Shown here one piece after another: positions 1-64,000 of a stretch of DNA of 64,000 nucleotides. The notes below the pieces were generated by a model. That model saw nothing but the letters and a program-made list of their open reading frames with translations. It had not been told where the DNA came from and did not search any database. The stretch spans positions 59,850 to 123,849 of the forward strand of contig JAIKYU010000099.1 in NCBI GenBank assembly GCA_024682835.1. Reading direction: 5' to 3'. This DNA is from Lachnospiraceae bacterium (GTDB taxonomy: Bacteria; Bacillota; Clostridia; Lachnospirales; Lachnospiraceae). The translations under genes and the position numbers were made by a program. Numbering within the stretch: the stretch's first letter is position 1; every line of letters starts with the position of its first letter.

Positions 1-1175
1 CGGACCACATCAAATCCCGCTTCCTTCCAGCGGTTGATATCCTTGCACACCTGATCCAGCATGTAGTAGTCCAGTTCACAGATGGCCATGCTCTGTTCAA
101 GCACCGGGATGAAGTCCATCGGCGGAACAAGCTTTCCGTCTCGGAACCAGCGGCAGAGTGCCTCGGCGCCGACAATTCTTCCGGTGGTGACGTCCACCTT
201 GGGCTGATAGAAAACCCTGAATTCGCGTTTTTTCAGAGCTGTCGTGAAATACCCCTGCACGTGCAGCGTCTTGTTGCGCCTGTCGATCATCTTGCTGTCA
301 TAATAGACAATGTTGTTCTGCGCATCCATCCTGGCGGCGGTTGCGGCGGGATAGATCCGCTCCATGATGTCTCCGGGGCGCTCCATCACAAAATCGTCGG
401 GAATCTCAAAGAAGCCTGCGCTGGCGGAAACCTCCACCCGCTTCTCGCCCTCTTCGTCATAGACCACCGGCGCCCCTTTCAGAATGGAAAGCACCTCCGA
501 AGACAGCTCCGTTGCAAAGATCATGACAAAATTGTCACCGCCGACGCGGCACACAACGCCGTCGCAGCCTACAGCCATGCTTAAGAGATCATAGTAGCTG
601 CGAATCACCTGATCTCCGGTCTTCACGCCGAGATCACGGTTAATCAGGGAAAAATGACGAAGATTGAAAAATGCGGCCGTATGGTTATGAATCCGGTTCT
701 TTTCGTTTAGCTGTTCGAGGTGACGCATGAAATAGCGCAGATTGGGATAGTTGTGCTCATCGTAGAAGGTCAGGGTCTCGACCCGGTTCTGCAGACGGTT
801 CCTGCTCACAAAGCTAAGCAGTGCGCGGAGAAGCCTGTCCATCTTTTCCAGCTCGTCCTGAGGCGGCAGCTGTGCATCATCCGGAATATACAGTGTTCCG
901 ATGATGACGGCTCCCGTTCTGGAGACAATGCGCCGCCTGATGGCCACCTGTTCCCCGCGCCCGTCGTCGTGGTCAACCAGAACCTCGCCGTTTCCTTCCT
1001 TTTCATCCGTGAGGTTCCGGTAGAATTCAGTCTTGCCTTTGGAAATGTTAAAGAGCACACAGATTTCTTCGAGGATGCCCACCAGAACGGATCGTTCAAA
1101 ATGCTCCGGATCCGTCATGGTGTTCACCATGCGCTCAAACAGCTCGTGATAGATTTTTTCCCGTGATGAATCCAT
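1..1175 (-). CDS. GGDEF-EAL domain protein (partial, C-terminus beyond window start); degenerate GGDEF, EAL motif present
   Basis: Open frame on minus strand from ATG at 1175 (MDSSREKIYHELFERM...); RVGGDNFVMIF in place of GGDEF; ...RIVGAEALCRWFRDGKLVPPMDFIPVLEQ... EAL motif. Absent from the ORF track because it has no stop inside the window. Confidence 0.85.
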   Translation of the reverse strand, partial: MDSSREKIYHELFERMVNTMTDPEHFERSVLVGILEEICVLFNISKGKTEFYRNLTDEKEGNGEVLVDHDDGRGEQVAIRRRIVSRTGAVIIGTLYIPDDAQLPPQDELEKMDRLLRALLSFVSRNRLQNRVETLTFYDEHNYPNLRYFMRHLEQLNEKNRIHNHTAAFFNLRHFSLINRDLGVKTGDQVIRSYYDLLSMAVGCDGVVCRVGGDNFVMIFATELSSEVLSILKGAPVVYDEEGEKRVEVSASAGFFEIPDDFVMERPGDIMERIYPAATAARMDAQNNIVYYDSKMIDRRNKTLHVQGYFTTALKKREFRVFYQPKVDVTTGRIVGAEALCRWFRDGKLVPPMDFIPVLEQSMAICELDYYMLDQVCKDINRWKEAGFDVV

Positions 1176-1253
1176 ATTTTTATTTTACTACAAAAATGCG
1201 GTGAACCGCAACATAATATGCGAAAATGGCCGGAATTCTGTATGCAATTTACC

Positions 1254-2459
1254 TCACCAGACGCGGTACTTTCCCGACAGGGCAAGCAGCGCAAAAAGGT
1301 AGAGGCAGTTGTCGTAATATCTGCGCGGACCGCGCCGCAGCGGCTTACTCCAAAGCCAGTTTACCCAGGTAAGCGCCGTTTCATAATCCTCTCCTGCGAC
1401 AGGGGGCACCGCCAGTGCACCCTGGGCCGTGGTTGCCAGAAGTCCCAGAGGATGCAGCACCGTCTGCTCCAGCGGCGTACCATCCACCGAGAAGACACAA
1501 CGCGCCGCCTCCAGATCCGTCCCAAGGAAACACATGAGCTTCAGCGGTGCAGACAGCTGTCCTTCGTCGATCCCGAACCATGCGGCATCAAGGCCGATGT
1601 TGGCGACCGTGCGGTAAGCGTCGCTGTAAAAATTGAAATGCGGCTCCGAATGCCAGGGCAGGGGCTCTGTCATCGGCGAGCCGTCAAAATTGCCGTATTC
1701 CGGATTCATCCCCGTGACCGGATGGCAGGCGGTCGCAAGATACCTGCGGCTGGCTGCGGCAGCCTCCTTCCAGAAGGGACGGTCTTCCTCATCGGCCCAC
1801 AGCGCAAAAAGCTCATAAAAATGCGGCAGATGGTAGGAGGGATCCGTAAACGGACATCCCGGCACAAAGAGGATCTGCCTGTTCTCATGATTCCACATCG
1901 GTTTTCCGGGTCGTCCGTTTTCTCCCTTGTGCAGGCAGGCGCGCAGAATCGCTCTCGCCTCGTCGGAATAGGCAAAAATTCCTTCGCCGTCGCCCCACCG
2001 ATGAGAGGCAAAGAAAAGCGCCATGGCAAAGAATTCTTCACCGTCAGGGGCGGGACCCTGGGCGTTTTTCTCGCCCGAGGTTTTGCAGCTCCAGGCAAAA
2101 TAGCCCTCGTTCATTCCCTCCTGCATCCACATATAGGTCTTCGTCCATTTCCAGATGCGGTCGAATTCCTCTTTTTTATCGAGCTGGACACACATCATCA
2201 TGCCGTAGGACATGCCCTCCGTACGGGCATCGTGATTGCCGGTATCCTCCAGATATCCCATATCCGCGCCCACGGGATGGTAGATCCGCTCCTCCTCGCT
2301 ACCGTAAAAAAAGACCTGCACGGCGTCAAGGATCTTTTTTTCAATCTCCTCTCCGCTCCTGCCGGTCTCCGCAAACAGATTCCTGTAGGTTCTCTCCCTT
2401 TTCAGTTCCATAAGCCCCCCTTTGACCAGAACGCCCATATACGGACAGTGCCCGGCCAT
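1254..2459 (-). CDS. Glycoside hydrolase family 8, reducing-end xylose-releasing exo-oligoxylanase-like
   Basis: 401 aa, YLEDTGNHDARTEGMSYGMMMCVQLDKKEEFDRIWKWTKTYM...GYFAWSCKTSG...ALFFASHRWGDG; no signal peptide. Confidence 0.85.
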   Translation of the reverse strand: MAGHCPYMGVLVKGGLMELKRERTYRNLFAETGRSGEEIEKKILDAVQVFFYGSEEERIYHPVGADMGYLEDTGNHDARTEGMSYGMMMCVQLDKKEEFDRIWKWTKTYMWMQEGMNEGYFAWSCKTSGEKNAQGPAPDGEEFFAMALFFASHRWGDGEGIFAYSDEARAILRACLHKGENGRPGKPMWNHENRQILFVPGCPFTDPSYHLPHFYELFALWADEEDRPFWKEAAAASRRYLATACHPVTGMNPEYGNFDGSPMTEPLPWHSEPHFNFYSDAYRTVANIGLDAAWFGIDEGQLSAPLKLMCFLGTDLEAARCVFSVDGTPLEQTVLHPLGLLATTAQGALAVPPVAGEDYETALTWVNWLWSKPLRRGPRRYYDNCLYLFALLALSGKYRVW

Positions 2460-2495
2460 GTGTGCAAAAATGCAGCCGTAAAAGCGATCTTTCCT

Positions 2496-3629
2496 TTAAG
2501 GCCGTGCGAGATCCTCAATGCAGATATTCAGATCCACATCCCCCTCGATCCCGTCCACGCGGCCGGAATCGGAATACTGCCAGTAACTGTACTCATACGG
2601 GTAGTACTGCGTGTTATCGTAGAAAGCAAACCACTTTTTCAGATGCTCCAGCCGGTCCATTTCAAGCATGATGAACAGGGATCTGAGTCCGCCGTAGAGC
2701 ATCGGCTGATAGCCGGCCTCGCTGACACGGTTGCAGAACGCCAGCACAATATCGGTATTCTCCTTTGCCGTCAGCTTGCTGGTGCGCGCCTCCGGAGAAT
2801 CCGTGGGCTCTATATCAAACACAACCGGCAGCGCCACCTCGTAAGGCTCAATGGCTTTCAGGACAAACTCCGCTTCCTCGACGGCTTCCTCCTCGGATAT
2901 GGCCTGGGTATAAAAATAGACACCCACCTGAATGCCCTCCTTCAGTGCGCCTTCGATATTGGCCTCAAACTGGGCATCCTCGATGAATTTGCCCTCCGAG
3001 CTCCCGCGGGCGCCAACGCGGATAAAGGCAAATTTCACGCCGTCCGCCGCCACCTTCTTCCAGTCAATTTTGCCCTGAAAACGGGAAACGTCGATTCCGA
3101 AAGCGCCGGAGATGGCCGGATCAGCGCCGAGATACCGCATTCTGCCGTCCGACGCGGGCTTTAATTCCGCGGGCGAAACCAGCGCCTGATGATACTCATC
3201 ATTGAGATCAAAGAAATAGAAAGTGCCGTTGCTTGCGACGATCACTTCCCTGCTGAACGTGCTGTAGAGATTTCTGAGCATCCAGATGGACGTGCTGCCC
3301 TCGGTGAGCTGCGTCCTGATCCAGTCGAGGATTTTGCCTGTCGCTTCCTGCTCACTTTTTGAACGGGCCTCCTCAATCAGGGACAGCGCCTCCGCCTCCG
3401 TCACATAGCCTTCCTCTTCGATGGCGTTGAGCCGCTCCACGCTCTCCTTCAGATGCCTTTCATCGTCCTGCAGCACTTCGATCCTAAGCAGCAGAAAAAC
3501 GCAGAAGGTCAGGGCGACCATGGAAATGAGACTCAGGAAAATAATGGCGATCAGTCCCCCTGCGCGACGCGCGCCTCTGCGGGCCTGAGCCTGCTCCGGC
3601 CTGGCCCCCCTTGATCGCTCGGAATTCAT
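2496..3629 (-). CDS. Membrane-anchored glycoside hydrolase family 25 (lysozyme-like)
   Basis: N-terminal TM segment, then FGIDVSRFQGKIDWKKVAADGVKFAFIRVGARG...VVFDIEPTD...YWQYSDSGRVDGIEGDVDLN. Confidence 0.9.
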   Translation of the reverse strand: MNSERSRGARPEQAQARRGARRAGGLIAIIFLSLISMVALTFCVFLLLRIEVLQDDERHLKESVERLNAIEEEGYVTEAEALSLIEEARSKSEQEATGKILDWIRTQLTEGSTSIWMLRNLYSTFSREVIVASNGTFYFFDLNDEYHQALVSPAELKPASDGRMRYLGADPAISGAFGIDVSRFQGKIDWKKVAADGVKFAFIRVGARGSSEGKFIEDAQFEANIEGALKEGIQVGVYFYTQAISEEEAVEEAEFVLKAIEPYEVALPVVFDIEPTDSPEARTSKLTAKENTDIVLAFCNRVSEAGYQPMLYGGLRSLFIMLEMDRLEHLKKWFAFYDNTQYYPYEYSYWQYSDSGRVDGIEGDVDLNICIEDLARP

Positions 3630-4867
3630 ATATTCGTCCTCACAATCTTCGGCTGATAGCCCTTATTCTCGAGTGCACGAAGGATCTGCTCCTTGTGATC
3701 CGTGCCGAAGGCCTCCAGCGTGATGCGCAGCTCCACCGCGGCGTTGCGGTTGATGGAGACAAACTGATTGTGCTCAAGCTTGATGACGTTGCCGCGCTCT
3801 TTTGCGATGGTCTCGGCCACATGCTGAAGCTCACCCGGACGGTCAGGCAGCAGGACGGAGACGGTGAAAATCCGGTCTCTCCGGATCAGCCCCTGCTGGA
3901 CGACGGAGGACATGGTAATGACGTCCATATTGCCGCCGGACAGAATGCAGACCACCTTCTTCCTTGTGCAGTCAAGCTGCCTTAGTGCCGCCACGGTCAG
4001 AAGACCGGAATTCTCAACCACCATCTTGTGATTTTCCACCATATCCAGGAACGTTACCACCAGATCCTCATCCGGCACCGCAATGAATTCGTCGATATTT
4101 TTCTTCACATAGGGGAAAATGTGCTCACCCGGCGTCTTGACCGCCGTGCCGTCCGCAATCGTGCTGACAGAGGGAAGGGTCACGACGTGGCCGGCCTTGA
4201 CAGAGGCCTGCATGCAAGCCGCTCCCTCCGGCTCGACGCCGATGACGCGGATCTTCGGGTTCAAAAGCTTGGCGAGGGTACCCACGCCGGCCGCCAGACC
4301 GCCGCCGCCGATGGGCACCAGAATGATATCCACGGTCGGAAGCTCCTTGATGATCTCCATGGCGATCGTCCCCTGTCCGGTGGCGACCGTTGTGTCGTCA
4401 AACGGATGGACAAAGGTCAGATGCTTTTCAGCAGCCAGCTGCAGGGCATATTCACAGGCCTCGTCATAGACATCGCCCTTGAGGATCACCTTTGCGCCAA
4501 GCGCCTTGGTCCGGTTGACCTTAATAAGCGGCGTCGTCGTCGGCATGACGATGGTTGCGGGCACATGGTAGGCCTTGGCCGCATAGGCGACCCCCTGCGC
4601 ATGATTGCCCGCCGATGCCGTGATCAGGCCGTGTCTGCGCTCCTCCTCGGACATCGTGGAAATCTTGTAATACGCGCCGCGGACCTTGTATGCGCCTGTG
4701 CGCTGCATGTTTTCAGGCTTGAGCCACACGCGGTTCTTTATCCGGGCACTGAAATAGTCGCTGTAAACCAGCTTGGTTTCCTGCGTCACTTCCCCGACGC
4801 GCTCGCATGCCTCCTCAAACCGTTCCAGTGTCATCTCGTCTTTTACGGGTGCTGCCTTTTTTGCCAT
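3626..4867 (-). CDS. ilvA: Threonine ammonia-lyase (threonine dehydratase) with C-terminal ACT domain
   Basis: KPENMQRTGAYKVRGAYYKI, ASAGNHAQGVAYAA, PIGGGGLAAGV, CILSGGNMD; C-terminal ACT-like region; 4-nt overlap with downstream GH25 gene. Confidence 0.93.
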   Translation of the reverse strand: MAKKAAPVKDEMTLERFEEACERVGEVTQETKLVYSDYFSARIKNRVWLKPENMQRTGAYKVRGAYYKISTMSEEERRHGLITASAGNHAQGVAYAAKAYHVPATIVMPTTTPLIKVNRTKALGAKVILKGDVYDEACEYALQLAAEKHLTFVHPFDDTTVATGQGTIAMEIIKELPTVDIILVPIGGGGLAAGVGTLAKLLNPKIRVIGVEPEGAACMQASVKAGHVVTLPSVSTIADGTAVKTPGEHIFPYVKKNIDEFIAVPDEDLVVTFLDMVENHKMVVENSGLLTVAALRQLDCTRKKVVCILSGGNMDVITMSSVVQQGLIRRDRIFTVSVLLPDRPGELQHVAETIAKERGNVIKLEHNQFVSINRNAAVELRITLEAFGTDHKEQILRALENKGYQPKIVRTNI

Positions 4868-4872
4868 GACTC

Positions 4873-5820
4873 CTATGCATCCTTTCCATCAGAAAACAGC
4901 GCATTGACATAATCATCCGGATCAAACGGCGTCATATCGTCAATTCCTTCCCCGATCCCGATGTATTTTACCGGAATGCCCAGCTCATTGACGATCGCCA
5001 CAGCGATCCCGCCCTTGGCCGTCCCGTCCAGCTTTGTCAGAATGATGCCGGAGAGTTTGGCCACGTCAAAGAATTCTCTCGCCTGGGACAGGCCGTTCTG
5101 TCCTGTGGTGCCGTCCAGCACGATCATGTTCTCATGATTCCAGAAAGGAAGCTCCTTGTCGATGATGCGGTTCATCTTTTTGAGCTCCTCCATCAGATTC
5201 TTTTTGTTGTGCAGGCGGCCGGCCGTGTCAATGATGAGCATGTCGCTGTTTCTCGCCTGAGCCGCATGAACGGCGTCATAGACGACGCTGGCCGGATCCG
5301 ATCCCTCATTGCCTGTGATGATCGGAACACCCGCGCGGTTCGTCCATTCCGTCAGCTGCTCGGTCGCAGCCGCGCGATAGGTGTCTGCCGCGGCAACCAG
5401 CACATTTTTGCCGGCGTTTTTGAATAGCGCCGCGAGCTTTCCGACGGATGTGGTCTTGCCGACGCCGTTGACCCCGATCACAAACAGCACCGTTCTGCCG
5501 TTCAAAAAGACGTAGGCGGTCGGCGGCATGGCCATCTGTTCTCTGATATTCTCAATCAGCAGCTGTCTGCAGTCTCTGCTCTGTCTGAGCTTCTGCTCGT
5601 CAACCTGTTCCCTTAGGCGGTCCATGATCCGGCTGGTGGCATTGACGCCCAGATCCGCCATGATCAGCTGTTCTTCCAGCTCCTCATAGAAGTCCTCATC
5701 GATCTCCGAATTGCCGTAGAACACATTGTCCAGATTTTCGGAGATGGAATTTCTGGTCTTGGAAAGCGACGCCTTCAGTCTTTTGAACAAACCCTCCGCC
5801 ATAGAGTCCTCCTGGGGCAT
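4873..5820 (-). CDS. ftsY: Signal recognition particle receptor FtsY
   Basis: GVNGVGKTTSVGKLAALF, AADTYRAAATEQL, DTAGRLHNKKNLMEEL, LTKLDGTAKGG. Confidence 0.97.
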   Translation of the reverse strand: MPQEDSMAEGLFKRLKASLSKTRNSISENLDNVFYGNSEIDEDFYEELEEQLIMADLGVNATSRIMDRLREQVDEQKLRQSRDCRQLLIENIREQMAMPPTAYVFLNGRTVLFVIGVNGVGKTTSVGKLAALFKNAGKNVLVAAADTYRAAATEQLTEWTNRAGVPIITGNEGSDPASVVYDAVHAAQARNSDMLIIDTAGRLHNKKNLMEELKKMNRIIDKELPFWNHENMIVLDGTTGQNGLSQAREFFDVAKLSGIILTKLDGTAKGGIAVAIVNELGIPVKYIGIGEGIDDMTPFDPDDYVNALFSDGKDA

Positions 5821-5848
5821 AAATTTTTATAGTATGATACCTGCGGAC

Positions 5849-5891
5849 AGCTCATTCGGCGATTCATGCGAGCATGAACGCCTTATGAGCT
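5849..5891. repeat. Imperfect palindrome/hairpin between smc and ftsY
   Basis: AGCTCAT-TC-GGCG-A-TTCATGC-GA-GCATGAA-CGCC-TT-ATGAGCT: three matched arm blocks (7+4+7 bp). Confidence 0.75.
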
Positions 5892-5903
5892 TTGACCCCG
5901 GGA

Positions 5904-8900
5904 TCATACAATTTCCTTATCAATCAGATCCACGCTCACCAGCGCGGAAACGCCCTTTTCCTGCATGGTAATACCGTAGAGCCTGTCCGCGGATTCCATC
6001 GTTCCGCGACGATGCGTGATGACAATGAACTGAATGGATTTTGTGAGCTTGTGCAGGTATCTGGCAAAGCGAACGACATTGTTTTCATCCAGCGCCGCCT
6101 CGATCTCATCAAGCAGACAGAAAGGAGAAGGCTTCAGGTTCTGGATGGCAAACAGCAGCGCAATGGCTGTAAGCGCTTTTTCTCCGCCGGAGAGCTGCAT
6201 CATGTTCTGCAGGCGTTTCCCGGGCGGCTGCGCGATAATGCGTATGCCGGCGACAAGAATGTCCTCATCCTCGATCAGCTCCAGACGGCCGGTTCCGCCG
6301 CCGAACATCTCCTTGAACACCCCGCCGAACTCCTTGTTGATCCGATTGAATTCCGTCGCGAAGGTCTCCCGCATGTTCTGGTCGAGATCCCGGATGATCC
6401 CGTTGATTTCCTCCTGGGTATTGACCAGATCGTCATACTGCCCCTTCTTCAGGGTGTACTCCTCGTTGACGACGCGGAATTCCTCGATGGCGCCGACATT
6501 GACGTCGCCTAAGCTCTTCATGGTGTTCTTGAGCGAACTCACCTTTTTCCGCATGGCGGTCACGTCCGTCAGGCTCTCGTCCCTGAGTGCGGCCGCATCG
6601 CTCAGCGTGATTTCGTATTCGCTCCACATGTAGTTGATCTGATTCTCCAGCGAATTCTGCAGCTGATCCCTGCGCATGGCGAGACGCTGGATCTCCGCGT
6701 CGAGGGAATTGCGCAACTCAGAAAGCTCCTCCCGTCTGGCAAAGAGCTCTTTCTGATCACTTTGAAGCTTCTCCCGCTCTGCGATCATCGAGGTGTATTG
6801 ATCGTCCGCTTCCTTCTCGGCGGCATAGGAGGCCTCGATGGTCTTATTGATCTCCTCGATCTGCTTTTTGTTTTCCTCCAGGGTCCGGGCGTTGTCGGCG
6901 ATCCCCTCTTCCAGTTCCTTTAACGCGTTCTCGGCTTCCCTGACCTCCTCGCTGATGCGCGCGTGATTTTCCTGTTCAAACTCCACCCGCTGGGTGATCT
7001 TTTCAATCTCGATGTCCCAGGATTTGACGAGATCGACCGCCTGATTCTCCTCTTCCAGAAGCTTTGAGAGCTCCTCCTGCCGCTCCTTTGTCTCCTGATC
7101 GCACTGCTCTTCCGTCTTGCGCGTGCGTGCAAGCTGTTCCTGCGCTTCCTCCCGCTCTTTGTTCAGGTCGGACAGACGTCCGGCAATGTCCTCATTCTCG
7201 GTTTTCAGACCGGCATAGGTGTCCGCCTCGTCCTTTTTGCGCTCCTCCTCATTTTGAATGCGCAGACGCGCAGCGTTCTGTTCCAGCAGCTTATTCTGCT
7301 GAAGCATCCGGTTGTGCTCCAGCTTCGCGCGGACCTCATTGCGCTCCCTTTTGGTCTGATCGATGACCTGCTGCGCCTTTTCGATCTCCTCCTGTGCCTC
7401 GCGCACATGATTCTCGAGCTCCTCGATCTCCCTGCGGCGTCCCAGAAGATTGCTGCTGTTCCTGAACGCACCTCCGGAAATCGCACCGCCCGGTGTGAGC
7501 AGTTCTCCGTCCACGGTCACCATACGGATTCCGTAGTGATATTTGCGCGCAATCGCCAGGGCGTGATCCACGTGATCGACAACCACAATGCGTCCGAGCA
7601 GGTATTTGGCGACGTCCCGGTATTTTTTATCTGTGATGGCCAGCTCGTCCGCCAGACCGATGACGCCCTTTTCCTTCAGAACCTCAGGGGTCTTGAACTC
7701 CTGCGGATCGCTGATGGAGTCTAACGGAAGAAAGGTGGCCCGTCCGGCGCGCTCCTTTTTCAGGATATCAATCATCGCCTTGGCGGCGCGTTCATCCGAG
7801 GTCACCACATTCTGAATGTTGCCACCGAGCGCCGTCTCGATGGCTGTCTCGTATTTTTCGTCGGTCCGAATTATATCCGCCACCACACCGATGATGCCGC
7901 TTGAGCGGTTGTGCTTCTTTTCCTCCATGACGCGGCGCACGGAGCCGCCATACCCCTCATATCGCTCGGTCAGATTCTGCAAGGCCTCCAGCTTGGAATG
8001 CTCGGTGTGATACCGCTCCTGCGCGGCACGGAGTCCCATATCAGCCGCGCCGAGCCGTTCCTTGAACTCCGCCTGCCGGGCATCCAGCGCCTTTTCCTCC
8101 TCCAGCATGTCCGCCAGTTCTCCGGCGATCCGTTTGAAATCCTCCTCCAATTCCCGGATGGTCTCCTGATACCGGCTCTCCTCGGATTCTGCCTGTAAAA
8201 GTCTGGAGGTCAGCTCAGATTTGCGGCGGTTGATCTCCTCCTGCCTCGTCTGCAGTGCAGAAATTCGAGACTGAACCGTCGCGCGGTCACTTAAGGCCTC
8301 GTATTTTTTTCTGCCCGTCTCCTCGATGGCATCATTCACTGCCTGCCGTTTTGCCGTGATCCCGGAAAGCTTGTTTTCCGCTTCCTCGCGCTTTTTCTGA
8401 AGCTCTGTCGCCTCCGCGTCAATGGCCTCCTTTTTGGCCGTCACAGCATCAAGCGCTTCCTTCTTGTCCTTTAACTGCTTCTGCACGTCAGCAAGGCGCG
8501 TCTGGAAGTGCGTTTCATTATCACCGGCGTGCTCGATCCTGGTCTCCAGAACGCGGATCTGCCCCTGCAGCTTTTCCCGCGTCACGGAGGCATTGTTTCT
8601 GGTGTTGCCCGCCTCATCGATCTGCTTGTTCAGCTCCTCGATCCGGGTCAGAATGGATTCATGCTCCTCCTTGATTTCCTCGTATTGCTCAGTGGTCTGA
8701 TCGTAATCGGAGGAGGCGATTTCGTGCTTTTTGGAAAAATCGTCGATCTGGGCGCGGACCTGCGCGTTTTCCACGAGGAAAAGATTGACGTCCATGGTCT
8801 TTAATTCCTCGCGGGTTTTCAGAAAAATGTGGGCCTTTTCGGACTGATTCTTTAACGGCTCAATCCGGGATTCCAGTACGGAAATGATGTCGTTCAACCG

Positions 8901-9494
8901 CGTCATGCCGATCCGGACATTGTCCAGCTTCTTGAGCGCGGCGTCCTTGCGGACCTTAAACTTCACAATACCGGCCGCCTCGTCGAAGAGCGCCCGGCGG
9001 TCCTCCGGCTTACTGGACAGAATCTGCTCGATCTGTCCCTGACCGATGATGGAATAGCCCTCCTTACCGATACCGGTGTCATAGAAGAGCTCGTTGACGT
9101 CCTTTAAACGGCAGATGTTGCCGTTGATGCGGTACTCGCTCTCGCCGGAGCGGTAAAGACGACGGGATACCGTTACCTCGTCGTAATCGATGGAAAGCGC
9201 TTTGTCGGAATTGTCCAGCGTGATCGCCACATAGGCGTAGCCAAGCGGTTTTCTGAGCTCCGTGCCGGAAAAGATGACATCCTGCATGGAAGCGCCGCGC
9301 AGCTGCTTGATCCGCTGTTCTCCGAGCACCCAGCGCACGGCATCCGCCACATTGGATTTTCCGCTTCCGTTGGGTCCGACGATGGCGGTGATTCCGTTCT
9401 GGAATTCCAGTTTGATTTTATTGGCAAAGGACTTGAAGCCCTGAATTTCAATGCTTTTTAGATACATGCCTGCCGATTTATTTCCCTTCGCCAA
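5904..9494 (-). CDS. smc: Chromosome segregation protein SMC
   Basis: IEIQGFKSFANKIKLEF, GPNGSGKSNVADAVRWVLGEQ, long coiled coils, LSGGEKALTAIALLFAIQ...LLDEIEAALDE; start may be 9467 (MYLKSIE). Confidence 0.97.
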   Translation of the reverse strand: MAKGNKSAGMYLKSIEIQGFKSFANKIKLEFQNGITAIVGPNGSGKSNVADAVRWVLGEQRIKQLRGASMQDVIFSGTELRKPLGYAYVAITLDNSDKALSIDYDEVTVSRRLYRSGESEYRINGNICRLKDVNELFYDTGIGKEGYSIIGQGQIEQILSSKPEDRRALFDEAAGIVKFKVRKDAALKKLDNVRIGMTRLNDIISVLESRIEPLKNQSEKAHIFLKTREELKTMDVNLFLVENAQVRAQIDDFSKKHEIASSDYDQTTEQYEEIKEEHESILTRIEELNKQIDEAGNTRNNASVTREKLQGQIRVLETRIEHAGDNETHFQTRLADVQKQLKDKKEALDAVTAKKEAIDAEATELQKKREEAENKLSGITAKRQAVNDAIEETGRKKYEALSDRATVQSRISALQTRQEEINRRKSELTSRLLQAESEESRYQETIRELEEDFKRIAGELADMLEEEKALDARQAEFKERLGAADMGLRAAQERYHTEHSKLEALQNLTERYEGYGGSVRRVMEEKKHNRSSGIIGVVADIIRTDEKYETAIETALGGNIQNVVTSDERAAKAMIDILKKERAGRATFLPLDSISDPQEFKTPEVLKEKGVIGLADELAITDKKYRDVAKYLLGRIVVVDHVDHALAIARKYHYGIRMVTVDGELLTPGGAISGGAFRNSSNLLGRRREIEELENHVREAQEEIEKAQQVIDQTKRERNEVRAKLEHNRMLQQNKLLEQNAARLRIQNEEERKKDEADTYAGLKTENEDIAGRLSDLNKEREEAQEQLARTRKTEEQCDQETKERQEELSKLLEEENQAVDLVKSWDIEIEKITQRVEFEQENHARISEEVREAENALKELEEGIADNARTLEENKKQIEEINKTIEASYAAEKEADDQYTSMIAEREKLQSDQKELFARREELSELRNSLDAEIQRLAMRRDQLQNSLENQINYMWSEYEITLSDAAALRDESLTDVTAMRKKVSSLKNTMKSLGDVNVGAIEEFRVVNEEYTLKKGQYDDLVNTQEEINGIIRDLDQNMRETFATEFNRINKEFGGVFKEMFGGGTGRLELIEDEDILVAGIRIIAQPPGKRLQNMMQLSGGEKALTAIALLFAIQNLKPSPFCLLDEIEAALDENNVVRFARYLHKLTKSIQFIVITHRRGTMESADRLYGITMQEKGVSALVSVDLIDKEIV

Positions 9495-10206
9495 GCTTCA
9501 GGAGCGCCTGATAGGCTGCATGCTGCTCGGCTGACTTTTTGCTGGTTCCTTCGCCCTCTCCCATCAGATCGTCGCCGACGAACACCTCGCAGGTGAAGAT
9601 CCTCCGGTGCTCCGGTCCTTTCTCCCCCGTGATGCGGTAAGACAGCTGTCCAAGCTTTCTGCCCTGCACAATCTCCTGCAGGATGGTCTTGGAATCATAG
9701 AAGAGCTGCAGCTTATCCTGCTTCTCCAGGATATGGTGCAACACAAAGGACTGCGCCGGATCAAATCCGCCGTCAAGGTAGATCGCTCCGGTGACAGCTT
9801 CCATCACGTCGGCGATCAGGGCTTCCCGATCCCGGCCGCCGGCAGCCTCCTCCCCGCGGCCCAAAAGCAGGCAGTCACCGATCTCAAGCTCTCGGGCACA
9901 GTGAGAAAGCGCGGTCTCACAGACCATGGAGGCACGCCTTTTCGTGAGCGCTCCCTCCTTCAGATCCGGAAACCGGTGATAGAGATAATCGCTGGCCGCA
10001 ATCTCCAGCACCGCATCTCCGAGAAACTCCAGCCGCTCATAATCCTGCATACCGGATACTTTCTGCTCATTGGCATAGGAGGAATGGGTAAAGGCGCGAA
10101 GAAGCAGCGATTCATCTTGAAAGACATAGCCGATGCGCTGCTGCAATGCCTTCCAGTCGTCCGGCTGCAGGTTTCTTGCTTCCGATGTTTTGAATAATTT
10201 TCCCAT
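9478..10206 (-). CDS. rnc: Ribonuclease III
   Basis: LLRAFTHSSYANE, ERLEFLGDAVLEI, C-terminal dsRBD GTSKKSAEQHAAYQAL. Confidence 0.97.
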   Translation of the reverse strand: MGKLFKTSEARNLQPDDWKALQQRIGYVFQDESLLLRAFTHSSYANEQKVSGMQDYERLEFLGDAVLEIAASDYLYHRFPDLKEGALTKRRASMVCETALSHCARELEIGDCLLLGRGEEAAGGRDREALIADVMEAVTGAIYLDGGFDPAQSFVLHHILEKQDKLQLFYDSKTILQEIVQGRKLGQLSYRITGEKGPEHRRIFTCEVFVGDDLMGEGEGTSKKSAEQHAAYQALLKLGEGK

Positions 10207-10230
10207 GGATTCGGGTCCTTCCCCGCTGGG

Positions 10231-10461
10231 TTATTTTCCTGCGTTTTTGATCAGCTCAGCGGCTTCACCGACAGTTTTGATTTCGACCACCTTTTCCTGC
10301 GGCACCTGGATGTCAAAGGTGTCCTGGATCTGCATGACGATTTCCAGGATATCCAGGGAATCGGCAGCCAGATCGTCCACAAAGGAGGTCTCCTCCCTGA
10401 TCTCATTCGGATCGGCTCCCAGGACATCTGCGATGATTTTCTTCAGTTTTTCCATTTCCAT
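10231..10461 (-). CDS. acpP: Acyl carrier protein
   Basis: 76 aa with DDLAADSLDILEIVM phosphopantetheine site. Confidence 0.97.
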   Translation of the reverse strand: MEMEKLKKIIADVLGADPNEIREETSFVDDLAADSLDILEIVMQIQDTFDIQVPQEKVVEIKTVGEAAELIKNAGK

Positions 10462-10509
10462 TGTTCATCCCTCCGTAAAATGAAACATAAATCAGATGAT
10501 CCGCTGCAT

Positions 10510-11610
10510 TCATATGTCGTGCAGGCACTCCTCAATCTGCTTACCGATGTCCATGCGGTGGAACGTGACGCATTGCATGATCGAATTCTTCACCTCTGCG
10601 GCCTTCGCGCTGCCGTGTGTTTTGACCACCAGTCCTTTGAGTCCAAGCATCGGAGCGCCGCCGTATTTTGACAGGTCAAACATCCCAAGGGATTCTTTTA
10701 AGGAAGGCATCGCCAGAGCCGCGCCGAGCTTGCTCCTTACGTTTTTCGTCAGACCCTTTTTGAGCATGTGCAGCGCCGTCCGGCCGACCCCTTCATACAT
10801 CTTGAGGATCACATTGCCCGTAAACGCCTCACACACGAGGCCATCCACGGTGCCTGCATGAATGTCTCTGGCCTCCGCGCTGCCGATGAAATTGATATCA
10901 CAGCACGCCTTCAAAAGCGGAAAAGTCTCCTTCACCAGGGCATTGCCCTTCTCCTCCTCCGCGCCGATGTTGACGATGGCAACCGTCGGTTTTTCAACTC
11001 CGCAGGAATTGCGGAAATAAACCGAACCCATGCGTGCAAACTGCACAAGCGCCGAAGCCCTTGCGTCCACATTCGCCCCGCAGTCAATCAGCAGGGAAGC
11101 ACCTTTTTCCGTCGGGATAAACGGTGCAAGTGGCGCACGCTCCACTCCCTTCACACGGCCGATGATCGTCTGCCCGCCAACCAGCGTCGCCCCCGTCGAT
11201 CCGGCACTCACATAGGCGTCCGCATCGCCGGCGCGCACCATCTGCATGGCTTTCACTATGGAGGAATCACGCTTGGTCATGATCGCGTTGACCGGCGGTT
11301 CAGCCATCTCGATGACTTCCTTGGCATTCACAATCTCTATCAGGGAAAGGGCGGAGGGAGTCCTGCGCGCCTCCTCCGATTCAGCGGCCCTTGCAAGCTC
11401 CGGCTCGATCAGATTGCTGCGGCCCACCAGAAAAATCTTTCCGATGCGCCCCTTCGCTTCTCCTTCCCTTGCCGCCTCGCAGACAGCATCAACGGCTCCT
11501 TTTACAATCTCGCCGGGCGCGTTGTCGCCTCCCATCGCATCCACTGCGACTCTAACCTCGTTTGCCAATCTGACTCTCCTCTGTAAACCCGGTTCATGCC
11601 CGACTTTCAC
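10510..11610 (-). CDS. plsX: Phosphate acyltransferase PlsX
   Basis: VRVAVDAMGGDNAPGEIVKGAVDA; position in the rpmF-plsX-acpP operon. Confidence 0.96.
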   Translation of the reverse strand: MKVGHEPGLQRRVRLANEVRVAVDAMGGDNAPGEIVKGAVDAVCEAAREGEAKGRIGKIFLVGRSNLIEPELARAAESEEARRTPSALSLIEIVNAKEVIEMAEPPVNAIMTKRDSSIVKAMQMVRAGDADAYVSAGSTGATLVGGQTIIGRVKGVERAPLAPFIPTEKGASLLIDCGANVDARASALVQFARMGSVYFRNSCGVEKPTVAIVNIGAEEEKGNALVKETFPLLKACCDINFIGSAEARDIHAGTVDGLVCEAFTGNVILKMYEGVGRTALHMLKKGLTKNVRSKLGAALAMPSLKESLGMFDLSKYGGAPMLGLKGLVVKTHGSAKAAEVKNSIMQCVTFHRMDIGKQIEECLHDI

Positions 11611-11710
11611 CGGTCTGATGCCGTAACCGGACGATTTTCCACCGATAGTTGAAAACCCCCTCCGGTTACGGAGAGGGTTCTATTGCCACAAATCGGATCA
11701 CTCCGGCATA

Positions 11711-11893
11711 TCAGTCTTCGACAGCGATAACGCTCTTGTTCTGATAATAGCCGCAGCTTTTGCAGACCTTGTGGGGCTCCATGAGTGCGCCGCAGTGGCT
11801 GCATTTGACCAGTGCGGGAGCCTTCATCTTCCAGTTGGCTCTTCTCTGATCCCTGTGTCCCTTGGATGATTTGTTCTTCGGACAGATAGACAT
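11711..11893 (-). CDS. rpmF: 50S ribosomal protein L32
   Basis: 60 aa with CSHCGALMEPHKVCKSCGYY zinc ribbon; KSSKGHRDQRRANWKMKAP. Confidence 0.95.
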   Translation of the reverse strand: MSICPKNKSSKGHRDQRRANWKMKAPALVKCSHCGALMEPHKVCKSCGYYQNKSVIAVED

Positions 11894-12033
11894 CTTGCTT
11901 CACCTCGTTCAGAGCACATGCCGCCCGGAGGCGGAACGGTGCGATCAATCAACAGTTACAACGCGCACAGACGCGCGATAATGATTATATGCCCGTGCCG
12001 TTTGTTTTGTCAAGAGAAAAATCCTTACACGCT

Positions 12034-13230
12034 TCACTTCACCAGTGCCGCCGTGTCCCTGGCAATCGCAAGCTCCTCGTTGGTCGGTACCACCATGATG
12101 CGCACGGCGGAATCCGGCGTGGAGATGGTCACCTCTTTCCCTCTGGATTCGTTGGCGGCTTCATCGAGCTTTGCACCGAGATAGCCGAGCCGCTCGACGA
12201 CATACTTACGCACCAGCGGGCTGTTCTCACCGACGCCGGCCGTGAAGCAGATGCAGTCCACGCCGTTCATGGCCGCGGCATAGGCGCCGACATACTTGGT
12301 GACGTGATAGGCAAAGCAGTGGATCGCCCGGATCGCACCCGGATCCTTCTTATTGTATCCCGCCTCCAGATCGCGGAAATCGGAGGAGATGTCGCCGGAA
12401 AGTCCGTACACGCCGGACTCCTTGTTGAGTACCGTCATCACACCCTTTAAGTCCTTGTGCTCCTTTCCGGAAATGTAGTCGATGACGGAGGGATCGATGT
12501 CGCCGCTGCGCGTCCCCATGATCAGTCCTTCCAGGGGCGTCAGTCCCATGGAGGTGTCGATGCACCTACCGTTCTTCACCGCGGAGACACTGGCGCCGTT
12601 GCCCAGATGGCAGACGATGGTCTTTAAGGAATCATACGGCTTGCCGATGATCTCGGCGGCACGTGCGGACACATAGGCGTGGCTGGTGCCGTGGAAGCCG
12701 TAGCGGCGCACCTTGTACTGCTCATAATAGCGGTACGGCAGGCCATAGAGATAGGCCTCCTCAGGCATCGTCTGATGGAACGCGGTATCAAAAACGGCCA
12801 CCATCGGCACACCGGGCATGGCCTTCTCACAGGCGCGGACGCCGATGAGATTGGCAGGATTGTGCAGAGGAGCCAGATCACTAACCTCCTCGATCGCCCG
12901 GATCACCTGATCATCGATGATGACGGACTTCGTGAAGGCCTCTCCGCCATGAACGATGCGGTGACCGACCGCGTCAATCTCGGAGAGCTCCTTCACCACG
13001 CCGGTGGCCGGATCGGTCAGTGCCTCGATGACGAGGGCAATCGCCTTGTTGTGATCGGGCATCGGCTCTTCCTTTACGATTTTGTCGCCGCCTGCAGGCG
13101 TGAAGCTGATAACGCTTCCGTCAATACCGATCCGCTCGCAGAGGCCCTTCCCGAGAACCGCTTCCGATTCGGAATCGATCAGCTGAAACTTTAAGGACGA
13201 GCTGCCGCAGTTAATAACCAGAATCTTCAT
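12034..13230 (-). CDS. ackA: Acetate kinase
   Basis: MKILVINCGSSSLKFQL, FDTAFHQTMP, YRRYGFHGTSH, TGVGENSP-like C-terminus. Confidence 0.98.
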   Translation of the reverse strand: MKILVINCGSSSLKFQLIDSESEAVLGKGLCERIGIDGSVISFTPAGGDKIVKEEPMPDHNKAIALVIEALTDPATGVVKELSEIDAVGHRIVHGGEAFTKSVIIDDQVIRAIEEVSDLAPLHNPANLIGVRACEKAMPGVPMVAVFDTAFHQTMPEEAYLYGLPYRYYEQYKVRRYGFHGTSHAYVSARAAEIIGKPYDSLKTIVCHLGNGASVSAVKNGRCIDTSMGLTPLEGLIMGTRSGDIDPSVIDYISGKEHKDLKGVMTVLNKESGVYGLSGDISSDFRDLEAGYNKKDPGAIRAIHCFAYHVTKYVGAYAAAMNGVDCICFTAGVGENSPLVRKYVVERLGYLGAKLDEAANESRGKEVTISTPDSAVRIMVVPTNEELAIARDTAALVK

Positions 13231-13263
13231 AATGAATGACTCCTCTCTTTATGCTGTTTATGT

Positions 13264-14295
13264 TTATTTTGCCTTCTGTACATCCTGTGCCTGCACGGCC
13301 GTGAGGGCCACCACGCCCACGATATCCTGCCAGGAGCAGCCGCGGGACAGATCGTTGACCGGCTGTGCGATGCCCTGAAGCATCGGTCCGTAGGCATCAG
13401 CCCCGCCGAGACGCTGAACCAGCTTGTAGCCGATGTTGCCGGCGTCCAGGTTTGGGAAGATCAGCACGTTGGCGTGCCCCGCCACGGGACTGCCCGGCGC
13501 CTTGGAGGCCGCAACCTCGGGCACCAGCGCCGCATCCAGCTGCAGCTCGCCGTCCACGTTGAGGTCCGGATACATCTCATGTGCAATACGCGTTGCCTCG
13601 ACCACCTTGTCGACCAGCGCATGCTTCGCGCTGCCCTTTGTCGAATGAGAAAGCATGGCCACGCAGGGCTCGCCGCCCACCAGCTGACGGAAGCTTCTGG
13701 CGCTCGATTCCGCGATAACAGCCAGCTCTTCTGCGGTCGGATCCTGGTTTAAGCCTGCATCGGCAAAGACAAAGGTGCCGTCCTCGCCGTAATCGGAGTG
13801 AGGCACGTCCACCACGAAGAAGCCGGAGACCATCCGGACGCCCGGTGCCGTCTTGAGAATCTGCAGAGCCGGACGCAGCGTGTCCGCCGTCGGATGATTG
13901 GCGCCGGCCACCAGCCCGTCGGCCACGCCCGCCTTGAGCAGCATGACGCCGTAGTAGATATAGTTGGTGGACAGAAGCTCTCTGGCCTTTTCCTCGGTCA
14001 TGCCCTTGGCTTCGCGAAGCTTGAACAGGAGCTTGACATAGCTCTCAAAATTGGGATCCTCCGCGGGATCAATGATCATCGTGCGGGCAAAATGCACGTG
14101 CATGCGGTCCGCTTCGGCATTGATCTTCTGCTCATTGCCGATCAGAATCAGCTGGGCCAGATCCTCACGCAGGATCTGCGCTGCCGCGAGAATCGTGCGT
14201 TCATCGTCCGTCTCCGGCAGCACGATCGTCTTCTTGTCCATTTTGGCTTTCTGCTTGATCTTATCGATGTAAGACATGGATTTGACTCCCTTCAA
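13264..14295 (-). CDS. pta: Phosphate acetyltransferase
   Basis: [72 protein letters not shown]; start probably 14277. Confidence 0.97.
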
Positions 14296-14378
14296 AAAAA
14301 AATACGGAATGAATAATATCCTGTTAATTATATCGCAAACGCAAAAAATTTTCCATGAAAATATGCTAAAATCTACCT

Positions 14379-15590
14379 ATGAAAATTGTCGGCGTCATCG
14401 CGGAGTGCAATCCGCTTCATAACGGTCACGAAAAGCTTCTGTGCCACGTCCGTGAATCGCTTTTGGCGGATTACGTGGTCGTCCTGATGAGCGGCAGCTT
14501 TGTCCAGCGGGGCGAGCCTGCGGTGATGGACAAGCATCAACGGTGCCGGGCCGTGCTTCATGCCGGCGCCGACCTGGTCCTTGCGCTTCCCGCCGTCTAC
14601 ACGCTCGCACCGGCCGAGATCTTTGCCCGCGGAGCGGTGATCACCCTGAATGCATGCGGGATCATTGATGAGCTCTGCTTCGGCAGTGAGAGCGGCGATC
14701 CTGCCGTTCTTCGTTTGCTGGCGGACATCCCCGATTGTGCTTCCTTCTCCCCCGCCCTGGAAAAAGGGATGAAGTCAGGCCAGAGCTACCCCGCCGCCTT
14801 TATGCAGGCCATGGAGGCGTGCGCTCCCACGGACATCCCGGTCCGGAAGATCCTGACGGATGCGCCCAACAACCTGCTGGGCATCGAGTATCTGCGGAGT
14901 CTATCAGCCACAGACAGCCGCATCATCCCCTCTACGCTCCTGCGATCCCCCCGATCCGACCGGATTACCAGTGCCTCGCATCTTCGGGAGCTGCTTCCTG
15001 ATAAAAAAACGGAGCGATCCGCTCTTTCCCCCTTCCTGCCCGAAGCTTCCCTGAACGAGATTGATCTCGTGCTTTCGGATCCCGCGTTTCGCTTTGTCCG
15101 CGCCGACGACCTGACAGATATCCTGAAGTTTATGCTCCTTAAGGCTGGTCCGGATGATCTTGCCGCATTCGGAGACATCGGCCGGGATCTCGCCGCCAGA
15201 ATCCATGCTCACAGGCTGGACTGCGACTCCTTCACATCCTTTGCCGATCTTCTCAAGGTCAAAGCCTTCACACACGCGAGAATCCGGCGCGCGCTGTGCC
15301 AGCTGATTCTTGAAATCAGGCAGCAGGACCGGACGGCCATGCTGGAAAGCCGCACCACTCTGCTTCGTGTGCTTGGCTTTAAGGAAAACGCCCGTCCTCT
15401 TCTTACGCTTCTTGCCGACCGGGCAGAAGCGCCGCTCATTGTCCGCGGGCGCGATTATCATGCGTCCTTTACCCCGCTTGCCCAAACCCTCCTTGATCTC
15501 GATCTGCTTGCGGACGGCCTGTACGAATCCCTTTGCAAAACGGAAGCGCCGCGCAGAGAGGAGGAGGAAAAGATGGTGGTGGTTGTATAG
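14379..15590 (+). CDS. tmcAL: tRNA(Met) cytidine acetate ligase family protein (nucleotidyltransferase)
   Basis: MKIVGVIAECNPLHNGHEKLL nucleotidyltransferase signature; 403 aa; divergent from pta. Confidence 0.88.
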   Translation: MKIVGVIAECNPLHNGHEKLLCHVRESLLADYVVVLMSGSFVQRGEPAVMDKHQRCRAVLHAGADLVLALPAVYTLAPAEIFARGAVITLNACGIIDELCFGSESGDPAVLRLLADIPDCASFSPALEKGMKSGQSYPAAFMQAMEACAPTDIPVRKILTDAPNNLLGIEYLRSLSATDSRIIPSTLLRSPRSDRITSASHLRELLPDKKTERSALSPFLPEASLNEIDLVLSDPAFRFVRADDLTDILKFMLLKAGPDDLAAFGDIGRDLAARIHAHRLDCDSFTSFADLLKVKAFTHARIRRALCQLILEIRQQDRTAMLESRTTLLRVLGFKENARPLLTLLADRAEAPLIVRGRDYHASFTPLAQTLLDLDLLADGLYESLCKTEAPRREEEEKMVVVV

Positions 15591-15639
15591 GCTTGTTTTC
15601 GGATCGACGGTGAATCGTAACAAATCTTTCAAATTGTAC

Positions 15640-15668
15640 TTGATTATGAAAAACAAGTGTGCTAACAT
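15640..15668 (+). promoter_or_regulatory. Putative sigma70-type promoter for tRNA-Ala
   Basis: TTGATT - 17 nt - TAACAT, 18 nt upstream of the mature tRNA 5' end. Confidence 0.55.
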
Positions 15669-15685
15669 ACAATAGTTAGCGTATT

Positions 15686-15758
15686 GGGGTCGTAGCTCAG
15701 TTGGGAGAGCGCAGCGTTCGCAACGCTGAGGTCAAGGGTTCGATCCCCTCCGGCTCCA
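15686..15758 (+). tRNA. tRNA-Ala (anticodon CGC)
   Basis: 73-nt cloverleaf; acceptor GGGGTCG/CGGCTCC with the G3:U70 alanine identity pair; anticodon arm CAGCG TTCGCAA CGCTG; TTCGATC T-loop; CCA not encoded. Confidence 0.97.
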
Positions 15759-15791
15759 CTGCAAGTGTTTCAATTACCAGGAGGAAATACC

Positions 15792-16088
15792 ATGCCCACT
15801 ACGAAAACAGCAGCAAAGAAGACCGCTGCAAAAGGTGCTTCCAAGGCTAAGAAGGCGTCTTCTGCCAAGGTAATCAACAGCAACTCCATCAAATCCACAG
15901 TCGTTCTGCAGTATGCGGAAAAGTCCATCCCCTATGACGATCTCGTCGCGCGGGTCAAGGACATCTGGATGAATCAGTTCGGGCGCAAGCTCATCGAGAT
16001 CAACAATGTCGATCTCTATATCAAGCCCGAAGAAAACAAGGTTTACTATGTGATCAACAACGACACCCAGGGCGATTTCGATCTTTAA
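15792..16088 (+). CDS. DUF6465-family protein (Lys/Ala-rich N-terminus)
   Basis: MPTTKTAAKKTAAKGASKAKKASSAK... then YAEKSIPYDDLVARVKDIWMNQFGRKLIEINNVDLYIKPEENKVYYVIN; AGGAGGAAATACC RBS. Confidence 0.75.
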   Translation: MPTTKTAAKKTAAKGASKAKKASSAKVINSNSIKSTVVLQYAEKSIPYDDLVARVKDIWMNQFGRKLIEINNVDLYIKPEENKVYYVINNDTQGDFDL

Positions 16089-16858
16089 TAATCGACCCGG
16101 ATCAGACACAGACCTTCAGGCGGAGCCGTCGGCCCCGCCTTTTTTCTGTCCAGCGCTGCCATAATCCCGGGAATGTCTTTGCTCTCCATCCGAGAAAACC
16201 CCACCTCCAGAAGCGTTCCGGTGAGAATCCGCACCATATTCTGCAAAAAGCCGTTGCCGTGGTAGTAGATCCTGAGGATATCGCCCTCCTGCTTCAGCCG
16301 GATTTCATCTACGGTCCGGACCGTGCTCTTCTTCATCCTCGGATTCGCACAAAAGCTCTTGAAATCATGTGTGCCGATAAAATGTGCCGCCGCGTCGCGC
16401 ATTTTCTCCACATCAGGTGCCGCGCCAAGCACCGTCAGATACCTCCGTTCAAAGACCGGTTTGCTCTCTCCCGTCCAGAGACTGTAGCAATACAGCTTGC
16501 CGGTCGCGTTGTAGCGCGCGTGAAACCTGGGTGAGGCAAATTGCACGCGGTCAATACCGATATCATCGGGAAGATACCGGTTGAAATAGCGCTTGATCTC
16601 CTCTTCCGTCATATCGGTATCCGCGTGGAAGCAGGCGATCATGGCACGCGCGTGGACACCCGCATCCGTACGCCCCGCCCCGATGATCTGCGGAATTTCC
16701 CCCTCGGGAAGAGAAAGCATACGGGCAGACACCTGTTCAAGCTTTCCCTGGATGGTCATGGGCTCCCCCGGCTGGTGTTCCCAGCCGTAATAGCGCGTCC
16801 CGTCATATCGAATCGTCAATTTGACATTTCTTTTCATTTGTTTACATTTTCTTAACAA
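16085..16858 (-). CDS. truA: tRNA pseudouridine(38-40) synthase TruA
   Basis: VKLTIRYDGTRYYGWEHQP, IIGAGRTDAGVHARAMIACF, FIGTHDFKSFCAN, YHGNGFLQNMVRILTGTL. Confidence 0.96.
   Translation of the reverse strand: MLRKCKQMKRNVKLTIRYDGTRYYGWEHQPGEPMTIQGKLEQVSARMLSLPEGEIPQIIGAGRTDAGVHARAMIACFHADTDMTEEEIKRYFNRYLPDDIGIDRVQFASPRFHARYNATGKLYCYSLWTGESKPVFERRYLTVLGAAPDVEKMRDAAAHFIGTHDFKSFCANPRMKKSTVRTVDEIRLKQEGDILRIYYHGNGFLQNMVRILTGTLLEVGFSRMESKDIPGIMAALDRKKAGPTAPPEGLCLIRVDY
16118..16146 (+). terminator. Rho-independent terminator of the DUF6465 gene, inside the 3' end of truA
   Basis: AGGCGGAGCC-GTC-GGCCCCGCCT followed by TTTTTTCT. Confidence 0.75.
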
Positions 16859-16969
16859 TTAAATCATTGTTTTGACATTTTCGACTGATAAGATGTTCTC
16901 AGATGAGAGATAAAAAGCTTTTTCTTCATAACAGCCGGATCGGTGCAAGCCGTTCCGGCTTCCTCCCTT

Positions 16970-18190
16970 TTATGGGGTCTTTTCCGTGACCTCCTCAGGC
17001 ACTCCCACATCGTACAGCTCGCCGTTTACCGCGTCACCAAGCCATTTGCACATCGACACCCCGGATTTCACCGGCAGATAGAAAATCTTCTCGCGCACGC
17101 AGGTGTGCGCCGTGCCGCCCTTCATTCCGCGCTTCATGACCATCAGATTGGGAAATTCGTTCACAAAGAACGTGAACCCGGGCGTGATCTCCTTTAGCTC
17201 CCGAAGCATCTGGACAAACTGAACGTAAAAGGCCTCCTGTATCTCCGCGTCCGAGGTGAATTCCTTATTGACCACGTCGTTGTAATAGGCGCTGAGAAGA
17301 TAGTCATGCGTGGAACAGGCGTAGAGATAGCGAACGTCATCCTTCTTTTTCGCGTACAGCTTATGGTACCAGTCCAGCGTGATATTCGGCGTCCGGATTG
17401 CCTGCCAGATGTCCTCTCTCGTCTTCCACATCTCCCGCGCCGTCTCCTGCCAGTTGTCATACAGAAGCTGGCCGCTGTCCGAAAAGCAGGTCACATCGCT
17501 GCAGTCCGGATACCAGATATCCGTGACGTCGGCGGCAAGCGCCGGCACGGCAAAAGCGCCTGCGCTGTCCCCGGCGATCAGAAGCTTTTTCGGATCCGGA
17601 AAGATCTCCTTCGCCTTCCTCATGGCTGCACAGAAATTCTGATAGCCGTGGAAACGGACGACACCGGATTCACCCGTCTCGCTGTCCGTGTAGGTATAGT
17701 CATTGTCGCCCACATGGAAATCACCGGTGGCATAGGTGACAATCACAAAGCTCCAGTCTTCAAAAGGATTGGCGGGATTTCCGTTCTCCGTGATCCCGAT
17801 GTTGATATTCATGATCTGTGTAAACGGCCGCAGATTGTTCCAGTAGAAATTCGGCAGCCCCGCCGCCACCTTCCCGCCCGTGACGGGACGGGCAGCCGTA
17901 AAGGCATTCCAGGCGACGCCGCCGCCCGAAAAAAACACCACCAGCTTGTCCTTATGCGCGGCCTTCAGATAGATATGATACTCGGAGCCGTCCCCGGAGA
18001 TCCCGTCAGACAGCGGCACACGGTACCACACGCGGGGATAGACCATTGCGCCCTCGGAAAGCACCGGCGCTTCCCTGCCGTTTTCGATGACCATCTGGCC
18101 GATCCGCTCCTCGACGTAATCGCCCACACGGTAGGCAAAAGCCAGGCCGCGGCTTCTTAAATTTGACAGATTATCTTTGTTCTTCTCCAT
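16970..18190 (-). CDS. Pectin acetylesterase (CE13)/Notum-like serine hydrolase, no signal peptide
   Basis: KLVVFFSGGGVAWNAFTAARP, LLIAGDSAGAFAVPALAADVTDIWYPDCSDVTCFSDSG; start taken at MEKNKDN (ORF opens to 18226). Confidence 0.8.
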   Translation of the reverse strand: MEKNKDNLSNLRSRGLAFAYRVGDYVEERIGQMVIENGREAPVLSEGAMVYPRVWYRVPLSDGISGDGSEYHIYLKAAHKDKLVVFFSGGGVAWNAFTAARPVTGGKVAAGLPNFYWNNLRPFTQIMNINIGITENGNPANPFEDWSFVIVTYATGDFHVGDNDYTYTDSETGESGVVRFHGYQNFCAAMRKAKEIFPDPKKLLIAGDSAGAFAVPALAADVTDIWYPDCSDVTCFSDSGQLLYDNWQETAREMWKTREDIWQAIRTPNITLDWYHKLYAKKKDDVRYLYACSTHDYLLSAYYNDVVNKEFTSDAEIQEAFYVQFVQMLRELKEITPGFTFFVNEFPNLMVMKRGMKGGTAHTCVREKIFYLPVKSGVSMCKWLGDAVNGELYDVGVPEEVTEKTP

Positions 18191-18277
18191 GACAGACTCC
18201 CGAAAACCTCGTTCCTGACGCAGCAAAAAGGCCTGCGCATGATGGGGCCTCTTAAGCCTCCTGACGCGTTTTGCAGT

Positions 18278-18937
18278 CTACAGATGCAGCGTCCTGACCG
18301 TCGCGCTGCGGAAATCCTGAAACAGGAAAATCAGCTCCGCAAGAATAAACAGAAGCATCCCAGCCATGACGATAACGGCATACCAGGGATGCGGATTGGT
18401 GTTCCGAACGATAAAAATGATCTGTGCAAAGGAAAGCACCTCCGCTAAAAGCAGATACACCAGATACTCTCCGATCTTCATGCTAAGCGCCTTCGCCGTT
18501 ACAAACAGCGCAATGGTAAGAGCCAAAAAAAGGGAGGGAATCACCCAGGCGACTGCCCATCCGTGACTGCCTGTCGCGATGTCGATCAGGAGATTCAGAA
18601 TCATGGCGATATACACCTCTGCGGAAATGAGCTTGAGCACATTGTAGCGATAGGCCATGGTGATGAACAGACCGGCAAGCCCAAGCGGCGCCCACAGCAT
18701 CACCGCGCTCGTCCACGCGGCATCCGGCCCCATCAGATAGCGTATCGTCCCCATGACGACAAACAGGGCGAAGAAGCAGAAGATGGCGGACTTGAACACC
18801 ATCCGCGAGGTGTAGCGGCGCTTCGGAAGCAGGGGAAAGGCGGGATCCTCCGGCGTGCCGGACAATTCACCGCCGCAGAGCGGACAGACCGCCTTGTGTC
18901 CGCGAATCCGGACATGACAATTATCACAGCTTTGCAT
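18278..18937 (-). CDS. DUF6320-like membrane protein with N-terminal zinc ribbon
   Basis: MQSCDNCHVRIRGHKAVCPLCGGEL (two CxxC) plus six or so hydrophobic segments; AAGGAGG RBS 6 nt before ATG 18937. Confidence 0.75.
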   Translation of the reverse strand: MQSCDNCHVRIRGHKAVCPLCGGELSGTPEDPAFPLLPKRRYTSRMVFKSAIFCFFALFVVMGTIRYLMGPDAAWTSAVMLWAPLGLAGLFITMAYRYNVLKLISAEVYIAMILNLLIDIATGSHGWAVAWVIPSLFLALTIALFVTAKALSMKIGEYLVYLLLAEVLSFAQIIFIVRNTNPHPWYAVIVMAGMLLFILAELIFLFQDFRSATVRTLHL

Positions 18938-20246
18938 GCGCGACCTCCTTGTCCTCACCGGAGAGCAAATCCTCCTGCGCGTCATAGTCGTTGGTGGCAA
19001 TCACCGACGAAATCCCGCGCTCGTTCAGCTTTCTGTAAAAGGCGCGCATAACCTGATGTGTGGCGATTCCGGATGCCCAGCCGAAGGTCATCTTATCCCC
19101 GAAGGTTGCAATGGTAATCTGCGCGGTGGGTGCGGTGGTAAAGGCGGAAAAATAGTTGATATACGGCGACAGCGCCTTCGGCATCTCGATCCTGCCCATA
19201 TTGGACACCGAACAGGTGACGCCCATCTGGGAGACGACGGAAAAGCCCTGCATGCCGAGATCCTTTAAAATCAGCGGGATCACCTTGATGCCCACATTGT
19301 GCTCCAACGCCGCATAGGAGCTCATGGTCTTTTTGATCTTCTCCTCCGAAAGCTGGGAGGAGAAAGAATCCTTGACACTCTGAATGATTTCATTCAAATC
19401 TCCGGAATAATTACCGGGCAAATACCGGATCATAATGACGCCGAAGAAATTCCGGTTGGTGCTGGAGGGGAAATACTGTCTGAGATTCACGGGAACGGAA
19501 ATGACGATCATCTTGCGGTTCCGCTCCCGCATATTCATTCCTTCGATAATCGCCTCGATGTAAAGCGCCACGGAGAGGATCCCTACCGTGGTCTCATACC
19601 TGTGCGACAGGGCCACAAAATCCTTCGTCGAAATCACCCCCTCCACGAGGTGATTCTCCATATTGGCATCTCTCGGGCCTTTGAGTCTGAAGGCCCAGTG
19701 GGTGCTCATGCTCTTTAGCTGCGAAAGGCCTCTGCCCTTCGTGTAGTAGTGGTTGAAGGCATCACGGACGTTTTCCTCCTCCGTCATCCCCATGAGCTCC
19801 CTGTCGTCCGTTCCGGCCTCCGGATGCCTGCGGATCAGATAATTGGTCACCAGTCTGCGGAAAAAGACGAAGGCACCCGTTCCGTCTGCCAGCACATGGT
19901 ACATCTCCATGTTCAGCCGCTTGCCGAAATAATTGACGCGGTAGAGCAGATCCTTTTTCCCGGGCCGGTAAAGCGCGCTGCAGGCAGGCAGATCATCCTG
20001 CCTGACGCGGACCGTGTGGTCGGTCTCCTCCAGATAATACCAGAAGAGCCCCTTTCGTAAGATGCTGTTGAAATAGGGAAAGGATTTGACCGTGGCGTCC
20101 AGCGCCTCCTGCAGAATAACAGGAACCACCTCCTCCGTCAGCTCACAGCAGATCCGAAAGACCCGCGTGTTGGCAAAATGCGTCGTTGAGGGGATCATCT
20201 TGGCCGCGTTATCCAGTTTGTACCATCTCTTTTTTGTCACATTCAT
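18924..20246 (-). CDS. Condensation/alcohol acetyltransferase-like acyltransferase
   Basis: 440 aa; KLDNAAKMIPSTTHFANTRVFRI...MEMYHVLADGTGAFVFFRRLV (HxxxDGxG-type motif: HVLADGTG). Confidence 0.7.
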   Translation of the reverse strand: MNVTKKRWYKLDNAAKMIPSTTHFANTRVFRICCELTEEVVPVILQEALDATVKSFPYFNSILRKGLFWYYLEETDHTVRVRQDDLPACSALYRPGKKDLLYRVNYFGKRLNMEMYHVLADGTGAFVFFRRLVTNYLIRRHPEAGTDDRELMGMTEEENVRDAFNHYYTKGRGLSQLKSMSTHWAFRLKGPRDANMENHLVEGVISTKDFVALSHRYETTVGILSVALYIEAIIEGMNMRERNRKMIVISVPVNLRQYFPSSTNRNFFGVIMIRYLPGNYSGDLNEIIQSVKDSFSSQLSEEKIKKTMSSYAALEHNVGIKVIPLILKDLGMQGFSVVSQMGVTCSVSNMGRIEMPKALSPYINYFSAFTTAPTAQITIATFGDKMTFGWASGIATHQVMRAFYRKLNERGISSVIATNDYDAQEDLLSGEDKEVAHAKL

Positions 20247-20254
20247 CGCTGTCG

Positions 20255-21640
20255 TTACAATTCCCGTCCTTCCGCCACGACCTCCGCGACCACCTCCCGG
20301 TCCCCGTCGGCGATCGTATCAATCACCTCTTCGAGCGTGATAAACTTTCTGTTCCTGATAAACTTCAAAAGCTGCGGCGTGAAACGCATGGTAATCCCCG
20401 CAGCCTCCAGCGTTTCGTTGGCCTTGTCCCGGATCTTCCCGCAGACCACCTGTGGATCCTGCACCATGCTTCTGGTCAGCAGGCGGTACATCGTCGCCAG
20501 CGTGTTGACAATCCCCTGCAGATTTCTGTCATAAGAGACATCAACGGAAAACGGCGCCTGCAGGATGGGCTGTGACAGATGCTTGAAAAAGCCGTAGCCG
20601 CAGTCAAGCTGCACCGCTTCCTCCGGATGCTCCGCGCTGATGATCCAGACCTCGTTGCCGCGCACATAGATCTCCTTCACGGTGAAGGATTCCCCCTCCA
20701 GCGGGAACACGCAGGACTCACAGCCGATCAGCACCAGGTTGGCGCCGATGCTCTCCGCTGCCTCCTCCTGCTCTTCCTCTTCTTCCTCCTCCGCTTCCGG
20801 CAAGGGCAGCGGTTCGTCCTCGAGATCCGCTTTGACCGGCTCCTCCAAAAGCTTCAGACCGCCGAAGGGAAGGATCCCCGGGCCTCCGTCCTGAAACTCG
20901 TTGCCGGAAAAATCGATGTCCCGCATCAGCAGATTGACACTTCGCGCGGAAAGGAAGCGGTTTCCCTTCACCTGTGTCCCGCGCCCCTGCGTCTCGATAC
21001 AGAGATCCTCGCTTACGTTATCACAAAAACGGTTATCTATCAACTCGGCGTCGAAGGCATCCCGATGGAGCAGCACCCCGCCGCCGCAGCCATGCACCTG
21101 ACAGGACTCGATCCGCACCGCGGCGGAGGCCACGACGATCCCGGCAGCCGTGCAGTCGTGAATCTCACACCGCCTCACCGTCTGAAAGCCGCTTCTGCCC
21201 GTCTGTGCGGTATCCTGCGCAAGCGCAATGCCGGCCTCTCCCAGAATCAGTCCGAAATGGGGGGAACGCAGGATCTCGCAGTCCTCGATCAGCCAGCCGA
21301 GCGTCCGTCCCGTACATACCGCGCCATAGACAAACCTGATCCCGCGAAGCGTGATCCAGTCCGCTCCGCTTTGCACAGGACACACGCAAAAGCGCTCCTT
21401 TACCTGCTCCGGGCATTCGATGGTCACCTGTCCCGGATGAAGCGCAGCAAAGACAATCGGCCTGTCGCTCGTGCCGGAGCGCACGGGCGTAAGGCACTCC
21501 CTGTAAACACCGTCCTCCAGCAGCACCGTGTCCCCTGCAGAAGCCAGCCCGCACGCTTCCGTAACCGTCCGGAATGGACTCTCCGCTGTTCCGCTGCCTC
21601 CGGCGGCCGCGGTCGCCGATACCACAATCGTCATAAACAA
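20255..21640 (-). CDS. Right-handed beta-helix protein with Glu-rich linker and distinct C-terminal domain; cytoplasmic
   Basis: GTAESPFRTVTEACGLASAGDTVLLEDGVYRECLTPVRSGTSDRPIVF (DUF1565-type start), repeated beta-helix-like rungs, EAEEEEEEEQEEAAES, then ~170 aa of other character. Confidence 0.75.
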   Translation of the reverse strand: MFMTIVVSATAAAGGSGTAESPFRTVTEACGLASAGDTVLLEDGVYRECLTPVRSGTSDRPIVFAALHPGQVTIECPEQVKERFCVCPVQSGADWITLRGIRFVYGAVCTGRTLGWLIEDCEILRSPHFGLILGEAGIALAQDTAQTGRSGFQTVRRCEIHDCTAAGIVVASAAVRIESCQVHGCGGGVLLHRDAFDAELIDNRFCDNVSEDLCIETQGRGTQVKGNRFLSARSVNLLMRDIDFSGNEFQDGGPGILPFGGLKLLEEPVKADLEDEPLPLPEAEEEEEEEQEEAAESIGANLVLIGCESCVFPLEGESFTVKEIYVRGNEVWIISAEHPEEAVQLDCGYGFFKHLSQPILQAPFSVDVSYDRNLQGIVNTLATMYRLLTRSMVQDPQVVCGKIRDKANETLEAAGITMRFTPQLLKFIRNRKFITLEEVIDTIADGDREVVAEVVAEGREL

Positions 21641-21650
21641 ACTCCCTCTG

Positions 21651-21731
21651 CTACAGGAAAAACCGGATGAGGAGTCCTGCCAGAATCATACCGGCAATAA
21701 TGATACAGCAGGCCTTCGGATCAAACTTCAT
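21651..21731 (-). CDS. 26-aa hydrophobic microprotein MKFDPKACCIIIAGMILAGLLIRFFL
   Basis: GAGAGG 7 nt before ATG; ATG lies inside the 3' end of the upstream gene (11-nt overlap); single TM-like segment. Confidence 0.6.
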   Translation of the reverse strand: MKFDPKACCIIIAGMILAGLLIRFFL

Positions 21732-22566
21732 CCCAGATCCTCTCAATGAATGCCCGGGAAGCTTCCGCCTTGTCCGGGACCGTATTTTCCAGTGTCGCGT
21801 GAATCCAGGGCTTCTTCTCTTTAGCGAATGCGAGTACCGCCCGGTAATCCATCTGTCCCAGGCCGCATCCCATGCAGGCCAGCTCGCCGCTGCCGTCCTC
21901 TTTCGGTACATAATCCTTTAAATGAATCATGGCGATCTCGTCGCCCAGAAGCGAAACAGCCTCGTCGATCACCTCATCCCGTCTGTCCAGGTTGTCGCCG
22001 TGGAGAAGATTGACCGGGTCGAAAATGATCTGCAGGTTGGGGGACGCCACCTCGTCAAGGACCGTCCTCGCGCGCTTCGGATTCCAGACGATATGCTTAT
22101 ACACCGGCTCAATGGCCAGGATCACGCCCATCTGCTCGGCGTAGCGCACCACTTTTTTCAGATTCGTGATAAAAACATCAAGCGCCTCCTCTGAATGGCA
22201 GGCCTCTTTGTCATAGCGATATGCTTCATTCGGCGCCCCCGTCTCCGTCCCCACCATTCCGCAGCCCAGAATGGACGCAAAGCGGATATGGGCTTTGTAG
22301 CCTTCCAGAATCTCCTTCATGCGCTCCGGATTCGGATTGGCAAGATTCTGATAATTGCCGAGAACCGCAATGTCCAGCCCCGCCTCCGCAAAGGTGCGGC
22401 GCAGGTGCATCGCATACCCGGGCGTCAGTGCCGCTTTCTGCGCGGTTTCTCCGGCTGTTTTCGACAGTGCCATATGCACACAGGTAAAGCCCTGCGCCTT
22501 AATCACCTGCAGGCGCTCCGCAAGCGGAAGCTCCGCGCTGTCATGTAAACGCAGACCGATCTGCAT
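21721..22566 (-). CDS. Sugar phosphate isomerase/epimerase (xylose isomerase-like TIM barrel)
   Basis: MQIGLRLHDSAELPLAERLQVIKAQGFTCVHMALSK...VILAIEPVYKHIVWNPKRARTVLDEV...IIFDPVNLL. Confidence 0.88.
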   Translation of the reverse strand: MQIGLRLHDSAELPLAERLQVIKAQGFTCVHMALSKTAGETAQKAALTPGYAMHLRRTFAEAGLDIAVLGNYQNLANPNPERMKEILEGYKAHIRFASILGCGMVGTETGAPNEAYRYDKEACHSEEALDVFITNLKKVVRYAEQMGVILAIEPVYKHIVWNPKRARTVLDEVASPNLQIIFDPVNLLHGDNLDRRDEVIDEAVSLLGDEIAMIHLKDYVPKEDGSGELACMGCGLGQMDYRAVLAFAKEKKPWIHATLENTVPDKAEASRAFIERIWDEV

Positions 22567-22601
22567 AGCCGCCTCCTTTTTAACCGCTTTCCAAAATACA
22601 A

Positions 22602-23378
22602 TCAGCCGTTGATCTCAATCGTTACCTTCTCTGGCGCCGCCCCTTCGCTTCCTTCTGATTCCTCAAGAAACGCCGGATTCACGAGAGCGGCATACACGCC
22701 GCCAAGCCTGTACAGTTCCTTTGCAATCATGCCCGCATAGAGCATGGCGCCCGCGACCTTCAGGTGCGAATTGTCAATCTGCCCCTCCGGCGCGCCGCGG
22801 AATTCTCCCGGTTTTGTGATCATGTAGAAGGGCTTTGACGCCTCGTCTCCGACGCTGGCGAGCCATGCGCGGGAAAGATGAAAGAGATCGATCACAGGCA
22901 CCTTGAACCGCTCGCCTGCCGCAAGCATCGCTTCCGCATAGGGCGCATGGCCGGTTTCCTGTAGTCTCCCCTGTTCGTCAAACACCCGTCGTTCCACCGG
23001 CGTGATAAAAACCGGATACGCTTTATGGGCACGGGCCGTGTCGGCAAAGCGCAGGAGGTTGTCCGTGTAGGCGCCCGAAGGATCTGTATAGCGCGACGGA
23101 TCCTGTCTTTTCTCATCGTTATGTCCAAACTGGACAAACAGAAAATCACCGGCGGCAAGCGATGCGTCGATCTCATCAAGCCTTCCCTCATCCAGGAAGC
23201 TCTTCGTGCTTCGCCCGTTCACTGCATGATTATACACCAGCACATCCCTCTGTGCATAGCGGTCAAACATCTGTGCAATGCCTGTCTGCGGATAGGTCAG
23301 ACAACTGTTTGCCGCCGAAGTCGAATCACCCGCCCAGAATATCATTCTCATTAAAATCACCTCATCGATGGGATCCAC
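22602..23378 (-). CDS. Rhamnogalacturonan acetylesterase-like SGNH hydrolase (CE12), no signal peptide
   Basis: FWAGDSTSAANS, NHAVNGRSTKSFLDEGR, DFLFVQFGHNDEKR, DNSHLKVAGAMLYAGMIAKEL. Confidence 0.9.
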   Translation of the reverse strand: MDPIDEVILMRMIFWAGDSTSAANSCLTYPQTGIAQMFDRYAQRDVLVYNHAVNGRSTKSFLDEGRLDEIDASLAAGDFLFVQFGHNDEKRQDPSRYTDPSGAYTDNLLRFADTARAHKAYPVFITPVERRVFDEQGRLQETGHAPYAEAMLAAGERFKVPVIDLFHLSRAWLASVGDEASKPFYMITKPGEFRGAPEGQIDNSHLKVAGAMLYAGMIAKELYRLGGVYAALVNPAFLEESEGSEGAAPEKVTIEING

Positions 23379-23446
23379 GCATCCTATGCGTATTCATCCA
23401 TCATTCATGCGATATCTGTGTCCGGTGCCAGCCGGTCCGGATGGTC

Positions 23447-24109
23447 TCAGACCCGCTTCTTCGCATCGTTCACAATTTGCTTTATGAGCCGTTTAAAACA
23501 AAGAAACAGCAGATCCATTCCCAGATAGAACAGACCGAACAGCACAGGCTCCACGCCCAGAAAGATCCGGTCCGGTCTTCCGGCCAAAAGAGCTGCCGCC
23601 GCATTGATCATCTGATAGATCGTGTAGACAAAGAAAAGCAGCACGTAGGCGTAAACAATGTTGAAAAAGAAGCTCCTGTACTGCTTCTTCGGAAACATCA
23701 TAAAGCGGTCATAATCCCCCGGCGTCTTTTCAAAAAAGCGGATCAGGTTGTTGGTCAACAGATCCGTGATGATGCCCATTGCCATACCCATCACAAACAG
23801 CTGGTCAACAAGCGTTCCCAGATAACTGCCAAGCCCCCAGAAAAAGAAGAAACAGACCGCACCCGCAAACCAGAATTTGATAAACAGCACCTTGACCCAG
23901 TCTGCAATGGGAAACGCCCGGTGACTGCGGTAGCGGTTCAACTCCTCCTCGGAATACTTCGGGGTGTTTGACACATCCGCTTCCACAAGATCATCGATTG
24001 CCCGTCTGTTCAGCTCGTAGTCTTTGCGGACATAATCAGCGGCGGAGGGTGTTTCCGCTCCGCCGTTCGTGGGTTTAGCTGTTCTGTTATTTTTCACTCC
24101 GTCACGCAA
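23447..24109 (-). CDS. Integral membrane protein of unknown function (~4 TM) in ABC operon
   Basis: 220 aa; hydrophobic segments VLFIKFWFAGAVCFFFFWGLGSYLG, FFFNIVYAYVLLFFVYTIYQM etc.; colinear with transporter genes. Confidence 0.75.
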   Translation of the reverse strand: MRDGVKNNRTAKPTNGGAETPSAADYVRKDYELNRRAIDDLVEADVSNTPKYSEEELNRYRSHRAFPIADWVKVLFIKFWFAGAVCFFFFWGLGSYLGTLVDQLFVMGMAMGIITDLLTNNLIRFFEKTPGDYDRFMMFPKKQYRSFFFNIVYAYVLLFFVYTIYQMINAAAALLAGRPDRIFLGVEPVLFGLFYLGMDLLFLCFKRLIKQIVNDAKKRV

Positions 24110-24127
24110 TGAATCGCTCCGTGCTTA

Positions 24128-24703
24128 CTACTCATCCTGGGACAGCTCGATCGTGTCTATATTATCATTAGCCGCCACGTCAATCGAAGTCTTCACCTTT
24201 CTTAACAGCTTGCTGTAGACGGGAAGCAGCACAATCAGGCCGATAGCGATCGCGAGAATGACCACATGTGTGTTCAGCTGCTGATAGGCGCGATAGATAA
24301 AGATCGTTTTGTTCTCGAGTTTGATGGGACTCTCCGCCCGGTTTAACGCATTGACGATCCGCCCGATGTAGAATTCGTCACAGGCGATCATGATGCCGAG
24401 CATGGCGATCACCAGACCAAGCAGCGGCAAAACCGGTTTCTTATGCCGCGGAAACGCGTTCAGAAAGGCCACGAAGGCAAGGATCGAGAAAAGCATCGTG
24501 ACAAAGCCCGCAAAGCCCATACCCGGGCTGTTGATCCGCGCGGTCGTGTCGGAGATATTCTTCAGTTTCAGCGAGTAGACCAGAAAGGCGATCACGAGCG
24601 CAATCAGCGGAAGCGTCTGCGGCTGGCGCTTGAGACTCACCATGGTCTTTCGGAAAAACTCCTTCACGCCCGAGGGGTTTCTTTTTCCCGTATTTGCAGC
24701 CAT
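24128..24703 (-). CDS. Integral membrane protein of unknown function (~4 TM) in ABC operon
   Basis: 191 aa; TAATG overlap with the upstream ATPase gene. Confidence 0.75.
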   Translation of the reverse strand: MAANTGKRNPSGVKEFFRKTMVSLKRQPQTLPLIALVIAFLVYSLKLKNISDTTARINSPGMGFAGFVTMLFSILAFVAFLNAFPRHKKPVLPLLGLVIAMLGIMIACDEFYIGRIVNALNRAESPIKLENKTIFIYRAYQQLNTHVVILAIAIGLIVLLPVYSKLLRKVKTSIDVAANDNIDTIELSQDE

Positions 24704-25785
24704 TATTTTGCCTCCCTTCGGATCGCGTCGGTCGTTTCCTTATCAAAGAAATGCAGCCGGTCAAAGGAGACCTTCACTGCGTCGCCCGCATGATAATCAC
24801 ACCAGCCGCGAAGCTTCGCGGACACCTTGACCGCATCCTTTCCGGAACCGATGTGGCCGTGAACCAGTGTATTCATGCCCAGATTCTCGTTGGTCATCAC
24901 GTCGATGGGAATATCCCCGCCCTCGGAAATATTTTCCGGACGCACCCCCAGGGTGATCACCTTGCCGAAGTAATTTTCCAGCGTCTGACGCATCTCGTCA
25001 TTCATCGGGATCCGGAAGAATTCATGTACCAACGCATCAGAATTCACATGCACGTCGAAGAAATTCATCGGCGGCAGCCCGATAAAACTGGCGACAAACA
25101 GGTTGGCCGGCGTGTCATACAACTCCAGGGGCGTGCCGATCTGCTGCACGCGTCCCATGGACATGCAGACGATCCGGTCGGCAAGTGTCAATGCCTCTGT
25201 CTGGTCATGCGTCACATAGAGCATCGTCGCATTCAGCCGCTTGTGCAGCAGCATCACCTCTCTTCTGGTGGAGCTGCGGAGCTTCGCGTCGAGGTTGGAA
25301 AGCGGCTCGTCAAAGAGAAAGATCTTCGGATTGCGGACGATGGATCGTCCCATGGCAACACGCTGTCTCTGTCCGCCGGAAAGCTGACTCGGTTTCTTGT
25401 TGAGCTGCGGGGTGAGGCCCAGGATCTCCGCGGCATCCAGCACCTTTCTGTGAATGACGTTGGGATCTTCCTTGCGCAGCGTCAGGGAAAAGGCCATATT
25501 CTCGTAGATCGTCATGTGTCCGTACAGCGCGTAATTCTGGAAAACCATCGCCATGTCCCGATCCCTCGGCGGCATGGTGGTGATATCCTTTCCGTCCAGG
25601 AGAAGCTTTCCCGCGGATATGTCCTCAAGACCGGCCACCATGCGCAGAGTCGTCGATTTGCCGCAGCCGGATGGGCCGACCAGCACGATGAATTCGCCGT
25701 CCTTCACATTCAGATTGAAGTCAAAGACCGCCTGTACATGGTTATCGTAGATCTTGTCGATATGCTGTAACTCTAAATTTGACAT
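24703..25785 (-). CDS. ABC transporter ATP-binding protein, MsmK/UgpC type (second ATPase of locus)
   Basis: LVGPSGCGKSTTLRMVAGLE, LSGGQRQRVAMGRSIVRNPKIFLFDEPLSNLDAKLR, THDQTEALTLADR, C-terminal TOBE-like. Confidence 0.95.
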   Translation of the reverse strand: MSNLELQHIDKIYDNHVQAVFDFNLNVKDGEFIVLVGPSGCGKSTTLRMVAGLEDISAGKLLLDGKDITTMPPRDRDMAMVFQNYALYGHMTIYENMAFSLTLRKEDPNVIHRKVLDAAEILGLTPQLNKKPSQLSGGQRQRVAMGRSIVRNPKIFLFDEPLSNLDAKLRSSTRREVMLLHKRLNATMLYVTHDQTEALTLADRIVCMSMGRVQQIGTPLELYDTPANLFVASFIGLPPMNFFDVHVNSDALVHEFFRIPMNDEMRQTLENYFGKVITLGVRPENISEGGDIPIDVMTNENLGMNTLVHGHIGSGKDAVKVSAKLRGWCDYHAGDAVKVSFDRLHFFDKETTDAIRREAK

Positions 25786-25800
25786 GAACGCCTATCCCCT

Positions 25801-26319
25801 TTACGATGTGATTTCGCTGTTGGACACAAAGTCAGCCGCCGCCTTTTCCGCTTCCGCAAGCTGCCTGCAACGGATGATTCCGACCACGGCCGACGCCAGG
25901 CAGCAGGCACCGGATGCGGCCAGATAGATGCACACCCGGGCAAACTGTGCCGACCCCATGACCTGTACGGGGCCGTCGGAGAGCTCAATAATCGATCCAT
26001 GTGCCTTGACAGGCAGAATCAGAATCCTGACAAACTGCAGAACTCCCGCCGCAATGATGAGGTAGGAATACTGCACGAGATAATTCTTGCTTCCCTCGGA
26101 CACAAGGAAGGCCACCAGCATAAAGACCAGATTGTACACCACGGAAATACCCATCATCAGCGTGTAGTAATAGGATCCCATGTTGGATTTATAGATACTG
26201 ACAAAATAGAGGACGTCAAAAACAATCGCCAGAAGCGCGAGATTGGCCGAGGTCTTGTTTTTGGTATAGCGCAGACGATCCCGTTTCGTGAGCTGCTCAT
26301 CGGACATGTTCGCCATCAC
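25801..26319 (-). CDS. Integral membrane protein of unknown function (~4 TM) in ABC operon
   Basis: 172 aa; 4-nt overlap (ATGA) with the gene ending at 26316. Confidence 0.75.
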   Translation of the reverse strand: MMANMSDEQLTKRDRLRYTKNKTSANLALLAIVFDVLYFVSIYKSNMGSYYYTLMMGISVVYNLVFMLVAFLVSEGSKNYLVQYSYLIIAAGVLQFVRILILPVKAHGSIIELSDGPVQVMGSAQFARVCIYLAASGACCLASAVVGIIRCRQLAEAEKAAADFVSNSEITS

Positions 26320-26915
26320 GCCATCTCCTTTCCGGCACCGCCTTCAAGAAGACGTGCCTCTTCCTTCATCAGATTTGTTTTCCAGACCAGATTGTAAATC
26401 TGCAGTGCCACCGCAACAAGCACGATGACAAAGATCAGATAATGGATGTCCAGCCAGAAGGTGGACTCTGTGTAATAGGTCGAGCGAAGCTCGGAATGCT
26501 CCTTTAAGGCCGCGAAATCTACCTTCAGAAACTGTGATTTATAGTAAAGGATCTGAAAATGCGCCCAGATCACCGTGATCAGGGAAAGAGCCGAATACAG
26601 ACAGACGGCGATATAATTGCCGATATAGTAGCGCCTGCGCACATGGGTGTTGGTGATAAACAGCAGGCAGGCAGCAAGAATCAATGCGATGCTCAGGTAG
26701 AGGAAGGTGCGGTTAAAGCCCTGCATTTCGTAGTAAACAAAGGATCCCGGGACGCTCGTCTGCGTCAGATCATACGGATTGCGCATGGTCGAATACAGCG
26801 TGTCATAGAGATCGGTCATGATCCCGAGCGCGTAGACAAACATGAACGCGCCGGACAAGATCGAAATCAGACAGAACACCTTCTGCAGCTTCATCTGCTT
26901 TTTATACATGTCCAC
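26316..26915 (-). CDS. Integral membrane protein of unknown function (~4 TM) in ABC operon
   Basis: 199 aa; hydrophobic segments VFCLISILSGAFMFVYALGIM, TFLYLSIALILAACLLFIT, YIAVCLYSALSLITVIWA, IHYLIFVIVLVAVALQIYNLVW. Confidence 0.75.
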   Translation of the reverse strand: MDMYKKQMKLQKVFCLISILSGAFMFVYALGIMTDLYDTLYSTMRNPYDLTQTSVPGSFVYYEMQGFNRTFLYLSIALILAACLLFITNTHVRRRYYIGNYIAVCLYSALSLITVIWAHFQILYYKSQFLKVDFAALKEHSELRSTYYTESTFWLDIHYLIFVIVLVAVALQIYNLVWKTNLMKEEARLLEGGAGKEMA

Positions 26916-26935
26916 CCTCTCCTGTCAGAGTCCAG

Positions 26936-26976
26936 GTTTTACGGGGGCAGGCGGTTTGCGCCCGCCCCCGTAAAAC
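26936..26976 (-). promoter_or_regulatory. Strong stem-loop just downstream of the solute-binding protein gene (intercistronic hairpin/attenuator)
   Basis: 18-bp stem GTTTTACGGGGGCAGGCG / CGCCCGCCCCCGTAAAAC with one G-U-type position and a 5-nt loop. Confidence 0.75.
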
Positions 26977-26989
26977 AGTAAATCAGATT

Positions 26990-29281
26990 TTAGTTTGCGT
27001 TGTAGTAAGCTTCCAGACGGCCCCACGCATCGTTGGCCGTGAGCAGATAGTTCTTGCCGTTGTAGGCATTGGTCACCGTGTCCACACAGGAATCGACGCT
27101 GGTCAGTCCCTGCTCGGCAAAGCCGCCTGCGACGATGTTGACCAGGATGTTGTTGCCGTCATTCTCCGTGCTGAAGGCAGCCGCCAGGTCGGTCAGATTG
27201 CCGATATCCTGGTTCTCGGTCGCGGTGTACGGAAGGGTCGTCGGGACGGAGGTCCACCAGTAGTTGTCGGAGGTGATGGCCAGAGCCGGATGACGGATGA
27301 CACCCAGCGCGATGGCATTGGAGATGTAGCCCGCGCCCTCTCTGCCGACCTCGGTCGTGCACTGATACTCAAACGCCTGGCTCTTGCGGAAGGACAGGGT
27401 CGATCCGAGGAACTGACGCGCATAGTTGGTGTAGTTGCCGTTTGCCTTCTCCCACAGCTCCGTGCGGGTTGCATCCGCGATCTCCGGCCAGGGCTCGCCG
27501 TTGAAATCAAAGGTGACATAGCTGTCGCCGCTCTTCTTGATGAACGCATCCGGGCCATAGGACATGAGAATCGTGCCCTCCGGGCTGTATGCATAGTCGA
27601 TGAGCTTGAGCGCCGCATACAGCTTGTCCTGATCGTCGCCGACGCCCGCCTTGGAGATGGCCCATCCGCCGGTCTTCACGGAACGCCAGGACTCGGTGTA
27701 GCGCATGAACTGCTCGCCGGTGCCGTCATCCCACCGTGCCACGGGGATCATGGCCGCCATGAACTTCTCACCTGCGGCGGCGTCGAGCTTGCCGTCCTCG
27801 TTGTAGATGGTCTGCGTCTGGTTGTAGTCATATTCCATAAAGCCGAGATCGTTTTCCATGTAGTTGGCGACCTTGAGATCCTGCTTGTCCACAAACGCGG
27901 AGGAGATCAGGCCTTCCTTGGTCATGTCGTTCATGCGTGAGAGCGCGTTGTAGTAGTCCGCTTCCATTCTCGCATCATGCAGCGTGCCGCTCTTGTCAAA
28001 ATACAGGAAGTTGTTGCGGGACTCATAGCCGCGGACACCGAAGAGAACGCCCGCCAGACGGGTGAGATCCAGACGGCGGTTCATGGTCTTCTCCTCACGG
28101 GCAAAGATTCCCTGCACCTTGTCGGGAAGCTTGACCTCGGTGACAGTCTCGTTGCCTTCCTTATCCTTGGACTTGATCTCCAGCGTACCGCCCACGTTGG
28201 GGTTAAGCGTGGCGGAGTTGGCTGTCACGCAGCGAAGCAGGGCGACGAGCTCATCGGCATCCCATGCCGCATTCTGTCCGACAAACAGGTTGGAACGCGT
28301 GGTGCCGTAGTAGCCGGCATACGCCTCATCAATGTAGGTGCGGAGCATATTGACCGCCGTAACGCCGTCGATGGAGCCCGCCTCATTCATCTTGGCAATG
28401 ATGTTGCCGGCCGTGTCATAATCCTTGGTGATCGTGCTCTTGGAATGACCGTCCTCGTTGACGACCTCGACATCCACCTTGCCGCTGGTGGGCATGTAAG
28501 GCTGATAGACAGGCGCCGCGGTCTTGTCGCTCTTGTCGGCGGCAAACTCGCCGTCGCCGTCCAGAAGCTTCTGCACCCAGTCGACACGCATGAGCGGCAT
28601 CTTCTCGATGTCGTCCACACCGTCGAAGTAAGGGCTGAAGTAGATCGCTCCCGCGTTCGGGCCGTCGGTCGCGCCCGTGATGGACAGGCGGACGATCGGG
28701 TTCGCATCCAGATAGGCCTTGAAGTTGGGCATCAGGTCAAGATACTCGGCAATGTTGACGATCTTGCCGGCCTCGCCGTATTCCTGCAGCTGCGCAGCCG
28801 TGCCGTTGACCATGTCGACCTGGTCGAGCTGCTCTTTCCAATACTCAAATTCCTTGGCATCGCTGTTGCCCTGATACTTGTCCTCGATCTGGAAGCCCAG
28901 GCGGTTCATGACCTCGACCCAGGTGGGCTTGAAGTCGCCGGCGTGATAGGTGTTGCCGTCCGCCAGGGTGATGCCCTCTCCCGCCACGTCGGGATCAAAG
29001 GTCAGTCCGGTCTTGGTGTTGTTGTAGCCGCAGGCCATGCGCAGGGTCGTGCCCTCCGCAAAGGTGAGGCCTGTCGCCTCGACGGTCTCGGTGGGCTGCT
29101 CGGCAGGCTCACTGGACGTGGTCGTGTCCGCGGCAGGGGTCTCCGCTGCAGGTGCAGGGGTCTCCGCCGGCGCGCTGGTGTCGATTCCGCTGGTGTCGAT
29201 GGCATTGCCGCCGCATCCGGTCAGGATCATGGCAGACGCTGCTACGATAGCCAGCGCGGAACGAAGTTGCTTTTTCTTCAT
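26990..29281 (-). CDS. Extracellular solute-binding lipoprotein of ABC transporter (763 aa)
   Basis: MKKKQLRSALAIVAASAMILTGCGG lipobox; Thr/Pro/Ala/Glu-rich linker; family-1-like SBP body. Confidence 0.9.
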   Translation of the reverse strand: MKKKQLRSALAIVAASAMILTGCGGNAIDTSGIDTSAPAETPAPAAETPAADTTTSSEPAEQPTETVEATGLTFAEGTTLRMACGYNNTKTGLTFDPDVAGEGITLADGNTYHAGDFKPTWVEVMNRLGFQIEDKYQGNSDAKEFEYWKEQLDQVDMVNGTAAQLQEYGEAGKIVNIAEYLDLMPNFKAYLDANPIVRLSITGATDGPNAGAIYFSPYFDGVDDIEKMPLMRVDWVQKLLDGDGEFAADKSDKTAAPVYQPYMPTSGKVDVEVVNEDGHSKSTITKDYDTAGNIIAKMNEAGSIDGVTAVNMLRTYIDEAYAGYYGTTRSNLFVGQNAAWDADELVALLRCVTANSATLNPNVGGTLEIKSKDKEGNETVTEVKLPDKVQGIFAREEKTMNRRLDLTRLAGVLFGVRGYESRNNFLYFDKSGTLHDARMEADYYNALSRMNDMTKEGLISSAFVDKQDLKVANYMENDLGFMEYDYNQTQTIYNEDGKLDAAAGEKFMAAMIPVARWDDGTGEQFMRYTESWRSVKTGGWAISKAGVGDDQDKLYAALKLIDYAYSPEGTILMSYGPDAFIKKSGDSYVTFDFNGEPWPEIADATRTELWEKANGNYTNYARQFLGSTLSFRKSQAFEYQCTTEVGREGAGYISNAIALGVIRHPALAITSDNYWWTSVPTTLPYTATENQDIGNLTDLAAAFSTENDGNNILVNIVAGGFAEQGLTSVDSCVDTVTNAYNGKNYLLTANDAWGRLEAYYNAN

Positions 29282-29374
29282 CAGTTTTGTCCTCCTTTAG
29301 GTTGTGATGAAACAATGAAATATCTATTTTGCCATCCGGCGGAAAATCAGGTCCGCCGGAAGAACAAACGCAGG

Positions 29375-30265
29375 TTACTCCTTCACACCGCCCTCATTGG
29401 TGCCCTTGGCAAAATACTTCTGAATGAAGGGGTAGATCACAAGGATCGGAACAATCGAGCAGACAATAAGCGCATAGATCACCGAATCCGACGCATAGGT
29501 CTCGTTCCAGCCGGTCATCTGATCCGGATCCGTAAACTCCTCCAGCCTGAGACGAATGAAGACCTGCAGCGGGTGTTCATTCGAATCGGAGATCATCTGC
29601 CTGGCCCAGAAGTAGCCGTTCCAGCGGGAGATACCGAAGAAGAGCGCCACAGTGGCCACGGTGGATTTGCACATCGGCACATAGACCTTGGTCAGCACCT
29701 GGAACTCCGTCGCGCCGTCGACGATTGCCGCCTCTTCGATCTCGGAAGGAACCCCTTCAAAGGCATTGCGCAGCAGGATGATGTTCATTGCGGCCATACC
29801 CATGGCCAGAACGACCAGCCACTTGTCATCCGTGATGCCGATGCCGTTGAAGATCCGCTTTGTGGCCAGATAGTTCAGATACTGCGGAACGATACCGGCC
29901 GCAAACCACATTGTGAAAACGAGAAAGAAATTGAAGCCCTTGCGGAACAGCAGACGCTTTTTTGAGAGTGCGTAGGCGCCCAGGATCGAGAGGAGCATCT
30001 CCCAGATCGTGCCGTAGAAGGTCAGAAACAGCGTGTTGGAATAGGAATTCCAGAACATGTTGTTGTTGAACATCCGGGCGAAGGCGTCAAACTGCACACC
30101 CTTCGGGAACAGAATGACCTGTGCGTATTCCACCGCGTGGCGGGAGCTGATGGCCGCAGATACCGCATACACAAACGGATACAAACACGCCAGTGCAAAT
30201 ACCGTCAGAATCATGTAGCTGATGATCTTGAAAATCAGTTCCGATATTTCGAGCTTTCTCTTCAT
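29375..30265 (-). CDS. Carbohydrate ABC transporter permease (LplC/MalG-type)
   Basis: 296 aa; ...IEEAAIVDGATEFQVLTKVYVPMCKSTVATVALFFGISRWNGYFWA (EAA-loop). Confidence 0.93.
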   Translation of the reverse strand: MKRKLEISELIFKIISYMILTVFALACLYPFVYAVSAAISSRHAVEYAQVILFPKGVQFDAFARMFNNNMFWNSYSNTLFLTFYGTIWEMLLSILGAYALSKKRLLFRKGFNFFLVFTMWFAAGIVPQYLNYLATKRIFNGIGITDDKWLVVLAMGMAAMNIILLRNAFEGVPSEIEEAAIVDGATEFQVLTKVYVPMCKSTVATVALFFGISRWNGYFWARQMISDSNEHPLQVFIRLRLEEFTDPDQMTGWNETYASDSVIYALIVCSIVPILVIYPFIQKYFAKGTNEGGVKE

Positions 30266-30351
30266 GTCCCGTGCTCTCCTAAATGATTATTGATACTCAC
30301 AATCGACATTCCCTGCCGTTTCGTCTGATTTCTCCGGTGATGCTGCGTTTC

Positions 30352-31410
30352 TCAATAAAGAGAGGTGTTGCTCGCCTTGCGCGCGATGGTGTTGGCACCG
30401 ATCACCAGAAGCATGCCGACCACATTGTTGATCATCTCCGACGCGGAGGCAAGTCCCTTGTTGGCTCCGAGAATACCGTAGCGCTGGGCGAAGGTGGACA
30501 CCACATCCGCCGTGACATAGGTGTCGGTGTTGTACAGAAGCAGCACCTTTTCATAGCCGATGGAAAGGAGGCCGCCGATGTGGGTGATCAGCATGATAAC
30601 AATGGTGGACAGGATGGACGGCAGCACCACGTAGCGCATCTGTGCCATCTTGCCGGCGCCGTCGATCTGTGCCGCCTCATAGCTGGTGGGTGAAATTGCG
30701 ATGATGGCCGCGAAGAAGACGATGCTTCCGTAACCGGCTCCCTCCCAGATGCCCGTGATCTGATAAATCGCCCGGAAGAACTGCGGCTGGTTCAAGAGGC
30801 CCGCCATGCCGGTCTCCTGGGAAATGGCTCCGATGGCGACCAATGCGCGGGAGACGATGCCCATCCCTGAAATCAGCGATCCCTGCTTGACCAACAGAGT
30901 CGTCAACGACGTCATAACGACCGTCGACATGAACTTCGGCAGATAGGTCAGCACCTGATAGACGCTGCGCATGATGTTGGAACGAACCTCATTGAAGAAC
31001 AGCGCCAGAATGATCGGCGCGGGAAAACCGAACAGAAGGCCGTAAAAGCTCAAAAGGAACGTGTTGCGGAAGGCCCGCCAGAACTCGGCAGACAGACCGT
31101 CGCCACTCACCAGCAGGCGCTTGAAATAGGAGAACCCGGCGAAATACTGCTCAGAGACCGGCTTGACCTCATCGGCCACCTTGAAGCATCCGAGCAGCTC
31201 ATACATCGGGAAATAGCGCCAGAACAGGAATACGAGGATCATCGGAATCAGCATCACATACAGACGCCAGTCCTTCACGATCATGAGCCCGACATGCTTC
31301 CAGTAGTGCCGCTCCACATCGTCGCGCACCGCCTGCTCCGGATCCATCCGGTAGCTGCCCGTCTCCTCATCATATACCAGGAAATCCGCTGCTTTAACAT
31401 TCGCCGCCAT
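30352..31410 (-). CDS. ABC transporter permease (LplB/UgpA-type)
   Basis: 352 aa; ...SPTSYEAAQIDGAGKMAQMRYVVLPSILSTIVIMLITHIGGLL (EAA-loop). Confidence 0.93.
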   Translation of the reverse strand: MAANVKAADFLVYDEETGSYRMDPEQAVRDDVERHYWKHVGLMIVKDWRLYVMLIPMILVFLFWRYFPMYELLGCFKVADEVKPVSEQYFAGFSYFKRLLVSGDGLSAEFWRAFRNTFLLSFYGLLFGFPAPIILALFFNEVRSNIMRSVYQVLTYLPKFMSTVVMTSLTTLLVKQGSLISGMGIVSRALVAIGAISQETGMAGLLNQPQFFRAIYQITGIWEGAGYGSIVFFAAIIAISPTSYEAAQIDGAGKMAQMRYVVLPSILSTIVIMLITHIGGLLSIGYEKVLLLYNTDTYVTADVVSTFAQRYGILGANKGLASASEMINNVVGMLLVIGANTIARKASNTSLY

Positions 31411-31486
31411 CTTCCTATCTCCCCTTCCTTTTACCGGGATTAACGGTTCCTTCCCTGAACTGAATCCTCACGATCAAAAACCAGAA

Positions 31487-32086
31487 TCAGGAGCCAAAAC
31501 CATCCTCTTCTTCAAGCCTTCGGGCATCTTCCTCTCTTGTGCGCTCAAGAAAGGATCGCTGATCCTCCAGCAAACCGTCCTGTCTGCCGGCGATCCACAG
31601 AATCAACATCGTGAACACCACCGAGAGCGAATCCGTTGTAAAAAAACCTGCCGCCACGGAAGGACTCACACCAAAAATCAAGGCAATCAGTGTTCTTCCG
31701 GCCTGCATGAGCACCTGAACAATCACGGCATAGAGAAGTGTCAGCCATCCTTCCCGTGACACTCTGTTCTTTCCTGCGGCCTTTAAAAAGAGCAAGGCTC
31801 CGGACGCCGCCAGATTGCCGATGCAGTAGCAGGCAAAGTGCTGTGCTGATCCGCCGGCCATGAGCGCAAAAACCGCACCGCCGAGCACGGCATGGATCAG
31901 TCCGAAGGCACCCCACCGCATCATCACGATGCCGGTAACAGCCGCCACCACTGAAACCGTGTAGAGCTGGTCTGCAAACCACACCCGTGCGGCACGTACC
32001 AGCAGGCTTTCAAAGAGCACAAGCAAAAAGGCAAAAATGCCAAGATCAATCAGTCGGTAGGTCTTGACAGAAATCCTCCGCTTCAT
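31487..32086 (-). CDS. Membrane protein, ECF S-component-like by appearance, in ABC operon
   Basis: 199 aa, ~5-6 TM; GIFAFLLVLFESLLVRAARVW..., IHAVLGGAVFALMAGG; acidic C-terminal tail. Confidence 0.55.
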   Translation of the reverse strand: MKRRISVKTYRLIDLGIFAFLLVLFESLLVRAARVWFADQLYTVSVVAAVTGIVMMRWGAFGLIHAVLGGAVFALMAGGSAQHFACYCIGNLAASGALLFLKAAGKNRVSREGWLTLLYAVIVQVLMQAGRTLIALIFGVSPSVAAGFFTTDSLSVVFTMLILWIAGRQDGLLEDQRSFLERTREEDARRLEEEDGFGS

Positions 32087-32090
32087 GCAG

Positions 32091-33236
32091 TCACTGTTTT
32101 CCGGCCTGCACTTTTACGGGCGCATGATCCGCTCCCGTGTCAATCACTTCCTCCGTCTGTGCATCAAAGAGATACACCCTGTCGTAAGGAACGGAGAAGG
32201 TGATCCCGGAATCCACGGGCGGAATGTCATGCGGATCGACCTTTAAGATCGCATGCTCCTCTCCCATCGTGATGTAGACATTCGCATTGTCTCCGAGCAT
32301 CTCCGTCAGTTCCACCTGTGCCTTGAGATGGTAGGCGCCCTCACGCTCTCCCAGCTGGATGGCTTCAGGCCGGAAGCCGAAGACGATCTCCCTGTTTTCG
32401 CAGCCTGCACATCTGTCGCCCATACACAGGGAAAGATCGACCGACTGCGTGTCGATCGCGAATTTCTTATCCTTTACGGTGCCACGGATGAAGTTCATCG
32501 GCGGTTCACCGATGAAGCCGGCCACAAAGAGATTGGCCGGTTTGAAATAAAGCTCGTAGGGCGTCCCCACCTGCTGCACATAGCCCTGCTTCATGACCAC
32601 GATCCGGTCCGCCATGGTCATGGCCTCGGTCTGGTCATGGGTGACATAGATGGTCGTCGCATGGGTGTTGCGGTGAATCTGCGTGATTTCGGAGCGCATG
32701 GTCACCCGCTGCTTGGCATCCAGATTGGAAAGCGGCTCGTCCATCAAAAACACGCCGACCTTGCGGATGATTGCCCGGCCTACAGCGACACGCTGCCTCT
32801 GACCACCGGACAGCGCCCTGGGCATCCGATCCAGATAATCCGTGAGGCCGAGAATCTTTGCGGTGGCCAGCACCCGTTCCTCGATGACATCCTCATCGAC
32901 CCCCTGCAGGGTCAGTCCGAAGCCCAGATTGTCGAAAACGCTCATCTGCGGATACAGCGCATAGCTCTGGAACACCATCGCCACCTCGCGCTCACGGGGT
33001 CCCAGTTCATTGACCCGCCTGCCGTCAATCAGAAAATCGCCGCTGGAAATATCCTCCAGCCCCGCCACCATGCGCAGCGTCGTGGATTTCCCGCAACCCG
33101 AAGGGCCTACAAAAACAATGAACTCGCCCTGTTCGATCTCCAGATTAAAATTGTGAACGGCGTGAAAGCCATTGGGATAGATCTTGTTGATGTTCGTTAA
33201 GGTCAGATATGCCATCGCTCTCCTCATACACCTCAT
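32091..33236 (-). CDS. ABC transporter ATP-binding protein, MsmK/UgpC type (first ATPase of locus)
   Basis: FVGPSGCGKSTTLRMVAGLE, LSGGQRQRVAVGRAIIRKVGVFLMDEPLSNLDAKQR, THDQTEAMTMADR; start probably 33212 (MAYLTLTNINKIYPNG). Confidence 0.95.
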   Translation of the reverse strand: MRCMRRAMAYLTLTNINKIYPNGFHAVHNFNLEIEQGEFIVFVGPSGCGKSTTLRMVAGLEDISSGDFLIDGRRVNELGPREREVAMVFQSYALYPQMSVFDNLGFGLTLQGVDEDVIEERVLATAKILGLTDYLDRMPRALSGGQRQRVAVGRAIIRKVGVFLMDEPLSNLDAKQRVTMRSEITQIHRNTHATTIYVTHDQTEAMTMADRIVVMKQGYVQQVGTPYELYFKPANLFVAGFIGEPPMNFIRGTVKDKKFAIDTQSVDLSLCMGDRCAGCENREIVFGFRPEAIQLGEREGAYHLKAQVELTEMLGDNANVYITMGEEHAILKVDPHDIPPVDSGITFSVPYDRVYLFDAQTEEVIDTGADHAPVKVQAGKQ

Positions 33237-33349
33237 TGTGCATTTCGACGAATTTCAGGACGAAATCGAATCGAAAAATATCATATTTACTAAAATTATA
33301 AGGGGCGAAAACAAGCGCTGTCAAGGCATTCTTTTGCTCTTAAACCACA

Positions 33350-33361
33350 TTAAACGTTTAA
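33350..33361. promoter_or_regulatory. Candidate LacI-family operator TTAAACGTTTAA in divergent intergenic region
   Basis: 12-bp perfect palindrome with central CG between the divergent ABC operon and uxaC. Confidence 0.45.
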
Positions 33362-33515
33362 CATTCGGACATCTCAAGAAATTTTCTTTTCAACTCTCAT
33401 GATTTCGGTTATTATTATCATTCCCCCGTTGCACTTTCCTTTTGATTCCCTTATAATATTGTTATCTGTAATCTGTCGACCATCTATTTTTCTCAACGTC
33501 AAAGGGGGCATATTG

Positions 33516-34934
33516 ATGAAGCATTTCATGGACAGCGATTTCCTGTTAATGAATGAGCCTGCAAAGAAGCTCTATCACGATTATGCGGAGTCGATGCCGA
33601 TTCTCGACTACCACTGCCACATCTCCCCGCAGGAGATCGCGGAGGATCGCAGGTTTACGACCATCACGCAGGTCTGGCTCGGCGGCGACCACTACAAATG
33701 GCGTCTGATGCGTGCGTTCGGTGTAGATGAGCGCTTCATGACCGGCGATGCGCCCGACGAGGAAAAGTTCATCGCCTTTGCGAAATGCCTCGGCAAGGCT
33801 GTAGGCAACCCGCTCTATCACTGGGCTCACCTTGAGCTCAAAAAATACTTCGGCTACGACGGCGTCCTGAACGAAAAGACAGCCAAAGAGGTCTACGCCA
33901 TCTGCAACAGAAAGCTTGCCGAGGCGGATCACAGCGTCCGCGGGCTGATTAAGCTTTCCGGTGTCACCTTAATCTGCACGACCGATGATCCGGTGGACAC
34001 CCTCGAGTGGCACGAAAAGATCGCCGCCGACACCTCCTTTGATGTGCAGGTGGTTCCCGCCTGGCGTCCGGACAAGGCCAAAAACATCTCCAAACCCGAT
34101 TTTACGGACTACATCAAAAAGCTCTCCGACGTCAGCGGCGCAGAGATCCGTTCCTTTGCCGATCTGAAGACAGCGCTCGCAAAGCGCCTGGATTATTTCG
34201 CAAAGCATGACTGTGTCGTAACCGATCATGCCCTCGAATATGTCTCCTACCGCCCCGCTTCGGCCGATGAGGTGGAGGCGATCTTCAAAAAGCGCCTCGC
34301 CGGTGAGACGATCACGAAGGAGGAGGATCTGATCTATCAGACGGCCTTCATGCTCTTCGAGGGGGCGGAAATCGCAAGGCGCGGCTGGGTCATGCAGCTT
34401 CACTTCGGCTGCAAGCGGGACAACAACACGCCGATGTTTAACCGTCTGGGACCCGACACCGGGTACGATGCCATCGACGCCTACTACCCCATGGCGGAGC
34501 TCGCGGATTTCCTCAATGCGCTTCATAAGGACGGCAATCTTCCAAAGACCATTCTCTACAGCTTAAACCCCAATGATCTGCCGATCATCAACACGATCTT
34601 AAACTGCTTCAACGAAGGTCCGACCGTCGCCAAGCTTCAGCAGGGAAGCGCCTGGTGGTTCAATGACACCAAGCTCGGTATGGAGCAGCAGCTTTCGGCT
34701 GTCGCGGAATCCGGCAATCTCTCGGGCTTTGTCGGAATGCTCACGGATTCCAGAAGCTTTACCTCCTACACGCGCCACGAGTATTTCCGCAGGATCCTCT
34801 GCAACTACCTGGGGACACTTGTTGAAAACGGAGAATATCCCGAATCGGACATGGAGACACTCGGCGAAATTGTCAAGGACATCTCCTACAACAACGCCGT
34901 GCGGTATTTCGGTTTCCGTCTGGAAACCAGATAA
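33516..34934 (+). CDS. uxaC: Glucuronate isomerase (uronate isomerase)
   Basis: MKHFMDSDFLLMNEPAKKLYHDYAESMPILDYHCHISPQEIAED; AAAGGGGG RBS; full-length. Confidence 0.96.
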   Translation: MKHFMDSDFLLMNEPAKKLYHDYAESMPILDYHCHISPQEIAEDRRFTTITQVWLGGDHYKWRLMRAFGVDERFMTGDAPDEEKFIAFAKCLGKAVGNPLYHWAHLELKKYFGYDGVLNEKTAKEVYAICNRKLAEADHSVRGLIKLSGVTLICTTDDPVDTLEWHEKIAADTSFDVQVVPAWRPDKAKNISKPDFTDYIKKLSDVSGAEIRSFADLKTALAKRLDYFAKHDCVVTDHALEYVSYRPASADEVEAIFKKRLAGETITKEEDLIYQTAFMLFEGAEIARRGWVMQLHFGCKRDNNTPMFNRLGPDTGYDAIDAYYPMAELADFLNALHKDGNLPKTILYSLNPNDLPIINTILNCFNEGPTVAKLQQGSAWWFNDTKLGMEQQLSAVAESGNLSGFVGMLTDSRSFTSYTRHEYFRRILCNYLGTLVENGEYPESDMETLGEIVKDISYNNAVRYFGFRLETR

Positions 34935-34953
34935 ACGTAAAGGAGGTAGAGAG

Positions 34954-35802
34954 ATGATGGCTCCCAACACAAAAACGGTCGGTCTGCTCTGTGCGGACTC
35001 CTCCGACCTGTATCTCGCAAAAGCCGTCTACTTCATCGAGAAAAAGCTCAGCGAAAACGGCTACCATTCCATGCTCTGCACCACCGGCTACACCTTCCAG
35101 CGCAAGCAGGAATCCCTCCAGCTTCTGCTCTCCAAGCAGATGAGCGCGGTGGTTCTGGTGGGCTCCCACTTCATCGGCCAGGAGGATTCGGAGAGCGATT
35201 ATATCCGCGAGGCGGCAAAGAAGACCCCCATCGTCCTGCTAAACGGTGAGATTGATCATCCGAACATCTTCAGCGCCAGCTGCGATGACTATCAGGCCAC
35301 AAAGGACGCGACGACCATGCTCATCGAGGACGGCGCGACCAGTCTTCTCTATTTCTATGACACCCAGTCATACAGCGGCCGCAAGAAGCAGTCCGGCTTC
35401 AAGGATGCCTGCGCCGAAAAGGGAATCACCGACACCTTCCATCTGCTCTACGTCGGCGACCGCGAGGACATCGACGGCGTGGCGACGCGCGTGGAACGAC
35501 TCTGGGACTCCGGCATGCATTTCACCGGCATCGTCTGCTCGGAGGATTATCTGGCGCTGGGCACGGTCAAATTTGCCCGCAGATACGGCATCGCCATTCC
35601 GAAGAATCTGCAGGTCATCGGCTACAACAACTCACTGCTCACCAAGTGCTGTGATCCGGAGCTCACCTCGGTCAACAATCATCTGGAGGAGATCAGCGAG
35701 GAGGTCGTCAAAGCGCTGATCAGTGTGTTAAACGGCGGGACCTTCCCGGAAAAAAAGCTCTTTAAAGGGGAGCTCGTCAAGCGCGACAGCACCAGACTCT
35801 GA
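34954..35802 (+). CDS. LacI/PBP1-type sugar-sensing protein lacking the HTH DNA-binding domain
   Basis: AAAGGAGG RBS 20 bp after uxaC; N-terminus MMAPNTKTVGLLCADSSDLYLAKAVYFIEKKLSENGY starts directly at the effector-binding fold; ...LQVIGYNNSLLTKCCDPELTSVNNHLEEISEEVVKAL. Confidence 0.8.
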   Translation: MMAPNTKTVGLLCADSSDLYLAKAVYFIEKKLSENGYHSMLCTTGYTFQRKQESLQLLLSKQMSAVVLVGSHFIGQEDSESDYIREAAKKTPIVLLNGEIDHPNIFSASCDDYQATKDATTMLIEDGATSLLYFYDTQSYSGRKKQSGFKDACAEKGITDTFHLLYVGDREDIDGVATRVERLWDSGMHFTGIVCSEDYLALGTVKFARRYGIAIPKNLQVIGYNNSLLTKCCDPELTSVNNHLEEISEEVVKALISVLNGGTFPEKKLFKGELVKRDSTRL

Positions 35803-35828
35803 TGATTCACACCCAGACAAAACAATCA

Positions 35829-35852
35829 CCCCCCTGCCGGACGGCAGGGGGG
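35829..35852 (+). terminator. Rho-independent terminator of uxaC operon
   Basis: CCCCCCTGCC-GGAC-GGCAGGGGGG followed by a T-containing tract (GTCTCTTT). Confidence 0.75.
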
Positions 35853-35918
35853 GTCTCTTTGCGGAATTCTTCCGACAGAACGTAAGAATAGATGTTTGGG
35901 GGAGTCTGTGACATTAAG

Positions 35919-35952
35919 AAACCGCCCGCCACATTTTGAGGCGGGCGGTTTT
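35919..35952. terminator. Bidirectional terminator between convergent operons
   Basis: AAACCGCCCGCC-ACATTTTGAG-GCGGGCGGTTT, flanked by T/A tracts. Confidence 0.75.
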
Positions 35953-35963
35953 GTGTCATGGAT

Positions 35964-36638
35964 TTACTTCGCTCTCTTAACCCTGACGGTGACGTTCTTC
36001 TTTGCTCCACCCGGGAATGTAAGTGCCAGCTTGACCGTTCCGTTCTTACCGGCGAGACTCTTGATCTGAACCCCCGTCTTGGTCTGCTCGACCGTCACAT
36101 TGGTGGATCCCGCGATCAGAAGGGTATCGTCCTCATCGACTTCCTTTATCCGCGAGGAAACCCGGAGGTTTTCATAAAAAGCCGTACCGTCCATCACGCT
36201 CTTTCCGAAACGATCCCTGCAGATATGCTGCATCGTTTCATTCAGCATGATGGGGATCCCGCCTTCACTGCAGATCAGCAGGCCCGTCGGCAGGCGGTCG
36301 ATCGCCTCCTTTACGGACATGGCAGAGATATGCTGCTTCTGCCAGCGGCGGATGTACCCCAACAGAAGAAAAGCGTATATCGCAAGCAGAACAAGCCCCG
36401 GCAGGATCAGCCAGATCGGGATCTCGAAATCCGGCACAAAATCTCCCTCCTGTATCTTGACCAACAGCTGAAACAGTTCAAAGCAGAGAAACAGCATCAA
36501 TCCCGGAAACAGCATGCTTACGGCTCTTCGTGCCAATGTCAGCAGTTTTAAAAACAAATAAAAATAGCAGAACAATATCAGACTGCAGAATATGAGAATC
36601 ACGCCCCTGTTTAATACGGAAAGCGACTGAAAGCTCAT
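35964..36638 (-). CDS. Membrane protein with PAS-like sensory segment and Ig-like/Big-type C-terminal tail (possible chimera)
   Basis: Four hydrophobic segments, SVKEAIDRLPTGLLICSEGGIPIMLNETMQHICRDRFG (PAS-like), then GKNGTVKLALTFPGGAKKNVTVRVKRAK; ATGA overlap with upstream gene. Confidence 0.55.
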   Translation of the reverse strand: MSFQSLSVLNRGVILIFCSLILFCYFYLFLKLLTLARRAVSMLFPGLMLFLCFELFQLLVKIQEGDFVPDFEIPIWLILPGLVLLAIYAFLLLGYIRRWQKQHISAMSVKEAIDRLPTGLLICSEGGIPIMLNETMQHICRDRFGKSVMDGTAFYENLRVSSRIKEVDEDDTLLIAGSTNVTVEQTKTGVQIKSLAGKNGTVKLALTFPGGAKKNVTVRVKRAK

Positions 36639-38256
36639 AGTCCCGCCTCCAATCTGATGTAAAAGGTCTCATCCTCGTATCGCACCGAAAGTCTTCCGCC
36701 GCATTCCTGAAGTTCTCTGTCCTTCCAGGCAGAGGTGACCGCTCCGGCCCTCACATCCGTCGAGATCATAAGATAAAAGCCGTTTTCAAAGCCAAGCTCT
36801 ACCGCACAGCAGCCTATGGATGACCATATGTCCTCCATCACGCACTCAAAAAGCTCATAAGCCAGGATTGCCAGTCCGGAGGCGATCCTGCCGCTGCCGA
36901 CGCTCATCAGTTCACAGGCGCAGCCGTTCAGTTTCAGATATTCCATGGATTCCCCCACCGAAAGAGCCAGCTCCCCGCTTTCCGTCCCCTCATTCCCATC
37001 TGTCAGCAGGATCAGATTCCCCATACGTTTGATATAAGCACTCAGAAAAGCCGCATAGATCAGATCCTCACGGATGTTTTCCGGCTCCTCCTTTTCCAGC
37101 AGTTCGTTGACACGCAGAGCCGTGGGACGTACCGCCTTCGCGATACGGTTATACAGGCGGTTCCTGGTCTCAATCCCGACACGTTCGGAACGCAGCGCAT
37201 TCTCCTGTCGGATCAGCTCGTTTTCATCCTCCAGTTCCTCCGTCACCTCGGCGATCTCGCGGTTCAGCTTTCGGATCGCAGTCAGATCCTCGATCCAGCA
37301 GATATATCCTCCTGCTATCTCCTCCCGGCGCAGTCTGAGATCCCCCTCTCCCTTTTCAGCCTCCTTTTTATCTTCCTCCTTCCAGTCTCCCGACCAAAGG
37401 ATCGCCCTGTCATCCCCGCTGTAGATACAGGCATGAAGCCCCGTATGCTTAAAAAGCAGGCGGTAAGCGGAATTGGCAGGGATCAGACCGATGATAAGCT
37501 CACTTTCCAGCCCCGTGATAAAGGGAAAGCAATAGGCCTCCTGCATCTGAAAAAGCTTGTAGCCGAAGAGCTTCGGAGATCCTCCGATGATCAGATACCA
37601 GATCAAAAGCCCGAAACCTGCCAGGATGTACCGGATCGGCACATAATAGTATTTTTTTGCCGCCGTCAGCATGCACTTTTTCACCATCAGGACCAATGAT
37701 CCCATACCGCCTAAGCACATCCAGAAGAGGATCACAAAATAAAACCATTTTCGCTCAAATTCCTTATCGGGAAGCACGTTCACAAGAAAAAGCTGCGAAT
37801 GAAGGGAATTGGTCATGATCACAATACAGATCAGCAGCCAGAGAACGATCAGGATCTTTTCCGTTTTTTCGACAGGCTTTATCTTTTTTACCGGTTCGAT
37901 CCGCAGGGAAGCAAGGAAGAAAAAAAAGCGGAATTCCGGTCATGGGAATATAATAGGCTAACCAGATGTGTTCCAGCAGAAGCGGCATATTCGAAAAAAA
38001 GAGTATTTGCACATCCGCAGATAAAAGACAGGATCATCAGAAAGCAGGCTGTCAGAACCCTGTTTCGCAGCTCTTCGACCAGAATCCTGCGTTTTAAGGT
38101 CATTCCTCAAAGGATGATCTGGATGACATAGCAGAACGTGTGCAGGTGATGCGGCCTGTAATGAGTTACAGGCATCATACAGAAAACGATGCCTGCCAGA
38201 AAAAGCCCCGCAAAAACAAGATATATTTTTTTATCTATGAGCTTCAGGCGTTCCAT
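36635..38256 (-). pseudogene. 7TM-type sensor kinase gene disrupted by one nonsense codon and two frameshifts
   Basis: MERLKLIDKKIYLVF...CYVIQIIL[TGA 38107-38109]GMTLKRRILVEELRNRV...CANTLFF[A7 run 37994-38000]SNMPLLLEHIWLAYYIPMTGIPLFF[A8 run 37920-37927]FLASLRIEPVKKIKPVEKTEKILIVLWLLICIVIMTNSLHSQ... continuous across ORFs 37888..38103, 37764..38012, 36635..37822. Confidence 0.8.
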
Positions 38257-38350
38257 ATCGAACCGTCTCCTCCGCATTTCCCTCTCCTACTACAGCGGAT
38301 TTTCATAAGCCCCGCTACCGACAAAAGTAGGTAATCGTCACGCAGGAAAA

Positions 38351-38373
38351 GAGCCCCGCAGATTGCGGAGCTC
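38351..38373 (-). terminator. Terminator of GH74-PBP1-GGDEF gene
   Basis: minus strand GAGCTCCGCA-ATC-TGCGGGGCTC followed by TTTTCC. Confidence 0.65.
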
Positions 38374-38386
38374 AGAAGGTTTATGT

Positions 38387-41300
38387 TTACTGTCTTCTCT
38401 TTACCTTGTCCCTGTACATGGCGTTGTCAGCCTTGCGAATCATCTCCTCCACATCCAGCTTCCGGTGAATCATGGCATGGACGCTCCCGACACTCGCGAC
38501 GACGGGATACGGCTTGTTCGAAAGAGACGAATTCCTTTTTATCGCCTCATCCAGGCGCTTTCTCACCAGATCGGCGGGCAGCGCCACCTCCTTTTCGGTG
38601 ATCAGGGCGCAGGCAAATTCATCTCCGCCGTATCTGGCACAGAAGCCGTTTCTTGCGGAGAAATGACGGATTGCCTCCGCCATGCCGCAGATGGCAAGAT
38701 CGCCCTCGTTATGTCCGTAATGGTCGTTGATGTGCTTTAAGCCGTCCATGTCGATGGAGAAGATCGTGAGCACCTTTCCATCATTAGCAGGATTGGCCAG
38801 TTCCTCCGACAGACGGGAGAAGAAGCCTCTCCGGTTGTAGATGCCGGTCAGATAGTCGCTCACCGCTCTCTTTTCAATCTCGGCATTGGCTTCCCTGAGG
38901 TGCCTGTTGAGCATGCCGAGCCGTCTGTTGTTGAGCACCGTATTGAGGGCGGTGGATAAGAACATGCCGATCTCGTCGCAGCGGCGCACATCCCTGTTCG
39001 TGATGCCCGTCATGCCCTGAGCCAGATAGCCGTAGCTGGTGTCGGTGGTGGAAAGGAGCCGGAACATCAGCAGACGATAGGGCTGCTCCTTGGACAGCAC
39101 CTCATCCAGGCAGGGCATGACCTCGGTAACAGGAAACTCGCCGCCCATGATTTCCGTGTTCACATCATCATGATACTTCAGGAAGGTGTGGAATCTCCTG
39201 CCGGAAGCACCTCCTCCGAGGTGATCCTCCAGCAGCTCCGAGTAGAGTCCCACAAAATGGAACTGCTTTTTCCATACCCACAGGGTTGCCTGAGCCTCTC
39301 TGGCCAGCATTTCCAGGTCATCCAGAATGGCCGCACGGGACGTCATCTGGTTCATCAGCCGCATGCTCCAGTTGACGTCCATAAAGGAATCCGCAAATTC
39401 GGAAACCACCCCGCGGGAGAGGATCTGATCCTCCATCAGACAGCCGCAGGAGCGCCGTCTCTTCTGTATGCCCTGCAGGGGATGTTCCTCACCGTCGGGA
39501 TCTGTGGGACGCCCCTCACGGATTCTATCAATGACAAAGCGTGCGCCCTCCGCAAAATCCGTTCCCACACTGGTGATGGATGGATTGTGCACCAGGCCCG
39601 CCTGAATGTCGTCAAAACCTGTGACAATCACATCCTCAGGCACCCGAAAGCCCCGCTCATTCAGGACTTCGCAGGCTGCGACGGCCATCGTATCATTGGC
39701 GCAGACGACCGCATCCGGAAGGCCGTCCTCATCCAGGAACTCCTCCATGGCCGTCCGTGCGGGTCTGTCCCAGAATTCGCCGTGTTTGATTCTTTTCTCC
39801 TCAACCGGAATCCCGTGACCGGCAAGAACCTCCCGATATGCTTCCTCCCGTTCATCGGAATAGGTATTTCCCTTCACACCGGCGATCAGATCGATGCGTC
39901 TGCAGCCATGCTCACGGATCACATGCTCCACCATTTCCTTAAAGCTCTCTTTATAGGCAAAGGGGAGATTGATGCACCCCGGATAGGACTGCTCAAACGC
40001 AAACACCGGCACCCGCTGTTTTCTGCCGATCTCCACGATCGCGTCGCAGAACTTCGTGTTCGAGAGCATGGACACCACCATCAGGACGATTCCAACGTAA
40101 TCCATCTCCTTTGCCAGTTCAATCAGTTCCGTCTCCCGGTTGGAGAGCCGCTCTTCCTTCACGTCATCGACGGAAAAGGAATATACACAGACGATGTAGT
40201 CCTCCCCGCAGGCGTCGGTCAGTGCCTTCAGGAATCCGAATTCATGCTCCTCATACAACGCGCCGCCGAACACCGCGATGACCTTCTTCCTGTGCTCCGC
40301 CCGGCTCTCCTCCGAAGCAGGCGCTTTTCCCTTCCACAGGCCAAGGGTGCCGGTTCCGATATAGAAGCTTCCCGCCTCTCTGCTGTCCCCCTCGATGCTG
40401 TTGATCTCCCCGAAGCGATGGTCGTCGTCATTGAGCCGGTGCCAGGTCGCCCCGTCGTCATCCGAGCGGAAAAATCCATGAATTCCTTCCATCACCCCGC
40501 AGATATACAGCGCCTTGGGACATCCGATGTAAGAGGCTTCCCCGTGAAGAAGTCCCAGACCCACACGAAACACCTGCGTCTGCCCGTCGGTGATCCGCCC
40601 GGCTCTCGCCGTGTCCGAATACTGATCATACTCCAGCTTCCACAGTCCCTGCTCCGCTGCAGCGATGTAGAATTTTCCGGCAAAGCCGCTGTCACCCCGG
40701 ATTTCCGTCCGGTTCGCACAGTCCACCTTACCGAATTCCAGATCTGGAAATCCCGGAATCTCTTTTTCCTGAAAGCTTTCGCCGTAGTCCGTGCTGACAA
40801 AGAACCGCCCGTGCTCGCCAAAGCCGTAAAACACGCCGGGCACGACACGGTCGGCAAAAACCTTCAGCCGTTCAGGCTCCTTCGCATCCGGCAGTCCTGT
40901 GACCCTCACCTTCTTCCAGGGACTGACCTCTCCCCTTGCGGCAGGTCCGGGCGGCGCGTCCTTTTTCGAGGCATCCGGAAACGGAGCATCCGCGGCATGC
41001 CACACGACGACGCAGTCCGCCGGCAGGTCATTTCCATCCGCCAGAGAGAGAATCAATGTGTGTCCGTCCGCCCCCACAGCGGTCCAGCCCACATTGACGT
41101 TTGGATGCTCGATTCCGGCGCACAGCTCATCCATCCGCTTTGTCAGGCCGTAGGGAAGCGGAAGTCTTCTGAAATGCCCGGCGCCGTCGAGGCTTACAAT
41201 CAATCCGCCAATCGTCTTTCCGGTCCAGTTGCCTCTGGCCGTCACGGCGATCATGGACGGATCGTTATCCGGGTAGTCCGCATTCAGACAGGTGATGTAT

Positions 41301-42733
41301 CGGTTTCCCTGATCATCGGCAAAGGAATTCTCACACTCTTTATCCGTGTCCGTAAAGGCAAAGCCGCCAAGATCACCTAAAATGTCGATAACCCGCACAT
41401 CGCCGGAGGGCGGACTGTAGAGATTTAAATGCACCGTCTCCTCAATTCCCCCGCAGGCATCGGAAAAGCTTCTGTCCGCCGAGGTAAAGTCTTTCCCGGT
41501 AAACACGCCCGTGCCTGTGTTAATCCACACCCTGTCCGGATCAAAGGGATCGATCTTCACATCGCTGTGCCAGTGAAGAAGGGATCCTCCGCCGTTGTAG
41601 CACGGCTTCATATAGCTGGTGTGAAAGTGGAGATTGCCCTTCTTCAGCCCATCCAGCGCTCTTTCCCAGTGAGCGCCAAAGTCGTGGGAAATGTAGAGCA
41701 GATCCCCCTCGTCCCGGCAGAGGGTCGCCGCAGCAAGAAGCCCTGGCCTTGACTGGCAGACGCTGATTCCGCCAAAGCCGTAGGTAAGGTCCTCATTGGT
41801 GTATTCCGGCGTGATATCCTCATAGGGAATCTCATCGAAGGGAAGGTCTTTGAGGTCACTTACGGCGTACCGGATGATCCGCCCGCCCAGCTGATCTCCC
41901 GTGTCGCAGCTGTAGCCCATCTCCCGCAGATAGTTGCGCGCGCCCGTGTTGGAGAGCGTCACGTAGACGTGGTGTTTGTCCGAACAGATTCGCTGCGCCA
42001 CGTATCCGGAGAGGAGGGATTTCGGTATCGGATGATTCTCCGGGGAGGGAAGCTTTTCAAAGGTCTCTCCGCCGTCGCGGGAGATATAGAGGCTGTGCCC
42101 CCGCATATCTTCCTTCATGAGGGAGATGCCTGCCGTGCCCGCAATGAGGACGGAGGCGTCGTCGCTCATCCAGACAAGCGTCAGATACTTCTCGCCGCAC
42201 ACGGATCGTTTATCCCAGCTCTCGCCGCCGTCTCTCGTGATGAGCAGGCCGTCCCGCTGGGAAGCAAAATACAGCGTCCCTGCATCCGCCGGGGAAACGA
42301 TCAGCCGGTCGCCGGTGCCCCGGCCCGGGAGGTTGCCGTGGATGTAGCAAGGGATGTTTTTCCTCTGAAAGCTTTCTCCCCTGTCGTTTGATATGGCCAG
42401 GATTCCGCAGGGCCTCTCTGCCAGATGCTCGGAGTCCTTTGACCCCCACCATCCTCTGCCGTCGCCGCAGGCCACATACAGAAGATCCGGATCCCTGTCA
42501 TCCAGCGCGATGGCCAGAGGAAAGGTCTCGCTTAAATCGTCCATGCCCGCCCGCTCGATGAGACTCTTCCATTTTGCGCTCTCCGGATCATAGCGGTAGG
42601 TTCCGCCGATGTCCGTCCGGGCATACAGGATGCCGGGCACTTTTCTGTGGAACCGGAATCCCGTCACATACCCGCCGCCGGGGATGGGGAGATGCGAGTA
42701 GTCATAAGGCAGCGGTTTTCTACTGATCAGCAT
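38387..42733 (-). CDS. Fusion protein: GH74-like xyloglucanase double beta-propeller + LacI-type PBP1 sensor + GAF-like linker + GGDEF diguanylate cyclase
   Basis: GGAGG RBS 6 nt before ATG 42733. GH74: GGGYVTGFRFHRKVPGILYARTDIGGTYRYD, ISNDRGESF, GRGTGDRLIVSP, DILGDLGGFAFTDTD, repeated Asp-box-like RDGGE(S/T) motifs (to ~40345). PBP1: KKVIAVFGGALYEEHEFGFLKAL...DAVVCANDTMAVAACEVLNERGFRVPEDVIVTGFDDIQAGLVHNPSITSVGTDF. GGDEF: DYLTGIYNRRGFF...IDMDGLKHINDHYGHNEGD...ARYGGDEFACAL. Confidence 0.9.
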   Translation of the reverse strand: MLISRKPLPYDYSHLPIPGGGYVTGFRFHRKVPGILYARTDIGGTYRYDPESAKWKSLIERAGMDDLSETFPLAIALDDRDPDLLYVACGDGRGWWGSKDSEHLAERPCGILAISNDRGESFQRKNIPCYIHGNLPGRGTGDRLIVSPADAGTLYFASQRDGLLITRDGGESWDKRSVCGEKYLTLVWMSDDASVLIAGTAGISLMKEDMRGHSLYISRDGGETFEKLPSPENHPIPKSLLSGYVAQRICSDKHHVYVTLSNTGARNYLREMGYSCDTGDQLGGRIIRYAVSDLKDLPFDEIPYEDITPEYTNEDLTYGFGGISVCQSRPGLLAAATLCRDEGDLLYISHDFGAHWERALDGLKKGNLHFHTSYMKPCYNGGGSLLHWHSDVKIDPFDPDRVWINTGTGVFTGKDFTSADRSFSDACGGIEETVHLNLYSPPSGDVRVIDILGDLGGFAFTDTDKECENSFADDQGNRYITCLNADYPDNDPSMIAVTARGNWTGKTIGGLIVSLDGAGHFRRLPLPYGLTKRMDELCAGIEHPNVNVGWTAVGADGHTLILSLADGNDLPADCVVVWHAADAPFPDASKKDAPPGPAARGEVSPWKKVRVTGLPDAKEPERLKVFADRVVPGVFYGFGEHGRFFVSTDYGESFQEKEIPGFPDLEFGKVDCANRTEIRGDSGFAGKFYIAAAEQGLWKLEYDQYSDTARAGRITDGQTQVFRVGLGLLHGEASYIGCPKALYICGVMEGIHGFFRSDDDGATWHRLNDDDHRFGEINSIEGDSREAGSFYIGTGTLGLWKGKAPASEESRAEHRKKVIAVFGGALYEEHEFGFLKALTDACGEDYIVCVYSFSVDDVKEERLSNRETELIELAKEMDYVGIVLMVVSMLSNTKFCDAIVEIGRKQRVPVFAFEQSYPGCINLPFAYKESFKEMVEHVIREHGCRRIDLIAGVKGNTYSDEREEAYREVLAGHGIPVEEKRIKHGEFWDRPARTAMEEFLDEDGLPDAVVCANDTMAVAACEVLNERGFRVPEDVIVTGFDDIQAGLVHNPSITSVGTDFAEGARFVIDRIREGRPTDPDGEEHPLQGIQKRRRSCGCLMEDQILSRGVVSEFADSFMDVNWSMRLMNQMTSRAAILDDLEMLAREAQATLWVWKKQFHFVGLYSELLEDHLGGGASGRRFHTFLKYHDDVNTEIMGGEFPVTEVMPCLDEVLSKEQPYRLLMFRLLSTTDTSYGYLAQGMTGITNRDVRRCDEIGMFLSTALNTVLNNRRLGMLNRHLREANAEIEKRAVSDYLTGIYNRRGFFSRLSEELANPANDGKVLTIFSIDMDGLKHINDHYGHNEGDLAICGMAEAIRHFSARNGFCARYGGDEFACALITEKEVALPADLVRKRLDEAIKRNSSLSNKPYPVVASVGSVHAMIHRKLDVEEMIRKADNAMYRDKVKRRQ

Positions 42734-44252
42734 TTGTCGCCTCCAACTCAAACCAGAATTCTACACCGTTATCATAATCAATCACCCCGTATCCGCGGTG
42801 AAGGGTCTCCATAATGGCCTTCACGATCGACAGGCCGATTCCGCTTCCGCCGTCGTCTCTGGTTCTGGCCTTATCCACCTTGTAAAACTTATCCCAGATC
42901 TGCCCCATGCTCTCCGGCGGGATCGGTTCTCCCGTGTTGAAGACGGAGATCCTTACGGTTTCCTCCTCCCGGCGCTCCATGCGCACCTCCAGGATTTTTT
43001 CCCCGTCGAGGTGCTTCAGGGCATTGCCGACATAATTCTGCAGCACCGTCTCCACCATGAATTCATCCGCCCAGACGTAGACGGGCGGATAGTCCTCCAT
43101 CCGCACATTCGCACCGGCCTTCTGAATCAGGAGCTGCGCCGAGCGGAGATAATTGCGGATCAGCTCCGTGATATCAAACCGCGTAAAGTTCATGGGATTT
43201 TCACCGGATTCCAGATGAGAGAGCGTCAGAAGCTCCTTTACAAGACGGTTCATCTTCCCCGCCTCATCGAGAATCACCCGACAGTATTCCTGTCTGCTCT
43301 CCTCGTCATCCGTCACCCCTTCCACGAGGCCCTCCGCATATCCCTGGATGAGCGCGATGGGGGTCTTCAGTTCATGCGAGACATCGGAAACAAAGGTCCT
43401 GCGTTCCGCGTCGATCTCCTCCTTTTTCTCTATGTCCCGAAGAAGCTTCGTGTTGGCGGTCTTCAGTTCGGAAATGGTCTGCTCCAGCGCGGAGGACAGC
43501 TCATTGAGATTTTCCCCGAGAAGATCCAGCTCATTTCCCGTCCGATCCGAATACTTCGCCTCAAAATTCAGCTTTTTCATTTCCTCGGACAGCGCGGTGA
43601 GCCTGGTGACAGGTCTGGTCATCCGTCCGGTGATAAAGAAGATCAGAATCGCGCCGAGCGCAGCCGAAAAGAGTCCCGCGGCGATCATAAAGCGGCTGCT
43701 TAAGGCTGCCGACACGTCAATGCTGTCCAGGGGGCTCTCGATCATACACATGTTTCCGTTATCCAGATAGCCCCAGAGAATCAGATACTGGGTGCCGGAC
43801 TGCCGGTAGTTTTCTTTTTGCAGTGTATAAGTGTTCGTTTTTTCGATAACATCCACATCGGCATAACTGTCCTCGTGCCCGAGGATATGGTTCCACAGAA
43901 GCACGGCCATACGCTCCGTGTCATCGACGGCCGATGATTTGACCGTCTGCGATTCGCCATCGAGAATCAGCAGCCGGATTTCATATTGCGTGCTGATTTT
44001 CGACAGCTCCGCATCGAAGGCGCTGCTTGCAATCTCCCCGCGCATAAGCGACGTGTTGACACCCTTCCAGGCGCCGCGAACCGCTTCCGTACGCTTCCGG
44101 AGATAGTACGGAAGAAGCAGCAGGCTGTTCGCCAGTATGCAGAGTATGATCGTGCAGGCCATGATTGCAAGAAAGATCAGGGTAAACTGTCTTCTGATTG
44201 ATCCTGTGCGTCGTCTGTCCGATGGTTTCGTGGTTTTGGAATGTGTGATCAT
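42720..44252 (-). CDS. Sensor histidine kinase (two TM, HAMP, HisKA, HATPase_c)
   Basis: FVSDVSHELKTPIALIQGYAEGL, NYVGNALKHLDG, DDGGSGIGLSIVKAIMETLHRGYG; 14-nt overlap with the start of the GH74-GGDEF gene. Confidence 0.95.
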   Translation of the reverse strand: MITHSKTTKPSDRRRTGSIRRQFTLIFLAIMACTIILCILANSLLLLPYYLRKRTEAVRGAWKGVNTSLMRGEIASSAFDAELSKISTQYEIRLLILDGESQTVKSSAVDDTERMAVLLWNHILGHEDSYADVDVIEKTNTYTLQKENYRQSGTQYLILWGYLDNGNMCMIESPLDSIDVSAALSSRFMIAAGLFSAALGAILIFFITGRMTRPVTRLTALSEEMKKLNFEAKYSDRTGNELDLLGENLNELSSALEQTISELKTANTKLLRDIEKKEEIDAERRTFVSDVSHELKTPIALIQGYAEGLVEGVTDDEESRQEYCRVILDEAGKMNRLVKELLTLSHLESGENPMNFTRFDITELIRNYLRSAQLLIQKAGANVRMEDYPPVYVWADEFMVETVLQNYVGNALKHLDGEKILEVRMERREEETVRISVFNTGEPIPPESMGQIWDKFYKVDKARTRDDGGSGIGLSIVKAIMETLHRGYGVIDYDNGVEFWFELEATNADQ

Positions 44253-44366
44253 CCTGTTTCCCTTATCATGTGATGCCCACGGATTGCTTCGTTGCAGCGC
44301 AAAGCTTCGCTTCGGTCGGCGCAGAACCGGGATCCACCGGATCTCGTGCGCCCTCATCATTACGTG

Positions 44367-44398
44367 AAACCCGGATACGATATTTCGTATCCGGGTTT
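44367..44398. terminator. Terminator-like perfect hairpin downstream of fusA
   Basis: AAACCCGGATACGA-TATT-TCGTATCCGGGTTT, 14-bp perfect stem, 4-nt loop. Confidence 0.7.
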
Positions 44399-44475
44399 AA
44401 GCTTAATCGTTATTCACTGCTGATCTTTGTCCGTTCAGACTGCAGCAGGCTTTAGACAAGCCGTACATAAGGAGA

Positions 44476-46566
44476 TCAATCCTCCGCGTTGGCCTCTGCC
44501 ACCTTCGCCGCTCTCGCCGTGACCTCGCGCTCCTGGATGTCCGTCGGCGTCTGCTCATAGCGGGCAAATTCGTAGGAATAGTCGCCGGTGCCGCCCGAGA
44601 GGGAACGAAGCGTCGTGCAGTAGCCGTACAGTTCCATCTCCGGCACATCGGCCTCGATGGTCTGCTTGCCGCCGCCGATGGGATTCATGCCGGTCACACG
44701 TCCCCTGCGTTTGTTGAGATCACCCATGACGTCGCCGGTGTAGCTGTCCGGCACGGTGACCTTGAGGGACACGATGGGCTCCAACAGAACCGGTCCCGCT
44801 TCCAGGAAGCCCTTCTTGAAGGCCTGAGAGGCTGCGACCTTGAATGCCATTTCGGAGGAATCCACCGGATGGTAGGATCCGTCGTAGAGCACTGCCTTTA
44901 CGCCGACCACGGGATAGGCCGCCAGAGGTCCGCGCTGACAGGATTCATTGATACCCTTTTCGACCGCGGGGAAGAAATTCTTCGGCACAGTGCCGCCCAC
45001 GACCTCCTGTTCGAAGACATAGGGTGCCTGATCATCCCCGGAGGGAGAGAAACGGATCTTGACGTGTCCGTACTGGCCATGTCCGCCGGTCTGCTTTTTA
45101 TACTTGTACTCCACGTCGGAATTCTTGCGGATCGTCTCACGGAATGCCACCTTGGGCTTGGTGAGGTCGATGCCGACCTTATACTCGGAGAGGAGCTTGG
45201 CCACGACCACCTCAAGATGCAGGTCGCCGATGCCGTAGATGAGGGTCTGGCGGTTTAAGCCGTCGTTGACAACCTTTAAGGTCTGATCCTCCGCGCACAT
45301 CTTGGCAAGGGACTGGGCAATCTTGTCGATGTCCGCCTTGTTCTGTGCGTGATAACGCATGGCCGTGTAGGGCGTGGAGATATCCATCTTGGCATACTGG
45401 ACCGGCGTTGCCTTGGTTGAGAGGGTGTCTCCTGTGGAGGCGTCACTCTTCTGAAGCGCACCGAGATCGCCTGCGTGCAGCTCGCTGATTTCCGTCGGCT
45501 TGTTGCCCTGCAGAATGTAGAGCTTGCCGATCTTGCCCTCCTGATTCTTGTTGGTGTTGTACATCACGTCGTCGGACTTGATGACGCCGGACCGGACCTT
45601 GATCAGCGAATACTTGCCGATGAAGGGATCCATCATGGTCTTGAAGACGAAGGCAGTCTTCGGCTTGGAGAAGTCAAAATTGGCCTCGAAGATCTCGTTG
45701 GTGTTGGTGTTGATGCCGCTCATCTTGCGGTTTTCCGGGCTCGGCATGTATTTGACGATGTCGTCAAGCAGCGTGTACACGCCCTGGCAGAGGGTACTGG
45801 AGCCCATCTCCATCGGAACGACGGAGCCGTCGCACACGCTGGCGCGCAACGCCGCACGGATCTCCGCTTCGGAGAAGGTCTCTCCTGCGAAGTAGCGGTC
45901 CATGAATTCCTCGCTGGTCTCCGCCACCGACTCCATCAGGGTGTCGCGGTACTCGGAAAGATTGTCCCTGCTGTAATCGGGCATCTCGATCTCTTTGACA
46001 TCCTTGCCTTCCCAGCGAAGCGCTTTTTCCTGGATGACATTGACGTAACCCACAAACTTCTCGTTTTCACGGATCGGGAAGTTGAAAGGCGCAAGCATCT
46101 TGCCGTACTTGTCCTTCAGCGCTTCCACGACATTTTTAAAGGAGGCGTCGTCGATATCCATATCGGACACATAGATCATCCGCGGGATGTGATACTTTTC
46201 GCAGAGCTCCCAGGCGCGTGTCGTGCCGACCTCGACGCCGGCCTTGCCGGAGACGACGATGATGGCGCCGTCCGCGACGCTGATGGCTTCCTCCACCTCA
46301 CCGATAAAATCAAAGTAGCCGGGGGTGTCCAGGAGATTGATCTTGACACCCTCCCACTCAATCGGCACCACCGAGGTGCTGATTGAGATCTGGCGTTTCT
46401 GCTCTTCCTTGTCAAAGTCGCTCACGGTGTTGCCATCCGCAACCTTGCCCATGCGGGAGGTCACACCCGCAAGATACGCCATTGATTCCGTGAGCGTTGT
46501 CTTACCGCTGCCGCCGTGCCCCAAAAGAACTACGTTGCGAATTTTGTCGGTCGTGTAAACGTTCAT
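44476..46566 (-). CDS. fusA: Elongation factor G-type translational GTPase
   Basis: MNVYTTDKIRNVVLLGHGGSGKTTLTES, LDTPGYFDFIGEVEEAI, C-terminal GDVMGDLNKRRGRVTGM; may be the divergent EF-G paralogue class. Confidence 0.92.
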   Translation of the reverse strand: MNVYTTDKIRNVVLLGHGGSGKTTLTESMAYLAGVTSRMGKVADGNTVSDFDKEEQKRQISISTSVVPIEWEGVKINLLDTPGYFDFIGEVEEAISVADGAIIVVSGKAGVEVGTTRAWELCEKYHIPRMIYVSDMDIDDASFKNVVEALKDKYGKMLAPFNFPIRENEKFVGYVNVIQEKALRWEGKDVKEIEMPDYSRDNLSEYRDTLMESVAETSEEFMDRYFAGETFSEAEIRAALRASVCDGSVVPMEMGSSTLCQGVYTLLDDIVKYMPSPENRKMSGINTNTNEIFEANFDFSKPKTAFVFKTMMDPFIGKYSLIKVRSGVIKSDDVMYNTNKNQEGKIGKLYILQGNKPTEISELHAGDLGALQKSDASTGDTLSTKATPVQYAKMDISTPYTAMRYHAQNKADIDKIAQSLAKMCAEDQTLKVVNDGLNRQTLIYGIGDLHLEVVVAKLLSEYKVGIDLTKPKVAFRETIRKNSDVEYKYKKQTGGHGQYGHVKIRFSPSGDDQAPYVFEQEVVGGTVPKNFFPAVEKGINESCQRGPLAAYPVVGVKAVLYDGSYHPVDSSEMAFKVAASQAFKKGFLEAGPVLLEPIVSLKVTVPDSYTGDVMGDLNKRRGRVTGMNPIGGGKQTIEADVPEMELYGYCTTLRSLSGGTGDYSYEFARYEQTPTDIQEREVTARAAKVAEANAED

Positions 46567-46681
46567 CCTGATCCTCCAATCCTTGTGGTTTGTTTTTTCG
46601 GCCCAAGCCGAAACCATTGACAATTTTACCAAAAATCAGACGACAATACAAGAAATTTTTGGTGAATAGTGACAAAAAGCT

Positions 46682-46710
46682 TTGCAATTCACGGCCATAT
46701 CCTCTATACT
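46682..46710 (+). promoter_or_regulatory. Putative sigma70-type promoter for SDR gene
   Basis: TTGCAA - 17 nt - TATACT. Confidence 0.6.
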
Positions 46711-46785
46711 GTTTGATGAGCCAAAAACATGTGCACAGTCTTCTGAACTTATGTGTACAATCACCAGAAAGGAGTTTTTCCAGTT

Positions 46786-47547
46786 ATGGCAAAGACAGCA
46801 ATTATCACCGGAGGATCCAGAGGCATCGGCGAGGCCATGAGCAAGATGCTCGGCAAGCTCGGCTACAACGTCGTGATCAACTACAGAAGCGACAGTTCCA
46901 AGGCCTTATCCGACACCATCGCAGACAGCCTGAAGAAAGAATACGGTGTGGAGACGGAGGTGGTTCGCGCAGACGTCAGCAGGTATGAGGACTGCGAAGC
47001 CCTCGTCAAGGCGACCATCGACCGTTTCGGCGAAAACATCGACGTGCTGGTCAACAACGCCGGCATCACCAACAACTGCAACTGGATCGACATCAAGCGC
47101 GAGGATTATGAAAACGTCATCAACACGAACCTGATGAGCTTCCTTCATATGACCCATCTCGTGCTGCCTCACATGATCAACCACAGCTCCAAGGAAGCGG
47201 ACAAGCAGTGCTGCATCGTCAACACCTCCTCCGTCGGCGGCCTCACGGGCGTGATCAACCAGGCAGATTACTGCGCTTCCAAGTCCGGCATCATCGGTCT
47301 GACCAGAGCGCTGGCCCTTGAGTTTGCCGGCCGCGGTGTGCGTGTCAACGCGATTGCCCCCGGCATGATCATGACCGACATGCTCCGCGGCGTCAACCAG
47401 GATGAGCTGAACGCCCTGGCCGGCACCATTCCGCAGGGCTTCATCGGTGACGTGGCCGACATCTCCGGCGCGCTGGAATTCATTCTGACGGCGCCCTATC
47501 TCACCGGTCAGGTCATTTCTCCCAACGGCGGATTTGTCCTTCAGTAA
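46786..47547 (+). CDS. SDR-family oxidoreductase, 3-oxoacyl-ACP reductase (FabG)-like
   Basis: AIITGGSRGIGEAMSKML, NNAGIT, YCASKSGIIGLTRALALEFAGRGVRVNAIAPG; AGAAAGGAG RBS. Confidence 0.9.
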   Translation: MAKTAIITGGSRGIGEAMSKMLGKLGYNVVINYRSDSSKALSDTIADSLKKEYGVETEVVRADVSRYEDCEALVKATIDRFGENIDVLVNNAGITNNCNWIDIKREDYENVINTNLMSFLHMTHLVLPHMINHSSKEADKQCCIVNTSSVGGLTGVINQADYCASKSGIIGLTRALALEFAGRGVRVNAIAPGMIMTDMLRGVNQDELNALAGTIPQGFIGDVADISGALEFILTAPYLTGQVISPNGGFVLQ

Positions 47548-47561
47548 AACCGGACACAAAG

Positions 47562-47590
47562 TCCCCCGGCTGTTTCTCACAGCCGGGGGA
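47562..47590 (+). terminator. Rho-independent terminator of SDR gene
   Basis: TCCCCCGGCTGT-TTCTC-ACAGCCGGGGGA-TTTTTC. Confidence 0.88.
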
Positions 47591-47700
47591 TTTTTCATGA
47601 TGGTATGCTTTTCTGTTCAGTGCATAGACACGCACATGCTTTCGCCGCAAGCGGTCTGCAGCCAGATTTTTCAGAAGTGTGGTCAGAGCGGCATCTGCCC

Positions 47701-48996
47701 TTACTCTTTGATTCCCTTAAGCGCCTGCGTCAGATCCTCAATCAGATCCGCCGCGTCCTCCAGTCCGCAGGACATGCGCACCAGTCCGGCAGGGATTCCC
47801 GCCGCGGTCAGCTGTTCGTCATTCATCTGCCTGTGCGTTGAGGTAGCCGGATTCAGACAGCAGCTTCTCGCATCCGCCACATGGGTCTCGATGGCAGCGA
47901 TCTTCAGCCGTTTCATAAAGGCTTCCGCGGCTTTTCTCCCGCCTTTGAGTTCGAAGGAAACGACGCCGCAGCCGCCGTCGGGCAGATACTTTTGAGCCAG
48001 AGCGTGATACGGATCTGTCGGAAGACCGGAAAAATGAACCGTTTCCACTTCCGTCCTGCCGGAGAGGAATTCCGCCACGGCCTGTCCGTTTTCCGCGTGC
48101 CGCTTCATCCGCACATGCAGCGATTCCAGACCGAGATTGAGATAAAAGGCATGCTGCGGGGACTGGATGCAGCCGAAATCCCGCATGAGCTGTGCCGTAC
48201 ATTTGGTGATAAAGGCACCCTCCCTGCCGAATTTTTCCGCATAGGTGATCCCGTGATAGGATTCGTCCGGCGTGGTGAGGCCCGGGAAGAGCTCCGCGTG
48301 CGCCATCCAGTCAAATCTGCCGGAATCGACAATCGCTCCGCCCACTGCCGTTCCGTGGCCGTCCATATATTTTGTTGTGGAATGGGTGACGATGTCCGCC
48401 CCCCATTCGATGGGTCTGCAGTGCACCGGCGTGGGGAAGGTGTTGTCCACGATGAGGGGCACCCCGTGATCATGCGCCGCTTTGGCAAACTTTTCAATAT
48501 CCAGTACCGTCAGTGCGGGATTGGCGATCGTCTCGCCGAAAACCGCGCGGGTGTTGTCCTGAAACGCCGCATTCAACTCGTCTTCCGTGCAGTCAGGCGA
48601 AACAAAGGTCACATCGATCCCCATTTTCTTCATCGTCACGGAAATCAGATTGAAGGTGCCGCCGTAGATCGATGAAGAGGAAACAATGTGGCTTCCGCAT
48701 TCACAGATATTGAACAGGGCAAAGAAATTCGCCGCCTGCCCGGAGCTGGTGAGCATGCCGGCCGCACCGCCCTCCAGCTCGGCGATCTTGGCCGCCACAT
48801 AATCATTCGTCGGGTTCTGCAGCCTCGTGTAGAAATATCCGGTGGCCTCCAGGTCAAACAGCTTTCCCATGTCCTCGCTGGTGTCATACTTGAAGGTGGT
48901 GGACTGCACGATGGGTATCTGTCTTGGCTCTCCGTTGCCCGGCCTGTACCCCGCCTGCACACACCTGGTACCGATTCGCAGATGATTGTCTTTCAT
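47701..48996 (-). CDS. O-acetylhomoserine aminocarboxypropyltransferase/cysteine synthase-type PLP enzyme
   Basis: PIVQSTTFKYDTSEDMGKLFDLEATGYFYTRLQNPTNDYVAAKIAELEGG; VTHSTTKYMDGHGTAVGG PLP-lysine site. Confidence 0.93.
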   Translation of the reverse strand: MKDNHLRIGTRCVQAGYRPGNGEPRQIPIVQSTTFKYDTSEDMGKLFDLEATGYFYTRLQNPTNDYVAAKIAELEGGAAGMLTSSGQAANFFALFNICECGSHIVSSSSIYGGTFNLISVTMKKMGIDVTFVSPDCTEDELNAAFQDNTRAVFGETIANPALTVLDIEKFAKAAHDHGVPLIVDNTFPTPVHCRPIEWGADIVTHSTTKYMDGHGTAVGGAIVDSGRFDWMAHAELFPGLTTPDESYHGITYAEKFGREGAFITKCTAQLMRDFGCIQSPQHAFYLNLGLESLHVRMKRHAENGQAVAEFLSGRTEVETVHFSGLPTDPYHALAQKYLPDGGCGVVSFELKGGRKAAEAFMKRLKIAAIETHVADARSCCLNPATSTHRQMNDEQLTAAGIPAGLVRMSCGLEDAADLIEDLTQALKGIKE

Positions 48997-49065
48997 TGAT
49001 GACTGCTCCTTTCCTGTATCCTTGCATACACGATGATATTCGTAATCAAAATGAGTCGCCGTTTA

Positions 49066-49272
49066 TCATTTGGTTTCTGCGGTCTCCTCATTGATGATCT
49101 GAAGGGTTTTTTCCACGCCCTCGAGATGGCGGCTGCACTGTACGGCCAGCTCCGCCCCCTCCCTGTAGAGCTCCATGGAGGCTTTCAGCTCGATATCCTT
49201 TGCTGACAGACTCTTATTGATCTCCTCCAGGCGGTTTAATGCCTCGTCTACATTAAATTCCTTCTCTTCCAT
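49066..49272 (-). CDS. xseB: Exodeoxyribonuclease VII small subunit
   Basis: 68 aa EEKEFNVDEALNRLEEINKSLSAKDIELKASMELYREGAELAVQC. Confidence 0.93.
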   Translation of the reverse strand: MEEKEFNVDEALNRLEEINKSLSAKDIELKASMELYREGAELAVQCSRHLEGVEKTLQIINEETAETK

Positions 49273-49322
49273 TCTTTCTTCCTTTGTCCTGTCTGACCTT
49301 CACGTATCGGGTGTATGTCCCG

Positions 49323-50918
49323 TCACTCGCTGCCACCGGCGTTCAAAACGGTTTCTGATTTTCTGACCGCCGTCACCCGCGCGTCGATCTCACCGTCATG
49401 GATGACCACTGAAAAGGGATCTCCGACAGCAAGCAGGTCGACACCGGTCACCGGGCTGCCCTTTGCGGAAAGATAACCGAAGCCTCTGACCAGCTTGGCC
49501 GTAGGCGAGAGTCCGTGAAGATTTGCGATCAGCACCTCGCATCTGCGTCTTTTTTCCGCGTAGATCTGGTCCATTCTGCCGCGCATCCGTTCCTTGGCGA
49601 TCTCAAGGCGGTTCTTTCTCTCCTTAAGCCTTGCTTCCGGACTGTTCTTCTCAAGCTCTGCCTGCAGTCTGTCAAGACGCATCCGCTTCTCCCTGAGGGA
49701 GCGCCATGCCTTTTCCGCAATCTGCTCCTTCAGTTCCCGTACTCTGCGGATCTCGGACATCACGTCGAAAATCACATGCTGCGCTGCATCCGTCGGCGTC
49801 GCGACCCGTAAATCCGCCACACCATCCACCAGAGGGGTGTGGCCTTCATGTCCCACCGCTGAAACAATCGGTGTCTTCGCAGCAAACACGGTCCGCACCA
49901 GCGCTTCATCGTCATAGACCAGGAGTTCTTCATCCGAACCGCCGCCGCGGCCGACGATAATGACGTCCGTCTGTGCACGGTCCAGCTGTCTGATGCCCTC
50001 GATGATCGATTCGACCGCACGCACACCCTGCACCTGCACATGATACAGGATGAGCTGGACATACGGATTTCTCTCTCCGGCTACCTTACAGATATCCCTG
50101 ATCGCCTGACCGTTCTTTGAGGTTACGATGCCGACTCTGCCGGCATGCCTGGGAATCTCCTTGTGATGGCTGATGTCAAAGAGGCCTTCGTTTTGAAGCT
50201 TTGCCTTTAACTGCTCATATTTGAGCTTTGCATCGCCGTCGCCCAGATTCAGAATCCGGGAGACATGGATTTTGGACGTGCCGAAGGGCTCATAGAATTC
50301 AAAGCTCCCTCTTACCGCAACTTCCTGTCCCTTCTTTAACGTGAAGGAAAGGGCTGCGGCCGCATCCCTTTCCCACAGAAAACAGGAAATCCTTGCATGT
50401 TCATCCTTGATGTCAAAATAGTAATGAGTCGTGTGACCGTTGTAGTTGGTCACCTCCCCCTTCACCCAGAAATCCCGAAAGCAGGGAATCCCCGCCATGG
50501 TGCTTCCGATCATCTCGTTGAGCTTCGAGACGGTCATGCACGCGGGCTCATCCGAAGCGTCCTCTGCGGTTCCATTTCCGGAAGAAGGTTTCCTGTCTCC
50601 GGCCGGCTGACTACCGGAAACAGGAGCCATTTCTCCGAAGGTTCCGCTCTGGGTAGAAAACGCGCCTGCCACGGGCTGACCGGTGACAGCCGCATCCGTT
50701 CCGCCGGGTTTAGACAGTCCCCGATTGACAGGCGCATACCCGATAAACCTGGCATATTTATGCCCGGCTCTGCTGAGCGTCATCTCGAATTCGACTTCGT
50801 TTCCGATTGCATTCCGGATCGAAGGCAGGCCGTAGAGCTTTCTTGAGCCCTGCTCCGAACGGATCCAGACGACATGCCTGCCGTTTTCTTCCGTAATGCT
50901 TTCTATGACTCCCCGCAT
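49323..50918 (-). CDS. xseA: Exodeoxyribonuclease VII large subunit with N-terminal extension
   Basis: MTVSKLNEMIGSTMAG...FWVKGEVTNYNGHTTHYYFDIKDEHARISCFLWERDA, ARHAGRVGIVTSKNGQAIRDI, VGRGGGSDEELLVYDDEALVRTVFA; ~125 aa precede the usual start. Confidence 0.93.
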   Translation of the reverse strand: MRGVIESITEENGRHVVWIRSEQGSRKLYGLPSIRNAIGNEVEFEMTLSRAGHKYARFIGYAPVNRGLSKPGGTDAAVTGQPVAGAFSTQSGTFGEMAPVSGSQPAGDRKPSSGNGTAEDASDEPACMTVSKLNEMIGSTMAGIPCFRDFWVKGEVTNYNGHTTHYYFDIKDEHARISCFLWERDAAAALSFTLKKGQEVAVRGSFEFYEPFGTSKIHVSRILNLGDGDAKLKYEQLKAKLQNEGLFDISHHKEIPRHAGRVGIVTSKNGQAIRDICKVAGERNPYVQLILYHVQVQGVRAVESIIEGIRQLDRAQTDVIIVGRGGGSDEELLVYDDEALVRTVFAAKTPIVSAVGHEGHTPLVDGVADLRVATPTDAAQHVIFDVMSEIRRVRELKEQIAEKAWRSLREKRMRLDRLQAELEKNSPEARLKERKNRLEIAKERMRGRMDQIYAEKRRRCEVLIANLHGLSPTAKLVRGFGYLSAKGSPVTGVDLLAVGDPFSVVIHDGEIDARVTAVRKSETVLNAGGSE

Positions 50919-50957
50919 CGAATTCTCTTACCGGAATGTGCCGTCCGCGGATCGCTC

Positions 50958-51596
50958 TCAGATGGTGGAATAGCCGAAGCCGTTGCAGATAGCATCTACC
51001 GGAACACCGGCCTTACAAAGCGGGCAGTTTTCCGGCTTGTGGCTCGCATAATCGGGCAGATCGTGGACCGTGTACAGTGCGCGGATCGGCGTGTCGTCGA
51101 TATGGGTGGCCTGGGAGTAGATCGCGGAAATACCTACGGTCTGTCCCTGGTAGTAGCGCACCGAGCGGATGGCGCTCTGCAGCGTCGAACCCGTGGTCGC
51201 CGTGTCAATCAGGATGAGCACGTGCTTGCCTTTGATCATGTGCTGGTTGTTTTCACGAAACATCATCTGTCCGCTGTTGTTGTACTCCGGGCTGGTGATG
51301 TACATCGTCTTATGGGAATTGGCCGAGATAATTCCCGCCATGGTGAGCTTGTTGGCCAGATAGGAGCCGACCACCTCCATGCCGTTTAAGCAGAGGATTG
51401 TGTCGATCACATCGGAGGCCAGATACATTTCCGCCATCTCCTCGCCGGTGGCTCTCGCCTCGCGCTGTCTGGACTTCATATCCGTCAGATCCATGTAGTA
51501 ATTGACGTGGGAATTGGGTGTGATGAAGTGTCCCGGAACGTAGCGGAGCACCACATCCTTGTTGCGACTGTAGTCGATCTTTTTGTAATCCTGCAT
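50958..51596 (-). CDS. Orotate phosphoribosyltransferase-like PRTase
   Basis: KGKHVLILIDTATTGSTLQSAI PRPP-binding loop; 212 aa. Confidence 0.8.
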   Translation of the reverse strand: MQDYKKIDYSRNKDVVLRYVPGHFITPNSHVNYYMDLTDMKSRQREARATGEEMAEMYLASDVIDTILCLNGMEVVGSYLANKLTMAGIISANSHKTMYITSPEYNNSGQMMFRENNQHMIKGKHVLILIDTATTGSTLQSAIRSVRYYQGQTVGISAIYSQATHIDDTPIRALYTVHDLPDYASHKPENCPLCKAGVPVDAICNGFGYSTI

Positions 51597-51681
51597 GTCT
51601 CTCCTCCTTTATCGTTCGGATACGCTGCGCTTATCGCGCGGATGCCGGTCGATCGGACGGCCGGTTCCAGAATTCATATTT

Positions 51682-51710
51682 ATTATACCAGAATTCGCGA
51701 TGTGTGACAA
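51682..51710 (-). promoter_or_regulatory. sigma70-type promoter for the PRTase gene
   Basis: minus strand TTGTCA - 17 nt - TATAAT. Confidence 0.75.
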
Positions 51711-51817
51711 ACCCGAATCAGCCTTGCTCAAATCCCCATCGGCAGGAAAAAAGCTCATGGACATGATCCACCATGCAGCAGGTGCGTGTCCCGGGGAGAA
51801 ACCTGAACGGATACAGA

Positions 51818-51847
51818 TTGACAGTCCGGTTGGGTAGGAAATATAAT
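51818..51847 (+). promoter_or_regulatory. sigma70-type promoter for CE12-like pseudo-esterase gene
   Basis: TTGACA - 18 nt - TATAAT. Confidence 0.75.
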
Positions 51848-51886
51848 CGAAAATATCAGTAATCCAAGTTTCAAATGAGGTTTTCC

Positions 51887-52945
51887 ATGAACGAAGCCAC
51901 ATCCGTAACGCCTTTTTCCGCAGCATATTTTTCGGGAACGCCGGATGCAGACGCCGGTCAGGCAATGCTGCTCTCCGACACCGGCGCCGGCAATTTTACC
52001 GTCCGTCTCACGCTGACTGCCAGACGGAACGCCGCCCCGGCCGATGCGTTTGTTTTCCTCGGGCATCGGACACTGGCAGCCGCCATTCCTTCCTTTAAGG
52101 GCTCCTGTGAGGTCTCCGGAACGGTGCACGTGGGTGCCAGGGCTTCCGGGCGTTTTGATTCCGTCACCCCCGGTCAGCTTGCGCTCACGCTTCTTGCGCC
52201 CTCCCTTTTCCTCTCCGACTGCCGGATTGCGGAGACGGATGTTCCCACCGTTCATCTGACGGGGAGCGACCTCGTCGCGGACGAACCCGCGGATCTGCAC
52301 TATGATCCGTTTGGGAGCCCTGCCGGCTGGGGGCAGATGCTGCCCTATTTTCTCTCCGGGAGATTTGCCGTCGCCAATCATGCCGTTCCGGGAACGGATG
52401 CGGCCATTCTTCGTGATCCCGCCTGCCGGAGCAGATTGCTCGAGGAGTTTCATCCCGGCGATTTTGTTCTGCTGCAGTTTGGACACCCGGAAGAAGACGG
52501 CAAAAACGCTTCAGACGACACTCCCTTCCGCGAACAGCTCGGCCACTTCATCGGCGAGATCCGGGCACGCGACGCCCTGCCGGTGTTAATTACCCCTCCC
52601 GCAGGAAACACCTTTTCCGACGGCGGCTATGTGGATCTGCAGAAGGACGAGGCCTCTGACATCATTGCCGTGGGGGAACGCAGCCGGGTTCCGGTGCTGG
52701 AGCTCCATGCGAGGACGGTGGCCGTCATGGAGCAGAATACGAAGGATAAGACCGCCGCGCTCTTTCTGCCCGCTGACCCTTCACCGACAAACGACGCCGG
52801 TGCTTTCCTTTCGGCCCGCATCATCGCCTCCGAGCTGAAGCGTGTCTGCGGCTGGGCGGATGATTACCAGGCGCTCGCCCAGGCGGTTGACAGGAGCACC
52901 TTGCGGGACGATGATCCGGCCGCGATGCTTTTTCTGAATCTTTGA
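51887..52945 (+). CDS. CE12/SGNH-fold protein with altered catalytic motifs (putative pseudo-esterase)
   Basis: VHLTGSDLVADEP (GDS to GSD), WGQMLPYFL, NHAVPGTDAAI, DFVLLQFGHPEEDG (GHND to GHPE), DPSPTNDAGA (DxxH region altered); GAGG RBS 6 nt before ATG 51887. Confidence 0.75.
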   Translation: MNEATSVTPFSAAYFSGTPDADAGQAMLLSDTGAGNFTVRLTLTARRNAAPADAFVFLGHRTLAAAIPSFKGSCEVSGTVHVGARASGRFDSVTPGQLALTLLAPSLFLSDCRIAETDVPTVHLTGSDLVADEPADLHYDPFGSPAGWGQMLPYFLSGRFAVANHAVPGTDAAILRDPACRSRLLEEFHPGDFVLLQFGHPEEDGKNASDDTPFREQLGHFIGEIRARDALPVLITPPAGNTFSDGGYVDLQKDEASDIIAVGERSRVPVLELHARTVAVMEQNTKDKTAALFLPADPSPTNDAGAFLSARIIASELKRVCGWADDYQALAQAVDRSTLRDDDPAAMLFLNL

Positions 52946-52970
52946 CGCATCATTCGTATCATGCTATACT
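52942..52970 (+). promoter_or_regulatory. sigma70-type promoter overlapping the stop codon of the preceding gene
   Basis: TTGACG - 17 nt - TATACT; TGA of the upstream ORF lies within the -35 element. Confidence 0.6.
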
Positions 52971-52977
52971 ACTTCCC

Positions 52978-54105
52978 ATGAAAAGCAGCAGCAAAAAAAT
53001 GAAGATTCCGTCAGGAATTGAAACCATTGCCTTCATCGGCCTGGGCCTCATCGGCGGTTCCATCGCCAAGGCGATCCGGGCCTTTCCGCGCAGATATCAT
53101 CTCATCGCCTGGAACCCCCATGCGGATCGCGTGGATGCAGCCATCGAAGAGGGAATCATCGACGGTAAGCTCTCCTCTCTCTCCGATCCGATGCTTGCGG
53201 AAGCGGATCTCATCTATCTGTGCGCCCCGGTGGAAAAGAATCAGAAGAATCTGGAGATGATCCTTCCGCTTTTAAAGGACAGCGTGATCATCACCGATAT
53301 CGGCAGCGTCAAGACAAATATCCATGAAGCGGCGATCAGGCTTGGCATCGAGGACCGGTTTGTGGGCGGTCATCCCATGGCCGGAAGTGAGCGCACCGGC
53401 TATTTTGCCTCCAAGGAGCATCTGCTGGAGAATGCCTACTACGTGATCACTGCCTCGCCAAAAGCCGACGAAGCGCGCATCCGCTGCATGTGTGCCTTTG
53501 CGGCCGCCATCGGCGCGATTCCCATCCGAATGGATTATAAGGAGCACGACCGGATTGTCGCGGCTGTGTCCCATGTGCCGCACGTCCTGGCCGCCTCTCT
53601 TGTCCATCTCGTGGAGGACAACGACAACCCCGAACACCTCATGAAGACCATCGCCGCAGGCGGCTTTAAGGACATCACCCGAATCGCCTCCTCATCCCCG
53701 CAGATGTGGGAGGAGATCTGCATGACCAACGGGGACAATATCACGGATTTTCTGGACCGGCTCATTGCTTCCCTAAAAGACACCCGGGAAGCGATCAAAA
53801 ACAAACAGGCTTTATCCGTCAACGCGTTTTTCTCCGGTGCCAGAGATTACCGGGATTCCTTCATTGAAGCCTCCAGCGGTCCCATCAAACGGGTCTTTGC
53901 GCTCCACATCGACATCGCCGATGAACCGGGCGTCATTGCTTCCGTATCTACCCTTCTGGCCGTGCACACCATCAATATCCGCAATATCGGGATCACCCAC
54001 AACCGGGAGGTTGAGCGGGGTGCGCTCCGGATCGAGGTGGAGACCGCCAAGGACGCCGAAACAGCAAGAAAAGTGCTGTCACAACACGGCTACACCGTTA
54101 CCTGA
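52978..54105 (+). CDS. tyrA: Prephenate dehydrogenase with C-terminal ACT domain
   Basis: IAFIGLGLIGGSIAKAIRA, DIGSVKTNI, VGGHPMAGSERTGYFAS; ACT-like C-terminus; alternative start 52999. Confidence 0.93.
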   Translation: MKSSSKKMKIPSGIETIAFIGLGLIGGSIAKAIRAFPRRYHLIAWNPHADRVDAAIEEGIIDGKLSSLSDPMLAEADLIYLCAPVEKNQKNLEMILPLLKDSVIITDIGSVKTNIHEAAIRLGIEDRFVGGHPMAGSERTGYFASKEHLLENAYYVITASPKADEARIRCMCAFAAAIGAIPIRMDYKEHDRIVAAVSHVPHVLAASLVHLVEDNDNPEHLMKTIAAGGFKDITRIASSSPQMWEEICMTNGDNITDFLDRLIASLKDTREAIKNKQALSVNAFFSGARDYRDSFIEASSGPIKRVFALHIDIADEPGVIASVSTLLAVHTINIRNIGITHNREVERGALRIEVETAKDAETARKVLSQHGYTVT

Positions 54106-54114
54106 GGATCTGCC

Positions 54115-55431
54115 ATGCTTACCATCTCCCCAAGCCATCAACCCTTTCATCGGGAAATGACCGTACCGGGCGACAAGTCCATCTCCCACCGGAGCATCAT
54201 GCTCGGCGCACTGGCAGATGGGGTCACCGAAATCACGGGCTTTCTGAACAGTGCGGACTGCCTGTCCACCATGGCCTGCTTCCGCGCGCTGGGTGTCGAC
54301 ATCGAAGAAACAAAGGACAGGATTCTGGTCCACGGAAAAGGGCTTCACGGTCTGCGCGCTCCTTCAGTCGTTCTGGATGCCGGCAACAGCGGCACCACCA
54401 CCCGGCTGATGGCCGGGATCCTTGCCGCACAGAGCTTCGACAGCACGCTCACCGGCGATGACTCCATAAAGAAACGCCCGATGAAACGGGTGATCGATCC
54501 CTTGAGAGCCATGGGCGCCGACATATCCGGTGCAGCCGGCAACGACTGCGCCCCGCTCGTCATTCACGGAAGGTCCCTGCAAGGAACGGACTGGATGAGT
54601 CCGCAGGCCTCCGCACAGGTCAAATCCTGCATTCTCCTGGCCGCGCTTTGCGCCGGCGTGCCCGCCTCCGTCACGGAGCCCGCTCTCTCCCGTGATCACA
54701 GCGAACGGATGTTAAGAGCCTTCGGTGCCGAAGTCACGGGAGCTGTGCACGCCGACGGTTCAGCCACGGCGAAAATCCCGGCCGGCTGCCGGCTGCTTAG
54801 CCCCGGTCGCATCGAAGTGCCCGGAGACATCTCCAGTGCCGCCTTTTTTCTCGCAGCCGCGCTGATGATCCCCGGTTCCGAAATTCTGATCCGTCATGTG
54901 GGAATCAACCCGACAAGAGCCGGCATCCTTACCGTCTTGCGCCGTATGGGCGCTCTGGTCACTGAGGAAAACCGCGACGATTCTCTGGAGCCCTGTGCGG
55001 ATCTGCGTGTGCGTTACAGCAGGCTCTCGCCAAAGGATACGGATGAACACGGAAATTTTGTGATCGGCGGCGGTCTCATTCCCGCCCTGATCGACGAGCT
55101 GCCGGTCATCGCCGTGCTGGCGACACAGCTGCCCTGCCGCACGCTCATCAAGGATGCGCGCGAGCTGCGCGTCAAGGAGAGTGACCGCATCGCGGTCATG
55201 ACCGAAAATCTGAAAAGAATGGGGGCGCGGATCGAAGGGACCGAGGACGGCTTTATCATCGAAGGTGGCGTCCCGCTGCACGGCGCCGAAATCGACCCGC
55301 ATCTGGATCACCGGATCGCCATGAGCCTCGCCGTCGCTGCGCTCTCCGCAGAGGGCGACACCGTGATCCGTGACGACGACTGCGTGCGCATCAGCTATCC
55401 GACGTTTTTCCGGGAGCTGCTGGCCCTCTGA
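54115..55431 (+). CDS. aroA: 3-phosphoshikimate 1-carboxyvinyltransferase (EPSP synthase)
   Basis: VPGDKSISHRSIMLGALADG, LDAGNSGTTTRLMAGILA, ELRVKESDRIAVM, DHRIAMSLAVAAL. Confidence 0.97.
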   Translation: MLTISPSHQPFHREMTVPGDKSISHRSIMLGALADGVTEITGFLNSADCLSTMACFRALGVDIEETKDRILVHGKGLHGLRAPSVVLDAGNSGTTTRLMAGILAAQSFDSTLTGDDSIKKRPMKRVIDPLRAMGADISGAAGNDCAPLVIHGRSLQGTDWMSPQASAQVKSCILLAALCAGVPASVTEPALSRDHSERMLRAFGAEVTGAVHADGSATAKIPAGCRLLSPGRIEVPGDISSAAFFLAAALMIPGSEILIRHVGINPTRAGILTVLRRMGALVTEENRDDSLEPCADLRVRYSRLSPKDTDEHGNFVIGGGLIPALIDELPVIAVLATQLPCRTLIKDARELRVKESDRIAVMTENLKRMGARIEGTEDGFIIEGGVPLHGAEIDPHLDHRIAMSLAVAALSAEGDTVIRDDDCVRISYPTFFRELLAL

Positions 55432-55462
55432 CAGCTTCAGCCGCTTGTTTCAGAAGCGGCTT

Positions 55463-56647
55463 TCAGTCCTCGCGGAACAGATCCCTTGTGTAGACCTTGT
55501 CCTTTACGTCTGAGAGCTCATCCGTCATACGGTTGGCGAGAATGAGATCACAGCTTTCCTTGAATTCCCCGAGATCCCGGATCACCCGGGAATTGAAAAA
55601 GCTCTCCTCCTTCAGGGCCGGCTCGTAGACCACCACCACGATGCCCTTGGCCTTGATGCGCTTCATGACACCCTGGATCGAGGACTGTCTGAAATTGTCG
55701 GAACCCGCCTTCATGGTCAGCCTGTAGACGCCCACCAGTTTCGGTCTGCGCTCAATGATCCGGTCCGCGATGAAATCCTTCCTCGTCCTGTTGGCATCCA
55801 CGATGGCCGTGATCAGATTGTTCGGCACCTGGGCATAGTTGGCCAAAAGCTGCTTGGTGTCCTTTGGCAGACAGTAGCCGCCGTAGCCGAAGGAGGGATT
55901 GTTGTACTGCGTCCCGATACGCGGGTCCAGACAGACGCCGTCGATGATCGCACGGGTATCCAGCCCGCGGACCTCCGCATAGGTATCCAGTTCGTTAAAA
56001 AAGCTCACCCGAAGCGCCAGATAGGTGTTGGCAAAAAGCTTCACACTCTCCGCTTCCATCGTGTCCATAAAAAGCGTGGGAATGTCGGTGTCGATTGCTC
56101 CTTCCTTCAAAAGATCGGCAAAGCGCACGGCCTGCTCCCTGGCCTTTCCGCTCTCCCTGTCATGGCCCACAATGATCCGGGAGGGATGCAGGTTGTCATA
56201 AAGCGCCCGTCCCTCACGCAGAAACTCCGGAGAAAACAGCACATGATCCGTCCCGTGCTTCTCCTTCATCTCGCGGCAGAAGCCTACCGGTATCGTGGAT
56301 TTGATGACGATCCACGCCTGTGGATTCACGCGGCGCACCGTCTCTATCACGGACTCCACGGAGGAGGTATCAAAGTAGTTTAACTTTTCATCGTAATTGG
56401 TGGGCGTGGACACAATCACGAAGTCAGCGTCCCGGTAGGCGCTCTCCCCGTCGGTTGTCGCTGTCAGCGCAAGTTTTCTGTTTGCCAGAAAATCCTCGAT
56501 CTCTCTGTCCGCAATCGGAGATTTTTTCTCGTTGATCAGCATCACCTTTTCCGGAATAACGTCCACCGCCGTCACTTCATTGTGCTGTGAAAGCAGCGTG
56601 GCCATAGACAGTCCCACATAACCGGTACCCGCAACCGCAATTCTCAT
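55463..56647 (-). CDS. ugd: UDP-glucose/nucleotide-sugar 6-dehydrogenase
   Basis: [60 protein letters not shown]. Confidence 0.93.
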
Positions 56648-56669
56648 TCTACACCTCCGTCATACATGT

Positions 56670-58631
56670 TCAGCCAAAAAAAGCAAAGGAGTTGCCCACC
56701 TGTTTCTTGCATTCATACATAAGCGAATCCGCCCTGGCATACATCTCGGCAAAGGTCATCGGATCTGTCACCATCAGCGCGCCGAGGCTGACCGACACAC
56801 GATATTCCGGGATTCCCGCGAGACGGATCTTTTCCAGATTGGTGAAGAATCTGGCAATCACGTCGGCGCCCACCTTTTCATCCGGCAGATTCACCGCGTA
56901 CAGGGCAAATTCGTCACCGCCCAGACGGATCAGGATATCGTAGCCTCTGAAGGTCCTTCTCATCGTCTCCGCGATGGCGGCCAGCAGCTCGTCACCCGCC
57001 TTGTGTCCGTAATTGTCATTGACCAGCTTGAACTTATCCACGTCAAACAGGCAGAACATGCCGAATTTTCCGCTTTCCACTGCGCTCCGGATCCTGCTTT
57101 CCCCGCTTCTTCTGTTGCAGAGCTCCGTCAGCGCATCGGTCTCCGAAAGGAGCAGCAGATTGTTCTCCAGCTTCTTCCTTTCCGAGATGTCCATGACGGA
57201 GAAAATCACCACCGTGTTGCCGTTGGAGAGCGTGACCGCCCTGGTGTGGGAAAGGACATGAATCCTCTCATCGTTCTCACGAACGATGGTCGCCTCGAAG
57301 ATCTGCTCCTCCCCGGATGCCAGGGTCTTTCTACGGGCTTCGTCAATCTGCCTGAGACTCTCCTCGTCAAAGCAGGTCCGAAGCTCCTCAATCGTCAGAT
57401 CATATTCTCTTTCAATCGGAAATCCATACAGCTCCAGTGCCATCCGGTTAATCATCACAATGGCGCTGTCCTCCGCGTTGGTGATCAGTGTACCGACAGG
57501 CAGAAACTCCAGCATTTCCAGAAACAGCTCACTCTGGTTCTTCAAGACCATATGAAGCTCTTTGACCGCCCTGGAGATGGTTCCCAGCTCGTCCTCCCGT
57601 CTGCAGTACTGATCGATCGAGCGGTCATGGGTAAAATCATTCGACTGCAGACGGACAATCTCCTGATTGATCGCAGCGACCGGTCTCATCTGAAATCCGA
57701 CGGTGGCGAAGCAGACTGCAATCACCAGGATCGCAGTCCCCATACAGACCGCAAACAGGCCGATTCTGGTCCGGTTGACCATCTCCTGAAACGCCGTGCC
57801 GGAATCCGACACGACAAAGATCCAGTTTCTTTCCCTAAGATCATAACAGGCAAATACCTTTCCGTTTCTGGAATAGCTGTATTCGGAGCTGTCCTCATTC
57901 GCAAAGAATCCGATCGCGTCCCAGATTTCCGGAAGCATGCACTTTTCGCCAACCATGGTGAGATCATCATCAAAAATGTAAACGCCGTCCGTGGCATTGA
58001 TCAGGGAATACTTTGTATCTGATCTCGCTCTTTCTCCTAACGCAGCAAACATCTCCTGCAGCGCATCCATGTAAAAGGCCGCACCTGCAAAGCCAATCGC
58101 TTCGCCGGATGCATCGTAGACCGGCGCATAGACGGGAATGACCATCTGCTTCGTCACCGGGGCGAGGACAATGCCGGTGCAGAAGGAGGTGCCCACGGAT
58201 CGGATCCTGTTCTCCAGATCTCTCGCTGATTCCTCATCCCGGAAGGTCTGATTCACGGAATCGGGATTGATATGCGCAAGGACATAGGTATCCCACTGGG
58301 CCGTGTAGAGCCCCTCCGCGTTGGTAAGTCCCTCTGCGTAGCGATTGGTGAATTCCCCGGCCTTCTCGATTGCCAGAGGATCGTCCGGATGCTCCAGCGC
58401 CTCCCGGATCTCCGCTGCCTTGCTGTATCCGTCAATAGCCTGACAGCAGCCGTCAATATAGGATTCTACGAGATGGGCGCGATCCCTTGCAATGACGCCC
58501 ATATCACTGGCCGCCCTGGTCTGTAGAAGGCGGGTCAGGTTTTCATTCACCAGAAAAAAGAGTCCGATCTGTCCGAAGATGACAACCACTCCGATCAGGG
58601 ATGCGATTTTCCACGAAATCCGATTTCTCAT
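56670..58631 (-). CDS. Cache-PAS-GGDEF membrane diguanylate cyclase
   Basis: N-terminal TM plus dCache-like ectodomain; RGYDILIRLGGDEFALYAV (intact GGDEF and RxxD I-site five residues upstream). Confidence 0.93.
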   Translation of the reverse strand: MRNRISWKIASLIGVVVIFGQIGLFFLVNENLTRLLQTRAASDMGVIARDRAHLVESYIDGCCQAIDGYSKAAEIREALEHPDDPLAIEKAGEFTNRYAEGLTNAEGLYTAQWDTYVLAHINPDSVNQTFRDEESARDLENRIRSVGTSFCTGIVLAPVTKQMVIPVYAPVYDASGEAIGFAGAAFYMDALQEMFAALGERARSDTKYSLINATDGVYIFDDDLTMVGEKCMLPEIWDAIGFFANEDSSEYSYSRNGKVFACYDLRERNWIFVVSDSGTAFQEMVNRTRIGLFAVCMGTAILVIAVCFATVGFQMRPVAAINQEIVRLQSNDFTHDRSIDQYCRREDELGTISRAVKELHMVLKNQSELFLEMLEFLPVGTLITNAEDSAIVMINRMALELYGFPIEREYDLTIEELRTCFDEESLRQIDEARRKTLASGEEQIFEATIVRENDERIHVLSHTRAVTLSNGNTVVIFSVMDISERKKLENNLLLLSETDALTELCNRRSGESRIRSAVESGKFGMFCLFDVDKFKLVNDNYGHKAGDELLAAIAETMRRTFRGYDILIRLGGDEFALYAVNLPDEKVGADVIARFFTNLEKIRLAGIPEYRVSVSLGALMVTDPMTFAEMYARADSLMYECKKQVGNSFAFFG

Positions 58632-58676
58632 TTGAAATCACCTCAATTTTTCGGATGTGAATACCGGAGTTCTTCG

Positions 58677-59777
58677 TTAAATGATGAACATTGCATCCCC
58701 GAAGCTGAAGAACCGGTACCGTTTTTCGACCGCCTCCGCGTAGGCGGAAAGCACCTGCGTGCGCCCTGCGAAGGCGGATACCAGCATAAGCAGTGTCGAT
58801 TCCGGCAGGTGAAAGTTGGTGATGAGCCCGTCCACTGTTTTAAAGCGATAACCGGGGTAGATAAAAATCCCCGTTTCCATTTTGCCCGGCCGCACTTTTC
58901 CATCCTCATCGGACAGACTCTCCAGTGTGCGCACAGAGGTCGTGCCGACGCAGATGATCCGGCCGCCGTCCCTTCTCGTCCTGTTAATGAGCTCTGCCGC
59001 GCCTTCGGAAATCTCACAGACCTCCGTGTGCATCACGTGCTCCCGCACATCCGCGACCTTGACGGGCCGGAAGGTGCCCAGTCCCACGTGAAGGGTCACA
59101 AAGGCTTCGCTGACCCCCTGCTCTTTCAGTTCGTCCAGCAGATTCTTTGTAAAATGCAGTCCGGCCGTCGGCGCCGCAGCGGAGCCTTCATGGCGCGCGT
59201 AGACCGTCTGGTAGCGGTCCCTGTCTTCTCTTTTAAGCTTATGCGTGATGTAAGGCGGAAGCGGCATCTCCCCCAGCGCATCCAGCACCTCTTCCCAGAT
59301 TCCGTCATAGAAAAAGCGCACGATGCGGTTGCCGTCCTCTCTGGTTTCCAGAACGGTCGCCGTAAGCGGTGCCTTACTGCCGCCAAACACCACCTGGACG
59401 CCCGGTTTCAGTTTCTTACCTGGTCTCACCAGACACTCCCAGTCGCAGCTGTTTATCCCTGTCGTATCCGATGCTCCGGTTCCATCTTCCAAAAGGCGCT
59501 TTAACAGCAGGATTTCCACTGCCGCGCCGGTATCCTTCTTCTCCCCAAGAAGTCTGGCGGGAATCACCCGGGTGTCATTGAACACCAGGCAGTCGCCCGG
59601 CTTAAGAAAGCTTCCGATCTCCTTAAAAACATGATGGGCGACCTCTCCGGATTTCCGGTTCAACACCAGAAGTCTGGATGCGGAGCGATCTGCCAGAGGA
59701 TCCTGAGCGATCAGTTCCTTAGGCAGATCGTATGCATAGTCCGCGGTTGCGTAACCGATTGTCTGATTATCCTTCAT
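58677..59777 (-). CDS. queA: S-adenosylmethionine:tRNA ribosyltransferase-isomerase
   Basis: [67 protein letters not shown]. Confidence 0.97.
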
Positions 59778-59796
59778 CGGCTGGCTAAATCCGGCG

Positions 59797-61299
59797 TCAC
59801 ATATTCGTTAAGGACGCCTTCTCCAGAAACGCCGTGTATGCGCGGAACGACTCGTAGATGTCCGCTTTGCTCGTCGCCTCCCAGGGCGCATGCATGTTGA
59901 GCACCGAAACGCCCGAGTCTATCACATTCATGCCGTAGAGGGCAAGGATGTAGGCGATGGTGCCGCCTCCGCCGATATCCACCTTGCCAAGCTCCGCCGT
60001 GTGATAGGTGATATTCTCCGCATCAAAGATCTCCCGCAGATGGGCAAGATATTCCGCATTGGCATCGTTGGAGCCGGATTTGCCGCGGGAACCGGTAAAC
60101 TTGGACAGAGCCACGCCGCCGCCCAGATAGGAGGCGTTCTTTTTCTCAAAGGCGGAAGCAAACTGCGGATCATAGGCCGCATTGACATCGGAGGAAAGCA
60201 TGCAGGAATTGGCAAGACACCGGCGCAGCGCAAGCTCGTTGTAGGTGCCCGTGAGATTCATGACCTCCGCCACGGTGTTTTCGAAGAATCTGGATTCCAT
60301 GCCGGTGGCTCCGACACTGCCGATCTCCTCCTTGTCCACCAGAATGCAGCAGCCCGTGCGTGCAAGCTCTCCAGCCTGTGCGATCGCCCTGAAGGACGGA
60401 TAGGCGCAGACTCTGTCGTCCTGCCCGTAGGCCAGAATCATGGACCGGTCAAGACCGGCGTCACGCGCCTTTCCGGCAGGCACGACCTCCAGCTCCGCAG
60501 AGATGAAGTCATCCTCCTCCACGCCGTAATTGTCCTTTAAGATAGCAAGAATCCCGCGCTTTACCGCTCCGCTTAAGTTTTTGGATGCCTCCCCTTCCAG
60601 CTTTTCCGCATCCAGCGCATACTGCTGTCCGGGTGTGAGCTTTGCGCGGGCGCTCTTCTTTTCCTTTTCCGTCGCCTTGCCGCTGTCAATGAGTAGCGGC
60701 TTGTTGCCGACGATAAGATCCAGTGCCTCGCCCTCGATGACCTTGGAAGCCTTCTTGTCCATCTGCTCCTGTGCCAGATGGATCAGCAGATCGGAGATAA
60801 AGAATACCGGATCATCCTCGTCCTCCCCGATATTCACCTGTGTGATGCTGCCGTCCTTTTTGACGATCACCCCGTGCAGCGCCAGGGGCAGCGCCACAAA
60901 CTGATACTTCTTGATTCCGCCGTAGTAGTGCGTGTCCAGATACGCAAAGCCCGTGTCCTCGTAGAGCGGATTCTGCTTGACATCCATCCGGGGGCTGTCA
61001 ATATGCGCACCCAGAATGTTGAGTCCCTGCTCCATGGGCTCGCTTCCGATTTTGAACAGAATGATCGATTTGTTCATCCAGACACTGTAGACCTTGTCGC
61101 CCTTCTTCAGCTTCCGTCTGGAGTTTTTAAGCGACCGGATGTCCACAAATCCCGCCGCTTCCGCGTCGCCGACGATCCGCTCCACCGCTTCCCGCTCGGT
61201 CTTGGCGTCGTTCAGAAAGCGCTTGTAATCCTCCGCGAATTTCTCCGCTTCCTTTACCTGCTTTGCATTCAGTACTGCCCACGCGTTTCTTCTGTTCAT
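59797..61299 (-). CDS. M18-family aminopeptidase
   Basis: [54 protein letters not shown]. Confidence 0.93.
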
Positions 61300-61370
61300 T
61301 TTCTCTTCCTTTCTGTCTGCTGACCCACTCGTTAACAGTTCGGTTACCGCCACCGGTCGAAGCCTGTGTT

Positions 61371-63815
61371 TTATGAACGAAGCTCGATATTCATACTGCC
61401 GAGACCATTCAATATCTTCTTCATGGTTCCCTGTACCTCCTCATCTGAAAGAGTCTTCTCCATGTTGCGGAAGGAAAGGGAATAGGCCATCGACTTAAAG
61501 CCCTCTCCGATCTGCTCTCCTTCATAGAGATCAAAGAGCTGTACGCTCTCCAGCGTCTTGCCGCCGCGCTGTCTGATCATTTTCTCAATATCGCCCGCAG
61601 GGATCTCCTTCGGTACCACCATGCTCAGATCCCTGGTCACGGCCGGGAATCTGGCAATGCCCTGATAACGATGGTCGAAGCCTGCTCTTTCCACGAGAAC
61701 CGGAAGATCGAGCACAGCCACATACACCCTGCCCTTGAGGCCGTAATTGGCAGCCACCGCCGGATGCAGTTCGCCGAGATATCCGGCCGGAAGCTGTTCC
61801 TTGCCCTGAGAAATCAGAATGCCGGCCTGCCTGCCCGGATGCAGGAAGCTTTTCCGCTGCTCATCCTCACAAGAGGCAATCTCCGTGCGGTCAAGAAGTG
61901 AGATGGAATCCAGCAGCTCCTCCACCACGCCCTTCATCACAAAGAAGTCGCCCTCGCCGTAAAACCCGATCGTCAGCTGCATGCGCTCATCCGGGAGCTC
62001 CGTAAGCGGCAGCGACTTTGCCAGATAGATATTGCCAAGCTCGAACAACCGGACATCCTTGTTCCGGCGGTTGAAGTTGGTAGAAAGGCTCGTGAGAATG
62101 CCGTTTAACGGAATCGTCCGCATGATGGAAAAATCCTCACCCAGCGGATTGGAGATCCGGATCGCCTCCCGCTCCTTTGCGTCCGCAGGGAGGCAAAGCA
62201 TGTCAAAGACCCTGGGCGATTCAAAGGAGTAGCTGTAGGCCTGGGAGAAACCGGCATGGCGTGCCGTCTCTCTGAGCACCTCCTCTACCCTGAGCTTCCA
62301 GGAAAGCCCGCCCATCGTCGCACTGCTCTTCGGCAGCGTCATCGGGATCTTGTCATATCCGTAAAAACGTGCAATTTCTTCCGCAATATCGCACATCTCG
62401 TTCAGATCCTGGCGGAAGCTCGGGACAATAATGGTATCCCCCTCGACCGGCACTTCTTCTCTATTCAATATTTCGATCATTTCTTCACGGCTTATCGAAG
62501 TGCCGTTCAGGGCGTTGATCCGGTCAGGCTCCAAAGGAATGCGCTTTTCACGTGCAAAAGGCTGTCCCGCTTCGACGATGCCCTTTGTCACCTTGCCGCA
62601 GCCCAGCTCTTCCACCAGCGCACAGGCGCGGTTGATCGCCGCCTCGGCGTTGGCCGGATCCAGTCCCTTTTCAAAGAAGCCTGAGGCATCCGTCCGAAGG
62701 CCGATCCGTTTGGCTGATTTCCGGATGTTTGGCCCGTTGAAGGTCGCCGCCTCAAACAGCACGGTCTTTACCCCTTCCGTGATCATGGAATTCTCACCGC
62801 CCATGATTCCGGCGATGCCGATTTCCTTCTCCGCATCGCAGATCATCAGAACGTCATGATCCATCGTCCGCTTCTCACCGTCCAGCGTCGTGAAGGTGTC
62901 GCCGTCCTTCGCCCGGCGCACGATGATCTTATGTCCGGCGACGGTGTCAAGGTCAAAGGCATGCATCGGCTGTCCGTACTCGAGCATCACATAGTTGGTG
63001 ATATCGACCAGATTGTTGATCGGCCGGATGCCGCAGGAACGGAGACGGTCGCGCAGCCATTTCGGGCTTTCGGCAATGGTGATGTCCGTGCAGACTCTGG
63101 CGCAGTATCTGCTGCAGAGATCCTGATCCTGTACCTCCACACTGATGAAATCGGATGCCTTCTGGTCGGTTTCATGCAGCGTCACGGCAGGCTTTACAAA
63201 CGGGAGTCTGAAGGTTGCGGCTGTCTCTCTCGCAATGCCTAAGATGCTGTAGCAGTCCACCCGGTTGGAGGTGATTTCAAAGTCAAAGAGCGAATCCTTA
63301 AGGCCCATCGCCTCCACACCGTCGCTTCCGATGGCAGGCAGACCGTCCTTCTCCCTGAAGATATGGATGCCTTCGGGATTGGATTCCGGGAAAAGATTCT
63401 TATCGCAGCCCAGCTCCTCGATCGAGCACATCATGCCGTTGCTCTCGATTCCGCGAAGCTTCCCTGCCTTGATCGGAATGCCGTTCTCAGGGAGCGGTCC
63501 TCCGTCATGTCCGCCGGCCACCTTGCCGCCCGAGAGCACCACGGGCACGACGGCGCCTTCAAAGAGGTTTTGTGCGCCGGTGACGATCTGAATCACCTCC
63601 GTGCCGATGTCCACCTGGCAGACAACCAGTTTGTCCGCGTCCGGATGCTGTTTGATCTCCTTCACCTGTCCGACGACGATCTTTTCCAGATTCTTATCCA
63701 GACGCCGCCAGGTCTCTCCCTTCGTGCCGGAGAGCGTGAGCGCATCAAACAGCTCCTGACCGTCACAGGAAAGGTCGGGAACATATGCCTTTAACCACGA
63801 ATAGCTTGCATTCAT
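61371..63815 (-). CDS. pheT: Phenylalanine-tRNA ligase beta subunit
   Basis: 814 aa; MNASYSWLKAYVPDL, GVEAMGLKDSLFDFEITSNRVDCYSILGIARE, YSLSFRNMEKTLSDEEV. Confidence 0.97.
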   Translation of the reverse strand: MNASYSWLKAYVPDLSCDGQELFDALTLSGTKGETWRRLDKNLEKIVVGQVKEIKQHPDADKLVVCQVDIGTEVIQIVTGAQNLFEGAVVPVVLSGGKVAGGHDGGPLPENGIPIKAGKLRGIESNGMMCSIEELGCDKNLFPESNPEGIHIFREKDGLPAIGSDGVEAMGLKDSLFDFEITSNRVDCYSILGIARETAATFRLPFVKPAVTLHETDQKASDFISVEVQDQDLCSRYCARVCTDITIAESPKWLRDRLRSCGIRPINNLVDITNYVMLEYGQPMHAFDLDTVAGHKIIVRRAKDGDTFTTLDGEKRTMDHDVLMICDAEKEIGIAGIMGGENSMITEGVKTVLFEAATFNGPNIRKSAKRIGLRTDASGFFEKGLDPANAEAAINRACALVEELGCGKVTKGIVEAGQPFAREKRIPLEPDRINALNGTSISREEMIEILNREEVPVEGDTIIVPSFRQDLNEMCDIAEEIARFYGYDKIPMTLPKSSATMGGLSWKLRVEEVLRETARHAGFSQAYSYSFESPRVFDMLCLPADAKEREAIRISNPLGEDFSIMRTIPLNGILTSLSTNFNRRNKDVRLFELGNIYLAKSLPLTELPDERMQLTIGFYGEGDFFVMKGVVEELLDSISLLDRTEIASCEDEQRKSFLHPGRQAGILISQGKEQLPAGYLGELHPAVAANYGLKGRVYVAVLDLPVLVERAGFDHRYQGIARFPAVTRDLSMVVPKEIPAGDIEKMIRQRGGKTLESVQLFDLYEGEQIGEGFKSMAYSLSFRNMEKTLSDEEVQGTMKKILNGLGSMNIELRS

Positions 63816-63830
63816 TTATAAACCTCCATT

Positions 63831-63950
63831 GGTATCAGATTTCTTATCCGGTGATGCGGCTGCGCGGTGCATCCGACAGACACTCCGTGTCTGTCGGATC
63901 GCGCTGCTCGCCCGGTATCAGATTTCTCTTCCGGTGATGCGGCTGCGCGG
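63831..63950. repeat. Pair of ~37-bp direct repeats flanking a hairpin upstream of pheT
   Basis: GGTATCAGATTTCTTATCCGGTGATGCGGCTGCGCGG (63831..63867) and GGTATCAGATTTCTCTTCCGGTGATGCGGCTGCGCGG (63914..63950), 35/37 identical; ATCCGACAGACAC-TCC-GTGTCTGTCGGAT hairpin at 63871..63899. Confidence 0.85.
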
Positions 63951-64000
63951 CATTCGCCGCGCTCCCTTCGTCTTCGATCCGAAGCCGCATCACCTCATTG

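Follow-up and report, generated by a model that had tools for sequence, protein, structure and literature searches.

A stretch of 64,000 nucleotides of Lachnospiraceae DNA (the window) encodes, in one open frame, a protein in which a complete GH74 domain is followed by a linker of about 14 residues and then by a complete PBP1-GGDEF protein (Table 1). We propose, as a reading about as probable as all others together, that this is a cytoplasmic enzyme-sensor-cyclase that would report imported xyloglucan oligosaccharides as c-di-GMP, with both the coupling and the ligand being inferred. The gene overlaps the end of an upstream histidine kinase gene by 14 nt, and the two are therefore probably co-transcribed.

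Table 1. Features of the fusion gene and its upstream neighbour (positions in the window)
Feature	Position	Strand	Evidence or remark
Complete gene of the GH74-PBP1-GGDEF fusion (1448 aa and a stop)	38387..42733	-	Open frame
GH74 xyloglucanase-type domain, residues 9-803	40325..42709	-	phmmer to 17 GH74 PDB chains, E to 2.4e-56
D41, first catalytic Asp (YARTDIGG, begins at residue 37)	42611..42613	-	Motif position; alignment with GH74 chains
D454, second catalytic Asp (LGDLGGF; LGDLGG at 452)	41372..41374	-	Motif position; alignment with GH74 chains
Junction/linker, residues 804-817	40283..40324	-	Gene-end comparison with stand-alone relatives
GGAGG, 5 nt ahead of codon 811	40309..40313	-	15 GGAGG in the ORF, hence weak
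PBP1 effector-binding fold, LacI-like but lacking an HTH, residues 818-1091	39461..40282	-	Peripla_BP_3 E 1.3e-24, Peripla_BP_1 E 1.2e-10; LacI-family PDB chains
Middle region, residues 1092-1289; invariant SCGC near its start, probable helix ahead of GGDEF; no known family	38867..39460	-	Low-confidence model in part
Diguanylate cyclase (GGDEF) domain, residues 1290-1448, with the GGDEF motif at 1369-1373 and lacking an I-site	38390..38866	-	PF00990 E 3.7e-30, TIGR00254 E 6.5e-30
Histidine kinase gene (HAMP, HisKA, HATPase_c), upstream of the fusion	42720..44360	-	14-nt overlap with the fusion's start

An earlier note, made from the letters of the window alone, had recognised a GH74-like propeller with two conserved catalytic Asp regions, and both assignments are borne out. 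When residues 1-803 were compared with the PDB sequences by phmmer, all 17 matching chains were GH74-type, and the alignments span residues 9-498 and 620-802, i.e. the homology covers both seven-bladed propellers. Pfam matches in this half are to BNR/Sortilin-VPS10 families, and the domain is 45-53% identical to most stand-alone GH74 genes in relatives. The GH74 core motifs YARTDIGG, GD.GGF and NDD.H.FG are all retained, as are both catalytic Asp residues; D41 aligns to an Asp of 6mgj at which the otherwise near-identical chain 6mgl has Ala.

The second half opens with the PBP1 fold, described in the earlier note as a LacI-type sensor lacking its HTH. In good agreement with this, the Pfam scan of the fusion found no HTH DNA-binding domain, and PBP1-GGDEF homologues begin directly at the first PBP1 strand; the protein thus lacks the N-terminal HTH of a LacI-family transcription factor. 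The GAF-like segment that had been suggested downstream found no support: the middle region has no Pfam match, a 16-sequence profile compared with solved structures gave no hit at E < 0.3, and an AlphaFold model of the PBP1-GGDEF half, built from three sequences, is of too low confidence (pLDDT 49) to be used. The GGDEF domain is as canonical as first described, with intact metal/GTP motifs (DMDGLKHINDHYGHNEGD and RYGGDEF) and a PF00990 match exceeding the gathering score. The RxxD I-site is indeed missing, and its position reads ARNG.

The absence of a signal peptide, also pointed out in the earlier note, is confirmed and is shared by the GH74 clade in relatives, the proteins of which begin 2-37 residues ahead of the propeller; by contrast, one classical secreted GH74 (in G166) does carry a signal peptide. 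Because the whole clade lacks a signal peptide, a cytoplasmic location is a predicted property of the clade. A GH31 gene directly adjoins nine stand-alone GH74 loci in relatives, mostly at a distance of 10-91 bp. One such GH31 was tested and has the alpha-xylosidase MeXyl31 as its best match (E 4e-264), and the fusion's own genome encodes a GH31 with 46% identity to MeXyl31 (E 1.5e-218). In Ruminiclostridium cellulolyticum, where the pathway for xyloglucan oligosaccharides is proven, alpha-xylosidase acts in it as a cytoplasmic partner (PMC4780118). Together, the signal-less GH74 clade and its frequent alpha-xylosidase-type neighbours fit a putative cytoplasmic use of xyloglucan oligosaccharides.

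A second GH74-PBP1-GGDEF protein was not found among the several hundred genomes searched. Other glycoside hydrolases (GHs) are joined to the same unit: PBP1-GGDEF-GH53 is present in six genomes of five genera at 55-64% identity (contig 2 of the fusion's own genome, G039, G354, G356, G357 and G006), and PBP1-GGDEF-GH3 in one relative (G002). On the tree of PBP1-GGDEF proteins, the GH74, GH53 and GH3 fusions each fall in a different clade and thus have independent origins; as judged from the tree, GH, PBP1 and GGDEF have been joined at least three times, and GH-sensor joining looks like a recurrent way of wiring diet to behaviour. Eight other long PBP1-GGDEF frames in relatives (about 900-1320 aa) were scanned as possible GH fusions, and none contains a GH; they are of the PBP1-GGDEF-EAL type, one of them without a scored GGDEF.

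The same partners also occur as unfused neighbours. In G356, GH74 and a member of the fusion's PBP1-GGDEF clade are separated by one pseudouridine-synthase gene; unfused GH53 directly adjoins PBP1-GGDEF in G343, G329 and contig 3 of the fusion's own genome, and unfused GH3 does so in G160. A GH53 adjoining PBP1-GGDEF in G076 was rejected as a fusion, since it is encoded by a gene of its own and carries a lipoprotein signal. A common descent of the G000 and G356 GH74 partners as a single clade was rejected by the AU test (p 0.0014), a result to be read with caution given the long branches. GH genes lie beside 10 of 79 PBP1-GGDEF genes versus 2 of 55 other GGDEF genes (one-sided p 0.064, the first set not having been picked blind); with this p value and biased sampling, we do not claim a general enrichment of GH genes beside PBP1-GGDEF genes.

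In the proposed mechanism, an ABC transporter would import xyloglucan oligosaccharides, which would reach the GH74 domain in the cytoplasm. Trimming by GH74 would then make or consume the ligand of the adjoining PBP1 domain. Ligand binding may close the PBP1 lobes in a dimer and, via the middle region and its helix, act on the GGDEF pair to alter c-di-GMP synthesis. Since the I-site is missing, the cyclase would escape product shutdown at the usual place and its output would track the ligand. The level of c-di-GMP would thereby serve as the cell's readout of cytoplasmic xyloglucan supply, and the ligand could turn the cyclase either on or off. This coupled model is about as likely as not. Intact motifs, a join at natural gene ends, the signal-less clade, the GH31 neighbours, the repeated fusions and the unfused pairs suggest it; against it stand the single draft genome, the GH-neighbour count and the closest stand-alone orthologues of the PBP1-GGDEF half, which in 14 congeners lie among varied genes (MCP, ClpC, carbamoyl-phosphate synthase, GH3, GH13) and are hosted by genomes without GH74.

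These orthologues also speak for the strongest alternative, namely that the two halves are tethered without crosstalk, GH74 degrading oligosaccharides while PBP1-GGDEF senses another ligand: with no GH74 in the genome and unrelated genes around them, their ligand need not derive from xyloglucan. We consider this rather unlikely, given that GHs were fused independently at least three times, that one fusion has been kept across five genera, and that unfused neighbouring pairs exist for all three GH families, more than would be expected of tethering by chance. Less probable still is that the GH74 domain is not a hydrolase but a binding module, a second sensor of xyloglucan oligosaccharides for the cyclase. 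Sensors derived from enzymes are a known precedent; the retained catalytic Asp residues and core motifs, however, argue against it, and the stand-alone GH74 relatives beside alpha-xylosidase-type genes would likewise fit catalysis.

A third alternative, the merging of two adjoining genes by an assembly or base error, is brought up by the 154-contig draft, the one genome from which the GH74 fusion is known, and by the uniqueness of the fusion among the genomes searched. The evidence at the join makes such an artefact very improbable. The frame (42733-38390, minus strand) runs for 1448 codons without a stop, in line with the uninterrupted ORF of the earlier note, while the other two same-strand frames contain 51 and 56 stops, and GC3 stays at 0.60-0.84 over the entire ORF and does not shift at the junction. 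In fusion numbering, the last residue of stand-alone GH74 proteins of relatives falls at 802-810, and stand-alone PBP1-GGDEF proteins begin at about 811. From codon 749 to codon 820 there is no in-frame ATG, GTG or TTG, and a single wrong base hiding a stop is therefore insufficient to explain the join. The GH74 half is single-copy in its genome, and conserved parallel fusions occur in other genomes. Two-gene relatives, named in the earlier note as grounds against the fusion, do exist, but their gene ends coincide with the join and a second gene would have no start codon, which favours a real fusion, derived from separate GH74 and PBP1-GGDEF genes. The GGAGG before codon 811 is possibly, on weak grounds, a relic ribosome-binding site of the formerly separate second gene. 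That the cyclase arises chiefly as a PBP1-GGDEF protein of its own, translated from an internal start there, where stand-alone relatives begin, is barely credible, because codon 811 is CGG and the closest in-frame starts, GTG 821 and TTG 826, lie inside the first PBP1 strand, too far from the GGAGG.

Returning to the coupled enzyme-sensor-cyclase, we tentatively suggest that GH-PBP1-GGDEF proteins may form a convergent 'digest-and-report' class in Lachnospiraceae, in which the hydrolase produces or depletes the PBP1 ligand in cis, so that c-di-GMP would report the catalytic flux through one particular plant polysaccharide (xyloglucan, galactan, a beta-glycoside), not the concentration of a common sugar. 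If the coupling is true, digestion of one plant fibre would be linked directly, at the molecular level, to behaviour under c-di-GMP control in bacteria that degrade fibre. A 2022 review of c-di-GMP signalling lists the LacI-like PBP domain as a putative sensor, perhaps of sugars, and mentions no hydrolase; among PBP-clan sensors of c-di-GMP proteins, according to this review, only one domain family had been investigated, and for the LacI-like one no ligand is known there (PMC8846402). In each protein the fused GH points to a candidate ligand and so makes the ligand question directly testable: xyloglucan oligosaccharides for the GH74 fusion, galacto-oligosaccharides for GH53, and beta-xyloside or beta-glucoside oligomers for GH3.

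The fusion is related to several known systems. Its GH74 domain is homologous along its full length to GH74 xyloglucanases (Xgh74A, OXG-RCBH and others) and shares both catalytic Asp residues with them; however, well-studied bacterial GH74 enzymes, R. cellulolyticum Xgh74A among them, are secreted or cellulosomal (PMC4780118), whereas the fusion's clade is signal-less and its GH74 is here joined to a signalling protein. Lachnospiraceae PBP1-GGDEF proteins (LacI-like, Peripla_BP_3) share the 630-680 aa PBP1-middle-GGDEF unit, orthologues from 14 congeners, and from two species outside the genus that belong to one other genus, being 41-44% identical to the fusion's half, but have no enzyme domain except GGDEF (or GGDEF-EAL), to which the fusion adds GH74. 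In Bacillus velezensis, a GH126-GGDEF protein (QHK13041.1; PMC7479077) likewise combines, within a single polypeptide, a glycoside hydrolase with a domain of the GGDEF type, but it has no PBP1 sensor, a degenerate SAERF replaces GGDEF, and the GH family differs. A 'GGDEF' alpha-glucosidase was rejected as a precedent, being a HAMP-GGDEF protein with a server call of GH53 and no GH53 domain shown (PMC5457731). PBP1-GGDEF-GH53 and PBP1-GGDEF-GH3 also unite a GH with the PBP1-GGDEF unit in one chain; they differ in GH family, in their separate origin in the tree and in carrying the GH C-terminally rather than N-terminally. As the former is encoded in the same genome and the latter in a relative, the GH74 fusion is no lone oddity.

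The fusion gene reads without interruption through 1448 codons, exactly as the earlier note had it in coordinates and strand. Its frame is free of internal stops, of which the other two frames of that strand have 51 and 56, and third-position GC stays level where GH74 passes into PBP1 (the LacI-like effector-binding fold, Peripla_BP_3). The domains proposed in that note, a GH74 enzyme, a LacI-type sensor lacking an HTH and a GGDEF domain lacking an I-site, were all recovered, with the exception of a GAF-like segment: the middle region, residues 1092-1289, matches no known family. The position of D41, the first catalytic Asp, is Asp in chain 6mgj and Ala in chain 6mgl, the latter presumably a deliberate active-site mutant. 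An SCGC motif sits where the PBP1 fold ends (window 39440-39460, residues 1092-1098) and is also present in homologues; its C-G-C is invariant across 16 PBP1-GGDEF homologues.

Features of the fusion protein, its surroundings and related loci (L, loci cut from genomes; G, genomes of relatives; own genome, the one holding the window)
Feature	Location	Description
Fusion gene GH74-PBP1-GGDEF	window, ATG 42733, stop 38387-38389 (-)	1448 codons
GH74 domain	residues 9-803	both propellers; solved-structure matches GH74 enzymes only, 17 chains, E to 2.4e-56
D41 (YARTDIGG), D454 (LGDLGGF)	GH74 domain	align with conserved acid pair of solved GH74 chains
LacI-type PBP1 fold	residues 818-1091	no HTH
Middle region	residues 1092-1289	carries SCGC motif
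GGDEF domain	residues 1290-1448	all motifs present, no I-site
Histidine kinase (HAMP, HisKA, HATPase_c)	window 42720-44360 (-)	end overlaps fusion gene start by 14 nt
Two overlapping ORFs	window 35964-37822 (-)	224 and 395 aa; just downstream of fusion gene
PBP1-GGDEF-GH53	L073:5934-9524; own genome contig 2, 9933-13523	1196 aa
PBP1-GGDEF-GH3	L071:6827-11134; G002 contig 58	1435 aa; fusion in one genome
Permease-GGDEF-receiver-EAL	L058:686-5107; own genome contig 27	1473 aa; amino-acid permease
Permease-PAS-GGDEF	L059:6235-9828; own genome contig 67	1197 aa; amino-acid permease
Signal-less GH74 beside alpha-xylosidase-type GH31	L076, L078, L079, L080, L083, L067, L177, L179, L180

Further fusions, the chief addition to the earlier observation, came from other long PBP1-GGDEF frames. 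PBP1-GGDEF-GH53 was found, at 55-64% identity, in six genomes representing five genera (the own genome, G039, G354, G356, G357 and G006, the last two copies being cut by a contig end), and G284 probably has it too, split across two contigs. It is more strongly conserved than the GH74 fusion and would probably serve better for experiments. The counterparts of the GH3 fusion are convergent neighbouring genes in G160 (contig 25, L150), where the two halves show 62 and 60% identity. The other long PBP1 proteins examined were GGDEF-EAL or EAL types, none with a glycoside hydrolase (GH). When 64 PBP1-GGDEF units are placed in one tree, the GH74, GH53 and GH3 fusion types fall into three separate supported clades, so fusion took place independently at least three times; the GH came to lie once at the N terminus (GH74) and twice at the C terminus (GH53, GH3). 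GH53 genes also adjoin PBP1-GGDEF genes in G343, G329, G076 and on contig 3 of the own genome. That GH genes in general adjoin PBP1-GGDEF genes more frequently than other GGDEF genes was tested and not established (10/79 vs 2/55; p 0.064, biased sample).

PBP1 lobes close upon ligand and PBP1 acts as a dimer; GGDEF domains likewise function as dimers, driven by the preceding helix. In the fusion protein, a ligand would close the PBP1 lobes in a dimer and the preceding helix would drive the GGDEF dimer. The fusion pattern suggests that GH and PBP1 handle the same glycan. Together with the domain layout, the intact motifs and what is known of the PBP1 and GGDEF families, this pattern favours a coupled enzyme-sensor-cyclase, to which we give an even chance, over the main rival, a mere tethering of GH74 to PBP1-GGDEF, which we consider rather unlikely.

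The absence of a signal peptide, reported earlier for this protein, holds for the GH74 clade as a whole; one distant enzyme, of G166, is secreted (signal peptides were judged by eye from protein starts). At nine loci a GH31 gene directly adjoins a stand-alone GH74, mostly at a distance of 10-91 bp; both genes of L180 are fragmentary, and one locus additionally has a SASA-type esterase. Among solved structures, the one GH31 neighbour tested is by far closest to the alpha-xylosidase MeXyl31, and a GH31 of the same kind lies on contig 101 of the own genome. Such a signal-less GH74 and its GH31 neighbour are predicted to be a cytoplasmic xyloglucan-oligosaccharide gene pair. In Ruminiclostridium cellulolyticum, an alpha-xylosidase and its partners are proven to depolymerise imported xyloglucan oligosaccharides in the cytoplasm, and Xgh74A is cellulosomal (PMC4780118); in rumen Butyrivibrio, a survey shows, the abundant GH families for the most part lack signal sequences (PMC6912079). 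Because of the signal-less clade, the GH31 neighbours, the R. cellulolyticum pathway and the signal-less Butyrivibrio enzymes, GH74 can soundly be predicted to work in the cytoplasm on imported xyloglucan oligosaccharides.

Stand-alone GH74 genes of relatives stop at the equivalent of residue 802-810 and stand-alone PBP1-GGDEF genes begin at about residue 811; since both coincide with the join, the fusion unites two complete proteins, with almost nothing gained or lost. That the fusion is an artefact is unlikely, since codon 811 is CGG and no in-frame ATG, GTG or TTG occurs from codon 749 to 820: even if one wrong base were masking a stop, PBP1-GGDEF would lack a start codon. A GGAGG 5 bases before codon 811 may conceivably be the remnant of an old ribosome-binding site, a reading weakened by its 15 occurrences in the whole ORF.

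With the full protein as query, no second GH74-PBP1-GGDEF was found in overlapping samples of 396 family, 79 genus, 7 other-genus and 295 order genomes, nor was a second copy of the GH74 half found in the own genome (154 contigs, 97.9% complete). Stand-alone PBP1-GGDEF is present in 14 species of the genus (41-44% identity), none of which has a GH74, and stand-alone GH74 genes are scattered over genera (most 45-53% identity). In G356, GH74 and the orthologous PBP1-GGDEF gene are divergent, 865 bp apart and separated by one pseudouridine-synthase gene. Since a single clade of the window and G356 GH74 was rejected (AU p 0.0014), the two genes may have come together on two separate occasions, unless the GH74 lineage is old.

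No response regulator gene adjoins the histidine kinase, whose upstream neighbour is an EF-G-like gene; the two downstream ORFs have N-terminal hydrophobic stretches and no Pfam match. The own genome has about 45 GGDEF matches in 3.2 Mb, a rich c-di-GMP network, and both permease fusions are transporter-coupled c-di-GMP proteins.

PBP1-GGDEF proteins are an established type, without a known ligand (PMC8846402). Full texts in an open library yielded no GH74, GH53 or GH3 fused to GGDEF; a GH126 protein carrying a degenerate GGDEF domain has already been described (PMC7479077). What is new here is not PBP1-GGDEF itself, it is a PBP1-GGDEF sensor cyclase with a built-in glycoside hydrolase.
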